Source of the DNA: Acorus gramineus
Taxonomy: Eukaryota > Streptophyta > Magnoliopsida > Acorales > Acoraceae
Length of the DNA: 64,000 nucleotides
Assembly (NCBI GenBank): GCA_030737835.1
Contig: CM060849.1
Location: 19,700,074-19,764,073, forward strand
Direction: 5' to 3'
Below are positions 1-64,000 of this stretch, in pieces (position 1 is the first letter of the stretch; every line of letters starts with the position of its first letter). The position numbers and the translations under genes were made by a program. The notes under the pieces are model-generated. The model did no database searches. It was not told the DNA's origin and was given only the letters and a program-made list of their open reading frames with translations.

Positions 1-1860
1 CGATGGCTTATTAAAAACTATGGTCACTCATTTGAAACTCAGTAGTTTTTTTTTTTTTTTTTCATTTTTAACAGAAGGCTCTCTAAATAAGGCGACAGTC
101 CTCATTACAATAATAAACTTTGACTACTATTAAGGAAACATAGACTAACAACAGCACGAGGGCGTATGGAACACAATGGACTACAAAATCCCATGATACT
201 CTCAGCCCATAAAGCTGTAGACATATTTTTCCTGTTAGGAGCAAGATTTGATCCATGATATCCCGAGTAAACGGGGTGACCCTCTACCTCTGCACTAAGC
301 GGGTTGGGACAGGGTTTTTCCTTTTTTAATGGGGGCGGCTGCCCCCACTAGCCTTTAATCAACTCTATACACCATTATAGAAAAAATAAAATATATATCA
401 AAATAAAATAATAATGTTTATAAATAAATAAAAAATATACAATTGGAGTTTGTTAAGTGATCGCTTCTAATATGTAGACTGGGAAGTAAAATTTATTGAG
501 TGTATCTTTTTTTCATTTGATCTCATTGAGTGTATCAATGCTTAAGACTATTCCTGACCTCTCCTCAAATTACATTCCCTTCTTTAAAACGAGGAGCCAA
601 ACTAAAAAATCTTACATCCGACCCCTCCCCTGTATTTTTCCCCAATAAGAGAAATATCATTTTTGCTCTCCGTGCTTGGGACCCACCTTAATAAATATTT
701 TTTAAATTTATTTTACAACATTGTCCTTTCATCTGCCTTTATTGTATGGATCATTGAGTAGTTATTTTTTTAATATTTGAATGACATTTATGTCTGAGGA
801 ATGAAAATACAGTTAGATAGGTTGGAGAATTTATTAAAAGATGAGGAAAGAAATGAGATAGATAATAGTTTTTTTTTTTGTTTTAGAAAGAAAGATATAA
901 AACATAGGGTTGGAGATGTTGTTACACGCTAACTAACACATTTTCTTTTATAACTAAATTAAAATGCGCATTAATCAAAGTAACAAAAAAAAAAGCTATT
1001 CTCATTAGTTGAAATCAAAACTTTAAGCCCCATTTTAGTAGGGTGATCAGATATTTTAGAATAAAAACTTATTTCAATATATATGATTATACTAGTAACA
1101 TGAAATATTTTTTTAATTTGATTACATTTTAGTTATTCTGATTAATAAATATATAATAATAAATTTTTTATTATCTGCTGACCACGATAACGGGAACGTT
1201 AACGGACACGTTGGATGTCACGTTTCCACCGTCACTATGTTTCATCATGATATTTGTATGACTATATACATGCATAATCAATCTGGATTTCTTATTGGTC
1301 TTCAATATCATGTTTGACGTAACGTGACGAGTGACATTGTTCCTTCATATCAGATAAGGTCGGTCTATAACATAGGTTAAAAATTAAAATTAAAACATTT
1401 ATTTTTTAAGTTAATTGTAGTCATTTTATATTCTAAAAAAAAAATTAAAGTAGAATACGGCCGATTGGGTTTTGAGAATAATAGAAGAAATCAAAACTCT
1501 TAAACTCATATTAAGAAGAAGAATTATTTATGCTTTGAGTCTATGAATAGCAGAAAAGATGAAATATAATGAAATAAATATAAATAAGTTTAAAAACATA
1601 TTTATTTAACAAAAGAATAAGTGGATATATATAAACCATAATAAATGGAAATAAGTTAATGTTTATATTCTAAATCTCTCTAGAATTTTATTATTCTATT
1701 AAATTTATTTCATTTGTATAATAAGTGTTGAGATGTCATCACAAGAGTATCCTGTATCAAATCATTTTTTATTTTTTATAAATTATAAATCCCCACCAAT
1801 CACATCCGTCTGATCGAGAGTCTCTCTCTCTCTCTCTCACCTTCTCCGCGGTCTCCATGG
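1..1860. other. AT-rich intergenic region with transposon relics and upstream region of the RlmH-like gene
   Basis: No convincing coding sequence is visible. The stretch is AT-rich with many homopolymer runs. A possible Tourist/Harbinger-like MITE lies near 545-921: its right end reads GGTTGGAGATGTTG, resembling the common plant terminal motif, with TTA on both sides, but the left end matches poorly. A (TC)n run at about 1820-1838 directly precedes the first start codon of the next gene and is probably in its 5' leader. No TATA box could be chosen with confidence. Confidence 0.5.
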
Positions 1861-4391
1861 ATGTCTCCTGCTCCCATTTCAGCTCCAACACTTCATTGGG
1901 TAATTTCAAACCTCCCCAAACGACACACATTCATTTCTTGTTCTCTTGTTCCAAAAATTTAATTCAATTTAAAATCACTTCTATAGGTAATAGTAAAAAC
2001 TGGAAATACGTGGGCCAATCCGTGGTACACGCACTTCAAACTGATCTTCATTGAAAGCTTCCTCTCATAAATCACTCGACCCATTGGTCCAAACCAACCA
2101 CATGTTTGTTGAAATGCCACAGAGAGCGGCCCCGATGCGGGTACTGACCATAGGCAAGAGGAGATCAAAGGGGGTCCAGATACTGGTCGACGAGTACAAG
2201 GAGAAGATTGGGCACTATTGCCGCTTTGAAGACGTTCTCATCAAGTCGAACCCGAAGAACGCCAGGTGAATTTGCAATCCATTCAAAGAGCTTACCTACA
2301 CCATGTGTCCATGTTTTACTTGGGTTGTTTTTTTTGTATTGGAAGCAGTGACGCGACTGCGCAAGTTGAAGCGGAAGATGTGGTTGTCATGCAGCATGTT
2401 AGGTCTGATGATTGGGTAATTGAGTTTGTGGGGAGGTTTTGCATTGCGTTGCTTATAGGGAAATTGGTTTTTTTTATTTCAATGTTTGCGTGGGTGTTTG
2501 TTGTTTTATTGAAGGTCGTGGTGTTGGATGAGCGTGGAGCGGATATTGGGTCCGAGCAATTGGCGGGCTTGTTGGTTGAGGCCGGCAAAACGGTATGATC
2601 TTTTGTGTTTTGAAACGGGTCTTTTCGAGATTCTACTTTTACATGAATCATATTTAATTAAAACTTGTTTCCAAATGCCCCCAACAATCCCAGTTTTGAA
2701 GAGAGTAAAAAATAGTTATGTAAAAGCTAACAAAAACATGTATCTTGAAAAGTTATATTTCAAAATCGTTTCACATGCTACCTAAGAAATGATGGAGATG
2801 TAGTTTAATTGGTTACGCATGTCTAGTACGCCAAATTTGAGATTGTTTTTGCTTCCTATGAGCTCACACACACACACACTTTTGAAGAATGGTTCTCCCC
2901 GGGTTTGCTTCCTATGAGCTTATATTGTTGAAGAAGATTGTAATATGTGGAGTGGGTGCTTGGGGAATAGTCTCATATCAGAAAATAGAAAAAGATTTTT
3001 CCATCCACTTTTAGAAGAGTGTCTTGGAAAAGACAAAAGGGGTACCACACATGCTACCTGCGCGCGCGCTTACGTGCATTTTGACGCATTATTAGACGTA
3101 CTTAGCACTTCGAATTATTTGGCCAAAAGACACTTCCCCAGTGAATGTATCCTTTCATAATTTCATAATAGACACTTCTTTTTGGTGATAACTGAAATTA
3201 TGAAAAGTTGATAAGACATCCCTTCAAGTCTTATTTAAAGTGTGTTTATGGAACAATTTAATTATGAGTTTTTACATTCTTAGAGTGTTGTGAGAGTTCT
3301 TCAGAGTTGCTATATGAAGACTCTATGAGTTTGTTGTATCCTGGAAGTGTATTGCTAAACCTATTAGCAAACTCATTTGAGTAGGGGCAATTATTACTTT
3401 AAGGATAGCGATCTTCGTGCCTCAAACTCAAACATCTCCCATGTTTCCTATACTATTTTTTCATATATTGTGTTTGGTCCTTTGTTTGATTTACAAGAGT
3501 GGATTGGTTTCTGTTGGACTGGTCACCGCATAGATCACCTGTGATGCAATCATGCAATAAAATGCTCGAAACCATTGTTATGTATTTTGGTTTCTAGGTG
3601 CACCGATTTGCATGTGTGTATATATAAATAGCGAAACCGTTGTTGTATTAGAAGCGCACGTGAAGACCTCTTTATCTACCGGCATGATTAGAGAACCTTT
3701 CTGTATCAAAATTATTCTAACCTTACTGTTTATCCAGCAATTGAGAGAATTAGAGAACTGTGGTTCTGCATATATCCACACTGTTTCAAACTAATAACTG
3801 TAAAATGTCAGATATTACATTTCCCATGGTACTTCAAGCCAATTTTACATATAATAGACAAGCTCTATACTTATGGACTAAATACCTGGGAAATAAAAAA
3901 ACACTTTTATGAAATGAAACTTATTATTCTTATATTGATTCTTGATGTTGATTGTTAGTGATTTACTGCCGGCTACTTTCATCATATATTTTTCTTTTCT
4001 TTTCATCTTGAAGGGATCCTCGTCAATTGCTTTCTGCATTGGAGGCCCTTATGGTCACGGCCCAAGATTGCGCAAACGAGCTGATGTGATAATCAGATTA
4101 TCATCCATGGTTCTAAACCATCAAATTGCGCTTGTAGTGCTGCTGGAGCAACTTTACAGGTACATGCTTTCACACAAAACTATACATTTCTACATGCCAT
4201 TTCAATTCCAAGGACACTGGCTGTTGATAAATGCATTGCAACTGCGACATAATTCAAGATCGTGAAAACATGAATCCAATGTCCAGTTTGTCTTGCAACC
4301 TTCAAATTAAATCAGATATGGATAATAGCTCATCTTGTTTGTTATGCTCAGGGCATGGACTATCATCAGAGGTCAGAAGTATCATCACTAG
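1861..4391 (+). CDS. RlmH-like SPOUT rRNA (pseudouridine-N3) methyltransferase, six exons
   Basis: Exons: 1861-1899, 2123-2265, 2349-2415, 2515-2592, 4014-4159, 4352-4391, all GT-AG and phase-consistent, giving 170 aa. Bacterial RlmH is about 155 aa. The family uses S-adenosylmethionine to methylate the pseudouridine in helix 69 of large-subunit rRNA. Visible family motifs are MRVLTIGKRRSKG, EEYK-type helix DEYKEKIGHYC, VVVLDERGADIGSEQ, the SAM-knot segment FCIGGPYGHG, and the C-terminal RGQKYHH. In plants an organellar ribosome target is expected (inference). Start choice: ATG 1861 joins exon 2 in frame (MSPAPISAPTLHW|RAAPM), whereas ATG 1857, four bases upstream, is out of frame after splicing. 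M at 2135 is the other candidate start. Intron 4 is 1.4 kb and contains a MITE copy. The N-terminus is short for a transit peptide. Confidence 0.92.
2598..2783. repeat. Partial copy of the GCGTTTGGAAA short MITE family
   Basis: It lies in intron 4 of the RlmH-like gene. It shares the family core with copies at 37133-37359 and 49664-49892: a GAGATT-CTACTTTTAC-GAATCATA-TTAA stretch, then CTTGTTTCCAAATGC, then a CCCAGTTTTGAA-type block and a final CTTGAAAAGTT-type block. The terminal repeats are degraded, so the ends are approximate. Confidence 0.5.
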
Positions 4392-6013
4392 TTATTCTCC
4401 ATAAGCAATCCATCGGGTACACGCGATCCAGGCCTTTCAAAATTACCTTATTAACATGTGATGAATTCTAACAATAGTTAATGTGATGCAAAGTCTCCAA
4501 ATCAAGTCTAAGGTGATTGATCTTCTTAATTGAGTGGTTAAGATGTTCTTGGAACATGGAAGGGATGGTATGTCCTGAGCATCACTTCTGTATCGTCAAG
4601 ATTTCCTGTTTCACAACATCTAAAATGTCACTAATTGATTCTATTGATTAGATTTCATACATGTCAGTACTAATGGTTCAAAGGTAAATACCAAGTATAG
4701 ATGTGTAAGCCTGGCCCGACCCGGCCGTAAGGTTGATTGGGAAAATGTTAGACTGAGTTATTTTTATCAATTAAAATTCATATCACACGTGTTTTTATTT
4801 TTTTTTAAATATTAAAAATCATCTAATGAAGTATATGCTTTAATAAAAAGTATATATCGTTTTATTTTGAGTTAAAAGAATTTATTTTTAATAAGTGTAA
4901 GAAAAAAAAATAACAAGGTATATACATCATCTAGCAAGGTATATGTTTTAGTAAATTTCTAAGAAGGTATATAAGACTATATTTTGAACTGTACAGTAAA
5001 TTGAGTATAACAGCGCCAGATTGACAGACTTACTGTACCGTGTGCCATATTGGCCCATTAATATGATGGGCCGTATTCATAGCCGCCCCTCAATTAGGGA
5101 CAACGGCCCAGCACCCAGCATAGCTAGCCCACAAGGAAATTGTTGTGCTCACTTTCATACTGCACTCTTTTTTTGAGTAATCATACTGCACACTTTTTAT
5201 TTTTTTATAATATATATTTGACTAATAAAGGTTATTCTTTTTATAATAAAAAATAAAGTACACTAAGGTCCGTTTGGATATGAGTTTAGGTAGATTCTCG
5301 TTTCAAAAGTTAAAAATTCTGAAACTCAGATCCAAACAAGTGTTTAGCTTTTCAAACCACAATCTTCATTTTTATGTCAAAAAATCTTGCGGTTGAAAAT
5401 CTAATAAAACATAGCTTTTCAAAAGCTGAATTTGAAACATAAGATTTTAAGAATCTCAGTGTTTTAACCTCACATTCAAACGCACTCTAAGTATGAATTG
5501 AATGCATCAATATCTGAGGTAGCGTTGACAGACGCATTTGAGTGTGATTTTATTTAAAAAAAAAATAAAAAGTACAAATAAGTTTTCAAACACCTAAACA
5601 AAAACAAACCTAATAAAAAAAAGTTTGTTATAACTTTTAATATAAAAATAATATTTTTCAAAAAACGTAGAAAATGAGTTTCCTAAGAATTGAGTGTAGA
5701 AAACTTTTTCAACGTGCTTCAAAACGCACTATCAATGAAATATATATTTTGTTAGTTGATTCTATATAAATCATTAACAGTAACTGTAAAAAGGACTATT
5801 AGTGCTCTGACGATCCGGGCTGGGCCTATGCAGCATGGCCCGTCCTGCGCCATTCCCCCAAACGGGCCGGCCCACCTGGCCCGCTGAAAACGGGCCCAGG
5901 CTCGTGTGATCTGGTTTGAATCCACGTCAACATTTAATCAGACGACGTGTTTGGTCAATCCTCCAAGAGGACGGGAACCCTCCACGTCATCAAACCAAAA
6001 AAAACCATCAAGA
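4392..6013. other. Intergenic region between RlmH-like and CRY-DASH genes
   Basis: No coding sequence is seen. The segment at about 4825-4960 (ATGCTTTAATAAAAAGTATATAT and following, then TTTTTAATAAGTGTAAGAAA) recurs diverged at about 22745-22880, so it is an old dispersed repeat. A MITE lies at 5268-5486. The last 200 bases before the CRY-DASH start are GC-rich and contain several GGCCCA/TGGGCC motifs (for example 5818-5895), the site II type element common in plant housekeeping and organelle-linked promoters. Confidence 0.5.
5268..5486. mobile_element. Short MITE with about 17-bp terminal inverted repeats
   Basis: The left end reads GTCCGTTTGGATATGAG. The reverse complement of the right end reads GTGCGTTTGAATGTGAG, 14 of 17 matching. 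CTAAG lies immediately outside the left end (5263-5267) and again outside the right end (5487-5491), a plausible 5-bp target duplication. There is no coding capacity. Superfamily not assigned. Confidence 0.5.
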
Positions 6014-9000
6014 ATGCCCGTTCTCCTTCCTCTCCCGCCTTCCGTCTTCTTCATCTCCACACGCAGACCCAAAATCCCACTCGTCATGATCTCCTCCGCC
6101 TCCAAATTCGCGCCGCCCAACGCGACGGTCCACCGCGTCCCCGGCTTCAGCCCGGATGAGTCCCGCGCGGCCTCCGAGGAGGCTCTCCGGAGGCAAACCT
6201 CCCCCGTGTCGGTGACCCGCGGCGGCGAGGGGGTGGCGATCGTGTGGTTCCGGAACGATCTCCGGTTGCACGACAACGAGGCGCTCCACCGCGCCTTCTC
6301 GTCTTCCGAGGCGGTCCTCCCCGTCTACTGCGTCGATCCCCGCCACTTCGCCTCCACCCATCGCTTCGGATTCCCCAAAACAGGACGTAAGCGCCCGCGC
6401 CCCCAATTTGACAAAAAAAAGGAGTCGAATTTTGTGTTTTTTTTGGCAATTGTAATTCTTCGTTGTTGTTGTTGTTGCAGCATTGAGAGCTCGGTTTCTG
6501 ATAGAGTGCATTGAAGACTTGAAAGGGAGCCTGGTGAAAAGGGGATCGGACTTGCTCATACGGCACGGGAAGCCGGAGGATGTCCTGCCGATGATCGCTA
6601 AAGCTTTTGGAGCTCATACAGTTATGTGTGGTTTATTATTGAATTTGTGATGGAAAGGTTTGGTTTTGCTGATTGAATGTAAAAATTTTGTCAGGTTTAT
6701 GCTCATAAGGAGACCTGCAGCGAGGAGCTTCTTGTGGAACGGCTGGTACACAATGGTTTGCGACAAGTGGCGGCAGCAAAGCTTCAACTTGTTTGGGGAA
6801 GTACCTTGTATCATATTGATGATCTGCCGTTTGGTTCGGCTGATATACCGGATATATACACACAATTCCGCAAGGTAAACTTATGCGTCTCAGGCAAACA
6901 CATTGAATCTATCAAAACTGGATTTGATGAAGAAGGAGAAATACTCCTTTTAGACCATAGTCACCAAATTGACCCTTTGTGTGTTTTGCTTTTGCAACGT
7001 TGGTGGTATAATCTTGTTGGTTGGATTACTTTGCAGTCTGTTGAATCGAAGTGCGCAATCAGATCTTGCTTCAAGATTCCATTGAATCTTCGACCACCTC
7101 CCAGCAATGGGTTGGATGAAGTTGGTGGTTGGGGAGGTATGCCTTCCCTTGAACAACTGGGACTCCATGAAAAAAAGGCAGGTTTATAAGTCTTATCTTT
7201 AACTAAATGCATGTTTTTGTTTTAAAAGCACTTGGCTGTTTTAAGTTCATCCGTCCGTTTAACCAGTTTCAATTATTTATGCATTTGATTAAATATCGCA
7301 TCAAACAATTAATTGTTTCCTATACTTACTAGCACTGGCCAAAGGATTGAGTTAATCATGATATATGACATTATTCGTGTCTGTACTAAACTTCATGTGC
7401 TTTCATAGTTTATTGTCAGTGCATCAAATAGAAATTGACAAATTGAATATCAATTTAATGTGCGGATCTTGAGATTTTAGTTGCATACATATCTTTCATA
7501 TGTTGATTTCAATCTCATATTTAAAACCCTTAATTATCTCGCAATGTAGTACCTTTGCTTAAGAAAAATTTCCCATATTGCCTGCAGTGTGATCGAGGGA
7601 TGCATTTTATTGGTGGGGAGAATGCAGCTTTGGCCAGAGTCAGTGAGTATTTCTGGAAGAAGGTATGAAAACCATTCAAACCGTATGGTCATCATGTTTT
7701 ACACATCTTCGATAGTTTGCATTACTTGATGTATTTTCTAGAGTCACTATTTCACATCGATAACAGAGGTTGGCCGAATCACATATTGCTACCATGCATC
7801 AGTTAGGCCAGTCTGTATAACAAACATCTAACAATCTTTTATTTACAGGACTTGTTGAAGGTTTACAAAGAAACAAGAAATGGTATGTTGGGACCAGATT
7901 ATTCCACCAAATTCTCTCCATGGCTCGCTTTTGGATGTCTTTCTTCACGTTATGTCTATGAAGAGGTTAGAAGTCCATTCATTGGTTGGCCATAGCTAAA
8001 TTTAATTCACTGATTTGTCAAATAGAACCACATTATGGTGAGATTTACACTTTTGACTAATTAGGTGAAGAGATATGAAAAGGAGAGACAAGCAAATGAT
8101 TCAACATATTGGTAATTTAACTTACTGAACAACACTTAAATATGGTTTCACATGGTTTCCTTGATTTTTATGGATTTTAGAGTCATTCTCGTGCATACCA
8201 TGGAAAATCAGCCAACATCAAGTTGATGTGCAGTTATTGAACTTGAAGTTTGGCTGATGCAGTGTTATGGTTTTCAGGGTTTTATTTGAATTGATATGGA
8301 GGGACTATTTTAGATTTCTGTCAATAAAATACGGAAACTCCATTTTCCAAGCAGGTATCAAATTTTGCCTTTACATCTGATCTCCTTGTCAGTTTATCTT
8401 AAACTGGTTATCAATTAATAGTTTGTGCGATATTCATCTCCAAGTGATGCTATGGCTACTCCTTTTTTTGAAATCTCAATTTTTATGATTCTATCTATCT
8501 ACCATTTTTTTTTTGTGATATGGCTGACTTTACGGTCGAGTTGGGAAGGCTACCTCCGCCTATTTTTTGTTCTGTTATCAAACTGGAATAACTTTCCCTT
8601 TAATATAAAGATCCAACAGGTTGGTTTTGGACAAGCCATAAGGCATTGATGTCAGTGGAATATAGGATTACTTCTTGTTCAGTTGCAAGTACAATTCATC
8701 TCTTCTAAAGAATCTTTATTTACCAACTTTTTTTGCAAATGATTCTCAGGAGGCCCAAGAAAAGTGGCTCGGAATTGGAGCCAAGATCAAACATTATTCA
8801 AATGCTGGAGAGATGGTCGCACCGGGTTGAGATCTTGCCCTTGCAGAGTGTTATTTTTCCCTCACATCCTATTGAATTAGCTGAACTGACCACAATATAC
8901 TTTCCCTTTTGAAACAACAGGTACCCCCTCATCGATGCAAACATGAGAGAACTCTCTTCGACTGGTTTCATGTCAAACCGGGGGCGTCAGGTAACTTGAA

Positions 9001-10178
9001 TTGGCTTGCATGATGATAGATGTATGAATGCCGCGGAGATGTTGAAAATATTTTTTTTAACTATTTTGAACAACTATTCCATTGGTGATGTTTTGGCAGA
9101 TTGTTTGTTCTTTCCTTGTTAGAGACATGGGCATCGACTGGCGAATGGGAGCTGAATGGTTTGAAACATGTCTCTTGGATTATGACCCATGTTCAAATTA
9201 TGGCAACTGGACTTATGGTGCAGGTTCTTACATATTCCCCATCTCTCCACATCCCAAGTTTATAACCTCTCTTTCCTTCTGTAAACCTATCAAAGTAATT
9301 CTTTCTTTCGCATAAGCAAACAAAACTATGAAAATAAACTTATGTTGCATGCAGAGCATATAGCCCTATTCTTGCTAACCCACTGATACTATAACTCATT
9401 CAAATACAATAATAAGTTTGGAATTTGAGGTTTAAGCTCATTTCTTCAGAATTAAATAATAGAACAGAAGCTCTTCTCCATTGTCCAATGAATTGAGTGT
9501 CTTGTCTTGGGCAAGCTTAGTCTCTATTAACTTTTGAAACATAGAATATGTTACACTCTCTTTCCTATAATCAATTTTGTAGTCCAACACTGTTTTCATT
9601 TTTACTATAATCAATTTTGTAGTCCAACACTGTTTTCATTTTTACTTGTCTAATGGAAATACATATTTTCACAAAAAAAAAGAGTGCATATTCAAAGCAT
9701 GCATTTTTACATTTTCTTAGAGCAAAAATGACTGAATGCATAAGTGTATCAGCACCCTTTGAAACATTGTTGCTATGAAATTATGATCTGCTGATCCAAT
9801 AGTCCTTATTGATAGGTGTTGGGAATGACCCGAGGGAAGATCGATACTTCAGCATCCCAAAGCAAGTGAGTTGCAAACCATATCAATCCTTCCTCAATTT
9901 CCTATGTCATAATAAATTCTAATTCAGATCATTCTGAAAGATTAACATCAGAGAGTCATTTCCATCAGGCACAAACATATGATCCCAAAGGAGAATACGT
10001 TGCATTCTGGCTACCAGAATTGCAACCCCTTCCAACAGAGAAAAGGCACTTCCCTGGGAATTCATACATCAAGCAAGTTGTGCCTTTGAAATTTGGGATC
10101 CCCAACAACCCAAATCGGCAGGGGAATTACAATTCCAGTGCAGTATTCAGGAAACAAAAGCGAGGCATGAACCACTAA
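6014..10178 (+). CDS. CRY3: Cryptochrome DASH (CRY3-type flavoprotein photolyase), 13 exons
   Basis: Exons: 6014-6386, 6481-6620, 6695-6874, 7037-7177, 7588-7662, 7849-7965, 8065-8111, 8278-8354, 8750-8825, 8921-8990, 9100-9223, 9816-9865, 9969-10178, giving 559 aa (Arabidopsis CRY3 is about 569). CRY-DASH proteins bind FAD and a folate antenna and repair cyclobutane dimers in single-stranded or looped DNA in plastids and mitochondria. Visible: the photolyase N-domain from about residue 74 ([18 protein letters not shown]), [36 protein letters not shown], and the DASH hallmark [17 protein letters not shown]. About 70 residues precede the fold and are Ser/Arg/Pro-rich, fitting an organelle targeting peptide. 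M25 (6086) is an alternative start. Intron 4 is best read as GC-AG (AAG|GC at 7177/7178); the standard GT choice there breaks the frame. The C-terminus is short and ends RKQKRGMNH. Confidence 0.97.
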
Positions 10179-10282
10179 CAAGCATTGTTAACCCAAACAA
10201 AAAAACAAAAACAATTTTTTTTTTTTTTTTTGGTTCCTTCTGTCTTTTCAAAGCAAGTTAAAACAACATTTCAGTCTCTACT

Positions 10283-10738
10283 TCACTCACTCACGGGGTG
10301 ACCAACATATCTCGTCCCGTACGAGCACTGGACGACGCAGACCCCCGTCACGGCCCAAACCGCGGCGGAGACAGCCGAGGGAGCGACCGAGCAGACCCTC
10401 CACGAGGAGACGACGATGGCCCAGGTCACCAGCACCCACATCGGCACCTCGCACGAGCGCCTCTTGCCGTCATCGAAGGGTCCGTAGGTTTCGTTGATGA
10501 GGGCGGCGGCGAGGGCGAGGGCGAGGTAGGAGGGGACGAAAGGGGAGACCTTGAGGAGGAGGTCGTCGTCATCATCACCGGCGGTCGTCCAGTAGAGGAA
10601 CCAGGCGGAGTTGAAGACGGCGAAGAGGGCGTTGAAGACGATGAGGGAGGACCCGCGGCGGTGAAGCGGTGACGGCACCGGCTCCGTCTTCTTGGATGGG
10701 TTTTTTGGCGAGGTGAGGCAGGTGGTGGTTTCTTCCAT
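10283..10738 (-). CDS. Intronless small multi-pass membrane protein of unknown function
   Basis: A 151-aa reading frame starting at an ATG in a GC-rich context. I do not recognise the family. The first 30 or so residues are hydrophilic (MEETTTCLTSPKNPSKKTEP). Four hydrophobic segments follow: about residues 32-51 (LIVFNALFAVFNSAWFLYW), 67-85 (FVPSYLALALAAALINE), 99-113 (PMWVLVTWAIVVSSW), and 119-143 (PSAVSAAVWAVTGVCVVQ). There is an acidic DDDDD loop at about residue 55. The GC-rich coding bias, the coherent hydropathy and an AT-rich upstream region support a real gene. It is convergent with CRY-DASH, only about 100 bp from that stop codon, so the two 3' UTRs probably overlap. The frame on the opposite strand looks like a shadow. 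Confidence 0.62.
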   Translation of the reverse strand: MEETTTCLTSPKNPSKKTEPVPSPLHRRGSSLIVFNALFAVFNSAWFLYWTTAGDDDDDLLLKVSPFVPSYLALALAAALINETYGPFDDGKRRSCEVPMWVLVTWAIVVSSWRVCSVAPSAVSAAVWAVTGVCVVQCSYGTRYVGHPVSE

Positions 10739-11619
10739 GGCTAGGGTTTTTGGAAATTGAGATTTGTTTGTTTACCTAGGGTGAGGGGGGGGTTATCTGT
10801 TTTTATTTTTACAGAAAGTGAAGATGCATTACGTGGAGGGGAAGTATTTGGACACCTGGGCATCTTCTCGTCCGATCGGACCACCGTTCAATAGACAAAG
10901 TATCTTCTGGTTTATAATGGAATGGAATATATAATTTTGAGTGCTGTACACGTTTAAAGTCGTTTTTGTTTGGGCGGTGGTGCTCGTATACGTAATACGT
11001 AGGGTTTTGATTTTTTAAAAGGGATTTTTAGTTTTAAGTCCTCATAAACCATCATATTTAGTGATCGATCCCTCTCTTCTTCGTATTTAAGTTTTAGTGT
11101 CCCGATTTAAAGAATAATTTATGAATAGGTCTCTCATAGGGACTAAAAATTAAATAATTTATAGATAGGTCTCTATCAGGGACTAAAAATGAACTATCAT
11201 TTAAATCTGGAGACTAAAACTTAAATAGGAAGAAGAGAGGGATTGATCACTAAATATGATGGTTTGTGGAGACTTAAAACTAAAAATCCCTTTTAAAAAA
11301 TGTGTTTGTTATAAGCCTATCCCCCAGTTTGGATACGAAAAAGTATATAGCCACGGAAGAATAACGTGAAAGAAAGCAAAATAAATCATTTTTGATAATT
11401 GACAAACTTAACCAATACAAATCAGCTCTCTCTAACTGAACTGGACCCATAAATTTTCGTATCGTAATGTGGTCCATACCCGGCCCATCGAAACAGATCC
11501 ACTGTGACGAACATGTCCCCCAAAAATCAAACCAATCCCAAACATGTCCTGAAAAAACCCAGTCTCTGAAATGGCGGCGACAGAGAGAGAGAGAGAGGTA
11601 GGAGTGAGAGAGAGAGATC
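10739..11619. other. Bidirectional intergenic region between the membrane-protein gene (-) and BIN4 (+)
   Basis: This is the upstream region of two divergent genes. It contains a 290-bp foldback element at 11011-11300. A (GA)n run (about 11580-11617) directly precedes the BIN4 start and is probably its 5' leader. A CGGCCCA motif lies at about 11481. Nothing coding is seen. Confidence 0.5.
11011..11300. mobile_element. Foldback MITE with long (80-90 bp) terminal inverted repeats
   Basis: The left arm begins TTTTTTAAAAGGGATTTTTA and continues GTTTTAAGTCCTCATAAACC, ATCATATTTAGTGATCGATC and CCTCTCTTCTTCGTATTTAA. The right arm is the near-perfect reverse complement through the same blocks (differences such as CTCCAC for CCTCAT, and CAATC for CGATC). 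The centre carries two copies of a GGGACTAAAAAT-type unit. There are no open reading frames. A transcript across it would form a long hairpin. I could not find a convincing target duplication. Confidence 0.75.
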
Positions 11620-14600
11620 ATGAGCAGCTCCCGTGAAGGATCCCCCGATTGGTTGCGTTCGTTCCAGGTTAATCATTTATTTTGCTCATGTTATATAAAG
11701 TTTCTATTGATCAATCGCTCGATCGATCTGTCGATCATCATCTCTGTGTATTGATTTCCAGACCCCGATCCGGCCAGTGGTGACTCTATCATCCGATTCC
11801 GATCCGGGTTCTCCGAGCAGTACCCCGGCCAATGTAGATCCCGATGAGCCCTACGGCCACCTGTCTCCAACTCAGACGCCGGAGCCGGTCCCTGTCCACG
11901 GCGACGACGATGACCCGGCCGTGATCAAGTCAACCAGAGCTGGGGTTCAAGAAGAAGATGAAATCATCGAAGAAGGTGAATTCGTGTTCATGCTTTCTGT
12001 TTTTTGTGGTACTTGTGTTCGATTGATCGAAATGCTGAACATTAGAATGTTTTGAGTCGTGAAGGGAATGGTTTTGATGTGGAAGCCGGCGCGGAAGAGG
12101 TTTTGGAGAAGCCGATCGAACCTCCACATGTAAGAAATTGTATGTTCACTGGTTAGGTGATTCTTGGATAGTGATTGTGCTCACTGATAATGGAAATGTT
12201 GGGTTTATGGTGTTCAGGTTTCCTCAAATTTGCCTCTCGTGTTCTCGGAGAAAGTCCAGCGTACAAAGGTAAGCTATTCACTGGTTGGTTTTTTCATTGC
12301 TCAATGTGGCGCACAAGATTTTTTTTTTTTTTTCTTAATTATGATGAACATGGTAAACCATCTAAATTAAACGGATATCTCGATCCTGAAGATATTAAAT
12401 GCACAGCTCGATGAACAGAAATTTATTAGGTATAGGAGGCATCCAATCTGAATTTGCGGAAAATTTTAGAGTACCCTATGATTTTTTTTTTTTGGAGGGT
12501 TATTTAAGAGATATACTGGAGAGGAAATGGGTGAATGAAAATTTGGACCTTCACTGGTTATTGTCTATTTAGTAGAGGACAGTTTGTTCTTTCAGGGACC
12601 AATTCAACAAGCCTTGGTAGCCTAGATAAAGTAAGACTGCTTGGCAAGATATAGAGATGTCTGGCTTATTTCAAACTTGCTTTTCTTTTAGTTCAAATTG
12701 AAGCAGTCTCCTAAATTTAGAATTTTAGGGGAAATAGAACAAGAGCTGCACTTGGCAAGATGGCCCTTTTTCTGGACATAAATTTTTTTGCAGAAGGATG
12801 TGTAGGTGGACCTGTATGTATCTGTGAATTGGATGTTGTGATGCAAACATTAGTAATCTGAAGTTGGGAATTATAATTGCAATGTCTGAAACACTTCAAG
12901 TGCTTAGTCGCGACAAAATGGGCCATTATAAATCCCTCTTCAGTACTTGTATTCGTTGAATTCAGATCTATACATCTTTTTAGTTATAGGCTTATGTTTT
13001 TAACTCCTACCGGTCAATGTATTCTTTGTGCAGGTACTTGTTGAATGTGACGGGGACTCCATAGATCTGAGTGGAGATGTAGGGTCCGTTGGGCGGGTTG
13101 TAATATCAAATGCCCCAACAGGGAACCATGACATGCTTTTGGATTTAAAAGGTATAATGTGTGATGGCCCTGTGTCCTCATTATTTCCTGCTCTGTCCTT
13201 TTTTTCTCTGGCATGAACGGAGAAACTTTTTTTTCCCATTTCCAATACATCAGTATTTGAAAACTTGTGATTATTTTGATACAATTCAACATGTACCTCG
13301 ATATATTAGTTTCCATTCAGTAGACGCTATATTGCTATAATTGATCAGACGACACCGCTTTCTTGAAATTTTCACAAATAATATAAATTTTGGTTTCTCA
13401 TTTTTCCTTCAACAGTGCTTATTATTTATTGATAGTTGACATTAGTTCTGGTTTCACTAATTCTCATGCTTTACTAGTTTATCAGTGTTTAAAAGATTAC
13501 ATGCATTTTTTAAATTCTGCTGTTTATCGGGGGACATTCTTTTCAATTTGAAAAATCACTCAAAGATTATTGGATTTTGTTATTTTAACTGAAATCCACA
13601 TGTCTATATGTGTCTTCATCTGTTGACTTTTAATATATTTGCAGGAACCATTTACAAGTCAACAATAGTTCCTTCTAGGACTTTCTGCGTTGTAAGTCAC
13701 TCCTTTCCTTGTCATCATACTTATACTGTTTAATCAGAGTACTGATTCAGATTTTTCTTCTTTCCCTTATAATGTTATAATGACTTGCCATATCGTAACT
13801 CAGTTCTCATTATGTGCAGGTTAGCTTCAATCAGACTGAAGCAAAGGTTTGTCCATCAAGTTTTTTATTTTGTTTTCCTTAGCAAAAGACACTCTAGTGA
13901 TATGAATTCGAATAAATCACACTGAGAATTTGTCTAGGCATATGAATTTGGATAAGTCAGTTAGATTTTTGATTCATTTGAATCCACTTTGGTTTGTCTT
14001 AATGATTTCCAAAGCTGCTAGCCTTGTAAATAAATTATGGAATGTTAACCAGATTAAGATTCTTCTTCCACTCAAGTTCTGAAGGACTGTGACTGCATTA
14101 TTGATGTATGATGTTGTGATTTACATTACAAATTCATACCTTCATAGTTGAACTGGTTGTCGTTGTTTGTGCATCAAAGCGTTATGAAACTCTGGTTAGG
14201 ACATTTGAAGGAATCATATAATGTGCAAAGGAAGTTGTAACACTGGATATTGTAAAATGTAAAATAAATTTCCTGATATGCTTGCCAGTAAATTTTCTCC
14301 CTACTTGGTTGTTTTATTATCTTTCTATCATTTAGTTCAAACTTATTTTCATGTTTAAAGCCAGGAATTTGATACATTCATATATCAATACAGCAAATGT
14401 GGTGTCCTATAAATCAAAGATTCTTGAGAGGGTTCAGTAGCTAAGTTCAACTGATGGAAAATACTTGCTAAGACATTCCAGGCCAGCTTCAGCTCCTGCT
14501 CAAGCTGAGCAGAATAACATATGGGGTCTCATTGTCTGTGGGGACAGAATTATGCCAAACCCGCCCTTAGGCCAGCATCAAATTTCCAAATTCCTTGTCC

Positions 14601-17134
14601 AAATTCATGTTAAGGAACCTGCTCTTTTCATTTAGATGTATTTATAATTTTATATTTTCCATGACTGTCCTGTTATCATCAGAAGAATGATTTATTTTAC
14701 TCTGATTATGCTATTTCTCATCTGTATGTCATTTTCATAGTTTGGGCTTTCTGCATCATATATTGGTGCAGATTGTTTATTTGTTACTATGCTATTTTGC
14801 AGTTTTTTGAATGTCCATACAGTTGATTAACGTGGTGCTGTTTGTCCAGATTGAAGCTATTATGAATGACTTTGTTCAGCTGAAACCACTTTCTAATGTG
14901 TTTGAGGCCGAGACAATGATTGAAGGTTGGATATTCTTAAAATTAGTATAATTGATTGCTGATTTCATTCACTAATCAATTTAATGTTTGGTATTGCATA
15001 GCTTGCTCATAAAAATCTACCTGAGATGTACTTTTTCTTTGTGTCTGAATGATAAAAGGCGGACATCCAAATCCATTCAACTAATACGTGTAGTGTAGAA
15101 ATGTTTTGTGTTGAAAATGATGAATATCCCCTCTAATGTAAGGGATGTGTTCCCTTCCTTTTTGTCTACTTTCCAATCATTAATATTGAGCTCATTTCTT
15201 TCTATGTAGGGACTCTTGATGGTTTTTCATTTGATTCGGAAGATGAGGGTGAGAAGATGCCAAAAGCATCTGTTCACCAAAGCAATCAGAACAATGAAAA
15301 TGAAATTCCTACTGATTTGAAGACCAAAGGAAGAGCTCGAAAAACTCTGGTATGTTGTGATCCCTATCTTATAATTCGTTTGACGTTTATTCCCCTGTTC
15401 ACTTGGTATATCCCCATTCACTCACATGCTTTCGTTTAAATTCATGAACGGGGATGATTTATGGTTGATAAAATGACCCCAAGTTAGAATTAACAATATA
15501 TGCTCATGTGTAAAAATGCATGTAATGAAATCGGCATCTAACATTTCAACTTATTGCATTTTTTTATATGGAAATGGTAGGCGATCACCTTTGTGTTAAT
15601 AAAAGGCCAAAGCTCAAAGAGAAATTACAAACAATGATAAAAGAAAACAAAGATCCCCAAAATAAAAGGAGACATGAGGAGATTAGAACCAAAATTAGTG
15701 CAACAATGGTAGAAGAGAGCTCTACACATGAAACACTAAGACGTGCTACCCACTCTCCTCCCTTCCGAAAGAGAGGCCACGAGATCACCACCTCTCCCAT
15801 TAACACCCTCACCGACTGTGCCCCCCTACACAAAATCTTCCCCAATCCTAAATGAAACTAATCATTGTCTCCCAAATGTCAGCCACACCGCCCACAATAC
15901 CGCCGAGATATGGCATTGTGAGATCTTAGCTCGCAAGGACCGATCTCCGGCCATCCTCAACCTCCTGCCCGCCTTCCACATCCCCTCCATGTCAACAAAG
16001 CTAACCCCCAAACCCGAGCCAAGCTCAGCCATCTCCACACCTGCCGGACCATGGGACACCCCACAAAAAGGCGGTCCACCGTCTCCGTCTCCATCTCCAT
16101 CTCCAATCCACACAATGCACACGTCGTGTCAATCGCCGGAGCATACCGAGCAATACACGACTTGGTGAGAACCTTGCGCGAGTAAACCATCCACATAAAC
16201 CATTCAATTTATTGCATGGCACTATGCAAGAGATATATCTAGAAGTATTACATCCGCCTTTGGTGCATATTGTGGTTGGCTCTAATGGAACTCAAGTCAA
16301 CTACATTTATTTTATTTTTTTATTGGTAGTCAACTACATGTTGCGAGTCCAAATTAGCTTGTTGATATAAAACAACCTTTCTTTCAGATTCTATCAGCTT
16401 AAGGTGTAGAACAAGTGTTACTTAACAAAGAGGGTGGATATTATCTCCAAATGTTGATTCTCAAAATTTTATATGCAAATAGCTCATTCCATTTTAACTT
16501 GTTTTACATGATAATAATGAAAATTGCCTTTTTCTATCCTGCTAAATATGTAGAATAGATGATGATGTGTTACAAAAAGGAAGGTGGAACTCATCTCTAA
16601 ATGTTAGTCCCTAAAATCTCCCATGCATTGTTTTTTTTCCTTTCAACTATGATAGGTCCCTGTTAAGAGCAACTTATTGAAGAAGCATTTTAATTGGATT
16701 TTTGAAGCCAGTGAAATGATCACATGGTAGACACCCAATTTCCCTTTTCCAGGGCACTCAAATATTATATTGTTTAATTTATGAAGTTGGGAACCTTGAT
16801 CAGCCAATTTATCTTGTAAAGTGGTTGTCTTTAACTATATGATTGATTTGATTGTCCACACTGTTGTGAGCCTAATCCTATATTTCAGAGTGATTTACTA
16901 GTATTCGCTGTTTATTATATAGTATTAAGTCAATATTAAATCAAGACCATCTTCTTAAGTGACGCACGCATCTCCACATAGACCCTGCCATATAAATTCA
17001 CTACCACGTGCAGTGCTTGATGCGAGTTTTAAATGCAGGGTGTAACAAAGAAGAAGGGCAAACCTGCTGCAAAACCACCTAAGAAGACAGCAAGGAAACC
17101 CCCACAAAAGAAACTTAAAAGTGGGAAGAAGTGA
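11620..17134 (+). CDS. BIN4: BIN4-like DNA-binding component of the plant topoisomerase VI complex, ten exons
   Basis: Exons: 11620-11667, 11762-11975, about 12065-12129, 12218-12268, 13034-13151, 13645-13691, 13820-13846, 14850-14925, 15210-15349, 17039-17134, giving about 293 aa. BIN4 (also called MID) partners topoisomerase VI in the nucleus and is needed for endoreduplication and cell expansion. Features that recall the family: the start MSSSREGSPDWLRSFQ, an acidic Ser/Pro-rich N-terminal region, the conserved core VLVECDGDSIDLSGDVGSVG to LLDLKGTIYKSTIVPSRTFC, EAIMNDFVQLKPLSNVFEAE, then EGTLDGFSFDSEDEGE, and a Lys-rich tail (KKKGKPAAKPPKKTARKP) suited to DNA binding. The start of exon 3 is uncertain: 12065 keeps frame with the good donor at 11976, while an acceptor at 12046 would need another donor. 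The product is shorter than the roughly 450-aa Arabidopsis protein as I remember it, so an extra exon could be missed. Confidence 0.85.
15560..16202 (-). mobile_element. 5'-truncated L1-type LINE in intron 9 of BIN4
   Basis: On the minus strand the insert reads through a reverse-transcriptase zinc-binding (zf-RVT) type segment: KSCIARYAPAIDTTCALCG, then VDRLFVGCPMVRQVWRWL, then ISAVLWAVWLT. This is the usual C-terminal end of plant L1 ORF2. The family's VDHLF histidine is Arg here. The 3' end has a plant-LINE-like GAGCTTTGGCCTTTTATTAA segment and a short A-run (T-run on the + strand at 15560). The insert is flanked by TTCAACTTATTGCAT (15545-15559) and TTCAATTTATTGCAT (16203-16217), a 15-bp target duplication with one mismatch. 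Only the last ~640 bp of the element are present, so it is dead. Confidence 0.85.
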
Positions 17135-19047
17135 TTACAATGTATGTCAATTCTTCGATTCTATTATTGTTTTATTAAACTTCAGTTATAAAAAAAATGT
17201 TAGAGATTTGTTATTTGTTAACTACAGTAGCATCTAGTGATCACAGCCAAAAGAAATGTGAGATTAATAGGAGATGAAGGAGCTGGTTTAGAGGGGAGGA
17301 CAAGGGAAGACAGATTTGTCCATGAAGCCAATAAGACATATTATTTGATAATAAGCTAAATTTGACTGGTACAAGTATGTGTCACTCACTCTTGTTGGTC
17401 ATCTATTGGTTCTTGGCCCCCTCATGCACCATTTATTCCAATGCATGGACCCACCAATACCATTCCATGCGTGCATTGACTATGCCAACCCATTTGATTA
17501 GAACATCCATTGTTACAATATTTTTAAAACAACCCAATTTTTCCAAATTTATATATATTCAAAATACGAATATACGATGTTCTCTGGTGACCACATACAT
17601 GATCAAATCTCTTATCTCTGATTGGGTGGGTGTGCATTGAAATCCTTTTGGGTTGTTGTCTTTTCTTTGTCAAGGTGTTTTTATTTCATTTTATTTTTTA
17701 AAAAATATTTTCATTTCTGTCTGGTCTGTTACATGGCCAAGGATGGTCAGTCTCATGCTTTGTCTCCATGCAGTATATATGTACCTCTTTATAATGGCCA
17801 ACTCGACATGTATTTATTGAAATTTATGAGGTTCCAGACATAGCTGGACAGAGGTGATTTAAATAGGTGGATATTATTCAATGGCCCTCACGAGTTTAAA
17901 GTGATTTAAACCGCACACAGTGGGTCCTAAATTATAAAACCAGATAGAACTATCTATCATTCATAATATAATCTATGGTGATGGGAATGGTTATCTGTTG
18001 GAAGACGTGGAAACTCCACATATGATAGATATTGTGCAGGTGGAGAAGATTAAAATGTCAGAATTGAATACATCACTATATATATGTCATTATTTTCTTT
18101 CCATGTCAACAAAACGACTTATGATATTTATATTATGTGACCATTTTTTTCTGCATCGTTGCAATTTATGAATGACTGTTAAATGAACGGCCAGTAGAAG
18201 GTGTGATTGATTACCATAATCATATAATCTATTGGTTTTAGTGGGAGCATATGCTAATGTTTTCCACCCTGTCACTCTGGGGAAAGAAAAAAATATTGCC
18301 CACCCATGATAAAATGGTGTGTGTAAAAAGAATGAAATGGCATAATGAGTGACTATGAAACTGGTAGGTAAATAAAAACAAGGACAAAACACTCTTCAGG
18401 TACATATGTGAAGACAAGATTAAGCATGTAATCCGTGCTTAATATAATTATTAAAAAAATATATCAATAGATCAAACACTAACCGACCCACCGACGATGG
18501 ATGGTGGAGCCTACGACATGGAATCTCAACCTAAGGATATTAATGGTGATGTGGACTAACACCCAAATCCAAATTAGAGGTTATTCAATGGACATATAAA
18601 TTTATTTTATTTATTTATTTTGATGTTATGGTTGTCTTGGTCAGGTGAGTTGGTGGAGCTGATGTGTTGATGTTTTTTTTTTTTTTTTTTGGAATAGCTG
18701 ATGTGTTGATGTTGATGTTGATGTTATAGACAGGAAAAAAGCCACTAATTGGACCCCAATTATTATTGTTTTTTTTTTAAGTCAGTCTCATCCCTGTTTT
18801 AATACTTTTTATATGCAGTCTGTATTTTTCTTATTATATATATATATATATATAATTTTATAAAATATAAAATATAAAATTCGATGTATTATATGGATTC
18901 ATTTATAGAATGTGTAAAAAAATATTAATTTTTAATAAGACATTTTATTAACATGAGTATACGGTGTTATTGAAACACAAGAGGATAAATTATGACTAAA
19001 AAAAAAATTGGATGTAACATATTTTTATTGTAACATATCTTTATTGG
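17135..19047. other. Intergenic region downstream of BIN4, no gene recognised
   Basis: This starts with the BIN4 3' UTR. The rest is AT-rich with short meaningless frames. A GTTGATGTT-type microsatellite region sits at about 18655-18726, interrupted by a T-run, and a (TA)n run at about 18836-18854. No structural RNA, domain or clear transposon ends were seen. Confidence 0.5.
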
Positions 19048-19399
19048 GTTTTTTTATTTTATCTCTTTAAATTATATGATTTAGAGATCAATTCTTTATT
19101 TTTTCATATTATAGTTTAAATCTCTATATTTAAAAAATATGTTCTTTTTTTATTTTTCACAGAGAATTAATAAAAAATTAAACAATTTATTTATAGATCC
19201 CGATTTAAAAGATATGTTCTTTTTTTATTTTTCACAGGAATTAATAAAAAATTAAATAATTTATTTATAGATCCCTCGTAAGGATTAATAAATAATATAT
19301 CTTTTAATTTAAAGATTCAAACTCCAACTATAATATAAAGAGTTTGAATGATTGATCATTAAATTATGTACTTTACGGGGGATTAAAAAATAAAATCCC
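19048..19399. mobile_element. Diverged foldback element, possible relative of the 11011-11300 type
   Basis: The left arm starts GGGTTTTTTTATTTTATCTC, then continues ATGATTTAGAGATCAATTCT and TTCATATTATAGTTTAAATC. The reverse complement of the right arm starts GGGATTTTATTTTTTAATCC and passes through AATGATCAATCATTC and TATATTATAGTTGGAGTTTG, so the arms pair imperfectly over about 80 bp. The middle holds a direct duplication of about 65 bp (about 19137-19200 and 19214-19274; shared ATATGTTCTTTTTTTATTTT and AATTTATTTATAGATCCC). Confidence 0.5.
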
Positions 19400-21386
19400 A
19401 TTTTTTTTTTTAAAGCAGTTGTTCATCTTGCCAAAAGAATGGAATCTTTCTCGATCAGCTTATTTTGGTTACCGGTCACCGAGTTCTATCTTTACACGTG
19501 TATCTGACCTATCACCGTCCTACATGTGGGGCTTGTCTTTCAAATAAAAAAATGTTTTTTTTACAAGGTGACGCCATGTAAATCAATATAAAATTTGATT
19601 TACATGTTTGAAAGTTAATATTCTGAAACCCAATAAACCCAATTCTAAGACCACCCGACTTCTGGACATGAGAAGCTCAACTCAAACTTAACTCGTCAGG
19701 GGTTTTGTTCATATTTGATTTGAGTTCAGATTTAATTTTAAAATATTTTATTTTAAATAATTAAAATTTTACGATAGTTAATTCTTCGCATAAAAAAAAT
19801 AAAAAATGAAAATGATGAACAATTTTATTTAAAGAATAAAGACATGAAACTATAGAAGTGAAAGATTTTAGATAAAAATAAATTGTACAATTCAAATTTT
19901 ATCATACACATTAAAAAATTATAATTTTACTTATAACATTTTATTTAGATATGGAAATTTCGGGTTTGTGTTGGTTCGGATTACTCGAACCCTCAACCCA
20001 AACTTAACCCAAATTATGTTTGGGTTGTTTGAGTTCGCACTACGGTTGAACTCAAATATTAAAACCCCAACCCAAATCTGTCCAATTTTTTGGTTTGATC
20101 GGGTTGGGTCAGATTCAACCAATCCAGGTTGTACCCCTAATATAAATATAAAACTCTCATTTTTTAACAATTTTTTAATGGATGCAGATGCAACTCAATC
20201 TGTTTTATAACATGCGATTCAGAGATTACGAATCAAGCTTTGATTAGTTGATTAACATTTAGTACTTCCCATTTTCATGAAGGAGATCATGGTATCAAAC
20301 CTCAGAGAGCACCTATTTCCAACAACAACAAAAGAAAAAAAAAAAACAGTTCAGAGGTGACCCCAATCGTTGCTTTAGATCATCTCCAGCTCTTACGATA
20401 GAGTTGAAAAAAAAAGAGCAGTTGAAAATTTGGATAAAATGTGTGAGTTTCCCTTGATTTATGTAAAATTTTGAATGAAAGCTTAATATGACATGTTTAT
20501 GGGTAAATGATTAGAGAGATTTTTGGATGACTTTTACTCAAATTTAAATTTGATATATGATTGGCTCTTAATGGAATATATTATCTTGTATAATAAATAC
20601 TGCACTAATACATCGTATGAAAAATTAAAGTTTTTCATTTTTTTTAATATAACAATTTATCTTTTAATCGTTACATTTTTTTAATGTAATGATTCATTTA
20701 TTATTATAATATATATTTTATTAGATAAATATATAATAAAATTAAAATGGTTGGGGCTATAGGTGAACTACACACGGAATTGGATGTTTCATTTTTTTTA
20801 ATCTAAGGTTTGTTTATTTTCCTTAACATAACAGAGTAGGGCATCCTGGGAAAGATTATAAAATGTATATAAACATTGCCTTTATAATTTGTTTCATTTG
20901 ATATTTCATAAAAATATAAAATGTATTATTTTTTGTGGGGCTTAAGTGAAAACCCAATAAATTAAATTTATGTGGCTGGCGTTACCCCACGTAGCACTAG
21001 AGTGCTCCTGAATTGTTACATTATGTATATGTTGAGTGATAATTCTAACTTTCTCTGTTCTAGAAGCTATTCTCTTCATTATTTATATTTCCTCATGAGT
21101 TGTTTGTTTTTTAGTTTTATTTTATTTGTTAGTTTGTTGGGTTCTAACTGAAAGTTTTCATACCATACCATCTGCTGATTAAATCTAGAGTTTGTATCTT
21201 TTTATACAGAAATTCTTCACAGTGGAGCCCATATGAAGTAGTGTCAACATTAATCCGCTCATTTATTCTATGCGTACATATATCACTTATTTAAATGATC
21301 CAGTCACGCGTCACGATGTAATTTGTAAAATAGGTTTATAAGGTTTTTTTTTAAAATGTTAAGTGCAATCCATTTCTTTGTCTTAA
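19400..21386. other. Gene-free AT-rich region
   Basis: No coding sequence was recognised. A stretch near 19960-20135 is rich in GGGTT/AACCC words on both strands and ends GGTTGTACCCCTAA, which resembles the right end of a plant hAT-type nonautonomous element. No matching left end was found. The sequence around 20374-20420 (CATCTCCAGCTCTTACG) looks like a decayed MITE end. Confidence 0.4.
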
Positions 21387-21389
21387 TTA

Positions 21390-22021
21390 GAACAACTCCA
21401 ATCACACTACATATCTTCAAATTTGAAGGGTGGTTTGTTTCAACCACACTTCATATCCATCTCCAAATTTGAAGATTTGAATTTGATCCTCCAAATTTGG
21501 AGACCACCTCCACATTTGAGGTCATCTCCAAATCAATTTTTTTACCTTTTACTTTATACAGTAATTAATTCAGCCTAATGTATATTTAGATCTGCTAATT
21601 CATTTTTAATAAAAGTACTATAGTTGGAAAGATTTTATTGAGACCTTCAAACTGAGACTAATATTAAATTATTTTAGAATTGATTTTAAATAAATCCTCA
21701 TACGTTTGATTATTCAATAATTATTTTATTTATTTAATTTAAAAATTATTAATTTAAAATTAACTCCAAAACTATTTAATATTAGACTCATTTTAAATGT
21801 CTTAATGAGATTTTTTTTCAATGGCGTAATTTTTATATAAATGGATTAATAATAATAATATTTATGAATGAATTTTCATATAACATTATATAATTTTAAA
21901 AATGATAAGAAAAAATGGAGGGTGATAGTTAAAGTGCAACACTCTCTAAAAATGAATTTACTTCAAATATGGAGGGTCAACCTTAACCCTCAATATTTAG
22001 AAACTTGGGTTGGAGATGCTC
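21390..22021. mobile_element. Tourist/Harbinger-like MITE
   Basis: The left end is GAACAACTCCAATC. The reverse complement of the right end is GAGCATCTCCAACC, 11 of 14 matching and the common plant motif for this group. TTA flanks both sides (21387-21389 and 22022-22024), the target duplication expected for PIF/Harbinger elements. The left interior has several CTCCAAATTTGGAG-type palindromic pieces. No transposase is present. Confidence 0.5.
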
Positions 22022-25000
22022 TTAAAATCTGCACGTGTTTTTTTTTTTTTAAATAATAAATCTCATCTAATAAAATGTATATTTTTATAAAAATTGAAGT
22101 GTATACTATAACAAAATTGTATGGATTTATCTATAAAACAAATTAAATTTTTTTAATGAGATATATACGAGTTAATGTGAGTGTATGATAGAATATAATA
22201 TATCTTATTGGAATTGGAGTTGTAAAAAGATTATATAACAACTCTTCCTGTACTGAAATGTGAGAAAAGCATACACAGATACAGTAGTGATATAATAAAA
22301 CTAAAATTTTAGGTTTAAAAACACTAAAAAAAATAAAATAATATTAATTACCTATCAGAAAAAAATAAAATAAGATAAATGGATCTCATTAAAACGTGGG
22401 GGGCACGCCACCCAAAATAGCAGACAATAAGATGGTAACATCATCAATTCGATTAATTTGAAAGGTACCCTAGTGCGCAAAATACCAAACACATCATCTC
22501 TATTGAGAGGGTGTGGTGGATGGTGGAAGCTTAGAAAAAGCATGTGAGACACAATAAATTCAATGATTGATATCCACTTGGCACTAGTCCTATCTCCTAT
22601 GTATGTTTTAGTGGTTCAGAATAAGATCACTAGCTAGCACTACAAACATTGGAATAGTCTCACTCTATTTCTCTTTTTCTTTTCCAATGTATGAAATGAT
22701 AGGAGGGCTAGCTTTTTTCTTTTTTTTTTTGAAAAGCTTTGTGTCACATGAGGTATATGTTTGAATAAAAAATATATATTGTTTTATTTTTAATTGAAAG
22801 AGTTCATTTTTAATAAGTGTAAGAAAAAATTAATAAGATACATATATCATTTGATATTATATACGTTTCACTAGATTTTTTATTCTAGTAGTCATGGGGA
22901 CTGGTTTGTGATGTGCGGCTAGTAAGAGATGTTCTTGGACCATCACACTTGTTTGACACATTGTTGCATGTCTACCAGTTTACATGACTAGCATGGAGAG
23001 AATTGTCTTCACACTATATTACAATAATACATGCTCTTTTTTCAACATGCATGCTGTAGGTGCACAAAAATACACCTCCTATAATGCTATCATATGTTGT
23101 ATTATTTTTAATAAATTATATGATATTTAAAGTGATTAAACATATATTTGAAGATAAAATCAAAATCCTCAATTGATGGACGGGTCAATTTGGTCCATCA
23201 GATTTCTCTCCCCAAAACAAGGGATTGCCTTATTATTACAATATTCCAATTAAAAAAAATAAAAAACATAATAATAATAATAATAAAAACTTATCCTACT
23301 TTTACTTATCCCAATACTTACGTAGTTACGTGGATAAGTAAGTATTATTTTTTACGGCATTAAATAGGGTCCTCTTCTCTTCTGCATTCAATGCTGGCTG
23401 CCGCAGTTCTATTATGTCTGCATGTTTATCCTTTATTATTTCATAGCCACGTCACACGTATATCTAGATTATTACTTGCACGATTTCACGTGTCTATTTC
23501 ATCCAATAACACCGCGCCACGTCATCATGCGGCCACGGTATCGTAACGTCAGATGGATTGACATTTTAATGTACTTTTCAAGGATTCATTTCAATTAAAC
23601 AAAACAAATCTTCAAATATATGTATCCTGACGTTGCATTGTTTGGTTTTTATTTGTCCTTGTTACGTGTATTTTTTTTTTTTAAATCATGATAAATTGAC
23701 CAGATCTTGTATATATATATATATATATTACCATCTATTTTTAAAAAATACGAAAATTGCATTTCATTTTCTGGTGAAAATATATCATTTTTTATAGTTA
23801 ATATACATTTATAAAAATTTAAATGATATAAAAATTAAAGAGTGTTTTTAATCCTTTTCAGTTATTTTTTCTTTATGAACGAAAATGACTACTCAAATAG
23901 ATGATCCAAAATGAAAGTGGATGGGTGCATCTTAAATAGTTTTACATGGTTTAAATACTTTGGCATAGCTAAATGATTTAATAATTATATAGCAAAACCT
24001 AAATGAATAGTCATTTTGTATATCACCTATTTGAGAATACAAGTAGAGTGATATTATTAAAGTGATATTTTGTATTTTCTAAATTTTGTCTTGCAACAGA
24101 TTGAAAATGTTCCAGAAAAAAAAAAGAAAATAATTTGAGTATACCAAATATACTTGATTCAGTTCAACGGTCAAGAATTAATGAGAGATTGATTGTCTTG
24201 CACGGTAAGACCGTTTGATATAAAATTTAAATATATAAAGGACCGTTTCAAAGGCTGTGATTACGTCGGTTGTTTCGGAGAGCAAACGTACCTCCATTTG
24301 GATATTCGGCGAATATTATTAATCGAATCTCAACTCAAAATCCGATTATATAGTTGGATTTTTTTTTACTGCTTACATATTACATGTCACATTTATTACG
24401 ATATTATTATTTCATCAATTTAAAGTATACCCGTTTTGAATGAAAGTCGTATTATTGACTTTTTTTTTTTTTTATCAATGGCCACCCCTGTCAAATCATC
24501 CTCTAACATTACATAGTGTATTCCCGGAATATCCCCAACTTATAAAATCATATAAAATATTTATCTAAAATCCTATTCATGATCCTTCTCAAAAATATAT
24601 TTTAATTTAGTGAAAAAATAATATTAAGAACCGTCTACCATGCAGAGACAGAAACATATGTCCTTAATTTTTTAAAATGTTTTATTAAAATATGTATTTT
24701 TTTATAAATAAAATAAACAATACATTCAATTTTTTTTTGTAAAAAAGGCTCACATGTTTTCTCATGGTCTAATTGCAATCAATTAATGTGGTAATGGATA
24801 TGTGAGCAGAATGATTATTATCAAAATAATTAAAAATTAAATATTATGACTCTTTGAAGACAGCTCATCTCCTCAGCAAGTATTTTATTTTAAAAATACA
24901 ACAAAATAAAAGGGTGCCTCTATATGAAGAAAAACAAACTTCCAAATTCTCTTATGCTCTCTTCCACATTTTTTCCCCTCTAAAAAACAAAAAGGAAAAA

Positions 25001-25340
25001 CAAAACCTATCTTTCCACAACATATTATATCACAATTTTTTTATATAATATATATTGTTATTCCCAAAATACACCCCACAATTACTATTGTTTTCCTCTT
25101 CCCATTATAACCCAGATATAATTTGCCCCCAAATTCTTCCCCAACCTTCCCAAACAGCCCCCAAAATTTCATCCCTCCAGGTCCACTTAAAAACTTCTCC
25201 CTATTTGTGTTTTTCCTCTCTCCAACCTTTCCATTCTCCATTTTTATTCCTTCCATGAAATTTTGACATTGCCTTCCCAAAATCTCCCCATAAATCCGCT
25301 CCTCTTCGTCTGGGTCTCCCTGAAAATCGCTGCAGTACCC
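22022..25340. other. Gene-free AT-rich region and upstream region of the TBC gene
   Basis: Nothing coding is recognised from 22022 to about 24950. The segment at about 22745-22880 is a diverged copy of the repeat at 4825-4960. (TA)n occurs at about 23709-23729. From about 24950 to 25340 the strand is strongly pyrimidine-rich (CCTTCC, CTTCCC), typical of a plant 5' leader and core promoter for the TBC gene. Confidence 0.45.
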
Positions 25341-28300
25341 ATGCCTCCATCCGCAGCCGAGCCAGAATCGCCATCGACGGCTGAGATTCTCCGATCCCCT
25401 TCTCCCCGGGACCGATCGTCCTCCTCGAGATTCCCGAACCTCAGAGGGGTTCGATGGCGTATCGACCTCGGCATCCTGCCTTCCTCTCCTTCTTCTTCGA
25501 TCGAGGATCTCCGCCGTGTCACCGCTGATTCTCGGAGGAGGTAAAGTTTGGTTTTTTTTTGTGGGGGCGATTCCTTCACGTGGGTATTATTTTTTCGGTC
25601 GTTTTGGGGTTTTTTTTTATGATAAATGAAGCACCTTTGTTCGAATTTGTGCCGTTTGATTAGGTTTTATTTGTGAAGATTACAATTCTGATATATGTGT
25701 ATTTATTGTTTTGGAAATCTTTTTTGTTTTGGTGTTTCATGATGTTGTTTTGATATGAAATTTGATGAAAAGTGTTCGATTGAAAGAGTTCATTATATGA
25801 AAAATTGGTTTTTTTTTTGGGTATGTTTCATTGAATTGGGTTTTTTAGACTTCCATCAAAGAAATCGCTTTTTGTTGATTTACAGGTCTTAATCCAATCT
25901 GTGCAACTCTATGTCTCTATAATTTCTTCAGAGCTCAGACGCATTTGGACTTGGCTATCTATATTACCTCTTCTTTTTTTGTCCTTCCTCTTTTGTACTA
26001 CTTAGACATTGTTTCCATACTCTTATGAGAATGAGTGAGCGTAGATCAGATCACAAGAATTACTTTAATTTGTAATAAAATGTTCACCGTATTGGAACTA
26101 GTTACAAGCAAGTCACCTCCAACACCAGATGATCTAAGTTTGTTCATGATGTGAACCAGTACCATTATGGGCCATTTTTTCTACAACAATGGCAGACTAA
26201 CTGATCCTTTTTTTAAAAAACAAAGCTTTAGAGAATCCGATGCTAAATGACTCCCGCAAACTGTGCTGTTACCAATGTCTGTGTTTTCTTACACATGTTT
26301 CTTCCATGCAGATATGCTAACTTGAGGCGGTGTCTCCTGGTTGGCCCTCATTTTCCCAAAGATGGGGACAAATCTCCTGATCTAGTGATGGACAACCCAC
26401 TTTCACAAAATCCAGGTGTGTTTAGTTTTGTTTCTCGCCTGCCCCTAGCTTATCAATTGTTATTGTACTAAGCATGATTTTACATTTGTATTCAATGACG
26501 TTTCTAACTACGGACAATGATTGTATAACCCCATGACTGCTTCAAAGTTTTCCTAAATTAATAAAGTTTCTTAGAGCCATTTAATCCTCATGCATTATCG
26601 TTTTATGGACCTGTAACATGTGTTTCAATAATAAAAATGTTTATCATGGCCCACATCACGCATGACCATTGGAGCTTCACATATTTAAAAAAAAAAAGAG
26701 TTTTTGAAATGCTTGTAAATTTATTCTTCCTTCCAAGAAGATTGGATCCACCGAAGACTCTGCCAGATTCATGGCTATTCCCCTCACACTTAGCCACATA
26801 CTAACACATGTTGAGCTTAACTGCATTTTGAATGTTCTGTATGAATTTTTTTTTTTGTGTAAGGAACATAATCTATATTTGATTTTTTTAGACTGCATTG
26901 GTAATCTTAATGGCTATTGTCAACCACGATAAGCCTAGATATCGCTGCTTCAATAACCGAATGCCCCTGTTGGTTTCTATTTGCGGCACTCCATGATTTT
27001 GAGGATAATTTTGTTAACTATGGATGTGCTTTATGCGACCAAATGGACCTTGTCAGATTTCACACGCAATTTTAAATATGCTTCTCACAATACCAAAATG
27101 GTTCTGTATGCATGTATGTAGCTAGCAAATAATTTAGAGTAGATTCAGGTACATTGAGCCCTGTATATAATTCTTGTTTTATCATAGATTTGAAAGTTTA
27201 ATTCCACAATATGTTTACTTGCAGACAGCATGTGGGGCCGTTTCTTCAGAAATGCAGAATTGGAAAGAACGGTTGATCAGGATTTATCACGTCTGTATCC
27301 TGAGCACGAAAACTACTTCCAGACACCTGTTTGTCAGGCCATGTTGAGAAGGATACTTTTGCTGTGGTGTCTTCGACACCCAGAGTATGGTTACAAACAA
27401 GGCAAGATACTCAGTTTTTATTTGGATAGATATTGCCTTCTAAATAATTTTCTATTACACAATTCATTTTCATTTAATTTTGATTTTTCAACCAATATAT
27501 TGTATTTATAGGAATGCATGAACTATTGGCCCCTCTCTTGTACGTCCTCCATGTTGATGTTCAATGTCTTGCTCACGTTCGGAAACTCCATGAAGATCAC
27601 TTCAGTGACAAATTTGATGGTGTGCCTTTCCCTGAAGGCAACGTTGTCGCCAACTCCAGATTCACAGTGTCCACCTCTTCTGCTTCAGCAAACTGGGTTG
27701 CCATGAACGAGGAAGATGATCATGGATTCCAGGGATGTGAAACCAAGGTTGCCAGCCTTGATGAGCTTGATCCAGAGACAAAGGACATTGTGTTATTGGG
27801 CGATGCATATGGCGCTGAAGGAGAATTAGGTATTGTATTATCAGAGAGATTCATGGAACACGATGCTTTTTGCATGTTTGATGCTTTGATGAATGGATCC
27901 CGAGGTGTTGTAGCAATGGCTGACTACTACTCCCCATCACCTGCCATGGGATCCGTCACGGGCTTACCTCCGGTCATTGAGGCATCCTCTGCTCTCTATC
28001 ATGTACTCTCCAAGGTCGACCCACACCTCCACAGTCATCTTGTCGAGCTCGGTGTGGAGCCTCAATATTTTGCACTCCGGTGGCTTCGCGTCTTATTTGG
28101 TCGTGAATTCTTGTTAGAAGATCTTCTTGTGATTTGGGATGAGATATTTGCATCCCCTAATGGGTTTTCCATCCCGTTTGGTGAGAACGACAGGCAGATC
28201 AGTTTCACCATCCTAACATCGCCTCGAGGAGCTTTTATAGTAGGAATCGTGGTCTCCATGATTCTCCATCTACGATCATTGCTTCTCGCCACGGAAAATG

Positions 28301-29763
28301 CAACATTGTGCTTACAGAGGTTGCTCAACTTCCCAGAGAACATAAATGTTGAGAAGCTGATTGCGAAAGCGAAGTCATTACAAGCTCTTGCACTTGATCC
28401 TAGCATCACATTTGCATCATCGACTGTCTGGTCCTTTGAGAAAAGCAAACCTTCATATGTCCGAGGTCACAGTATGTCGTCTGGTGCGATTTCTCCAAAC
28501 ACCCCATTGAATTCATTGCCAGAGAGTTATTGGGAAGAGAAATGGAGGTCATTACATGAGGCAGAAGAGCTCAAGAAAGGAAGCCACAGTGATCCGTTGA
28601 CATCCAGAGTGAATGGATTGTTGTCTAGAGCGGAGTCGGTTCCCTCTCCAATTAAGTTTTTGAGTGACAAAAAGGAATCCCGAGCATCGGTTAGGCGGAA
28701 GCTTTTGGAGGATCTCTCGCAGGAGATCAATTCCAAAATGGATTCTACTAACAAAAAGGATTCTGGTCCCTCTACTAAAGATGGTTCTTCTCTCTCAGTT
28801 GAAATTGACATGAGGAAGGATTCGGTGGAAGATTTAACTATCGAAAGCTCCGTTGTTGAAGAGACCGGGAAGGCTGCCAGTGAAGAGAATTCCTCCGTTT
28901 TCTCCACAGCAACAAGTCCTTTAAGCATCGCCAACGAACGTGAGAATGAGTTTGAGAAAAGCAGCGTTACATCGAAAATATCCATAGATGATACCAATGA
29001 AGAGGCATGCAGTCAAACTCCTGAACCCAAACTGTGTCAAGCCCCCGAACCACATTTGGAAGCTACTACATCCACATCCACATCCACATCCACATCCACT
29101 ATCATTGGAGGAGAAAAACATGTCACAGGTTCAAAGGAGCAGCAACGCAAGCCATTGTCGAACAGATTTCCATGGTTTTGGAAGTTTGGTCGAAACGGAG
29201 ATGCGACTGCAGAGAAAATAGGCATTTCCGAGGGGCAGCAGAGACCTGATAAAGTAGGGAACACTATGCGGAATCTTGGACAATCCATGCTCGAAAACAT
29301 TCAGGTATGACTGACTGTTCAACTTTACACCACAGTGATAAAGAATTTGATAGCCACAAACTTGAGACGGGATAACGAGGCTGCATTTAGAAGCAAGTTT
29401 GGAGAGCTTTTAGAGATTCTGTTTTTGGAGAACTCATTTTGCTCACACTCCTAGTGGTCTTAGATTTCGAAGAAATTGAAAAATAACTAATTATATAATT
29501 TTTTAATGAATTTAACAAAAGTATATTTCTTGAAAAGTTTTTTTTTTTTTTTTTTCAAAAGCTGCTTTAAGTGAAAAGCTGTTTTAAAATTTGTTTCCAA
29601 ACGTAGTCTAATCCTTGACATTGCGCAGGTTGTCGAGTCCGTCTTCCAGCAAGAATCATTAGAGAATTTGTCCAATAACATCCTTGGGAGTAAAGGTCAA
29701 GCGACGGCCACCGCAGCCCTCAAGGAGCTTCGGAAGATTAGCAATCTTTTATCAGAAATGTGA
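25341..29763 (+). CDS. TBC (Rab-GAP) domain protein, TBC1D5-like, five exons
   Basis: Exons: 25341-25540, 26312-26415, 27225-27401, 27512-29304, 29629-29763, giving 802 aa. TBC proteins stimulate GTP hydrolysis by Rab GTPases and so control vesicle traffic. Both catalytic fingers are visible: VDQDLSR with the arginine at about residue 124, and YGYKQGM with the glutamine at about 160. The domain continues through HELLAPLLYVLHVD, MEHDAFCMFDALM, and a TLRWLRVLFGREF-like segment (FALRWLRVLFGREFLLEDLL) to about residue 380. The N-terminus is Ser/Pro-rich. The C-terminal half is low-complexity, ends in SNRFPWFWKFGRN and a short helical tail, and includes a TSTSTSTSTST run from a CCACAT hexanucleotide repeat (29066-29097). 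Intron 3 is best read as GC-AG (CAAG|GCAAGA at 27401/27402). Intron 4 contains a MITE copy. The N-terminal start at 25341 is the first ATG of the open frame. Confidence 0.93.
29383..29603. repeat. Copy of the GCGTTTGGAAA short MITE family in TBC intron 4
   Basis: The left end GCATTTAGAAGCAAGTTTGG and right end (reverse complement ACGTTTGGAAACAAATTTTA) resemble the better-preserved 37133-37359 copy. The shared core includes ACAAAAGTATATTTCTTGAAAAG and CAAAAGCTGCTTTAAGTGAA. Confidence 0.5.
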
Positions 29764-30356
29764 GGTAATTAAGCATTTCATCATGTAATGTAAATCCATT
29801 TTGTAATTATATTTATTCTTCTTGGCCCAAATAAGGTGGCCTATGGAACCCTTCCCCAATTCATCACATTGTTGTCTCGGTTGATTCGGCACTGGAGAAA
29901 TGATAAAGCATTGTATATATCAGCCCTATTCATTGGAGAAAGCTTGGAGAATTCAGAAGGGATGTATTTGCAACACCCAGGTGCAAGCATAAGCAGTTTT
30001 GGATGGAAGGATTGAGTGCCACTTCTGATTGAGAAAATGAAACAATGTATGCTACGCCTGGGAAATTTTTAGCTGGATCCAACAAAGCCAAAGAAATTTA
30101 TCTCAAAAAACAAAGCCCTTTTTTACCAAAAAAAAAAAAAAAAGGAAGCCAAAGAAAAAACAAGGACATGATTGCTCCATCACCAATTAACAGAATACAT
30201 CATACATGAGGATGAAAATTGGCCTCTCTCCACTGTTTTCATTTTTTAAAAAAAACTTTTCATCAAATATTAAATCAAAATAACATTTATTTTGAGTGGT
30301 ACATTCACATCATACAACATTAACATATAATGTTACACATGCCAAGTTTCTAGTGC
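29764..30356. other. Convergent 3' ends of the TBC and DWF5 genes
   Basis: Only the 3' UTRs of the two tail-to-tail genes are expected here. An A-run of about 16 occurs at 30128-30143. No other feature is seen. Confidence 0.5.
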
Positions 30357-33300
30357 TCAATAGATTCCAGGTATGATCCTGTAAGGCACCTTTGCGCAAT
30401 ATTGCTTCCAGTACTTCTGGTACCTGTAAGCAACAACCAAACATTATATCATTCGATGAATAATTTTAGATGAATATTTTTTTCACTATTGTCAAGCATG
30501 TATGAGCCAAAATAACCACAAAATATGCAATATGCAAATCAAATGTGAGTTTTGGATGAGTGGATGGGATGAAATTGTGTTTTGAATACTTACTTGGATT
30601 GGCAACGATCGTCGTCCCTCTTTGCTCGATCGACGAGGAGGATGGTCAGAAAGATCACGTAAAAGTAAGGTAGAAACTGGAAAAAAATGCATTGGCAAAT
30701 GAGTTATAATGCCTTATACAAGTTTTGTCCCTCAAATGACAGTGTAAAGGCTGCTACATATGAGAAGACTTGCTTACATGGTTGAAAAGTGCTGGAACTG
30801 TCCAGAAAAATGCAGCCAATATCTCGGGTACATAGTGAAAATGACGAGCCAAACCCCACCTGTCCAATCAATGAATTTTATTTATTTCTTTCAATTCAGC
30901 TGAAAAGATCCCTAATACGCACCATTTTCATTGACTACATATACTTTCTTTTTTCGCGTGCATTGTAACCAGCAGGTTTTAATGTAAATAACATTTTTAC
31001 TCAAGTTTCAGATCGCAGAAATTTAGATCTGTGGGTTATATAGTATAAGGAAATAACAAGAGCCACTACAGTACTACACTTACCAGCCAGATGTGAGGAG
31101 AAGGCTGGATTTTGTTTCCCCTTTCATGGTACAGTAGGTGGCCTCAATCTGCAAGATGAGTTTGAATGTTTCATGCGAGAAAAAAAAAAATGGCATCACG
31201 GGTGCAAAAGAGTGAAAAACAGAGTTAAACCTTAGATGGAGCTTTTCCCCAGATCAAGCACTTCCCATTTGTCCTGCGAAACTCCTGTCTCTGCCTGTCA
31301 CAATCATAGTTCACGTAGACGCAAAGAACACCAGCAACAAGAATAAAAAGTGCAAGCTGCAAGTATGATTGATTACAATTAGATTAAGTATAAGAGAAAA
31401 TTTTGATTGTCTAAAAGTAGTCAAAATATGAAAAATATGCAGAAAAAAAGACAACTGCTCATGGAAGGCTTGAAAAGCCATGAATTTTATCAAAGACCAA
31501 CCATATGTTATGCATTGATAACACTAAACGTTAAAAATTCACAAATTTTTAGTACCTGGTCATATGAAAAGGAAAAAACAGTCATTTACCTGAGTACCCA
31601 AGTTAACAGGGTGGCTGACCAGGTACATTCCAGGAGAAGTATAAATTGATGGAACCCACACCAAACATCCCCAGCAGATATAGAAACCAGCTAGAAATTA
31701 AAAAAAAAAACAGATTTAGGGTCAAATCATTAACGTTGATAGTGTAATCCTTAAGAAATAATAAAGTAGGAAAATTTTAATTAAATTAAACTGCACAAGG
31801 TGCAGCAAGAGTTTCTCAATAGCGCAACATAGTTTCAATATAGTCTTCATGATATAGATATACAATGAGATCAGGGATATAGAAAATAACATATTGGCAG
31901 ACAAAATGAGTCCTTCATATTAACATATATGATTTAATTGAATAATGAGAAGACTAAAAAATCACATCATATATGTAGCTTGTCATGTCAATTTGTCATA
32001 ATGTGAGTATTACCTCTAGTGCGATAAGGAGCTCCCAATTGCTTAAAAAAATCTTAAAGGTCCTTTTCTCTTACAAAGATCATGACAACAGTGATTGTCC
32101 CTCGCCAAAGGCCTATGGATCTACAAGAATTTATTAACACAGAGGTGAAATCTACCTGGATATTCTATTATATTAGTCCAAGGAACCATATTTTTTCCAA
32201 GTGAAAATATTGACTCTCCTAAAAGATTATTTTGTATTATTAATGGTTCTGTTCAGTCTTTATTAGGTGAAACATAGGTTAACGTGATGAGTGTTGTGAT
32301 CAGCTCCTAGCATTTTATGTTATACTCCAGAACAGAAGTATTACTAGTGCAGTGCAGCGTGCTGACCTTTTTTTTTCTTTTTCTTTTTTTTTGTGGGAAA
32401 ACTCAACGATGCTTAGTTGTTAATTACATAAACTGGAATGCAACATTTCACACCTCTATCATGGGCAATGTCCATGGTGTTCCAGTATCCAGCTTCCCAC
32501 CAAAAGAATTTGGTCACATAGACCAACGTCAATGCAGTATTCACAAGCATAGAATCAGCCACTTTACCATGTTCTTCATACTGCAACATAGAGTGAATCA
32601 GGGAAAGGTAGTAAAGTTACTGATGGAAAAAACAAATGATCGTTTAAATTTCACGTTTGCATTGATGTTTGTAGGAAGAGAAAAGAATACTCTTCTCCAA
32701 GGACTTCCTAAAGACTGCATCTTTGAGCAATCACAGGGAAACTCAGAAAACACAAAAAAAGGAACCAACCTGCTTAATGCAATAGGTCAATGTCAACACT
32801 GCCCAAGACATCATGCCAAATCGGCAGTTTGTAAAGACCTTAATATCGAAGTTTTTACCTATTCGAGGATACAACTCCATTCCCTGCATAGATAGATAGA
32901 TAGAAGATTAATAACATCCACTTAAACAATAATATACATTTAACATCAAGACACTTTCTAATATTATGACAATTAAAAAAATTAACCCCCACACCTCACC
33001 CCCCACCCCCCCCACACACACACACCAACAAAAAGAAAGAGCGAAAGAGAGAGAGTAGATCCCACACAATGTAAATTGGAATTAAATAAAGAATACATTT
33101 GTATATCAAAAGCTCCGTAAACCTTGGTTCACGTGAGCATGCTATAAACATCTGGTAGCCCATTAAATAGGTATACAAGACCAACTATAAGCTACGTGCA
33201 TGCATGCATTCTGCCAGATAAAAGAGAGATGGTGCAAGTTGTTTCCCCGTATCAGAGGGGAAAGGATGCAAACAATGTCTAGCATATTATAGCATTACCA

Positions 33301-35452
33301 AGAATTAAATGAGCACATAAAAATAAATAACAAAATACTTTTAAACAGTAGAATTGATTAATATAATTATGGCACATGCCTACCATTCCATAAAAAAAAA
33401 AAAACAGTAGAATTGGTTAGCCGGTTAGCATACCCCTACCGACCCCAAAATAATAATAAAAAAAAAATAAAGGTCAGCGATCAAACACCGGGTGGGGGGG
33501 GGGGACCATTTTTTAAATTTTTTTAAAGCAAAAAGCACACAACTGAGGAAATAGTCATTGTCCAATGCATCATCCACATTCTACATTAAACAAATAAAAT
33601 AATCGATAGAATGCAAAAAATAATTTTCACAATAGATTCTGAAAATGGGAAATGTTGTTACTTGTTACAATATGCCGTGAAATTCCTACAGTTATACAAC
33701 AAATGCAAGAGAAACAGGGAGAATGACAAAGATCAACCAGATAAAATGAGTGACATCACAGACCAGCATGGAGCACAAACTAGTAATACAGAAGCTCAAT
33801 GGCTCACCCAATAAAAGTCAATTATGATGTTCCCTGTTGATCCAGAATCAGTAGACGATGGTGCCAAATGCCCCTGTAGCAAATATAATAATAATAATAA
33901 GTGCAATTAAAGATTTGCCATGATTTGTGCTAACTTAAGACACAAAAATGATAATCCTACACAATAGTTTGTCAGAGTATAGAACTCACTTTTATGTATA
34001 GGAAAACACAGAATATCAAACTGCCCACAATAAGTGCAGAATATATTTCCCCCAAATGGTCAAACACAATTGCTGGATTGAATATTCCAAACCTGGAAAA
34101 TCAGGGAGAGGCACCAAAATCAATTAGTCCGTAAATTAACCAACGATCATTAGATGACAAGAGCTGATTATGGAAGGAAAAAAAGACGCAAAGTAACAGT
34201 GCTAAAAGAATATCTATTAATCTAATAGACAATCAAATCTATTTTTCATTTTAAGAGCACAAATCTTCATTGGATATTTGGATATCAGATGGCCTTACCA
34301 CCAAAGGCCTAGATAGGTTATCAATGTCACTGCATACGCCGCCAGACCATTCGCCTGCATAAATACGAGCAAGAAAGGAATTAATAAGACATTGAGCATG
34401 ATTATTTTTCAAATTATGAAAGGTTACTATAACAAGAACATAAAAATTCAGTGCCCATATGCTCAGAAAGAATGCCTTCAAATGCAAGGTGTAATTAAGA
34501 AAGAATAACAACTGATCGAGAGTTTTCAACTGCCTGCCACACTTGTTATAAGAAGCAACTCATCTTCCTAATTCTTTCAAATTTCTTCACAGTCCCTGCA
34601 CCTCCCAAAATCAAAAATCAAAGTCCCCTTCTCTCTGTTTTTTTTTTTTTTATTACATTAACATGGGAAAATTTATCTACAACTTAGAACAAGTAAAATT
34701 GAATGAAGACCCACAGCAAAATTAAACTTTGAGTTCATCTCATTTCAGTAGTTCAATCACAACAAGTCAGATCAGCGTGTATCAACAATATAATTAAAGC
34801 TCATCCAAATACTCAAAGAACCAAAATTATAATTTCATAATGTCATAATGAAATGAACACCGAAATAACTATATAAAACAAATAAAGACCTTGTAGACGG
34901 GCCGATTCCCTGCAGGAGAGATAGGGCCTTCAACCCTCTCTCCAGGCAGCATAAGCTGCAGCGCAGCTTCAAAAGCAGCGAAACAAGCGATGATTTTCCA
35001 CGCAACAGCAGTGGGTTTCGGCCAGATGCTTCGAAACCCCTGCACCAACCCCTGCTGTTGGAAGTTCTCCCATGTCTGAACAACAGAACCATCGGCGTGG
35101 ACCATCGTATACCATCTACACATCAAGAACCACAAACAATGCGATGAACAATTCCATACTGATCCAAAACAACCGAGCGAAAAGAAAGAAAAATCACAAA
35201 ACATTGATTTTAAATACATCCGATGATCTTTCGGAAACTCGATCTGATAAAGTGGATATCAATAGACACAGATTGATGTGATCTGAACGAACAACGAATG
35301 GATCGAAACAGTTAGGGTTTGAGAAGGGAGAGGACTCACAGAAGGATGACGAAGGGAGGGCAGAGAGTGAGGAGAGATAGCATGGAAGCGTAGGTCACCA
35401 TCGGCGAGTGTACGGTCTTCTTCTTCTTCTTCTTCTCATCCGCTCCTCCCAT
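30357..35452 (-). CDS. DWF5: 7-dehydrocholesterol (sterol delta-7) reductase, 13 exons
   Basis: Exons on the minus strand, first to last: 35452-35340, 35115-34890, 34354-34299, 34092-33990, 33873-33808, 32883-32770, 32580-32454, 31690-31590, 31356-31231, 31148-31084, 30859-30778, 30676-30594, 30423-30357. All are GT-AG, giving 442 aa (Arabidopsis DWF5 is about 432). The enzyme uses NADPH to reduce the delta-7 double bond of sterols in the ER, a step towards campesterol and brassinosteroids. ERG4/ERG24 family signatures are intact: GMELYPRIGKNFDIKVFTNC followed by RFGMMSW, and LLLTSGWWGLARHFHYVPEI, plus the C-terminal KYWKQYCAKVPYRIIPGIY. Multiple hydrophobic segments fit an ER membrane protein. 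The N-terminus carries six lysines (MGGADEKKKKKKTVH) from a CTT microsatellite; M18 is a less likely start. I see no disruption. Confidence 0.97.
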
Positions 35453-36887
35453 TTTCGCCGATCTTTCGCTCTTCACTGTCCACTCTCTCACTCTTCAGGC
35501 GCAGGAGACGAGCGAATGTACTTTTTTGGTGGTGGTTTTTTTTTTTTTTGGGAGGGGGAAGTATTTTATAGCCGTTCATTTGGGGAATCTCGTCCGTTGA
35601 TTCGATCGAGGACTTGTCTCACAAAAGTACACAACGTCACCACAGGATTTTTGTCACGTCGCAACACGAGACCACATGAGTGGACTTTTTTTTGTTAATA
35701 AGTCCAAGGTGAGGTTATAATCTATATTTTATGTGATTTTATTTATGGGAAAAATCCAAATAACCCCAAGTGAATTGCCCGAAATTCATATAAACCCCTC
35801 CAAACATTCATGTAAATCCAAATAACTTCTTGAATTAAAATTTCGTTCAATGGTAAATATTCATTGAATATTTTATTTGGTTAACTCTGACTAAAAACAC
35901 AATATACTAAAAACCTTGATAAAAATGTGAAAAGTTCTCTGTAAATATTGTAAAACCTTCTTTAGAAGGATAAAATAGTCATTTATAGAGTTTTTTTTTT
36001 TTATTTATAACATGTTATAGGTTTTTTTTTTTGTATATTGTGTTTTTAACGGGGTTAACCAAACAGAATATTCACATTTTATTTTTCATATGTCAACGAA
36101 AACTTAACTTGAAAGTTGTTTGGATTTGCGTAAGTGTTTTTAGTGTTTTCACGGGGTTATATGATTATATGGATTTAGAGGGGTTATATGGATATTTCCC
36201 TTTATTTGTTTGTTATTATTTTTAGCAAAAGTGTTTTTTTTTTATTTCACTATAACACGCATAACATAGAACAGATTAGTCAATAGATTTTGTTTTTAAT
36301 AGAAATCAGTTTTTAAATAATTAAAGTTAAACATATTTTTAAATTTCAGTGTTGATTTTACGATTTACATGTCAATAAAATAACTATTTTTATAAAAAAA
36401 ATATTTGGTTGATTATTATAATCAATTTAAAACAGAGCCAGTCCCAAGTGGGAATTAGTCAGCTGTTTTTTGTAATTTATATATACCACTTAAAAATCAC
36501 AAAAATAAAAAATAAAAATAATAATATGAAGAATAAAGAAACAAAATCAAATTAATCAAACTAAACATGGTTTACTGCCTAACCACTTAATCGCCATTTA
36601 ATACCTACCCAATCCCGCCTTAATCCTGTTTTTTAAAACACTGATTACAAGTCAACACCACCAGAAGAAAATTAGCTCAAAATGTACTGAAATAGAATGG
36701 CAGATTAGTATGGAAAAGAGTTAATTTTTCATTTACTGGATGTCTATATTATATATACATACATGTTTATTTTTCTCCTCGGCACAACAGGTTTATATAG
36801 AACTCATTTTAGCAGTAGACCTGAAACTGAAAGCAATCACACACAGATCAAAGGATTTGATAAAAAAAAAAAGAAAAAAAAAAGAGG
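35453..36887. other. DWF5 upstream region and intergenic sequence
   Basis: This is the promoter side of DWF5 and the 3' side of the next minus-strand gene. No coding sequence is seen. It contains a foldback-like element at 35749-36201 and AT-rich sequence after it. Confidence 0.5.
35749..36201. mobile_element. Foldback-like element upstream of DWF5
   Basis: The left end reads GGGAAAAATCCAAATAACCC and continues with further A/T and ACCCC-rich blocks (ATAAACCCCTCCAAACATTC). The reverse complement of the right end reads GGGAAATATCCATATAACCC, then CTCTAAATCCATATAA and ATAACCCCGTGAAAACAC. The termini pair well over about 20 bp and then loosely. There is no coding capacity. Confidence 0.55.
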
Positions 36888-37375
36888 CTAATCATCATGG
36901 TGGTGGTGATGCTGAAATCCGGGGAGGAGTGAAGTGATGAAGCCAATGACAAGCATCTGGATCTCCTTGGCTAAGCCCCACCACTGGACCCTGTTCTCTT
37001 CCATCGGTCCCGGTTCCTCCGGGTGCCTGTGCTCGGCCGGTTGGATCCCGTTCTCCGGATGCGGGTTCTCATTTACAGCTCCCACGTTTCCCTCTGCGAG
37101 GGAAAAACATTAGTCATGCTCATCCTATGTCAGCGTTTGGAAATGTGTTTGAACAATTTTTGGAGATTTTGCTTTTATAATAATCATACTTAATGCATGT
37201 TTTCAAATGCATTTAACGGTTCCAACTTTTGATGAAAGCGAAAAACAACTTTCAGGTATAGGGACGGTTTTTAACAATCTAACAAAAGTGTGTTTCTTGG
37301 AAAGCTGGTTTCAAAAGATGTTTTGAGTGAATTACTTTTTCAAACTCATTTCCAAACGCCAGATACATGCATAAC

Positions 37376-37408
<33 letters not shown>

Positions 37409-38005
37409 GAGACCAGGGGGGGCATTTTCCACCCTAATGACTGGGCGTGGTGGGTGGGTTGGTGTAGCAGCCCTCCGGAGCCATTGCATCAATGGGGCAA
37501 GAACTCCAGTCTGGTATCTGTGGATCAGAGTGTTTGATAAAACAAAATTGAAAATTGGAAAATAATCTCACATCTGGAAAAAGATAAGTGGAAGAAGCAT
37601 ATTTTTTTCTTAAGTGGAGATGAAAAGTTGTGATGATTGGATACTTACAGATAAACTATGGAAGCAAATAGCAGCAGAAGGACGAGCTTTTGTTTTGATC
37701 CATCTTGGTTGAAAACAAAGACCACTGCTGCGAGCTTTAAAATGAGCAGTAGGTCCAACTGAAATCCAATCCTAAAAACTACTTGTCTTTGCCGCTGTTG
37801 CTGAGGTCTTGCTTCTTGTCCTTGCACCTGACCCACTACTCCGGAAGGATCCGGCCTTCTGTTGCCGTTTATAAGAAAAATATTCAAGAAAAAATAATCA
37901 AATAAATTTCTGAACAGATGAGAGTTTATGCTTAGAGCTATACATCAATGAAAGAGCCCCACCCCCCCCCCCCCCCAAAAGAGAGAGAGAGAGAGAGAGA
38001 GAGGA

Positions 38006-38057
<52 letters not shown>

Positions 38058-40243
38058 TAAGGAAAAGAAAACTGCATGTAATTTTCAATTCTGATTCCCA
38101 ATCTAAGCAGTAGCCTATGCTTTGAAAATTTGTTTAAAAAGGCTAATGCTATTCCGTACTGAAATTGTTATTGCACAGGTAAATGAGAACAGTAACAAGT
38201 AACAAAAATTTGTACAACAAATGGAGCTACAAACATCTGGTCAAAATGGTCTACTGTTTTACTCTCCAAGCATGCTATTGTATGTTTAAAATCATCTACC
38301 TACTCAATGGTGAGGGCTGAATGAGTTTCAGACCACAATGAATGAGTACATATAAATGAGGTTTCCCAACTTCCCATGCATCAGGTGTGTAAACAGCTTT
38401 TGCGCATAGCTGGTGAAATTTTACTTCCTTATAATCATCCTATCTACCATTAGATATTTTCCAAATACAGTGTCTTGTATACAATGGAGAAATGACAATG
38501 GAAAAACATGACACCACACTTTATGGTTCCAAAATGAATAACAAGAGATTAGGTTTTTAGTCAAATGGCAACAACATAAAAAGATAGTTATACTCTACGG
38601 TGTTATTGTAATAGTCACTAGGCTCTTGTTCACAATGTGATAATCTGTTATCTAAATAAAACAGAGGTTGATGAATAATGATACCAGAACACTAAACATT
38701 ACCAACAAAAAATAACTAAATTACAAACTCACGTAGGAATATTGTAGGTAAGAGGGATGAGTGTATTGGAATAAAGCCCAGGCACTGAGCCCAATGGAGG
38801 AACAGCAACAGCATAAAGACCTGCACCTCGATCGTGTTCCTCATTTTGCGGAGGTAAAAACCCTGGCAAAAATGATGGATACATGATAGGGAGACTCTGG
38901 AGATCAGCACTAGAAACCTGATATAAATGCAAATACAACCAGTTTAAAATTCTAAAGTATATGAAACATATAGCATAAATATCAGTAATCAGTATGCATT
39001 TGCCTCAACTAGTAGCCAAAAACCTTGACACAAAAAACGGGAAGATATTATAGCATAAGCTTGGACCTGAGATACAAATCTAATATAAAAATACATTATC
39101 CAAATCTCAACAATATGTCCAAAAAAAATAAAAATAAATCCATCAAGCGCTACCCAAAGATCCACCCTTGGAAACCGAAATAATATAAATTATTCAGTGA
39201 AACCACCATACTGTAGAACAGCGACAAATACCAATATAACAATTTTTTTTTTTTTTTTGAAAAAAATAGAACAACACATTATATGAAAAAAACCCATCAG
39301 AGGTACTTCACTCCCATTACCATATGTCCATCATGTCAACAAATACCCAAATTTGTCTAAAAAAATAGCAAACTTGAAGAGGCTACAAAAGAGTTCTTGA
39401 AGAAATCCAAAGGCTCTAAAACAAGATTGGCATAGTTGTTACACAACCGAATATCCACCTGACATCTATACAATTGTCTGCCAAAGAGAAAAAAAAGATA
39501 GTCACTCGTAAATTTTAGACATTTTTCTCATATAAAGAGGTGTTAGCATACAAAACTTGTGTTCATAAATCATGATGGCTATCCAACATAGTATTATCCA
39601 AATGCAAATTGTACGCGTTAAACGAATCTCTCAGTATGACAAGCCCACATGCAAGCCATTAAGATCATTTTCCAACTTCTAATAAAGATCTCTAAATATT
39701 TGGTAAAGATTCACAGGTCAATACATCCAATCTTCTAACATCATCAATACCCTCTGCTTCAGATTTCAATTTCTCAAAGTCTTTCTACTGGATATTAAAT
39801 TTCCAAGCTCTAAGAAGAAGAATTCCACCGACGCTAAGCATTTCCAGTTTTCATTGAAACTCAACTGTGTAACGTTGCTTTATGTCCTTTCCGTAAATTC
39901 TTTCCATTGAAACAAAATATTTAGTTAGCATAACAAGAGCACCATATCATACTCAAAACAATCTGAAAAAAAATCCTGGATTTGAACCTGAAAACAAGTA
40001 CAAATGGCCCAAAAAAGACAATTATGCAAAAAAAAAAAAAAAGAACGACAAAATGTTAAATTTAGTAAGATTGTGTGGACTCAATTTTGGATGCAAATGA
40101 AGAACGGTCATCAGAGATCATATGTTGAAAAAACCCTAACGAAACCAATGGATTCGATGTCGACTCACCTGTGATTGCGACGAGCCCTCCCCCGATGACG
40201 AGTTGGGAAGCGAAGATGGAGAGGCTCCAGATCCTTCCGCCAT
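36888..40243 (-). CDS. HERP-like (HERPUD C-terminal-type) membrane protein, five exons
   Basis: Exons: 40243-40169, 38917-38733, 37858-37649, 37517-37414, 37093-36888, GT-AG and phase-consistent, giving 259 aa. The order is a Ser/Gly-rich N-terminus, a Pro-rich segment (PSFLPGFLPPQ, PPLGSVPGLYSN), a Gln/Arg stretch (QEARPQQQRQRQVV), two adjacent hydrophobic helices (LDLLLILKLAAVVFVF and KQKLVLLLLFASIVYLY), an acidic/His loop, and a C-terminal WWGLAKEIQMLVIGFITSLLPGF followed by five His and two Asp. The two helices plus the LLPGF end resemble the membrane half of animal HERP, an ER-associated degradation factor, but the ubiquitin-like domain is absent. The HERP link is from memory and moderate. 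Intron 4 contains a (GA)n run and a MITE, and intron 2 a large compound microsatellite. Confidence 0.78.
37133..37359. repeat. Best-preserved copy of the GCGTTTGGAAA MITE family
   Basis: The left end GCGTTTGGAAATGTGTTTGA and the reverse complement of the right end GCGTTTGGAAATGAGTTTGA match at 19 of 20 positions. At 227 bp it is non-coding and lies in intron 4 of the HERP-like gene. It defines the family seen at 2598-2783, 29383-29603, 49664-49892 and 50006-50211. Confidence 0.7.
37377..37413. repeat. (GA)n microsatellite abutting a splice donor
   Basis: On the transcript strand this is a (TC)n run that starts immediately at the GT donor of HERP-like intron 4 (donor bases 37413-37412). Confidence 0.8.
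37960..38057. repeat. Compound poly-C / (GA)n / (GAAA)n / (GA)n microsatellite
   Basis: A C-run of about 17 is followed by AAAA, (GA)n, about eight GAAA units and a second (GA)n. It lies in intron 2 of the HERP-like gene, so its transcript strand is pyrimidine then poly-G. Confidence 0.9.
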
Positions 40244-41327
40244 TAGAGACTCTTCAAAGATCGCTCGATCAAGACTTCGTTGTTTTCCTCGATTGGTCGC
40301 ATGAGGCAGACCGAGCTTTTGTAGTGTGAAGGGGGGAAACGCTGAAAAAAATGTTATTTAGTTTCTACCCCTCATAAAACAGAAAAATTATTAAAAATAA
40401 CACTATAAAATACAATATCATTATAAACCTTCTTTAAATGTTAATTGGATTTGTAAAACTCAATAGTCAACAAAATAAAAAGAAATTAGTACTCCCAAAT
40501 TTTTTTTGACGATAATGAAAGGGTTTTTTTTCTATCAAGTTAGGATATTTTTTAGTAGGGGTATTATTGTCAATCCATCATTTAATAACCTATTCCGTCG
40601 AAAAATAACTTATTTGGGTTTTTTATAAATCCAGTTAGCATTTAAAGAGGGTTTATAATAATATTGTGTTTTAAAAAGGTTTTTTAATAATTGACTTGTT
40701 TTAAGAAGAGGGAAAACTAAATAACCCTAATTTTTTTTATCTTTTGAATGGATAAACTAAACTGGAAGTATAGATTTATTTCATTACAGTTTATCATGTC
40801 ATTGTCTTTATACATTTTGTTATTTAATACTGTTTTTTAAAGTAGGGATTTTTGTATAAATGAAATAATTTAAATAAGTTTTAAATTTTAATAAATAGCT
40901 TCAGTGAAAAAATTGGTCTTATTTGTACTATTTTTTCAAAAACAACTTATTTTTAAATTGATTAAAATAATCAATCTCAAAAACTATTGTCAATCAGCTC
41001 TTTCCATAAAAGCTGTTTTCTTGATTTAAACATAAAAAACAAAATCTCAAACTAAATGTGAAGTTCAAGAATAAAAAATATATTTTACAATAAATAAAAT
41101 TAGTTTGATAATTTGATTCCAAACCAAGCCCAATCAAAGATGGAATGCACCCCAATGGAATAGAGAGAACAGCAAATGATTATACTTTCCTTTCAAAACT
41201 TGGAATAGACAACTCAGCATCAATACATATTCAACGTAAAAAAATGTACATGAAAACCTGAAAAAATATTGTGCCCTTCTAATGAACACTGTCAGGGAAG
41301 CTTCTGGAGTGAAGAACAGAAGAAGCT
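40244..41327. other. Promoter region of the HERP-like gene and 3' flank of MED8
   Basis: Nothing coding is seen. A foldback element occupies 40353-40725, about 110 bp upstream of the HERP-like start codon. The remainder to 41327 is AT-rich and includes the MED8 3' UTR. Confidence 0.5.
40353..40725. mobile_element. Foldback element with about 105-bp inverted arms
   Basis: The left arm starts GTTATTTAGTTTCTACCCCT and passes ATAAAACAGAAAAATTATTA, ACAATATCATTATAAACCTT and CTTTAAATGTTAATTGGATT. The reverse complement of the right arm starts GTTATTTAGTTTTCCCTCTT and passes TAAAACAAGTCAATTATTAA, ACAATATTATTATAAACCCT and CTTTAAATGCTAACTGGATT. The pairing is clear over the whole arm. No reading frame is present. 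Confidence 0.75.
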
Positions 41328-44300
41328 CTACTGTTGATTTGGCTGCTTCTGCTGTTGGAAGTTGGAATTCTGGTTTGTGTTTGGAAGGCTGACCATTCCA
41401 GGTTGTAGGTTTTGAACATTAGTCCCCATATTCGCAAATCCTCCTTGCATATTGTGTTGCTGCTGCTGTTGTTGCTGCTGCTGCTGCTGTTGCATGGACA
41501 ACATATTTGCAGGATTCGATCCGCCCATGTTGAACACTGCAATAGGTAAGTGACGACATGATTTTTAGTCCGCATATTAAAGGTTCCTCAAAAAAAAAAA
41601 AGAAAAAAAAAAGAAGAAAAGAAGTCACGTGTTGAAATTTTATGATCTGAACATGCCAGTGAAGAATTGTGAACTTCAATGAATAAAAGGAAAATATTCT
41701 CAAGAAAGTGAGAACCAAGCCATTAATGTGGATGAATTTCGGTCTCATATTGTTGTCTGGTAAAAATTACATCAACATTGCAATATAAAACCAGGGAGCA
41801 CCAAGCAATGGCATGAGTTATTATCTTCAAGAACACCATGTGCCTACTATCACCGGGTAACATGTGAAAATCATGAAATTTATATTCAACAATTACTATG
41901 AAGAATATATAAATGTTGTCTTTTTATGCATTTTCATTGTGAGGAATCTCGAGAACTTGTGAATGATTATGGACCATGATCCTGAAAGTCATTCAAATTT
42001 AGTGCACAACTCAAACACCTATTTACCAGATGATGATTTCACCATCTAAAGCTGAATAACATTTTAGAATAATATAATCCAAGAGTCCAATTGATATGTA
42101 AAGGTGCTTGATGCAAACAATCCCCCCCCCCCCCAAAAAAAAATAAAAAACAACAAAAAACAAAAAAACAAAGGTTCACGAGCTTTATTAACAATAACAC
42201 GGTGAACACTGATGCAGGAGCATCTTCCACCAACCCACTAAAAAGTATTGGAACATTCAACCTACAAAAAAATTTGATTTTTCAAACTTCTACTTGGTGG
42301 TTTGTGCATTATTAGTGGACTTATTTGTTGTAGGCTGCATTTCCAAATATTATAATTTGTAGAGTCTTGTTAAGTTGTGATCAAGGTCTTGTCATTTGCT
42401 TTGGCTTATTCCAAGATTTTGGCATATGCATATTTTGTTCCCAAGGCATGGGAATGGGGCATGTCATTTATGAGGCTTATCCCCTCCCTTGACCAATATA
42501 AACTCTCAAAGATGAATGGAAAAAAAGTTAGTTCAAAATCTTCTCTACAAAGTGAGCCTAAGAGCGACTATTACTTCTCTTATCTTTCTTTTTGTGAACA
42601 CCTTGTGACTTGTGAGCAAGTTAAAAGCGGCGAGAGCTTCTCTTATTTTATCGACAATCCATAGTAGGTGGCGAGTATTCTCTTATCCACTACATTCGAT
42701 TGGACCGACCCGAATGGAGTGGCAAGATTATCTTCTATTTAAGGTTACATCTCTTCAAGTAGGTGTTCCCCTATCATTTGGTATCAGAGCTTCTAGGAGA
42801 TATCTTGCAACGCTGATTGTGAGACGATCCAGTTGGCATTATCTCATCTCGATGGCATTCGAAAAAATTGAGGTTTCCTATCCTTTCATTGATAAAGAAA
42901 GTCCAAAAGCTCTTGTTGATTGGTTGGAGGAAGCAAACTTTTCCTCAATCTTTGATGAAGAGATTGAGGAGACGAACCTTCCACCAATCTTTGATGTAGA
43001 GGTCGAGGAGACAGACCATCCACCTATCTTCAATGAAGAGATGGGGGAGACCGAGCCCAAGAGCTCCCCTCCAATTTTTTATGAGGAAGTTGAGTAAACA
43101 TTGAAGTCCAAATTTGCGTATTTTTCACCTCCATTTATTTTCACACACCACCAAGGAACCTTCATTAACTCCCATGTTGGACCCATTTCAGGTCGCCCAT
43201 ACCTCTCCACCACCAAAAAGGCCATCACAAGAATCATTTGTAGATTCATTCTTTCCCTCCTCTATTTTATCCCATCCACCAGCCATTCTCAAGAAGTTAT
43301 TACCTGAAAGCTGTGTTTTTGAGGATTGATCTGATTGAATGAATGTGATTCGACAACCTACAAGATTCATTGTTCGTAGAAAATCCACATATGAAGGTCG
43401 AGGACAAAATTTCTTCGAACCAGGGGAATCTGATGCAAGAGCATCTTCCACCAACCAACTAAAAAGCATTGGAACATTCAACCCACCAAAAAGCATTGAT
43501 TTTTCAAACTTCTACTGAGGGGTTTGTGCATTATTAGTGGACTTATTTGTTGTAGGTTGCATTTCCAAACCTTGTAATTTATAGTGTCTTGTAAGTTGTG
43601 GTCAAAGCCTTGTAATTTGTTTTGGCTTATTACTAAAGTTTTGGAATATGCATATTTTGTTCCAAGACATAGGAATGAGACAAATCAACATAAAACTTAT
43701 TACCATTTATGAGACTTGTCCCCTCCTTTGGCCAATATAAGCTCTGAAAGATGAATGAAAAAAAAAAAAGTCAAATTGAGTTCAAATCTTCTCTACAAAG
43801 TGAGCCTAAGAGTGACTACTCTTGAGTGCCTACAACTTTTCTTATCACTCTTGTGAACACCTTGTGAGAAAGTTGAAAGTGGCGAAAACTTCTCGTCTTC
43901 ACTCATTGATCGACGATCCGTAGGAGGTGGTGAGTGTCCTCTTATCCTCTATGTTTGATCGGACTGATCCAATTGGAGTGGCGAGATTATCTTTCTTATT
44001 TTCTTCTCATAATGTTACATCTCCTCTTCGAGTAGGTGTTCGTGGAAACTCAACTTGACTTTCATTCCCATTCATTTTTTAGAGCATATATAGGCCAAGA
44101 AAGGGGACATGCCTCATAAATGGCAACAAGTTTCATGTTGACTTGCCCGATTCCTATGCCTTGGGAACAAAATATGCATATTCCAAAACTTTGGAATTAG
44201 CCAATAAAAATTGCAAAACTTTGACCACAACTTATAAAACTATAAATTACAAGGTTTGGAAATACAACCTACAACAAGTAAGTCCACTAATAATGCACAA

Positions 44301-47300
44301 ACCACCAAATAGAAGTGTGAAAAATCAATGTTTTTTGGTGGGTTGAATGTTCCAATGCATTTTAGTGGGTTGGTGGAAGATGCTCCCGCATCAAACACCA
44401 ACAATTCTATAAAAATAATGGAACATAAAATAAAATAAGGTTTGACTTCATATATCCATCAGGTTCCTAAGTGTTTAAAGGCCTACTTTTAGCTCCTTAT
44501 CATCAAAAGATTTTGACTAGGAATATACCTGATTCCAGGTTTGAATCACAATTATCGCATTGGGGTCTGTTATGATCCCAGATGATAAAAATTTGACAAA
44601 AAATCCAATTAAAATTTATCTAAAAAAAAAATCCAATTCAAATTTGGCTTAAAAACACCATGGACTTGACTTCTTGCAAAAAATGCATAAATATGAAACT
44701 AATAGTGAATACACTCTTATGAAAACTGCTACCATCTTGCCAACAAAAAATCACATGTTTTACCATGTAAGAAAAAACTTTTGGAATCAATACAGACTCA
44801 TTCCCACAGAAGTAATACAATAGAAACCAATGGTAATAAGGTTCATTTGATCACCCTAACATCATTCTGTTGTTCATTCGTTCAATTTTGTATGCATCGC
44901 AAACATATAAAACTAATTTCAGCAATATGATATCATTTCAATCCTGATGATAATTTCCCTGATTTCAAAATGTCAACCATACTGAAGCCAGAAAAAAAAA
45001 GTGGTGATGTATTACATACTCTGATCACTTAAAATTTGTGAAGGGTGGGCCCTTAGAGAATGTCCACCAGATAGTCCAAACTGCTAGAAGTAAGCGAATA
45101 GGGTTAGTAAAAAGATTTTTTCACAACTTTAAGCCATTTGCATGTACAATACAAAAATTACTACTCGCTCTATATAGGTAGATACATAATTTGATACCAC
45201 AGATGTTAAATGTGCTGGGTGGAGCTTATTTTAAATTTCAAACTCATGTGAAGTTCGGAGCTTATAATGACTAAGATAACAAAAACAGTTCCATCAACAA
45301 GTCATGATATATCAGACCACATAGTAAACTTAAAAAAATCATTTTAGCAATGTGCAGGAGAGACGAGAGTTGAACATTTTGGTTATCAAAATCAGGGAGG
45401 ACAGAAATGCAAAAGACCAACCTGCATCCGTGGCAAAAGTGATTGAGACGGAATTGTAGCTGACATGTTTGGAATCTGAAAGGAGAAAGACAACATAAGC
45501 AAACAAATCTGCCTTTGATATTATGAATTACATGACACGGTCATACAGTATTTTTTTTTTAATTAAAAAAAAAAGCAAAGATACTGAGATTTTTCCATGC
45601 AAAAGATGGATTTAGGATAGAAAAGCAAGTGTTATACTTGCGAAAGACAAACTAAAGGATCTCTTAGTATCAAGCTATAATTATTGTGCTGGAAGAAGTA
45701 TACCAGCAGAACCATGTAAAAAAAAAAGGTTTTGCATATCCCTAAAATTTGCATTTATTGGCCTTTCTGATACTGTTACTAATATATCATTGAAATATCT
45801 TAAAAAAATAATTGACATAAGATGGGAAGAAATTTCAACAGCTTTTTTTTTCTATATTCATCATTGTCGCACAGAAGTGCATACTCAACAAAGTATCTCA
45901 CCCATTGTTCTTAGTCGTCTGACCTAGCTAGGGAGATAACACTTAAAAGTTTACTGATCAGAATTGGATATTAAGCACAAAAAACAAGACAGATCAACTA
46001 CAATGCGAACACTTAAGACGTGGGATACACTGAAAAAAAGGAGAGAAGAATTGTTATAACAGATGCTGGGTGAATAACCAATTTGAGAAAAGAAAGGAAA
46101 AAACACTGTATAAAATTAGGTAGCCTGTACAAGCAAACCGGATAGCAATAAAATTACAATAAAAATACTAAATTACAATACACCAGTGTGAATGAGAAAT
46201 CTATAGGAGTAGCTAGCTTGTACGAGAAAACCAGATATCACACAGTTGCCTCCAGAATTTAATATGAGCAATATAGATAAATTTAACTAGCTAGATGCAA
46301 CTAGAGAAAAGAAAACTTTGTTTTTCCCAAATCAGGAACAAAAAGGACCTACCATCTGAGAATTAGGTGACGTCTGCGCAGTGTTGAACAATGCATTGCT
46401 AGGAGCTCCAGAGAACTGGCCTAAATGACTTCTCAACTGATTCTGGTTAAGTTGATTCTGCATGATATTGTGCTGCATCTGTCCAGACTGCAATTGCCTG
46501 TTCTGGAATTGTTGTTGTGCTAATGGTTGAGAATATTGCATCTGGTGTTGCACCTGGGACACATATTTCGATGTAATGCCAAGTGATAAGATAACACCTA
46601 TTCTGGATATAATTGCGTGGGAAAAAATTGCACAAAGGAAAAGATATGGTTCTCTTTATTACCTGCTGCAATTTCTGCTGAGATTGCCCTTGGAGATCAT
46701 GTAATTGTTGCACTGTGTTCTGCCAATAACAAGGAAAAATGTATTTAAATTTTTTTAATATCCCCCAACATCATTTCACCTTGTGTTCTGCCACTTTGAA
46801 CATTTTTCAAAATTAAAAGACATAGCAATCCCAGCAACACAAGCTCAACAAAATTCTCATAAGAAATGGCCCTTAGGTTCCCATATCACTAGATGGGTTT
46901 TGCAAAACAAAGGGACAGGAGCAAAAAGAGTTTCATATGACATAGGATAAACTACCCTTGGATATACGCCGAAATTACGCCTTTCTTTTCAAGTTATTCC
47001 TTGATCATTCCTCACCAAAAGCAATAATGCTTATATTTCACTGGATGTGTCCCATGCAGACATAACATAATCATATTTGAGAACTTATCAAGAGCAGGAA
47101 TCTTCGTGAGGTTTCTAAGCTATGGGACGGGAAAAAGTTTAGAACAAAGACAAAGTTCAGTCTTACTGGAAATGCAGTTGCCAAAGTTGTTACATCAAAT
47201 TCTGTAAGCCAACTAAAGAGGATCCAGGTCAATCGTAATGAAAGTCAACCAAATTATATGAGACATTTAGAGGCACCTATTTGGACAAAGACAATGCAAC

Positions 47301-50300
47301 GAGATGATATTGTGTAATGTGTCGCATATACCATTTCAGACACTTCTTCTGCATATGCCATGTATATAATCATCAATTCTAACATTTTTCTTCAGCATAT
47401 TTTCACAGTACACAGTAGTGACATAATATTTTTGTAAATAATGACATGATTGAAATTCACAACTTTTTCCCATTTATGTGACTTCTAGTACTTCTTCAGT
47501 TTTTTTTTCCTGAATTTCCCAATATACTGCAAACAGTCGAACTTTGTGTCATCGCATATTAACATGCCCATGCAGTCCCACTGTTGCACAAACTGCATAT
47601 TACATTTTAACTACAATAGTCAAAGATAATATGACTAACCTGTCCCAGTATTCCAGGAGACGTCGATTGCCTTAACTGTTGTTGAGCAAGAAACTGCTGC
47701 TGATGTTGTGGTAATTGTGCCATACTCTGTCTCTGCTGCTGTTGTAGCTGTGCCTGTTGCTGGGGAGAAGGCATATTCATCATTTTTGTGCTAGATCTAG
47801 GTGAATTGGCATATGGCAGGGGAGGTGTTGATGCACTATCAAAGGCAGCCCCTCCTGAGATACCGGGCGATGGAACTGACCTCCCAATTGGTTGAGCTCC
47901 AGAAGGCTGCACAAGGAGAAAAGATTTCAATTTAAATAACTGTCAATAACCTTGGTGATGCTCAATAATAATTTTGCAGTCAGGAAGTCCATGCATGATA
48001 TTCCATAATATAAGAGCTTTGTTGTTTATAAATAAAGTAATTAACTGAGAATTATTACCACAGACAATGCTATTGAACCATGGACATGATATAATGCCAA
48101 AATGTAATTCATTTGCCACCTTTTTTTTGGAAAATTGGTGCTCCCTAGGTTAGATCCCCCAACCTCCTTTTCAAAGAGGAAGGGTGCTAACTGGCTAATT
48201 CATAATCTAGGCAACAGAAGCCCAAGTACAACCAGAAGGGGAGGCCAAATTATTCGGTAGTTAGTGTAATGTTCATTAAGTCAGACCTGCTACTACCCTT
48301 CTGACAAAATTAATTTTAGAACAGCACCTTTCATAAGAGATGGGGGGGTGAGAGAGTCACACCTGCATTACAGCTCCTGGAACAGTAACACTGTTAGATG
48401 GGAATGAAGATGCTGTATTTCTTGCATACACACCTGCAAAGATTTTCAACAATTGAATCAGCAACTCAGCGTCATGGGAAATTTTAGAGATTCTAGCTAA
48501 AGATAAGCTCTTTGATGCCCCAAACATGAAGCAAGATGTTCAATGCTTGTATCTGACTTTTAATAAGAAATCATGAGCCACTTACTAGTATTATCATTGA
48601 GTCTCTGTGCATTATCTCCAAAGGTGAGGACGTCTACCAAATGCGGAGGGAGGGAAGAAGGAAGATGTCTTTGATCCCCAAGTATCCGTAGTCCTGAAAA
48701 AACAAATTATTTCAAACAAAAAAGCAGTGCGAATTAATCTGAAGTACAAGTCTACTCTACAATGAGGAACACCATAAGTAAGTTGGCTGGTTGGACAAAC
48801 CGTGACACCCCTAAACAGACATTAAATTGGTGGATGACTCCCTATAGCAAAATATCATTCATTTCCTATTCTGTACATTAGTGCACACTTGTACTCTTCC
48901 TGACAACAAGCATTACTTCTATTTTTTATGCATAAGAATGTTGAAGAGAAACACCTTCACCAAAATTCATGGCAGATCTGATAAGGTTCTCTTGTTCATG
49001 AATCTTTGCAGCATGAGCTTTGTCTATGGTTGGAACGAGAGAAGGCGTTTGACGTGAACCCAATCCATAGGCTTTCCGAGAATCAGCAATGACCTTCTCA
49101 GCGCTCTCACATGCTGCTCCAATCATATCAATTCTTGTCTGTATTATTCAGAACCATGAGAAAAAAAGCAGCACAACCCAATTCACAAAAAAAAAAAAAA
49201 ACCCTGACAATGAAGATATATAAAGGAAACCAAGAAACAAAAAACAAAAAACAAAGACCTTCAATCTTTCAATCTGCATAGGTACTGGGAGGTTTTGCAT
49301 CCCGAGCAACAATTGCTCCCTCTTAGCATTGTCTTCCACTTCCATCTCTGGCAGCAGCTTTGACGACAACATAACGGGTAGAACTGCCATAAATCGTTTG
49401 TTAAAATGTCAATATTACATGAAATTATGGGTCCTTCTTTTCCTTTTTCTTTCTTTCTTCATCTGATGCAAACAAATATATTTCATCATATAATTTTATC
49501 TTCCCTTGTAGTATGGATTTTAGAGAGAGTTTTGGGTTATGCATACGATTAATTTTGATCTAGGTGGCATTTAGAAACATGTTTGAAAAGGAGCTTCTTT
49601 TGAAATTAGATGCCCCGGGAGTATACTTCTGTTAGATTTCTGAAGGCTCTTTTTTATTGTTCTAACATTTGGAAACAAGTTAGGGTAGCTTTTAGATATT
49701 TTACTTTTGCAAGAATCATACTTAATCCAAACTCGTTCCAAATTATCTAAAGCAGTCCTAGATTTTGAATAAAGTGAAAAACAACTTTTATTATAAACAA
49801 AAGCTTTTCAAGAATCTAACAAAATGCTACAAACCAATTTTCAAAAGCTACTTTAAATGAAAAGTTATTTTCCCAACTCATTTCCAAATGCAACTAAAAG
49901 CATTTTTTTTTCCGCTTTCTTCAAAAGCTGAGAGCAATTGGGGCATCTGAAAATATGTTTGGATTATGTTTGATTCTTGTAAAAAGCATAATAATTTAAA
50001 CAATAGTATTTGAAAACAGGTTTGGGCAGCTTTTGGAGATTTTGTAGGAATCATACTATTCAAATGCCTAAAGCAATCCCAACTTTTCCAAAAAGCAAAA
50101 ATCTTTTAGTTATAAAAAAGACTTTTCATGAATCTATCAAAAGTATGCTTCCTAAAATCGAATTCCAAAAGCAGTTCTAATTGAATTTTTTTCGAACTTG
50201 TTTCCAAATGCTAACTTACTTCGATTCCAGCAAAATCCAAACATATTTCCAAATGCTACCCCATTGATACAATTAATGACACCAGGAAGTCTAAATTAAC

Positions 50301-50840
50301 ATAGAAATCGCATCAAACGTTTCCGAGATCATAAAATTTAATTATTCTACAGGGGATAAAAAAAACCCATACCCGTGGCATTCTCAGCGTTTACATTCTT
50401 CGGGTGCACGACGAATGCCTTGGAGACCTTCTTTATGTCCTCCACAATGTTGAACAGCTCCAGATTCACCATCGAAAACTGACCTAACGCATCTTGCCTG
50501 GTTAAAAAAAAATGATCAAATATGAGAACAGATTCAGTAGTCATTCACACGATCGTTGATCTACAGAGGGGGGAAAGAGAGAGAGAGGCGGGGGGAACCA
50601 TTTGGGGGAGGAGTTGGCGCGGGCGAAGGTGTCGAAGTCTTCGAGGATGCGAGAGATGGCCTTGAAGAGACCAAGGGCTCGCGTCTTCACCGAGTCCAGG
50701 TTCAACTGCTGCACCACCGCCTGGTTCAGCTTCTCCGCCGGAGGAGCCTGGGTCGTCTGTGGTTGCTGCTGATCCTGAGCTCCCGGAGCCGCCACGGCTG
50801 CTTGCGGCGGTGCCCCTCCGATCTCCATCGCCGTCGCCAT
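41328..50840 (-). CDS. MED8: Mediator complex subunit 8 (MED8), 12 exons
   Basis: Exons: 50840-50599, 50497-50373, 49383-49259, 49138-48955, 48693-48586, 48433-48363, 47906-47640, 46719-46663, 46553-46353, 45475-45422, 45080-45020, 41536-41328, giving 567 aa (Arabidopsis about 524). MED8 is a head-module subunit of Mediator, linking transcription factors to RNA polymerase II in the nucleus; in Arabidopsis it affects flowering, defence and organ size. The conserved N-terminal region (LNQAVVQQLNLDSVKTRALG, FKAISRILEDFDTFARANSS, FSMVNLELFNIVEDIKKVSK, LPVMLSSKLLPEMEVEDNAK, RLKTRIDMIGAACESAEKVI) is followed by long Gln/Met-rich, probably disordered sequence. The last exon has twelve consecutive Gln from a CTG/CTT-type repeat (41456-41493). 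All introns are GT-AG. Intron 2 carries MITE copies and intron 11 a 2.2-kb LTR-element insertion. A (GA)n run at 50850-50876 lies just upstream of the start. Confidence 0.96.
42210..44393 (+). mobile_element. Composite nonautonomous LTR-retrotransposon insertion in MED8 intron 11
   Basis: Layout: LTR 42210-42776 (TGATGCAGG to CCCTATCA), primer-binding site TGGTATCAGAGC at 42779-42790 (the usual plant initiator-Met tRNA type), a 0.65-kb interior, a purine-rich CCAGGGGAATC just before the second LTR at 43431-44041 (lacking its last ten or so bases), then an inverted partial LTR at about 44042-44393. Both outer ends are therefore LTR starts (TGATGC left, GCATCA right). AACAC flanks both sides (42205-42209, 44394-44398), fitting a 5-bp target duplication of the whole composite. 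No gag-pol is present. The interior end GTCGAGGACAAAATTT looks like the tail of a Ty3/gypsy element. Confidence 0.85.
42852..43097 (+). CDS. Small 13-residue-repeat ORF inside the LTR element
   Basis: An 81-aa frame begins 62 bases after the primer-binding site (MAFEKIEVSYPFIDKESPKA). After LVDWLEEA it consists of four diverged units of about 13 residues: NFSSIFDEEIEET, NLPPIFDVEVEET, DHPPIFNEEMGET and EPKSSPPIFYEEVE. It is strongly acidic. I recognise no gag, protease, polymerase or integrase motif. It may be an element-specific peptide, a gag leader remnant or a chance frame kept open by the repeat. It is on the opposite strand to MED8 and inside an intron. Confidence 0.35.
   Translation: MAFEKIEVSYPFIDKESPKALVDWLEEANFSSIFDEEIEETNLPPIFDVEVEETDHPPIFNEEMGETEPKSSPPIFYEEVE
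49567..50211. repeat. Cluster of GCGTTTGGAAA-family MITE copies in MED8 intron 2
   Basis: Three pieces can be seen: a fragment at 49567-49663 (GCATTTAGAAACATGTTTGAA start), a nearly full copy at 49664-49892 (ACATTTGGAAACAAGTT to CATTTCCAAATGC), and a third at 50006-50211 (GTATTTGAAAACAGGTTTGG to CTTGTTTCCAAATGC). Shared blocks include GAATCATACT, AAAGCAATCCCAACTTTT and CTTTTCA-GAATCTA. Confidence 0.6.
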
Positions 50841-52719
50841 GGAAGACGCGAGAGAGAGAGAGAGAGAGAGAGAGAGTCTCGGGTATTTCGCGAGGGAGAG
50901 GGGGTGTTGATCTTAAAACGGGAAGATCTCCTAAGTTTCCATAAATGAAATATTATAGATATTTATAAGGGCGGTTTGTGACTTTGTTCTACGAACGGAG
51001 GATTAAAAAAGATATTAGTTTTAATATGAAATGATAAATTTCATCTAAATTTTTTTTAAAAATAAAAATAAACATAACAGTTATTTATTTATAAAGGCTT
51101 AGTCATTATTAATACTTAAAAATAAAATAAAATTATTTTAAAAACAATTCATGTACACACACTTCAAAATGATAAATTATATAATTAAAAAAAAAAACAG
51201 ATTTTGATTGATAAAGAAAAAGAAAGAAAGAGAAAATGGTAGGTTGAGACTTGAGAAGAGGGTAGTTGATTTGAAATGAAGAAGATATTAATTAGATTAT
51301 AATATTTAATTATTTATGTTAAGATTATTTTTTGTCATTTCACTTCTTGGTTAACTATAGTTAATTTTGATTAAAAAAACACATTTTTCATTAAAAAAAA
51401 TTCAATGATATAAAATTAGATATTCCACATGTGATAATATAAAAATAAATAACATATTTTATAATGATATACATACAAAAAATAAAACCCATAAAATAAA
51501 GTATTCAAACTCGATTTATAGAATACTAAATTTGTAAACAATATATTTATAAAAAGCGGTGAAACCAAACAAAAAATGGTTGTTTCCTTGTTAAACCACA
51601 ATCAAAATCAACAATTTAATATATTTTGATATTATAAAAGTTTTTCTAAGTAGAATTTTTTTTTACATATATACACACCCTTCAAAGACGTTAATTATTT
51701 TTATATACAACAATAAATCATCTATTTATTTATACACAATCAAAATCTTATTTAATGTAAAAACATGTCATCCGACCAATTATGCAACTATCTTTAAAGA
51801 GAGATTAAATAATCAATTTGATTACTCCAGTACAAAAATTTGATTACTCTAGTACAAAATTTTCCTGTGTTATAACTTCTAAAGGCAAAAATTCAAACAT
51901 GTAATCATACTTCTTTAATGAAAATATTGGTGACATGGTTTTACCTATATTTCAAAAAAAAGACAAAATGTATTCAACATTAAAAAAAAAATCAGTGCAA
52001 AAATGCAACTTGGAGTTGGCATTTTATTTACATGATTATTGCCAGCCCCATCCAGGTTTATTTATGAATTCTATGAAATTCAAAGAAAAGCAATTTCAAC
52101 AGCTTCAACACACAACAGATGTGACCTGATCAATGTAATGTACAAGCATTGACTATAAGATTTCATGCATTAACCATAACACAACATAAATAACAATCAG
52201 TTTAGGTTATCATATGCATGGAAGAAACATTATTAAAGGGGGGACATTTTTCCCCCATTTTGGTGTGATGTTAAAATGAAGAAACACCAGGCGTTTTGGT
52301 GGGGGTGTTAGTCCATTTGCTTCTTCCAAATCTATACAGCAACCTGACTCCATATCCATGAACAAAGTGTGGTGGTGGCGACCGTGGTGGTCTATTGACC
52401 ATCGGTGCACATGTATATACAGAGAATAGCAGAGCCTGCGAGAGGAAAACATAATAAAATAAGACAAATCAACAAATGTATTGTTATCTACAACACGAAA
52501 CTTATTTTCTTCCTAATCCTGCAAAAATGAACAGAAATCCAAGTTTACAGAGAGTTCCATTTGAACCGACTAAATTTTTTTTTTTTTTGATCAATTCAGG
52601 GTGAAATTCAAGTTGTTACATAGGAGAGACCACTTCCCCACTGGGAAAGATTAATGCGATATGATATCAATGTAGGAGACAAATTATACTTACCAATGAT
52701 GCCAATGATTGGACACATT
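50841..52719. other. MED8 promoter region and 3' flank of the 153-aa protein gene
   Basis: No gene is recognised. The (GA)n run 50850-50876 is in the probable MED8 leader. The rest is very AT-rich. Minus-strand sequence between about 52200 and 52719 is probably 3' UTR of the downstream-numbered gene: a GTAAGT donor at about 52694 suggests an intron within that UTR. Confidence 0.45.
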
Positions 52720-55374
52720 TCACCCTTCTTCTTCATCCTTGGGAGTTGGGAGAAATCCACCTGTATAAGCATGTGTCCAGAGTCAAGTACCCAATAAGGA
52801 GGAGTCACGCGTGACGGATGAATTTGTCAAGAACATAACCATGAAGCAGACGCCAATCCAAAATATGCAGACCCATGATTGTATAATGATTCCAAAACTA
52901 GGTTCAAAGTTGGGTATACAAAAGCCACTAGGTATTAATTATATAATATCACACACAGGTTACTCGGAAAGCTTAAAAGGGATTCTCATTGCTTCTACAG
53001 AGGTGGCAGGGCCACACAAAATAGCAAATGGACCATGTTAGATCACTTGGGACTCCAAGGTTACAATTCTTTCAAATCGCTTCAAACCCCCAATCCTGAT
53101 CCTTCCAGTCTCTCCCTCTCTTCATTGTCTAACCTTATTAGAGATTCCTCACATTTATCTGGCTACAGTGATCTTATCAAGATATAAGGCAGTCCTGAAT
53201 TAATAGGTTTCCCCCCTCTGATAACATTTGTAAACTCGTATAACTAACGAAATCAAGAATACCCCAAGATATATTAATAAATAGGTAAGAAAAATTCCAA
53301 TTGATTGATTGATTCATATCTAATAGGTGGACAGTACCTCATTAAAACTTTGCACACAGACACCAGATATTAGTGGTCCTATTCACTTTCCAAAAAAATA
53401 ATGGTGATCTAGCATTGCCTGGAGAGAAATAACAACATTCTCTAATATACCTAGTATAGCTCATTAACCAAAGCATCTCCATCACATCACCTATCTGTTT
53501 TATACTGAAAATATCTATCTGAAAGTACATGACCTTAAACATGAGTTAACAGAATATTGTCCTCCTTACTCAAAGGCACAGTTTAATCATCTCAATTGTC
53601 CACTTAAGTTGCACATAACAAACCATCTTCCAGTTTCAATTGAGACACCTCAAGAATCCCGTTCAAGTAGAACTTTGTAACTCTCAGTGGCAGTATGCCC
53701 GCTCAACACCACCCCCCCCCCCCCCCACACACACACACAAAATCACTTCATGATATTCAACATGTCTAGCAACCCATTCCTATTCCTGTAAAGTGTAAAC
53801 ACAGACCTTTACTGCAGCAGGGTTAAGTTTCTGAGCACATGCAACTATGGTGCATATAGTTTGGCGGGAGCAAAAAATACATGATGAAATTATAATTAGT
53901 AATTGTCCTTGGAAACCATCATGACAGGGGTATGCTTAATTAAAATAGGGAAGTTGATAATTCTGAAAGTATAACGATAAAGATGAATCACCTGAACTTT
54001 CATTCAAAAGGTATCACTCGCATTAAAAGGATCAGTCAAGTCATTTCAATAGATACTTCCAATAATTTCTATGTATATGTGAAAATTTAAGTATCAAGAG
54101 TCAATAAAATGGTTTGATCCTTTCACCCATACCTATCCATCTTGAGTTGTGAGGATGATGTCTATGAATAGATTCCAATTTATCTTAAAAACATATGAGC
54201 CAGGTGTATCGAGTATATTTGCGTGAAATACTGAAATGCTTCTCCAAACCAATACAATCACTTAAGAATATCTTCTAATTCTGATGGTTTTTCTCTAGAT
54301 TCTAGAAAAACAAGCATGCGCCATTAAAAAATAAAAATATTAGCAATACCAGTATTTTATAAGCTGAAAAAATAATCTTGAAAACAGACATAATTTATCA
54401 TACTGCAATCTACAAATAAGGGTGCCAAAGTTAAAGAAGCTTGACGAGACCTACCTTAGCGGAATGTAAAGATTACCAATGGATAACAAGGACCATATAA
54501 AGACATTTTTTTTGACATCCATGTATTAAAACTAACTATTTAGTATTTATACACCCCCTACCCCCACCCCCCTCCCCCCACCAATAATAATAATAATAAT
54601 AATAAAGGAAGAACGAAAGTCCTTTCACAAGGTGATATCAATGTCTGTGTGCCCAATGCAGATCAACACCCCATTGAAAACAGACCAAAAATCATCCCAC
54701 CAAAACTCGAATTTTTTTACACAAAATCAAAAACATCATATATCATAAACAAGCATGAACCAGAAGCTCAAAAACGCTAAACATATTCCAAGATCCAAAA
54801 TTGACAGAGAACTAACAACAACGAAATCTCCAAAAAAACCAAAATTTTCCATACCAACCGAGGCACAGATCCCCAGACCCACAAATAACAACTTGTTATA
54901 CAGATCCGCAACCAAAACGCAGATCTAAAAAAAAAACGACATTTAAGATTTACCTTCGATGAAGTAGGCGGCGGAGGGCCAACCCCGGACGCTGGTGAAG
55001 GACATCGTCTCCTCCTCACTCAACGGGTTCCTGAGCTTCCCGATGAGATCAACCATCCCCATCGACCTCCTCTTCGGCGGAGGGACCCAGTACGACGAAC
55101 CCGGCCGGAACATCAGCCAATCGGGGGCCGCTTTGTGCGCCGCTATTCGGTAAATCGCCTCCTCCAGCTGCTTAATCCCCATCACCACCCCTCCCTCCCC
55201 TACTCCGCCGCCTCCGGCGGCGTTTGCCCCTTCCGATCCGAGATCGATCTCGATGTGGATCTCCGGACGCTTCGATCGGTTCCTGACGTTGGTGAGGCGG
55301 TACGACGGAGAGAAGGACCGATCGAATGGATGAGCTGAGACTCCAATTAGGGTTTGTCTGAGGAGTCTCGCCAT
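52720..55374 (-). CDS. Small plant protein of unknown function, two coding exons
   Basis: Exons: 55374-54954 and 52760-52720, GT-AG, giving 153 aa. Exon 1 is GC-rich and clearly coding. The start MARLLRQTLIGVSAHPFDRS has the basic amphipathic look of a mitochondrial presequence. A conserved-looking block follows: IKQLEEAIYRIAAHKAAPDW, FRPGSSYWVPPPKRRSMGMV, LRNPLSEEETMSFTSVRGWP and SAAYFIEG. The second exon adds only GGFLPTPKDEEEG before TGA. I recall plant proteins with the same SPLTEEE-type and WVPP motifs but no known function. The single coding intron is 2.2 kb. A (GA)n run at about 55381-55421 sits in the leader. Exon 1 is secure; exon 2 rests on phase, splice sites and the acidic end. 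Confidence 0.68.
53709..53740. repeat. Poly-C tract followed by (CA)n
   Basis: A run of about 18 C joined to (AC)n in the 2.2-kb intron of the 153-aa protein gene. Similar poly-C or poly-G runs of ten or more occur at about 33000, 33489, 37960 and 42122. Confidence 0.85.
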
Positions 55375-56191
55375 TTCAGACAGAGAGAGAGAGATATTAG
55401 ATGGAGAGAGAGAGAGAGAGACGACACATCGAATCGATTTTTCGCAGGTGTGTATTTATAGTTAGAGGTGTACGAGTCGTATCAGTCGTCCAATTGATGG
55501 GGTCATACGATGTGTGTTTAAAGGACCGGTCGATCTGGAGAAGGGTCACTTATTGGACGGATGAGATTTCACCACGTCGTTTGCGCTGCTTGTAGCGGAC
55601 TTTTCTCGTCATCGCCGCGTCAGAGGGGGCAAGGACTGAAATGACGAAATTGACCCTGTAATACTAATTAAAATGAGGAAGACTTTTTTAAGTCGCAACC
55701 GGTTGTAACAGAATTCTAAAAACATGATTATTCTTCATAGAGTATATAAAACTGGAATAAACTAAATCAACTGAAGAGCCACAACAGTAAATAATACTTT
55801 CATGATACTGCATACATTGAGGATCCACTGTTTTGTGGAATACAAATGGATCAAAGACATACTTGCAAGTTGCGAGAGAGAATAAAAGGTCTGGAATCAA
55901 CTCAGACAAATGTTTTACAAGTGCAACAAATTGTTGTCTGTTTGTATGCACCAAAATTGGGTACAAGGCCCAGTAGATACAATGCTGTTACAAAGAGCTT
56001 TTCACTGATAACTCCAGTATTTCATAAGCTCAGGGGACTGAAAAAAAAAAAAAAAAACTGTAAACCGATTAAATATGACTGAAACATTACAAAAACGAGT
56101 AGGCTCGACATGTACAGAACTCTCCAAGAATTCACGGTCGCCACTTCGTTCTGGTATAGTTCACTTCAAGTTTCTCCTCTGAGGATCACCG
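55375..56191. other. Promoter of the 153-aa protein gene and 3' flank of the PHD gene
   Basis: No coding sequence. The (GA)n-rich leader lies at 55381-55421. The sequence from about 55680 to 56191 is AT-rich and includes the 3' UTR of the PHD-finger gene. Confidence 0.45.
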
Positions 56192-59100
56192 TCATATATT
56201 CTTGGTTTGGCTGGGATTCTGATTCTTCTTGGCAAGGCGAGGCCTCAGCTGTATGAGAGAGGGGAACAATAAGAAATGGAAAATGATATACTCAAGCCAT
56301 TTTTGCAATCACTTTTGCATAACACACATGATTTGAATTTTTTTATTTTAAAGTATATACTTGGCTAATAAAGTACATTCCTTTACATAAAAAAAATACA
56401 TACGAATTGAATGCATAAATTTTATGTTTTTCATCATAGTATATGCTAAAATAAAATAAAACAAAATAAACACACAAAAGAAAAACTCTGGGCCCACATG
56501 GACACACATATTATGCGAGAATGCACTTTAAGAGTGAGCACATGCATGCGCTATGCAAAACGTAACATTTAGAATCTGAACTATGAAACTTACCAGTTGT
56601 ACATATTTCAGATGCTTCTGGATTTCTGACGTTTCCAACTCCTATGTCAAAATAAGAGATTTATCAGGACAGCAATGTGTGAACATGGAGATGAGAATGT
56701 ATGCAAAGTTTATAAGACATGTGAAAACAGAAATACGCCTTCACAGAATTCATCTTTCCCAAATAGATATATAAACATTTTAAGCCAAATTAAGATCCAT
56801 GATTTTTCTTTTTCTTTTTTTAAAGTGCAGTGGGATCTCACCACCCGAACAATATGAAATTCATTCAGTGACCAACTCAATAGAAACAACATAGTCCAGA
56901 AGTCAACCAACCAGCAAAGCAAAATGATAATAATAATAATAATAATGAAACAAAATAATAATAATAATGGAACAATAAAAGGAATGATAACAAGCTTTTA
57001 CAGCTTCAGCAAAATCCATAACTTATAGAATGCTATTATAATGGATTCAAACAGAATATTTGAGCCCAATGTTTTCTTTTGTCCTTTCATTAGCCCTCCA
57101 ACTACTTGTTACAAAATTTTCCTCAACTGGTGCTCAGAATATCTCATGCTACCAGATGCTTCTAACCCTCCGAAGAAACATCCCATCATATCATGCAAAT
57201 AATTAGGCCCATTCTTCTGCGTTATGAGGAGAGTTTACCATTTACATCATACAAGGTTGAGGAAATTGCTATATTTGAGATGAAAAACACTGCTGGAGAA
57301 TTTATAATACCACTGACTCTACAAAGCATTGTAATCACTTCACTAAGGCCTCACAAATTCGTAACACATATTAGGTCCAAAGGAAACTTAGTGTCTCATC
57401 AATATGTAAAACAAAGAATCACACAACAGCACATAATCCAAAAAAAGAAAATCACCTGAGGTACAGCACAATCAGCATGGATTGGATCCCAGATCACTGC
57501 GCAGGAACAGTCCCAATCATCAGTTTGAACGACAGAAAGAGGTACCCTGTGATTCAACCAGGGATAGGTATGTCAGTTCCATTAAGCATAAATGGAGACT
57601 AAACTCAGATAACTTCAGAAAAAAAATCAAAGCAGACAAAACTTTTCATTTTTTGGAAAATTATCATTCACCATCCTACGCACATATAGAATTATTGTAC
57701 TTTATCTGTGCTTCACAAATTACTTTGAAAACAAAAACAGCTAAAACTATTGTTCTTTAAGGATTAGTTAACTCATACCCTTACAAATGCAGTCTCTACA
57801 AAACATCAAACGAAACATGATTTGTCAATATAAATGAACATACCAAGTTTTTGAAAGAACAAGCGTTTCTGACTTTTGCTCTTGTGGGGTCACGCACGCT
57901 TACATTTACATCTTATATAGATAACTGTCTATTATTTTTATCAGTCCTTCATTAAATAGGTTGTTCACAATCGTTGAAATACTGTTACCACCATAGTTTG
58001 AAGTGCGGATGCACGTACCGGTACTTGCGGCCACACATGCTGATGTGCGTCCCCGGGTGCACATTCCCCCCAATATGTGGCGCACGTTCAAATTCAGTTC
58101 GAACTGACTTCGAACGGTAAAACCTACTTCTGAGTTCGAATTGTCGTTCAAACGGTAATTCGAACGGCAACATACCGTTCGAAAGCCGTTCAAACGCAAT
58201 TCGAACGTCCAGAGGGCGTTCGAATTCAGTTCGAATGGGGGTTCGAACGGTTGCCTTACCATATGTGCGACCGCATGTTCGGTACATGCGGCCGCATATG
58301 CCATGTGCAGACCCCATCGCACATGCGGTCTGCACATGGTTTTGAACTATGGTTACCACACGATCCTTGAGGAGTTGGCATGAATGGAAGTTTGGGCTCT
58401 CGAGGGATTTGGTGACAGGGTATTGGGAAAGAAGAGACTAAATATGGTCAACATGTTTTGGCATAAAATAACTGCTCTTAGCCTTAGGACCCGAAACTAA
58501 CACCCTGTCCCATTAGCCAGGGCATTTTACTACTATTCCAAGCAATTGCCCCAAAACTTCATTAGCACTCTCTACACGACTACACAATCTCTTTATATAG
58601 GTCAAATTTATCTTCAAACTTACATAACATATCATCATTAAGCCATGCAATGTGTGTCAAATCAGAAAATGATTTGTCAAACCCATTGCTCAGCATGATT
58701 GATCCCCATAAAGCAGTGGTACAAGCTAAAATATTCTTATAATGCAAGATAAGAAAAATTTTGTCAATGTAAATTTAGTATTCTCTTTTGATATTTTGTC
58801 AGCGAAGCAGATCTGTTCATTGTCTAAAAGTTTATAGCAGAAACACAAATGAAATCAACGGTAAGGTCATAATTGCCTCGATTTCTCTTTTCCCCTCACC
58901 TTCTTTTTCTGTTTAATTAAAACTTTGATTTCTGGCATACAATGAGGTAATCTCAAAACTTCCAGATTTAAAAATATTTCATCATGATCCAATGTCAACC
59001 ACTGGTCATGTTTAACAAGCATAAAATTTAGCCAATGGAACGTTCAAAGGATAGATCTAACAATGTCTGCAGATAACTTTACCTGCGCCACTTTCTACAA

Positions 59101-61498
59101 ACTATTCCTTCATTTTCTTCTCGACACTGCACCCAATTACCAATAAACGCTGATAACTTTTTTGAGTTGCACCCCTAGAAATCCAAGGAAATATTTGTCT
59201 AGTAATTCTACATAACATACTAGTAGAGTATAATAAAAGAAATTAATCAAGGAAAACAAAATAAAATTTAAAAAAACTCACATTAAGACCATCACACTCA
59301 GCTGCATTGACTTCAATTGGTTCACAAAATGCATCAAAGTTACTGCAAATCACGGTGAACTGAATCAACTACCAAAAAAAAAAAAACTCTATACAACAGA
59401 ATGTCATCATATACTAAGAACAGAAAACTGTAGATTAGCTGCTCAATAAATAAATACAATCCAACCTCTAAATGACATAGGTAACATAATCCCACGAAGT
59501 GGATGATTGCTGATAATAAGATGTTTAACAAAAGTTAGAGAAAGCAGATTCCACCTCATTGACTGAGATATTCAAGTGTTATACAAAGACAAGTTAAAAT
59601 TCACTAGTTCGAACAAACAACACGAAAACAATCTTAAATGAAACTTGCAAAATATCAAACATTGTCACATTTATTAGTTTACCACAACTGAAAGTATTAG
59701 ATAGAATGATAGTAACGCATACATAAAGTTTTTGTTCAGATTTGACCAATAGCTAGCATTCCATAATTTAGTTTCATAAATCATACATAATTGGTGAAAT
59801 TAAGCTAAGTTTACATTGTTAAAAATACCTGCCGACTGGACCAGTCCACTCTGGTACTTCAGCTTGAAAATCTATACCAATTCGGACCACCGATGTATAG
59901 GGGTCAGTGTCTTTCAACATTGATTTTATTCGACTTTGACATGGTTTTTTAATGCGCTCAGAAACTCCCCCAGAGGCATTTGATCTTTTGGTAGCAGTAT
60001 TCTCATACAAGGTTATAGGTCTCTTCTGAAAACAAGTTCGACAATACCATTCATTAACCAGTACACTTTTCACTCTTGTATTGCAGCAAGCCATATGAAA
60101 TGCTTCATCACAAAGATCACATATCAACATTGTTTGTCTATTGTCTTGAATGCCACATACTTTGCAAGATTGCAAGCAATTGGCATCATTGGTACAGTCT
60201 ACCTTGACAGTAGGTAAAACACCTGAACGTTGATCTTCTTCAAGCAGTCCATGTTTTTTAAGTATAAAAATACATGATTCTTTTGCTGAATTGCCATCCC
60301 TAAACAATTCCATTGGAATATCAGAAGAAGAACATTCGCCAGTGTCACCTACATCAGCCTTCATGGTAGTTGCATCATTTTCGATGTTCAACTTCGATGA
60401 TGAGCAGCTATCATTTGCACTGGAATCATTATCTGGTGCTGATTTTTTAACATGAGAAACAAGGTCTACTGAAGAAAACCCTTGATCCGCCCCAGTCGAA
60501 CGTTTGACAGGAGAGTCCAATTCAGAGATAAATGCTAGATTCACGGTTCTATTTTGTGAGTGAAGATTGGTGATAGGTTTCAGACAACCATCTCCATCAA
60601 GAGATTCAGCACAAAGACTAGAAAGATGTTCATACCTACTCTTCATACTTTCTGCTCTAGTATCTGCAGATAAATTTGCAACAATATGCTTGCAAAGCTT
60701 CCGCCGCTTGTAAACAAGTTTATTTCTTTTCGCCCCAATTGAACTTTTAAGAGGAGAGTCCAATTCAGAGATGAATTCTAAATTCACAGTTCTATGTTGT
60801 GAGTGAAGATTGGTGGTAGGTTTCAGACAGCCATCTCCATCAAGAGATTCAGCACAAAGATTAGAAAGATGTTCACTCCCACTCTTCGTACTTTCTGCTG
60901 TAGTATGTGCAGATATATTTGCAACAATATTCTTGAGAAGCTTCCGCCGCTTGTAAACAATATTTCTTTCCGCCCCAATTGAACTTTTAACAGGAGAGTC
61001 TAATTTAGAGACAAATTCTAAATTCACAGTTCTATTTTGTGAATGAAGATTGGTGATAGGTTTCAGACAACCATCTCCATCAAGAGATTCAGCACAAAGA
61101 CCAGAAAGATGTTCACTCCCACTGTTCATACTTTCTTCTGTAGTATGTGCAGATAAATTTGCAACAATATGCTTGCGAAGCTTCCGCCGCTTGTAAACAA
61201 GTTTATTTCTTTCCACTCCAGAAGCCACACACATAATGCTGACAGTTGAAGAGTCAGAGATGGTTTTGGATTGAATTGGAGTCTCAGATTCAACAATTCT
61301 GTCTATTTTGTCCATGATAGAAGCAAATTGTCTACAGATAACTCCTGAGAACTGTTCACATCTTGAGCACTTCTGCCCATGTTCAGTACAGTGTGCCCAT
61401 CCATGTACTAAGTCCATGTCTGGTCCCTTTCCGTGGTCAGATTGAAAAGCTAAATTTGTATTCAGTGAATTAGGAAGAGAACTCTGTACCAACATCAT
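56192..61498 (-). CDS. PHD-finger protein with a triplicated internal segment, six coding exons
   Basis: Exons: 61498-59829, 59342-59282, 59174-59083, 57546-57456, 56641-56594, 56248-56192, GT-AG, giving 672 aa. PHD fingers usually read histone tails, so a nuclear chromatin role is likely (inference). A complete C4HC3 finger lies at about residues 443-489 (SCKVCGIQDNRQTMLICDLC, DEAFHMACC, NEWYCRTC). After it come RIGIDFQAEVPEWTGPVG, a GNWVQCREEN segment, KWRRVPLSVVQTDDWDCSC with AVIWDPIHADCAVPQ, and HLKYVQLLRPRLAKK, an architecture I recall from Arabidopsis PHD proteins such as At1g77250. Residues about 93-334 are three tandem copies of an 80-81-residue unit, each with a basic VYKRRKL and a CAESLDGDGCLKP block. 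The start MMLVQSS follows an in-frame stop and a good acceptor at 61508, so a separate 5' UTR exon is likely. Confidence 0.9.
57992..58351. mobile_element. 360-bp hAT-type MITE with dense TTCGAA motifs
   Basis: The element starts CATAGTTTGAA and ends TTGAACTATG, giving inverted ends CATAGTT. It is flanked by GTTACCAC on both sides (57984-57991 and 58352-58359), a perfect 8-bp duplication as expected for hAT elements. The interior 58085-58250 has nine TTCGAA palindromes, several as GTTCGAAC or TTCGAACGG, and the subterminal parts are rich in GCGGCC, GCATGT and GTGCG words. It is far more GC-rich than its surroundings and lies in an intron of the PHD gene. The frames it produces look non-coding. 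Confidence 0.88.
60497..61222 (-). repeat. In-frame tandem triplication, unit 240-243 bp
   Basis: The anchor CTTCCGCCGCTTGTAAACAA recurs at 61181, 60941 and 60698 on the + strand, so the periods are 240 and 243 bp. Unit 2 lacks one codon (NIVYK against NKLVYK). All three units remain in frame and differ by scattered substitutions. Confidence 0.92.
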
Positions 61499-64000
61499 TA
61501 ACCTGCCCTGAAATATGAAAAATCAAACTGCAGCCATTCCACATGCAGTGACAACAGGACTCCTTTACCATGTGTAAATTTCAGGAGTTTTGCACAATGT
61601 GACAAACAAAAACCGTTCCATGAACTTAAAGAGCCATGAAAGACATCATGTCCAATCACGAAGACACGAAGTATTCTGAAACGGCAAAAAAGAATGCAGG
61701 GATAAATTCATAAAAAAAACTTTTGCATTAAGCATCTAAATGCAAGAAACAACATTAAAAATATCAGTAACTCAGAATAAGCAATGAAGAAAGGGACAAA
61801 AACACACAATTCTGCATTATGAAGGGACTAACCAGACAGAGCAGACAGTTGAATTTTTGAAGTCATCAGAGCTGAAACATTTCACTAAGCAAACAAGTGG
61901 GATGAGTTAATTGAGGTCTGGTCATCCAGAACAACTATAGTTCAGCACTAGGTCCAACACTGCCTGAGTCAAAAATATCTGTTTCAAACCAAATCAGATG
62001 GATCAAAAAAAGGGTCACTGGCCTGGCTCAATTGAGAATGAACGGGACACATCCAACATTGTTGGGTCTCTATTTGCTCACCTGACCTCCAAGTATTCCA
62101 AAAAAGCACACACTCTCCACTTGGATGTAGGACCATTTCATATACTCAATATTCTACTTCTTACTGCCTCCCACACATACCTACTCCACCGAGAATCATG
62201 GTTCTCAAAAATGGCACCACCCATGCCATCAGATGACATGAAACTTTACCTAGATATTATATGACTACACAGGTGTATCTAGGCTGAGGCAGGTGCCTTC
62301 TATCTAGGCTTGTCAACCGGTAAGGTTCGGGTCGGATCATGGTGGAGTCAGACCTGACCAGACAGCGGGCTCATCAGGATGGATCCTGCATAAAAAGACC
62401 CAGATTCAGACCCATCGGACCTGGACAATCCATGGAGTAGTGCAGAAGTACATACTCTCCTCCTCCCTCAATGACCTCCTCTCCTTCCCCTTCATCCACC
62501 CAATTTTGGCACCTCCAGGCCTCAAAGATAAATCCCCATTTGTCAGAGTGCAAAAGAAGCCAAGTGAGAAGGTTGATCTTGCTACCGGCACTGTCATAAA
62601 ATGAAAGTGAGGTTACAAGTCCGAATGGGGATGAGAGGAGAGAAAACAAAAACAAAAACAAAAAATGAGATCAAGTGAAAGGGTGTTGTGGGTTCATCAG
62701 TAGATGGGATGTCTACCGATGGGGCACCACCACATCTTTCCCCCAGGAGACCGCGCTACTCTAAAACCGATGGAGTCTGATGGGATGTTTGTTTTATTCT
62801 TTTTTTGCTTTTTGTTGGTTGGATTTGATGTCACAAACTCACAATGTATATATTGTTCAAAGAAATCCTCATGTTTTTTTTTTATAACATGGGTTTGTCA
62901 TTGATGGGGAGTGAATGGATGCTTTTTCGGGACATTATTTATTATTTTAGTTGAACAAGTGTTGATTGACTAGTTTGTAATGAATGATTTATGGTTGCCA
63001 ATTGGGATTTACGTTGATAGATTTTGTTGGGTAAATGTACACTACTGAATTGTCATATATTCATGCAATTTTTGTTTTCACACTACTTGCACTAGATGAA
63101 TTCATTTACATATCATGATCCTGATATCTTATGAACGCCCAGACCAAACCCTAACCCAAACCCTAGAAATAACAACATAAACTACAGAAAACATAAAGAT
63201 TCACATCAATGCAACCTACCTAATCATCCAATAATGAACAAATCATCACATAAAACAGCATTCCATTCATTTCATATACAAAAACAGATTAAACCAACAC
63301 AAACAACCAACAAATCAATATTAACAGAAATACATGATCGGATCTGCGTTTCAAGGGATACCTCGTTTTCAATGGCAGATTATGAGAAAACCGAAGTCAA
63401 ATTTCAAAGTTTTGGTTTTTGTTATAGTGGAACGAAAGGACGCATAAGAGAGAGAGCGACCCCTCCAAACCTCTAAAGAGAAAACATTGAAACCAGAATA
63501 TGAAAACACGAGTGAAGATATGTGTTGATTTGAAAGGCTGGTTTTATATGCCTTTCCAAGAAAGATGGAAATTGTGCACTTGTCATTTTCAAAATCCAAA
63601 AAAATGGAATTTGAAATTGAAATTTGAATTTTAAGTGTCATATGGATTTGTTTCTTTTCCTTTTTTTTTTTTTATCAATTTTGTCAATGTTGTTTGGAAT
63701 CACTTGCCAAATTAATTCTTTTTAAGCAAAATTAATTTTCAAATAATCAATTGCAAATGGTTTTTTTTGTTTTTTATGAAAAAAAATGGTTGAGACTAGT
63801 TTTTATAAAAAAAAATTATATGAATCCAAAAGGCTATTTATGACTTCGAGGAAGAATTTTAAAAACAAGATTTATAATAATAATTAAAAGCATAGGCTAT
63901 ATTGATGATGATGTTATTATATTTTATTTAATATCGATTCAACAACTATAGCTTAAGGCACTTAGATTCAGAATGAAGATACGACATGAGATATTATATT
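61499..64000. other. Upstream region of the PHD gene, probable 5' UTR intron and promoter
   Basis: No recognisable protein is encoded. A plausible non-coding first exon on the minus strand ends at 63362 with a CGAG|GTATCC donor, which could join the acceptor at 61508, making a leader intron of about 1.85 kb. A telobox-like AAACCCTAACCCAAACCCTA lies at 63146-63165, inside that proposed intron. A stretch at about 62275-62400 (GGTTCGGGTCGG and nearby) looks like decayed transposon sequence. The last 300 bases are AT-rich with no feature. Confidence 0.4.
63146..63165. promoter_or_regulatory. Telobox-like motif pair
   Basis: AAACCCTA occurs twice with one diverged unit between (AAACCCTAACCCAAACCCTA). 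Teloboxes are common near transcription starts of plant growth and chromatin genes. It lies about 200 bp inside the proposed PHD leader intron. Confidence 0.4.

Follow-up and report, generated by a model that had tools for sequence, protein, structure and literature searches.

How can an LTR insertion carry the head of U3 at both of its outer ends and still lie within a single 5-bp duplication? This question is raised by a block at positions 42210–44393 of the 64,000-nucleotide stretch of Acorus gramineus DNA analysed here (contig CM060849.1; hereafter the window). The original prediction was that a rearranged cDNA had been integrated in one event.

Anatomy of the insertion

The block is composed, from left to right, of LTR1, the dinucleotide TT, a primer site, an interior of ~650 bp, a polypurine tract, LTR2, the bases GTGGA and an inverted LTR3. 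This order and the coordinates had been described before, and our reading of the sequence and alignment of the LTRs confirmed them. LTR1 (42210–42776, + strand) is a complete 5′ LTR (U3-R-U5) of 567 bp (TGATGC...CTATCA), identified by its TG...CA ends and the primer site next to it, and contains a TATA at 42497–42500 (+) that represents a promoter candidate by motif. The primer-binding site, TGGTATCAGAGC (42779–42790, +), was read from the sequence directly after TT, and we take it to be the complement of initiator tRNA-Met. The short interior (42777–43430, +) lacks polymerase genes, and related interiors occur at nine other places among the genome matches listed. A stop-to-stop frame of 162 codons (42609–43097) returned zero Pfam matches at E 0.001. 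Within the interior, three 39-bp tandem repeats (42927–43051) give a repeated acidic 13-residue motif in this frame, and a similar repeat is found in the interiors of L014, L015 and L031. The polypurine tract, AGGGGAATC (43422–43430, +), is located 5′ of LTR2, and a comparable tract precedes the 3′ LTRs of the family copies L009, L014, L020 and L021.

The right part of the block departs from this regular organisation. Alignment to LTR1 identified LTR2 (43431–44041, +) as a 3′ LTR without its final 8 bp, which are present in LTR1 as CCCTATCA. LTR2 is followed by five junction bases, GTGGA (44042–44046), which on comparison of the junction could not be assigned clearly to one copy or the other. 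These are followed by LTR3 (44047–44393, − strand), which the alignment shows to be inverted, to consist of U3 only and to end in GCATCA. The start of LTR3 coincides exactly with the U3 edge, and the copy runs to ~45 nt beyond its TATA (44092–44089), near the start of R as predicted from the TATA only. As first noted, the right edge is thus the reverse complement of the U3 start, and AACAC surrounds the whole block; direct reading places the two copies of this putative 5-bp target-site duplication at 42205–42209 and 44394–44398. An assembly chimera appears unlikely because the copies differ by 12–15%.

Family and ordinary relatives

Judged from sequence, the family is Ty3/gypsy, an assignment made via the full-length relative L021, whose gag, reverse transcriptase and RNase H are of Ty3/gypsy type and which aligns at 77–78% in R-U5. 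The window element lacks reverse transcriptase, RNase H and Ty3-type gag, genes of the kind carried by L021, and retains direct TG...CA LTRs, the primer site and the polypurine tract, with LTR2 missing the CA end. Non-autonomous short Ty3/gypsy elements likewise feature LTRs, a primer site, a polypurine tract and a short interior; the window element differs from them in its additional, inverted U3 and in lacking the U5 tip. Short elements of this kind presumably correspond to the LARD or TR-GAG type.

Copies of the family are found genome-wide, with at least 83 matches to the whole block in the 398.6-Mb assembly (40 of 196 candidates scored). The same element with the same flanks was observed in the pairs L018/L019 (97% over 5.1 kb), L010/L011 and L020/L021; these paired places are either uncollapsed haplotypes or segmental duplications.

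Target-site duplication

Comparison of the outer ends of 14 family copies, which are not independent as L010/L011 and L020/L021 share flanks, identified exact 5-bp duplications in nine, a duplication with one mismatch in three and none in two (L025 and L026, both broken); most of the family copies offer several candidate LTR ends, from which the canonical end was chosen. The U3 heads define both ends of the window element, and AACAC is repeated there without mismatch. Random pairs of 5-mers from the 2-kb flanks were identical in 0.26% of draws, with AACAC itself not rare locally (seven and five occurrences in the two flanks). The composite behaves like a single insertion, given the exact match, the low rate of chance identity and the 5-bp norm of the family. 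L014 and L016, ordinary relatives of about the same length, each combine direct LTRs with an exact 5-bp duplication, which L016 has kept even though its LTRs are only ~81% alike.

An inverted copy of the left flank was ruled out as the source of the right-hand match, since the right flank reads AACAC and not the reverse complement of the left. No empty site was found in the assembly, where both flanks are single-copy and only short stretches elsewhere (41–59 bases) match the left one.

Relationship of the three U3 copies

The alignment of the three LTR copies, which had been proposed as a check, shows U3 identities far beyond chance (LTR1-LTR2 86.9%, LTR1-LTR3 85.0% and LTR2-LTR3 87.6%, gap columns excluded). 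Divergence among the copies is star-like, with 23, 15 and 24 unique sites in LTR1, LTR2 and LTR3, respectively (chi-square p=0.31), and terminal branches of 0.070, 0.062 and 0.076. When changes were polarised with L010 and L012 as outgroups, three were shared by LTR2 and LTR3, two by LTR1 and LTR2 and none by LTR1 and LTR3. As read from these substitutions, the pattern is the expectation for three initially identical copies.

A genome search with the U3 of LTR2, in which 40 of 51 candidates were scored, retrieved, after LTR2 itself, LTR3 (86%), LTR1 (80%), C8 (78%) and C4/C11 (76%); beyond the window, C8, C4 and C11 were the only places in this search with a full-length U3 of the same type. 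C4 and C11 have an identical 25-base flank. The star-like divergence and the finding that the best genome matches of LTR2 are the two local copies suggest that LTR3 is probably of the same age and origin as the rest of the element.

One feature that had been brought forward as shared by LTR2 and LTR3 does not bear on their relationship. LTR2 and LTR3 do share a segment of 18 bp (of the CAACATGAAACTTGTTGCC type) that LTR1 lacks. In an alignment of 12 rows it is retained in every row except LTR1, in shortened form in L012; its absence therefore reflects a deletion private to LTR1 (~18 bp, approximately at 42460–42466, + strand) and does not link LTR2 to LTR3.

Trees and comparison of R-U5

The first trees and the U3 AU test were based on 7 of the 12 aligned copies (without L011, both L020 rows, L023 and L009), and later trees on 9 copies for R-U5 and 10 for U3; L029 stood outside all of these comparisons. 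The U3 trees have poor support, and L010 or L012 may fall among LTR1–LTR3. Trees that part LTR3 from LTR1 and LTR2 were not rejected (AU 0.086–0.351), and the grouping of LTR2 with LTR3 is weak (bootstrap 49–55).

In R-U5, LTR1 and LTR2 are 81.3% identical. L022 (84.7%) and L020 (83.4%) resemble LTR1 more closely than LTR2 does, and LTR2 is nearer to the solo LTR of L009 (84.5%), to L013 and to L010 than to LTR1. The best R-U5 tree separates LTR1 from LTR2, and their union was not rejected (AU 0.24). The likeness of LTR1 to L020 and L022 could come from the short branches of these two copies in the tree; other possible sources of the pattern are mixed parentage, with two co-packaged RNAs, and subsequent conversion. 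Because LTR1 and LTR2 do not group in R-U5, we hold the single-event reading slightly less firmly.

Origin of the composite

We consider it somewhat probable that the composite arose when an aberrant cDNA bearing U3 at each end was integrated in a single event. A short non-autonomous element of Ty3/gypsy type would have been reverse transcribed abnormally, yielding a linear cDNA of the form LTR-interior-LTR in which an inverted U3 replaced the last 8 bp of U5 at the right end. Both ends of such a molecule would be U3 heads starting with TGAT, and the family integrase would have joined both heads to one target, leaving the usual 5-bp duplication, here AACAC. As the cause we infer one non-homologous strand switch, between the U5 end and the U3/R border, with a plus-strand U3 fragment beginning exactly at the polypurine-tract cut as the partner. 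Plus-strand synthesis in retroelements starts at the U3 edge. A single switch that connected a plus-strand U3 fragment with the U5 end would explain both the exact U3 start of LTR3 and its stop near R.

Such a switch could have occurred in two ways: the plus-strand U3 fragment may have served as minus-strand primer instead of the tRNA, or the plus strand may have run off near the U5 end and then used a plus-strand U3 as template as far as the 5′ end of that U3. The same product would be obtained if two cDNAs had been end-joined before integration; the five bases at the junction agree with either non-homologous switching or end-joining, which are indistinguishable at such age. A more specific proposition we regard as rather unlikely: a plus-strand U3 fragment would have replaced the tRNA as minus-strand primer near the U5 end, and integrase would then have paired two U3 ends in vivo and produced a normal 5-bp duplication.

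The single integration put forward in the original prediction, and the co-origin of the three LTR copies, are supported by flanks that match the 5-bp norm of the family, by the star-like U3 divergence and by the closeness of the copies, whereas the trees fail to resolve the placement of LTR3. Template switching during reverse transcription, suggested in the same prediction, would be a plausible cause. Counting against a single integration, as far as sequence comparison can tell, are the failure of LTR1 and LTR2 to group in R-U5, the unresolved U3 tree and the existence of inverted neighbours of the L009 type that arose otherwise.

The main rival, in itself unlikely, is that an ordinary LTR-interior-LTR element flanked by AACAC was inserted first, and that a later template switch during replication or repair at the end of LTR2 copied an inverted U3 and returned at the LTR tip via the shared ATCA. 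The duplication would then be accounted for without any U3/U3 integration, and the 4-bp homology at the tip does exist (CTATCA in U5 and GCATCA in the inverted U3). Although LTR2 and LTR3 are the closest pair (87.6%) and group weakly, each resembles LTR1 almost as much, so that the switch would have to be early. The scenario also calls for two switches, of which the second must fall precisely on the edge of the LTR.

If two elements had been inserted independently in opposite orientations and a deletion had then taken away the final bases of LTR2 and everything but U3 of the second element, the AACAC match would be a product of chance, a result obtained in only 0.26% of random draws. Close inverted neighbours of the family are known here (L009, L017 and L018/L019), and the R-U5 grouping is compatible with a mixed origin. 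The side-by-side position of the copies would be a coincidence, with only C8, C4 and C11 carrying full-length U3 elsewhere (40 of 51 candidates scored), and the three copies are equally divergent; we judge this explanation improbable.

Self-integration of the cDNA by integrase before integration of the rearranged product, which had also been suggested, is very improbable: autointegration is known to give inverted two-LTR circles (PMC4751563), but its known products are circles and not linear molecules with two U3 ends, and this explanation fits poorly because a joint made by integrase should retain the CA of U5, whereas LTR2 lacks its last 8 bp, CA included.

Recurrence and other inverted arrangements

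The original prediction raised the possibility of a recurrent head-to-head form, and the genome search for relatives yielded no second example among the matches listed. Among the at least 83 genome matches (40 of 196 candidates scored), only the window itself spans the joint between LTR2 and LTR3. Eight of the nine interior-bearing loci were inspected, the ninth being C1:27.57 Mb, which has matches like C78; L018 and L019, the same stretch, were counted as one, giving seven distinct loci. At these seven loci, with outer flanks compared only in L014, L015 and L016, no duplication-flanked U3/U3 insertion was found.

The LTRs of L014, L016 and L031 are direct, and several other copies have inverted arrangements of different kinds. 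In L009 the inverted neighbour is clearly a distinct solo LTR, flanked by a TTTAT duplication of its own. In L015 (2159–5997) the 5′ LTR is inverted, is split by an insert of ~1.6 kb and meets the interior at the primer site; both outer ends of this element are U5 tails, and its flanks are unlike (GGGGG and AGGGC). In L017 the second LTR is inverted and has its own primer site, and the left end is truncated. In L018/L019 an inverted LTR is apparently nested within the 5′ LTR. At L030 (872–1695), a locus where the interior is not matched, a 79-bp U5 tip lies inverted next to a stretch resembling the integrase C-terminus, a polypurine tract and a truncated LTR, and no matching duplication was seen around this rearrangement. 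With no other match to the joint and no duplication-flanked U3/U3 insertion among the inverted neighbours, the window structure looks like a one-off accident.

Comparison with known systems

Complexes of three LTRs inside one 5-bp duplication have been described and explained by template switching before a single integration (Sabot and Schulman, 2007; PMC1950507). These complexes contain three direct LTRs and two interiors, have ordinary U3 and U5 ends and show similar outer LTRs. The window block shares with them the three LTRs and the one 5-bp duplication around the whole, but its third LTR is inverted, terminal and limited to U3, it has one interior and both of its ends are U3. The outer LTRs are highly similar in the described complexes; LTR1 and LTR3 of the window are 85.0% identical, no closer than the other pairs, a value to be expected of an old insertion but not diagnostic. 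In autointegration of Ty1 and retroviruses, inverted 2-LTR circles are joined by integrase at intact LTR tips (PMC4751563). As in the products described there, parts of the cDNA are inverted in the window block; unlike those circles, the window form is linear and integrated, with an incomplete internal U5 tip. In the open-access literature searched, no description of a duplication-flanked U3/U3 insertion was found. What distinguishes the window case, a single decayed one, from template-switch complexes and autointegration products is its orientation and the presence of U3 at both ends.

If the block did arise by one integration, it would show that two U3 ends could serve as substrates for such an integrase and still yield a regular duplication, and that reverse-transcription errors can produce molecules with inverted ends that are competent for integration. 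Such insertions would be overlooked, or taken for nested elements, by programs designed to find direct LTRs. A single decayed example documents an accident and not a mode of life; it is probably a rare copying accident and no new type of element.

Elsewhere in the window, at 60486–61214 (− strand) inside the open reading frame at 59819–61522, a frame for a PHD-finger protein contains three tandem units of 240 bp that are ~90% alike and stay in one open frame, forming an 80-residue protein repeat.
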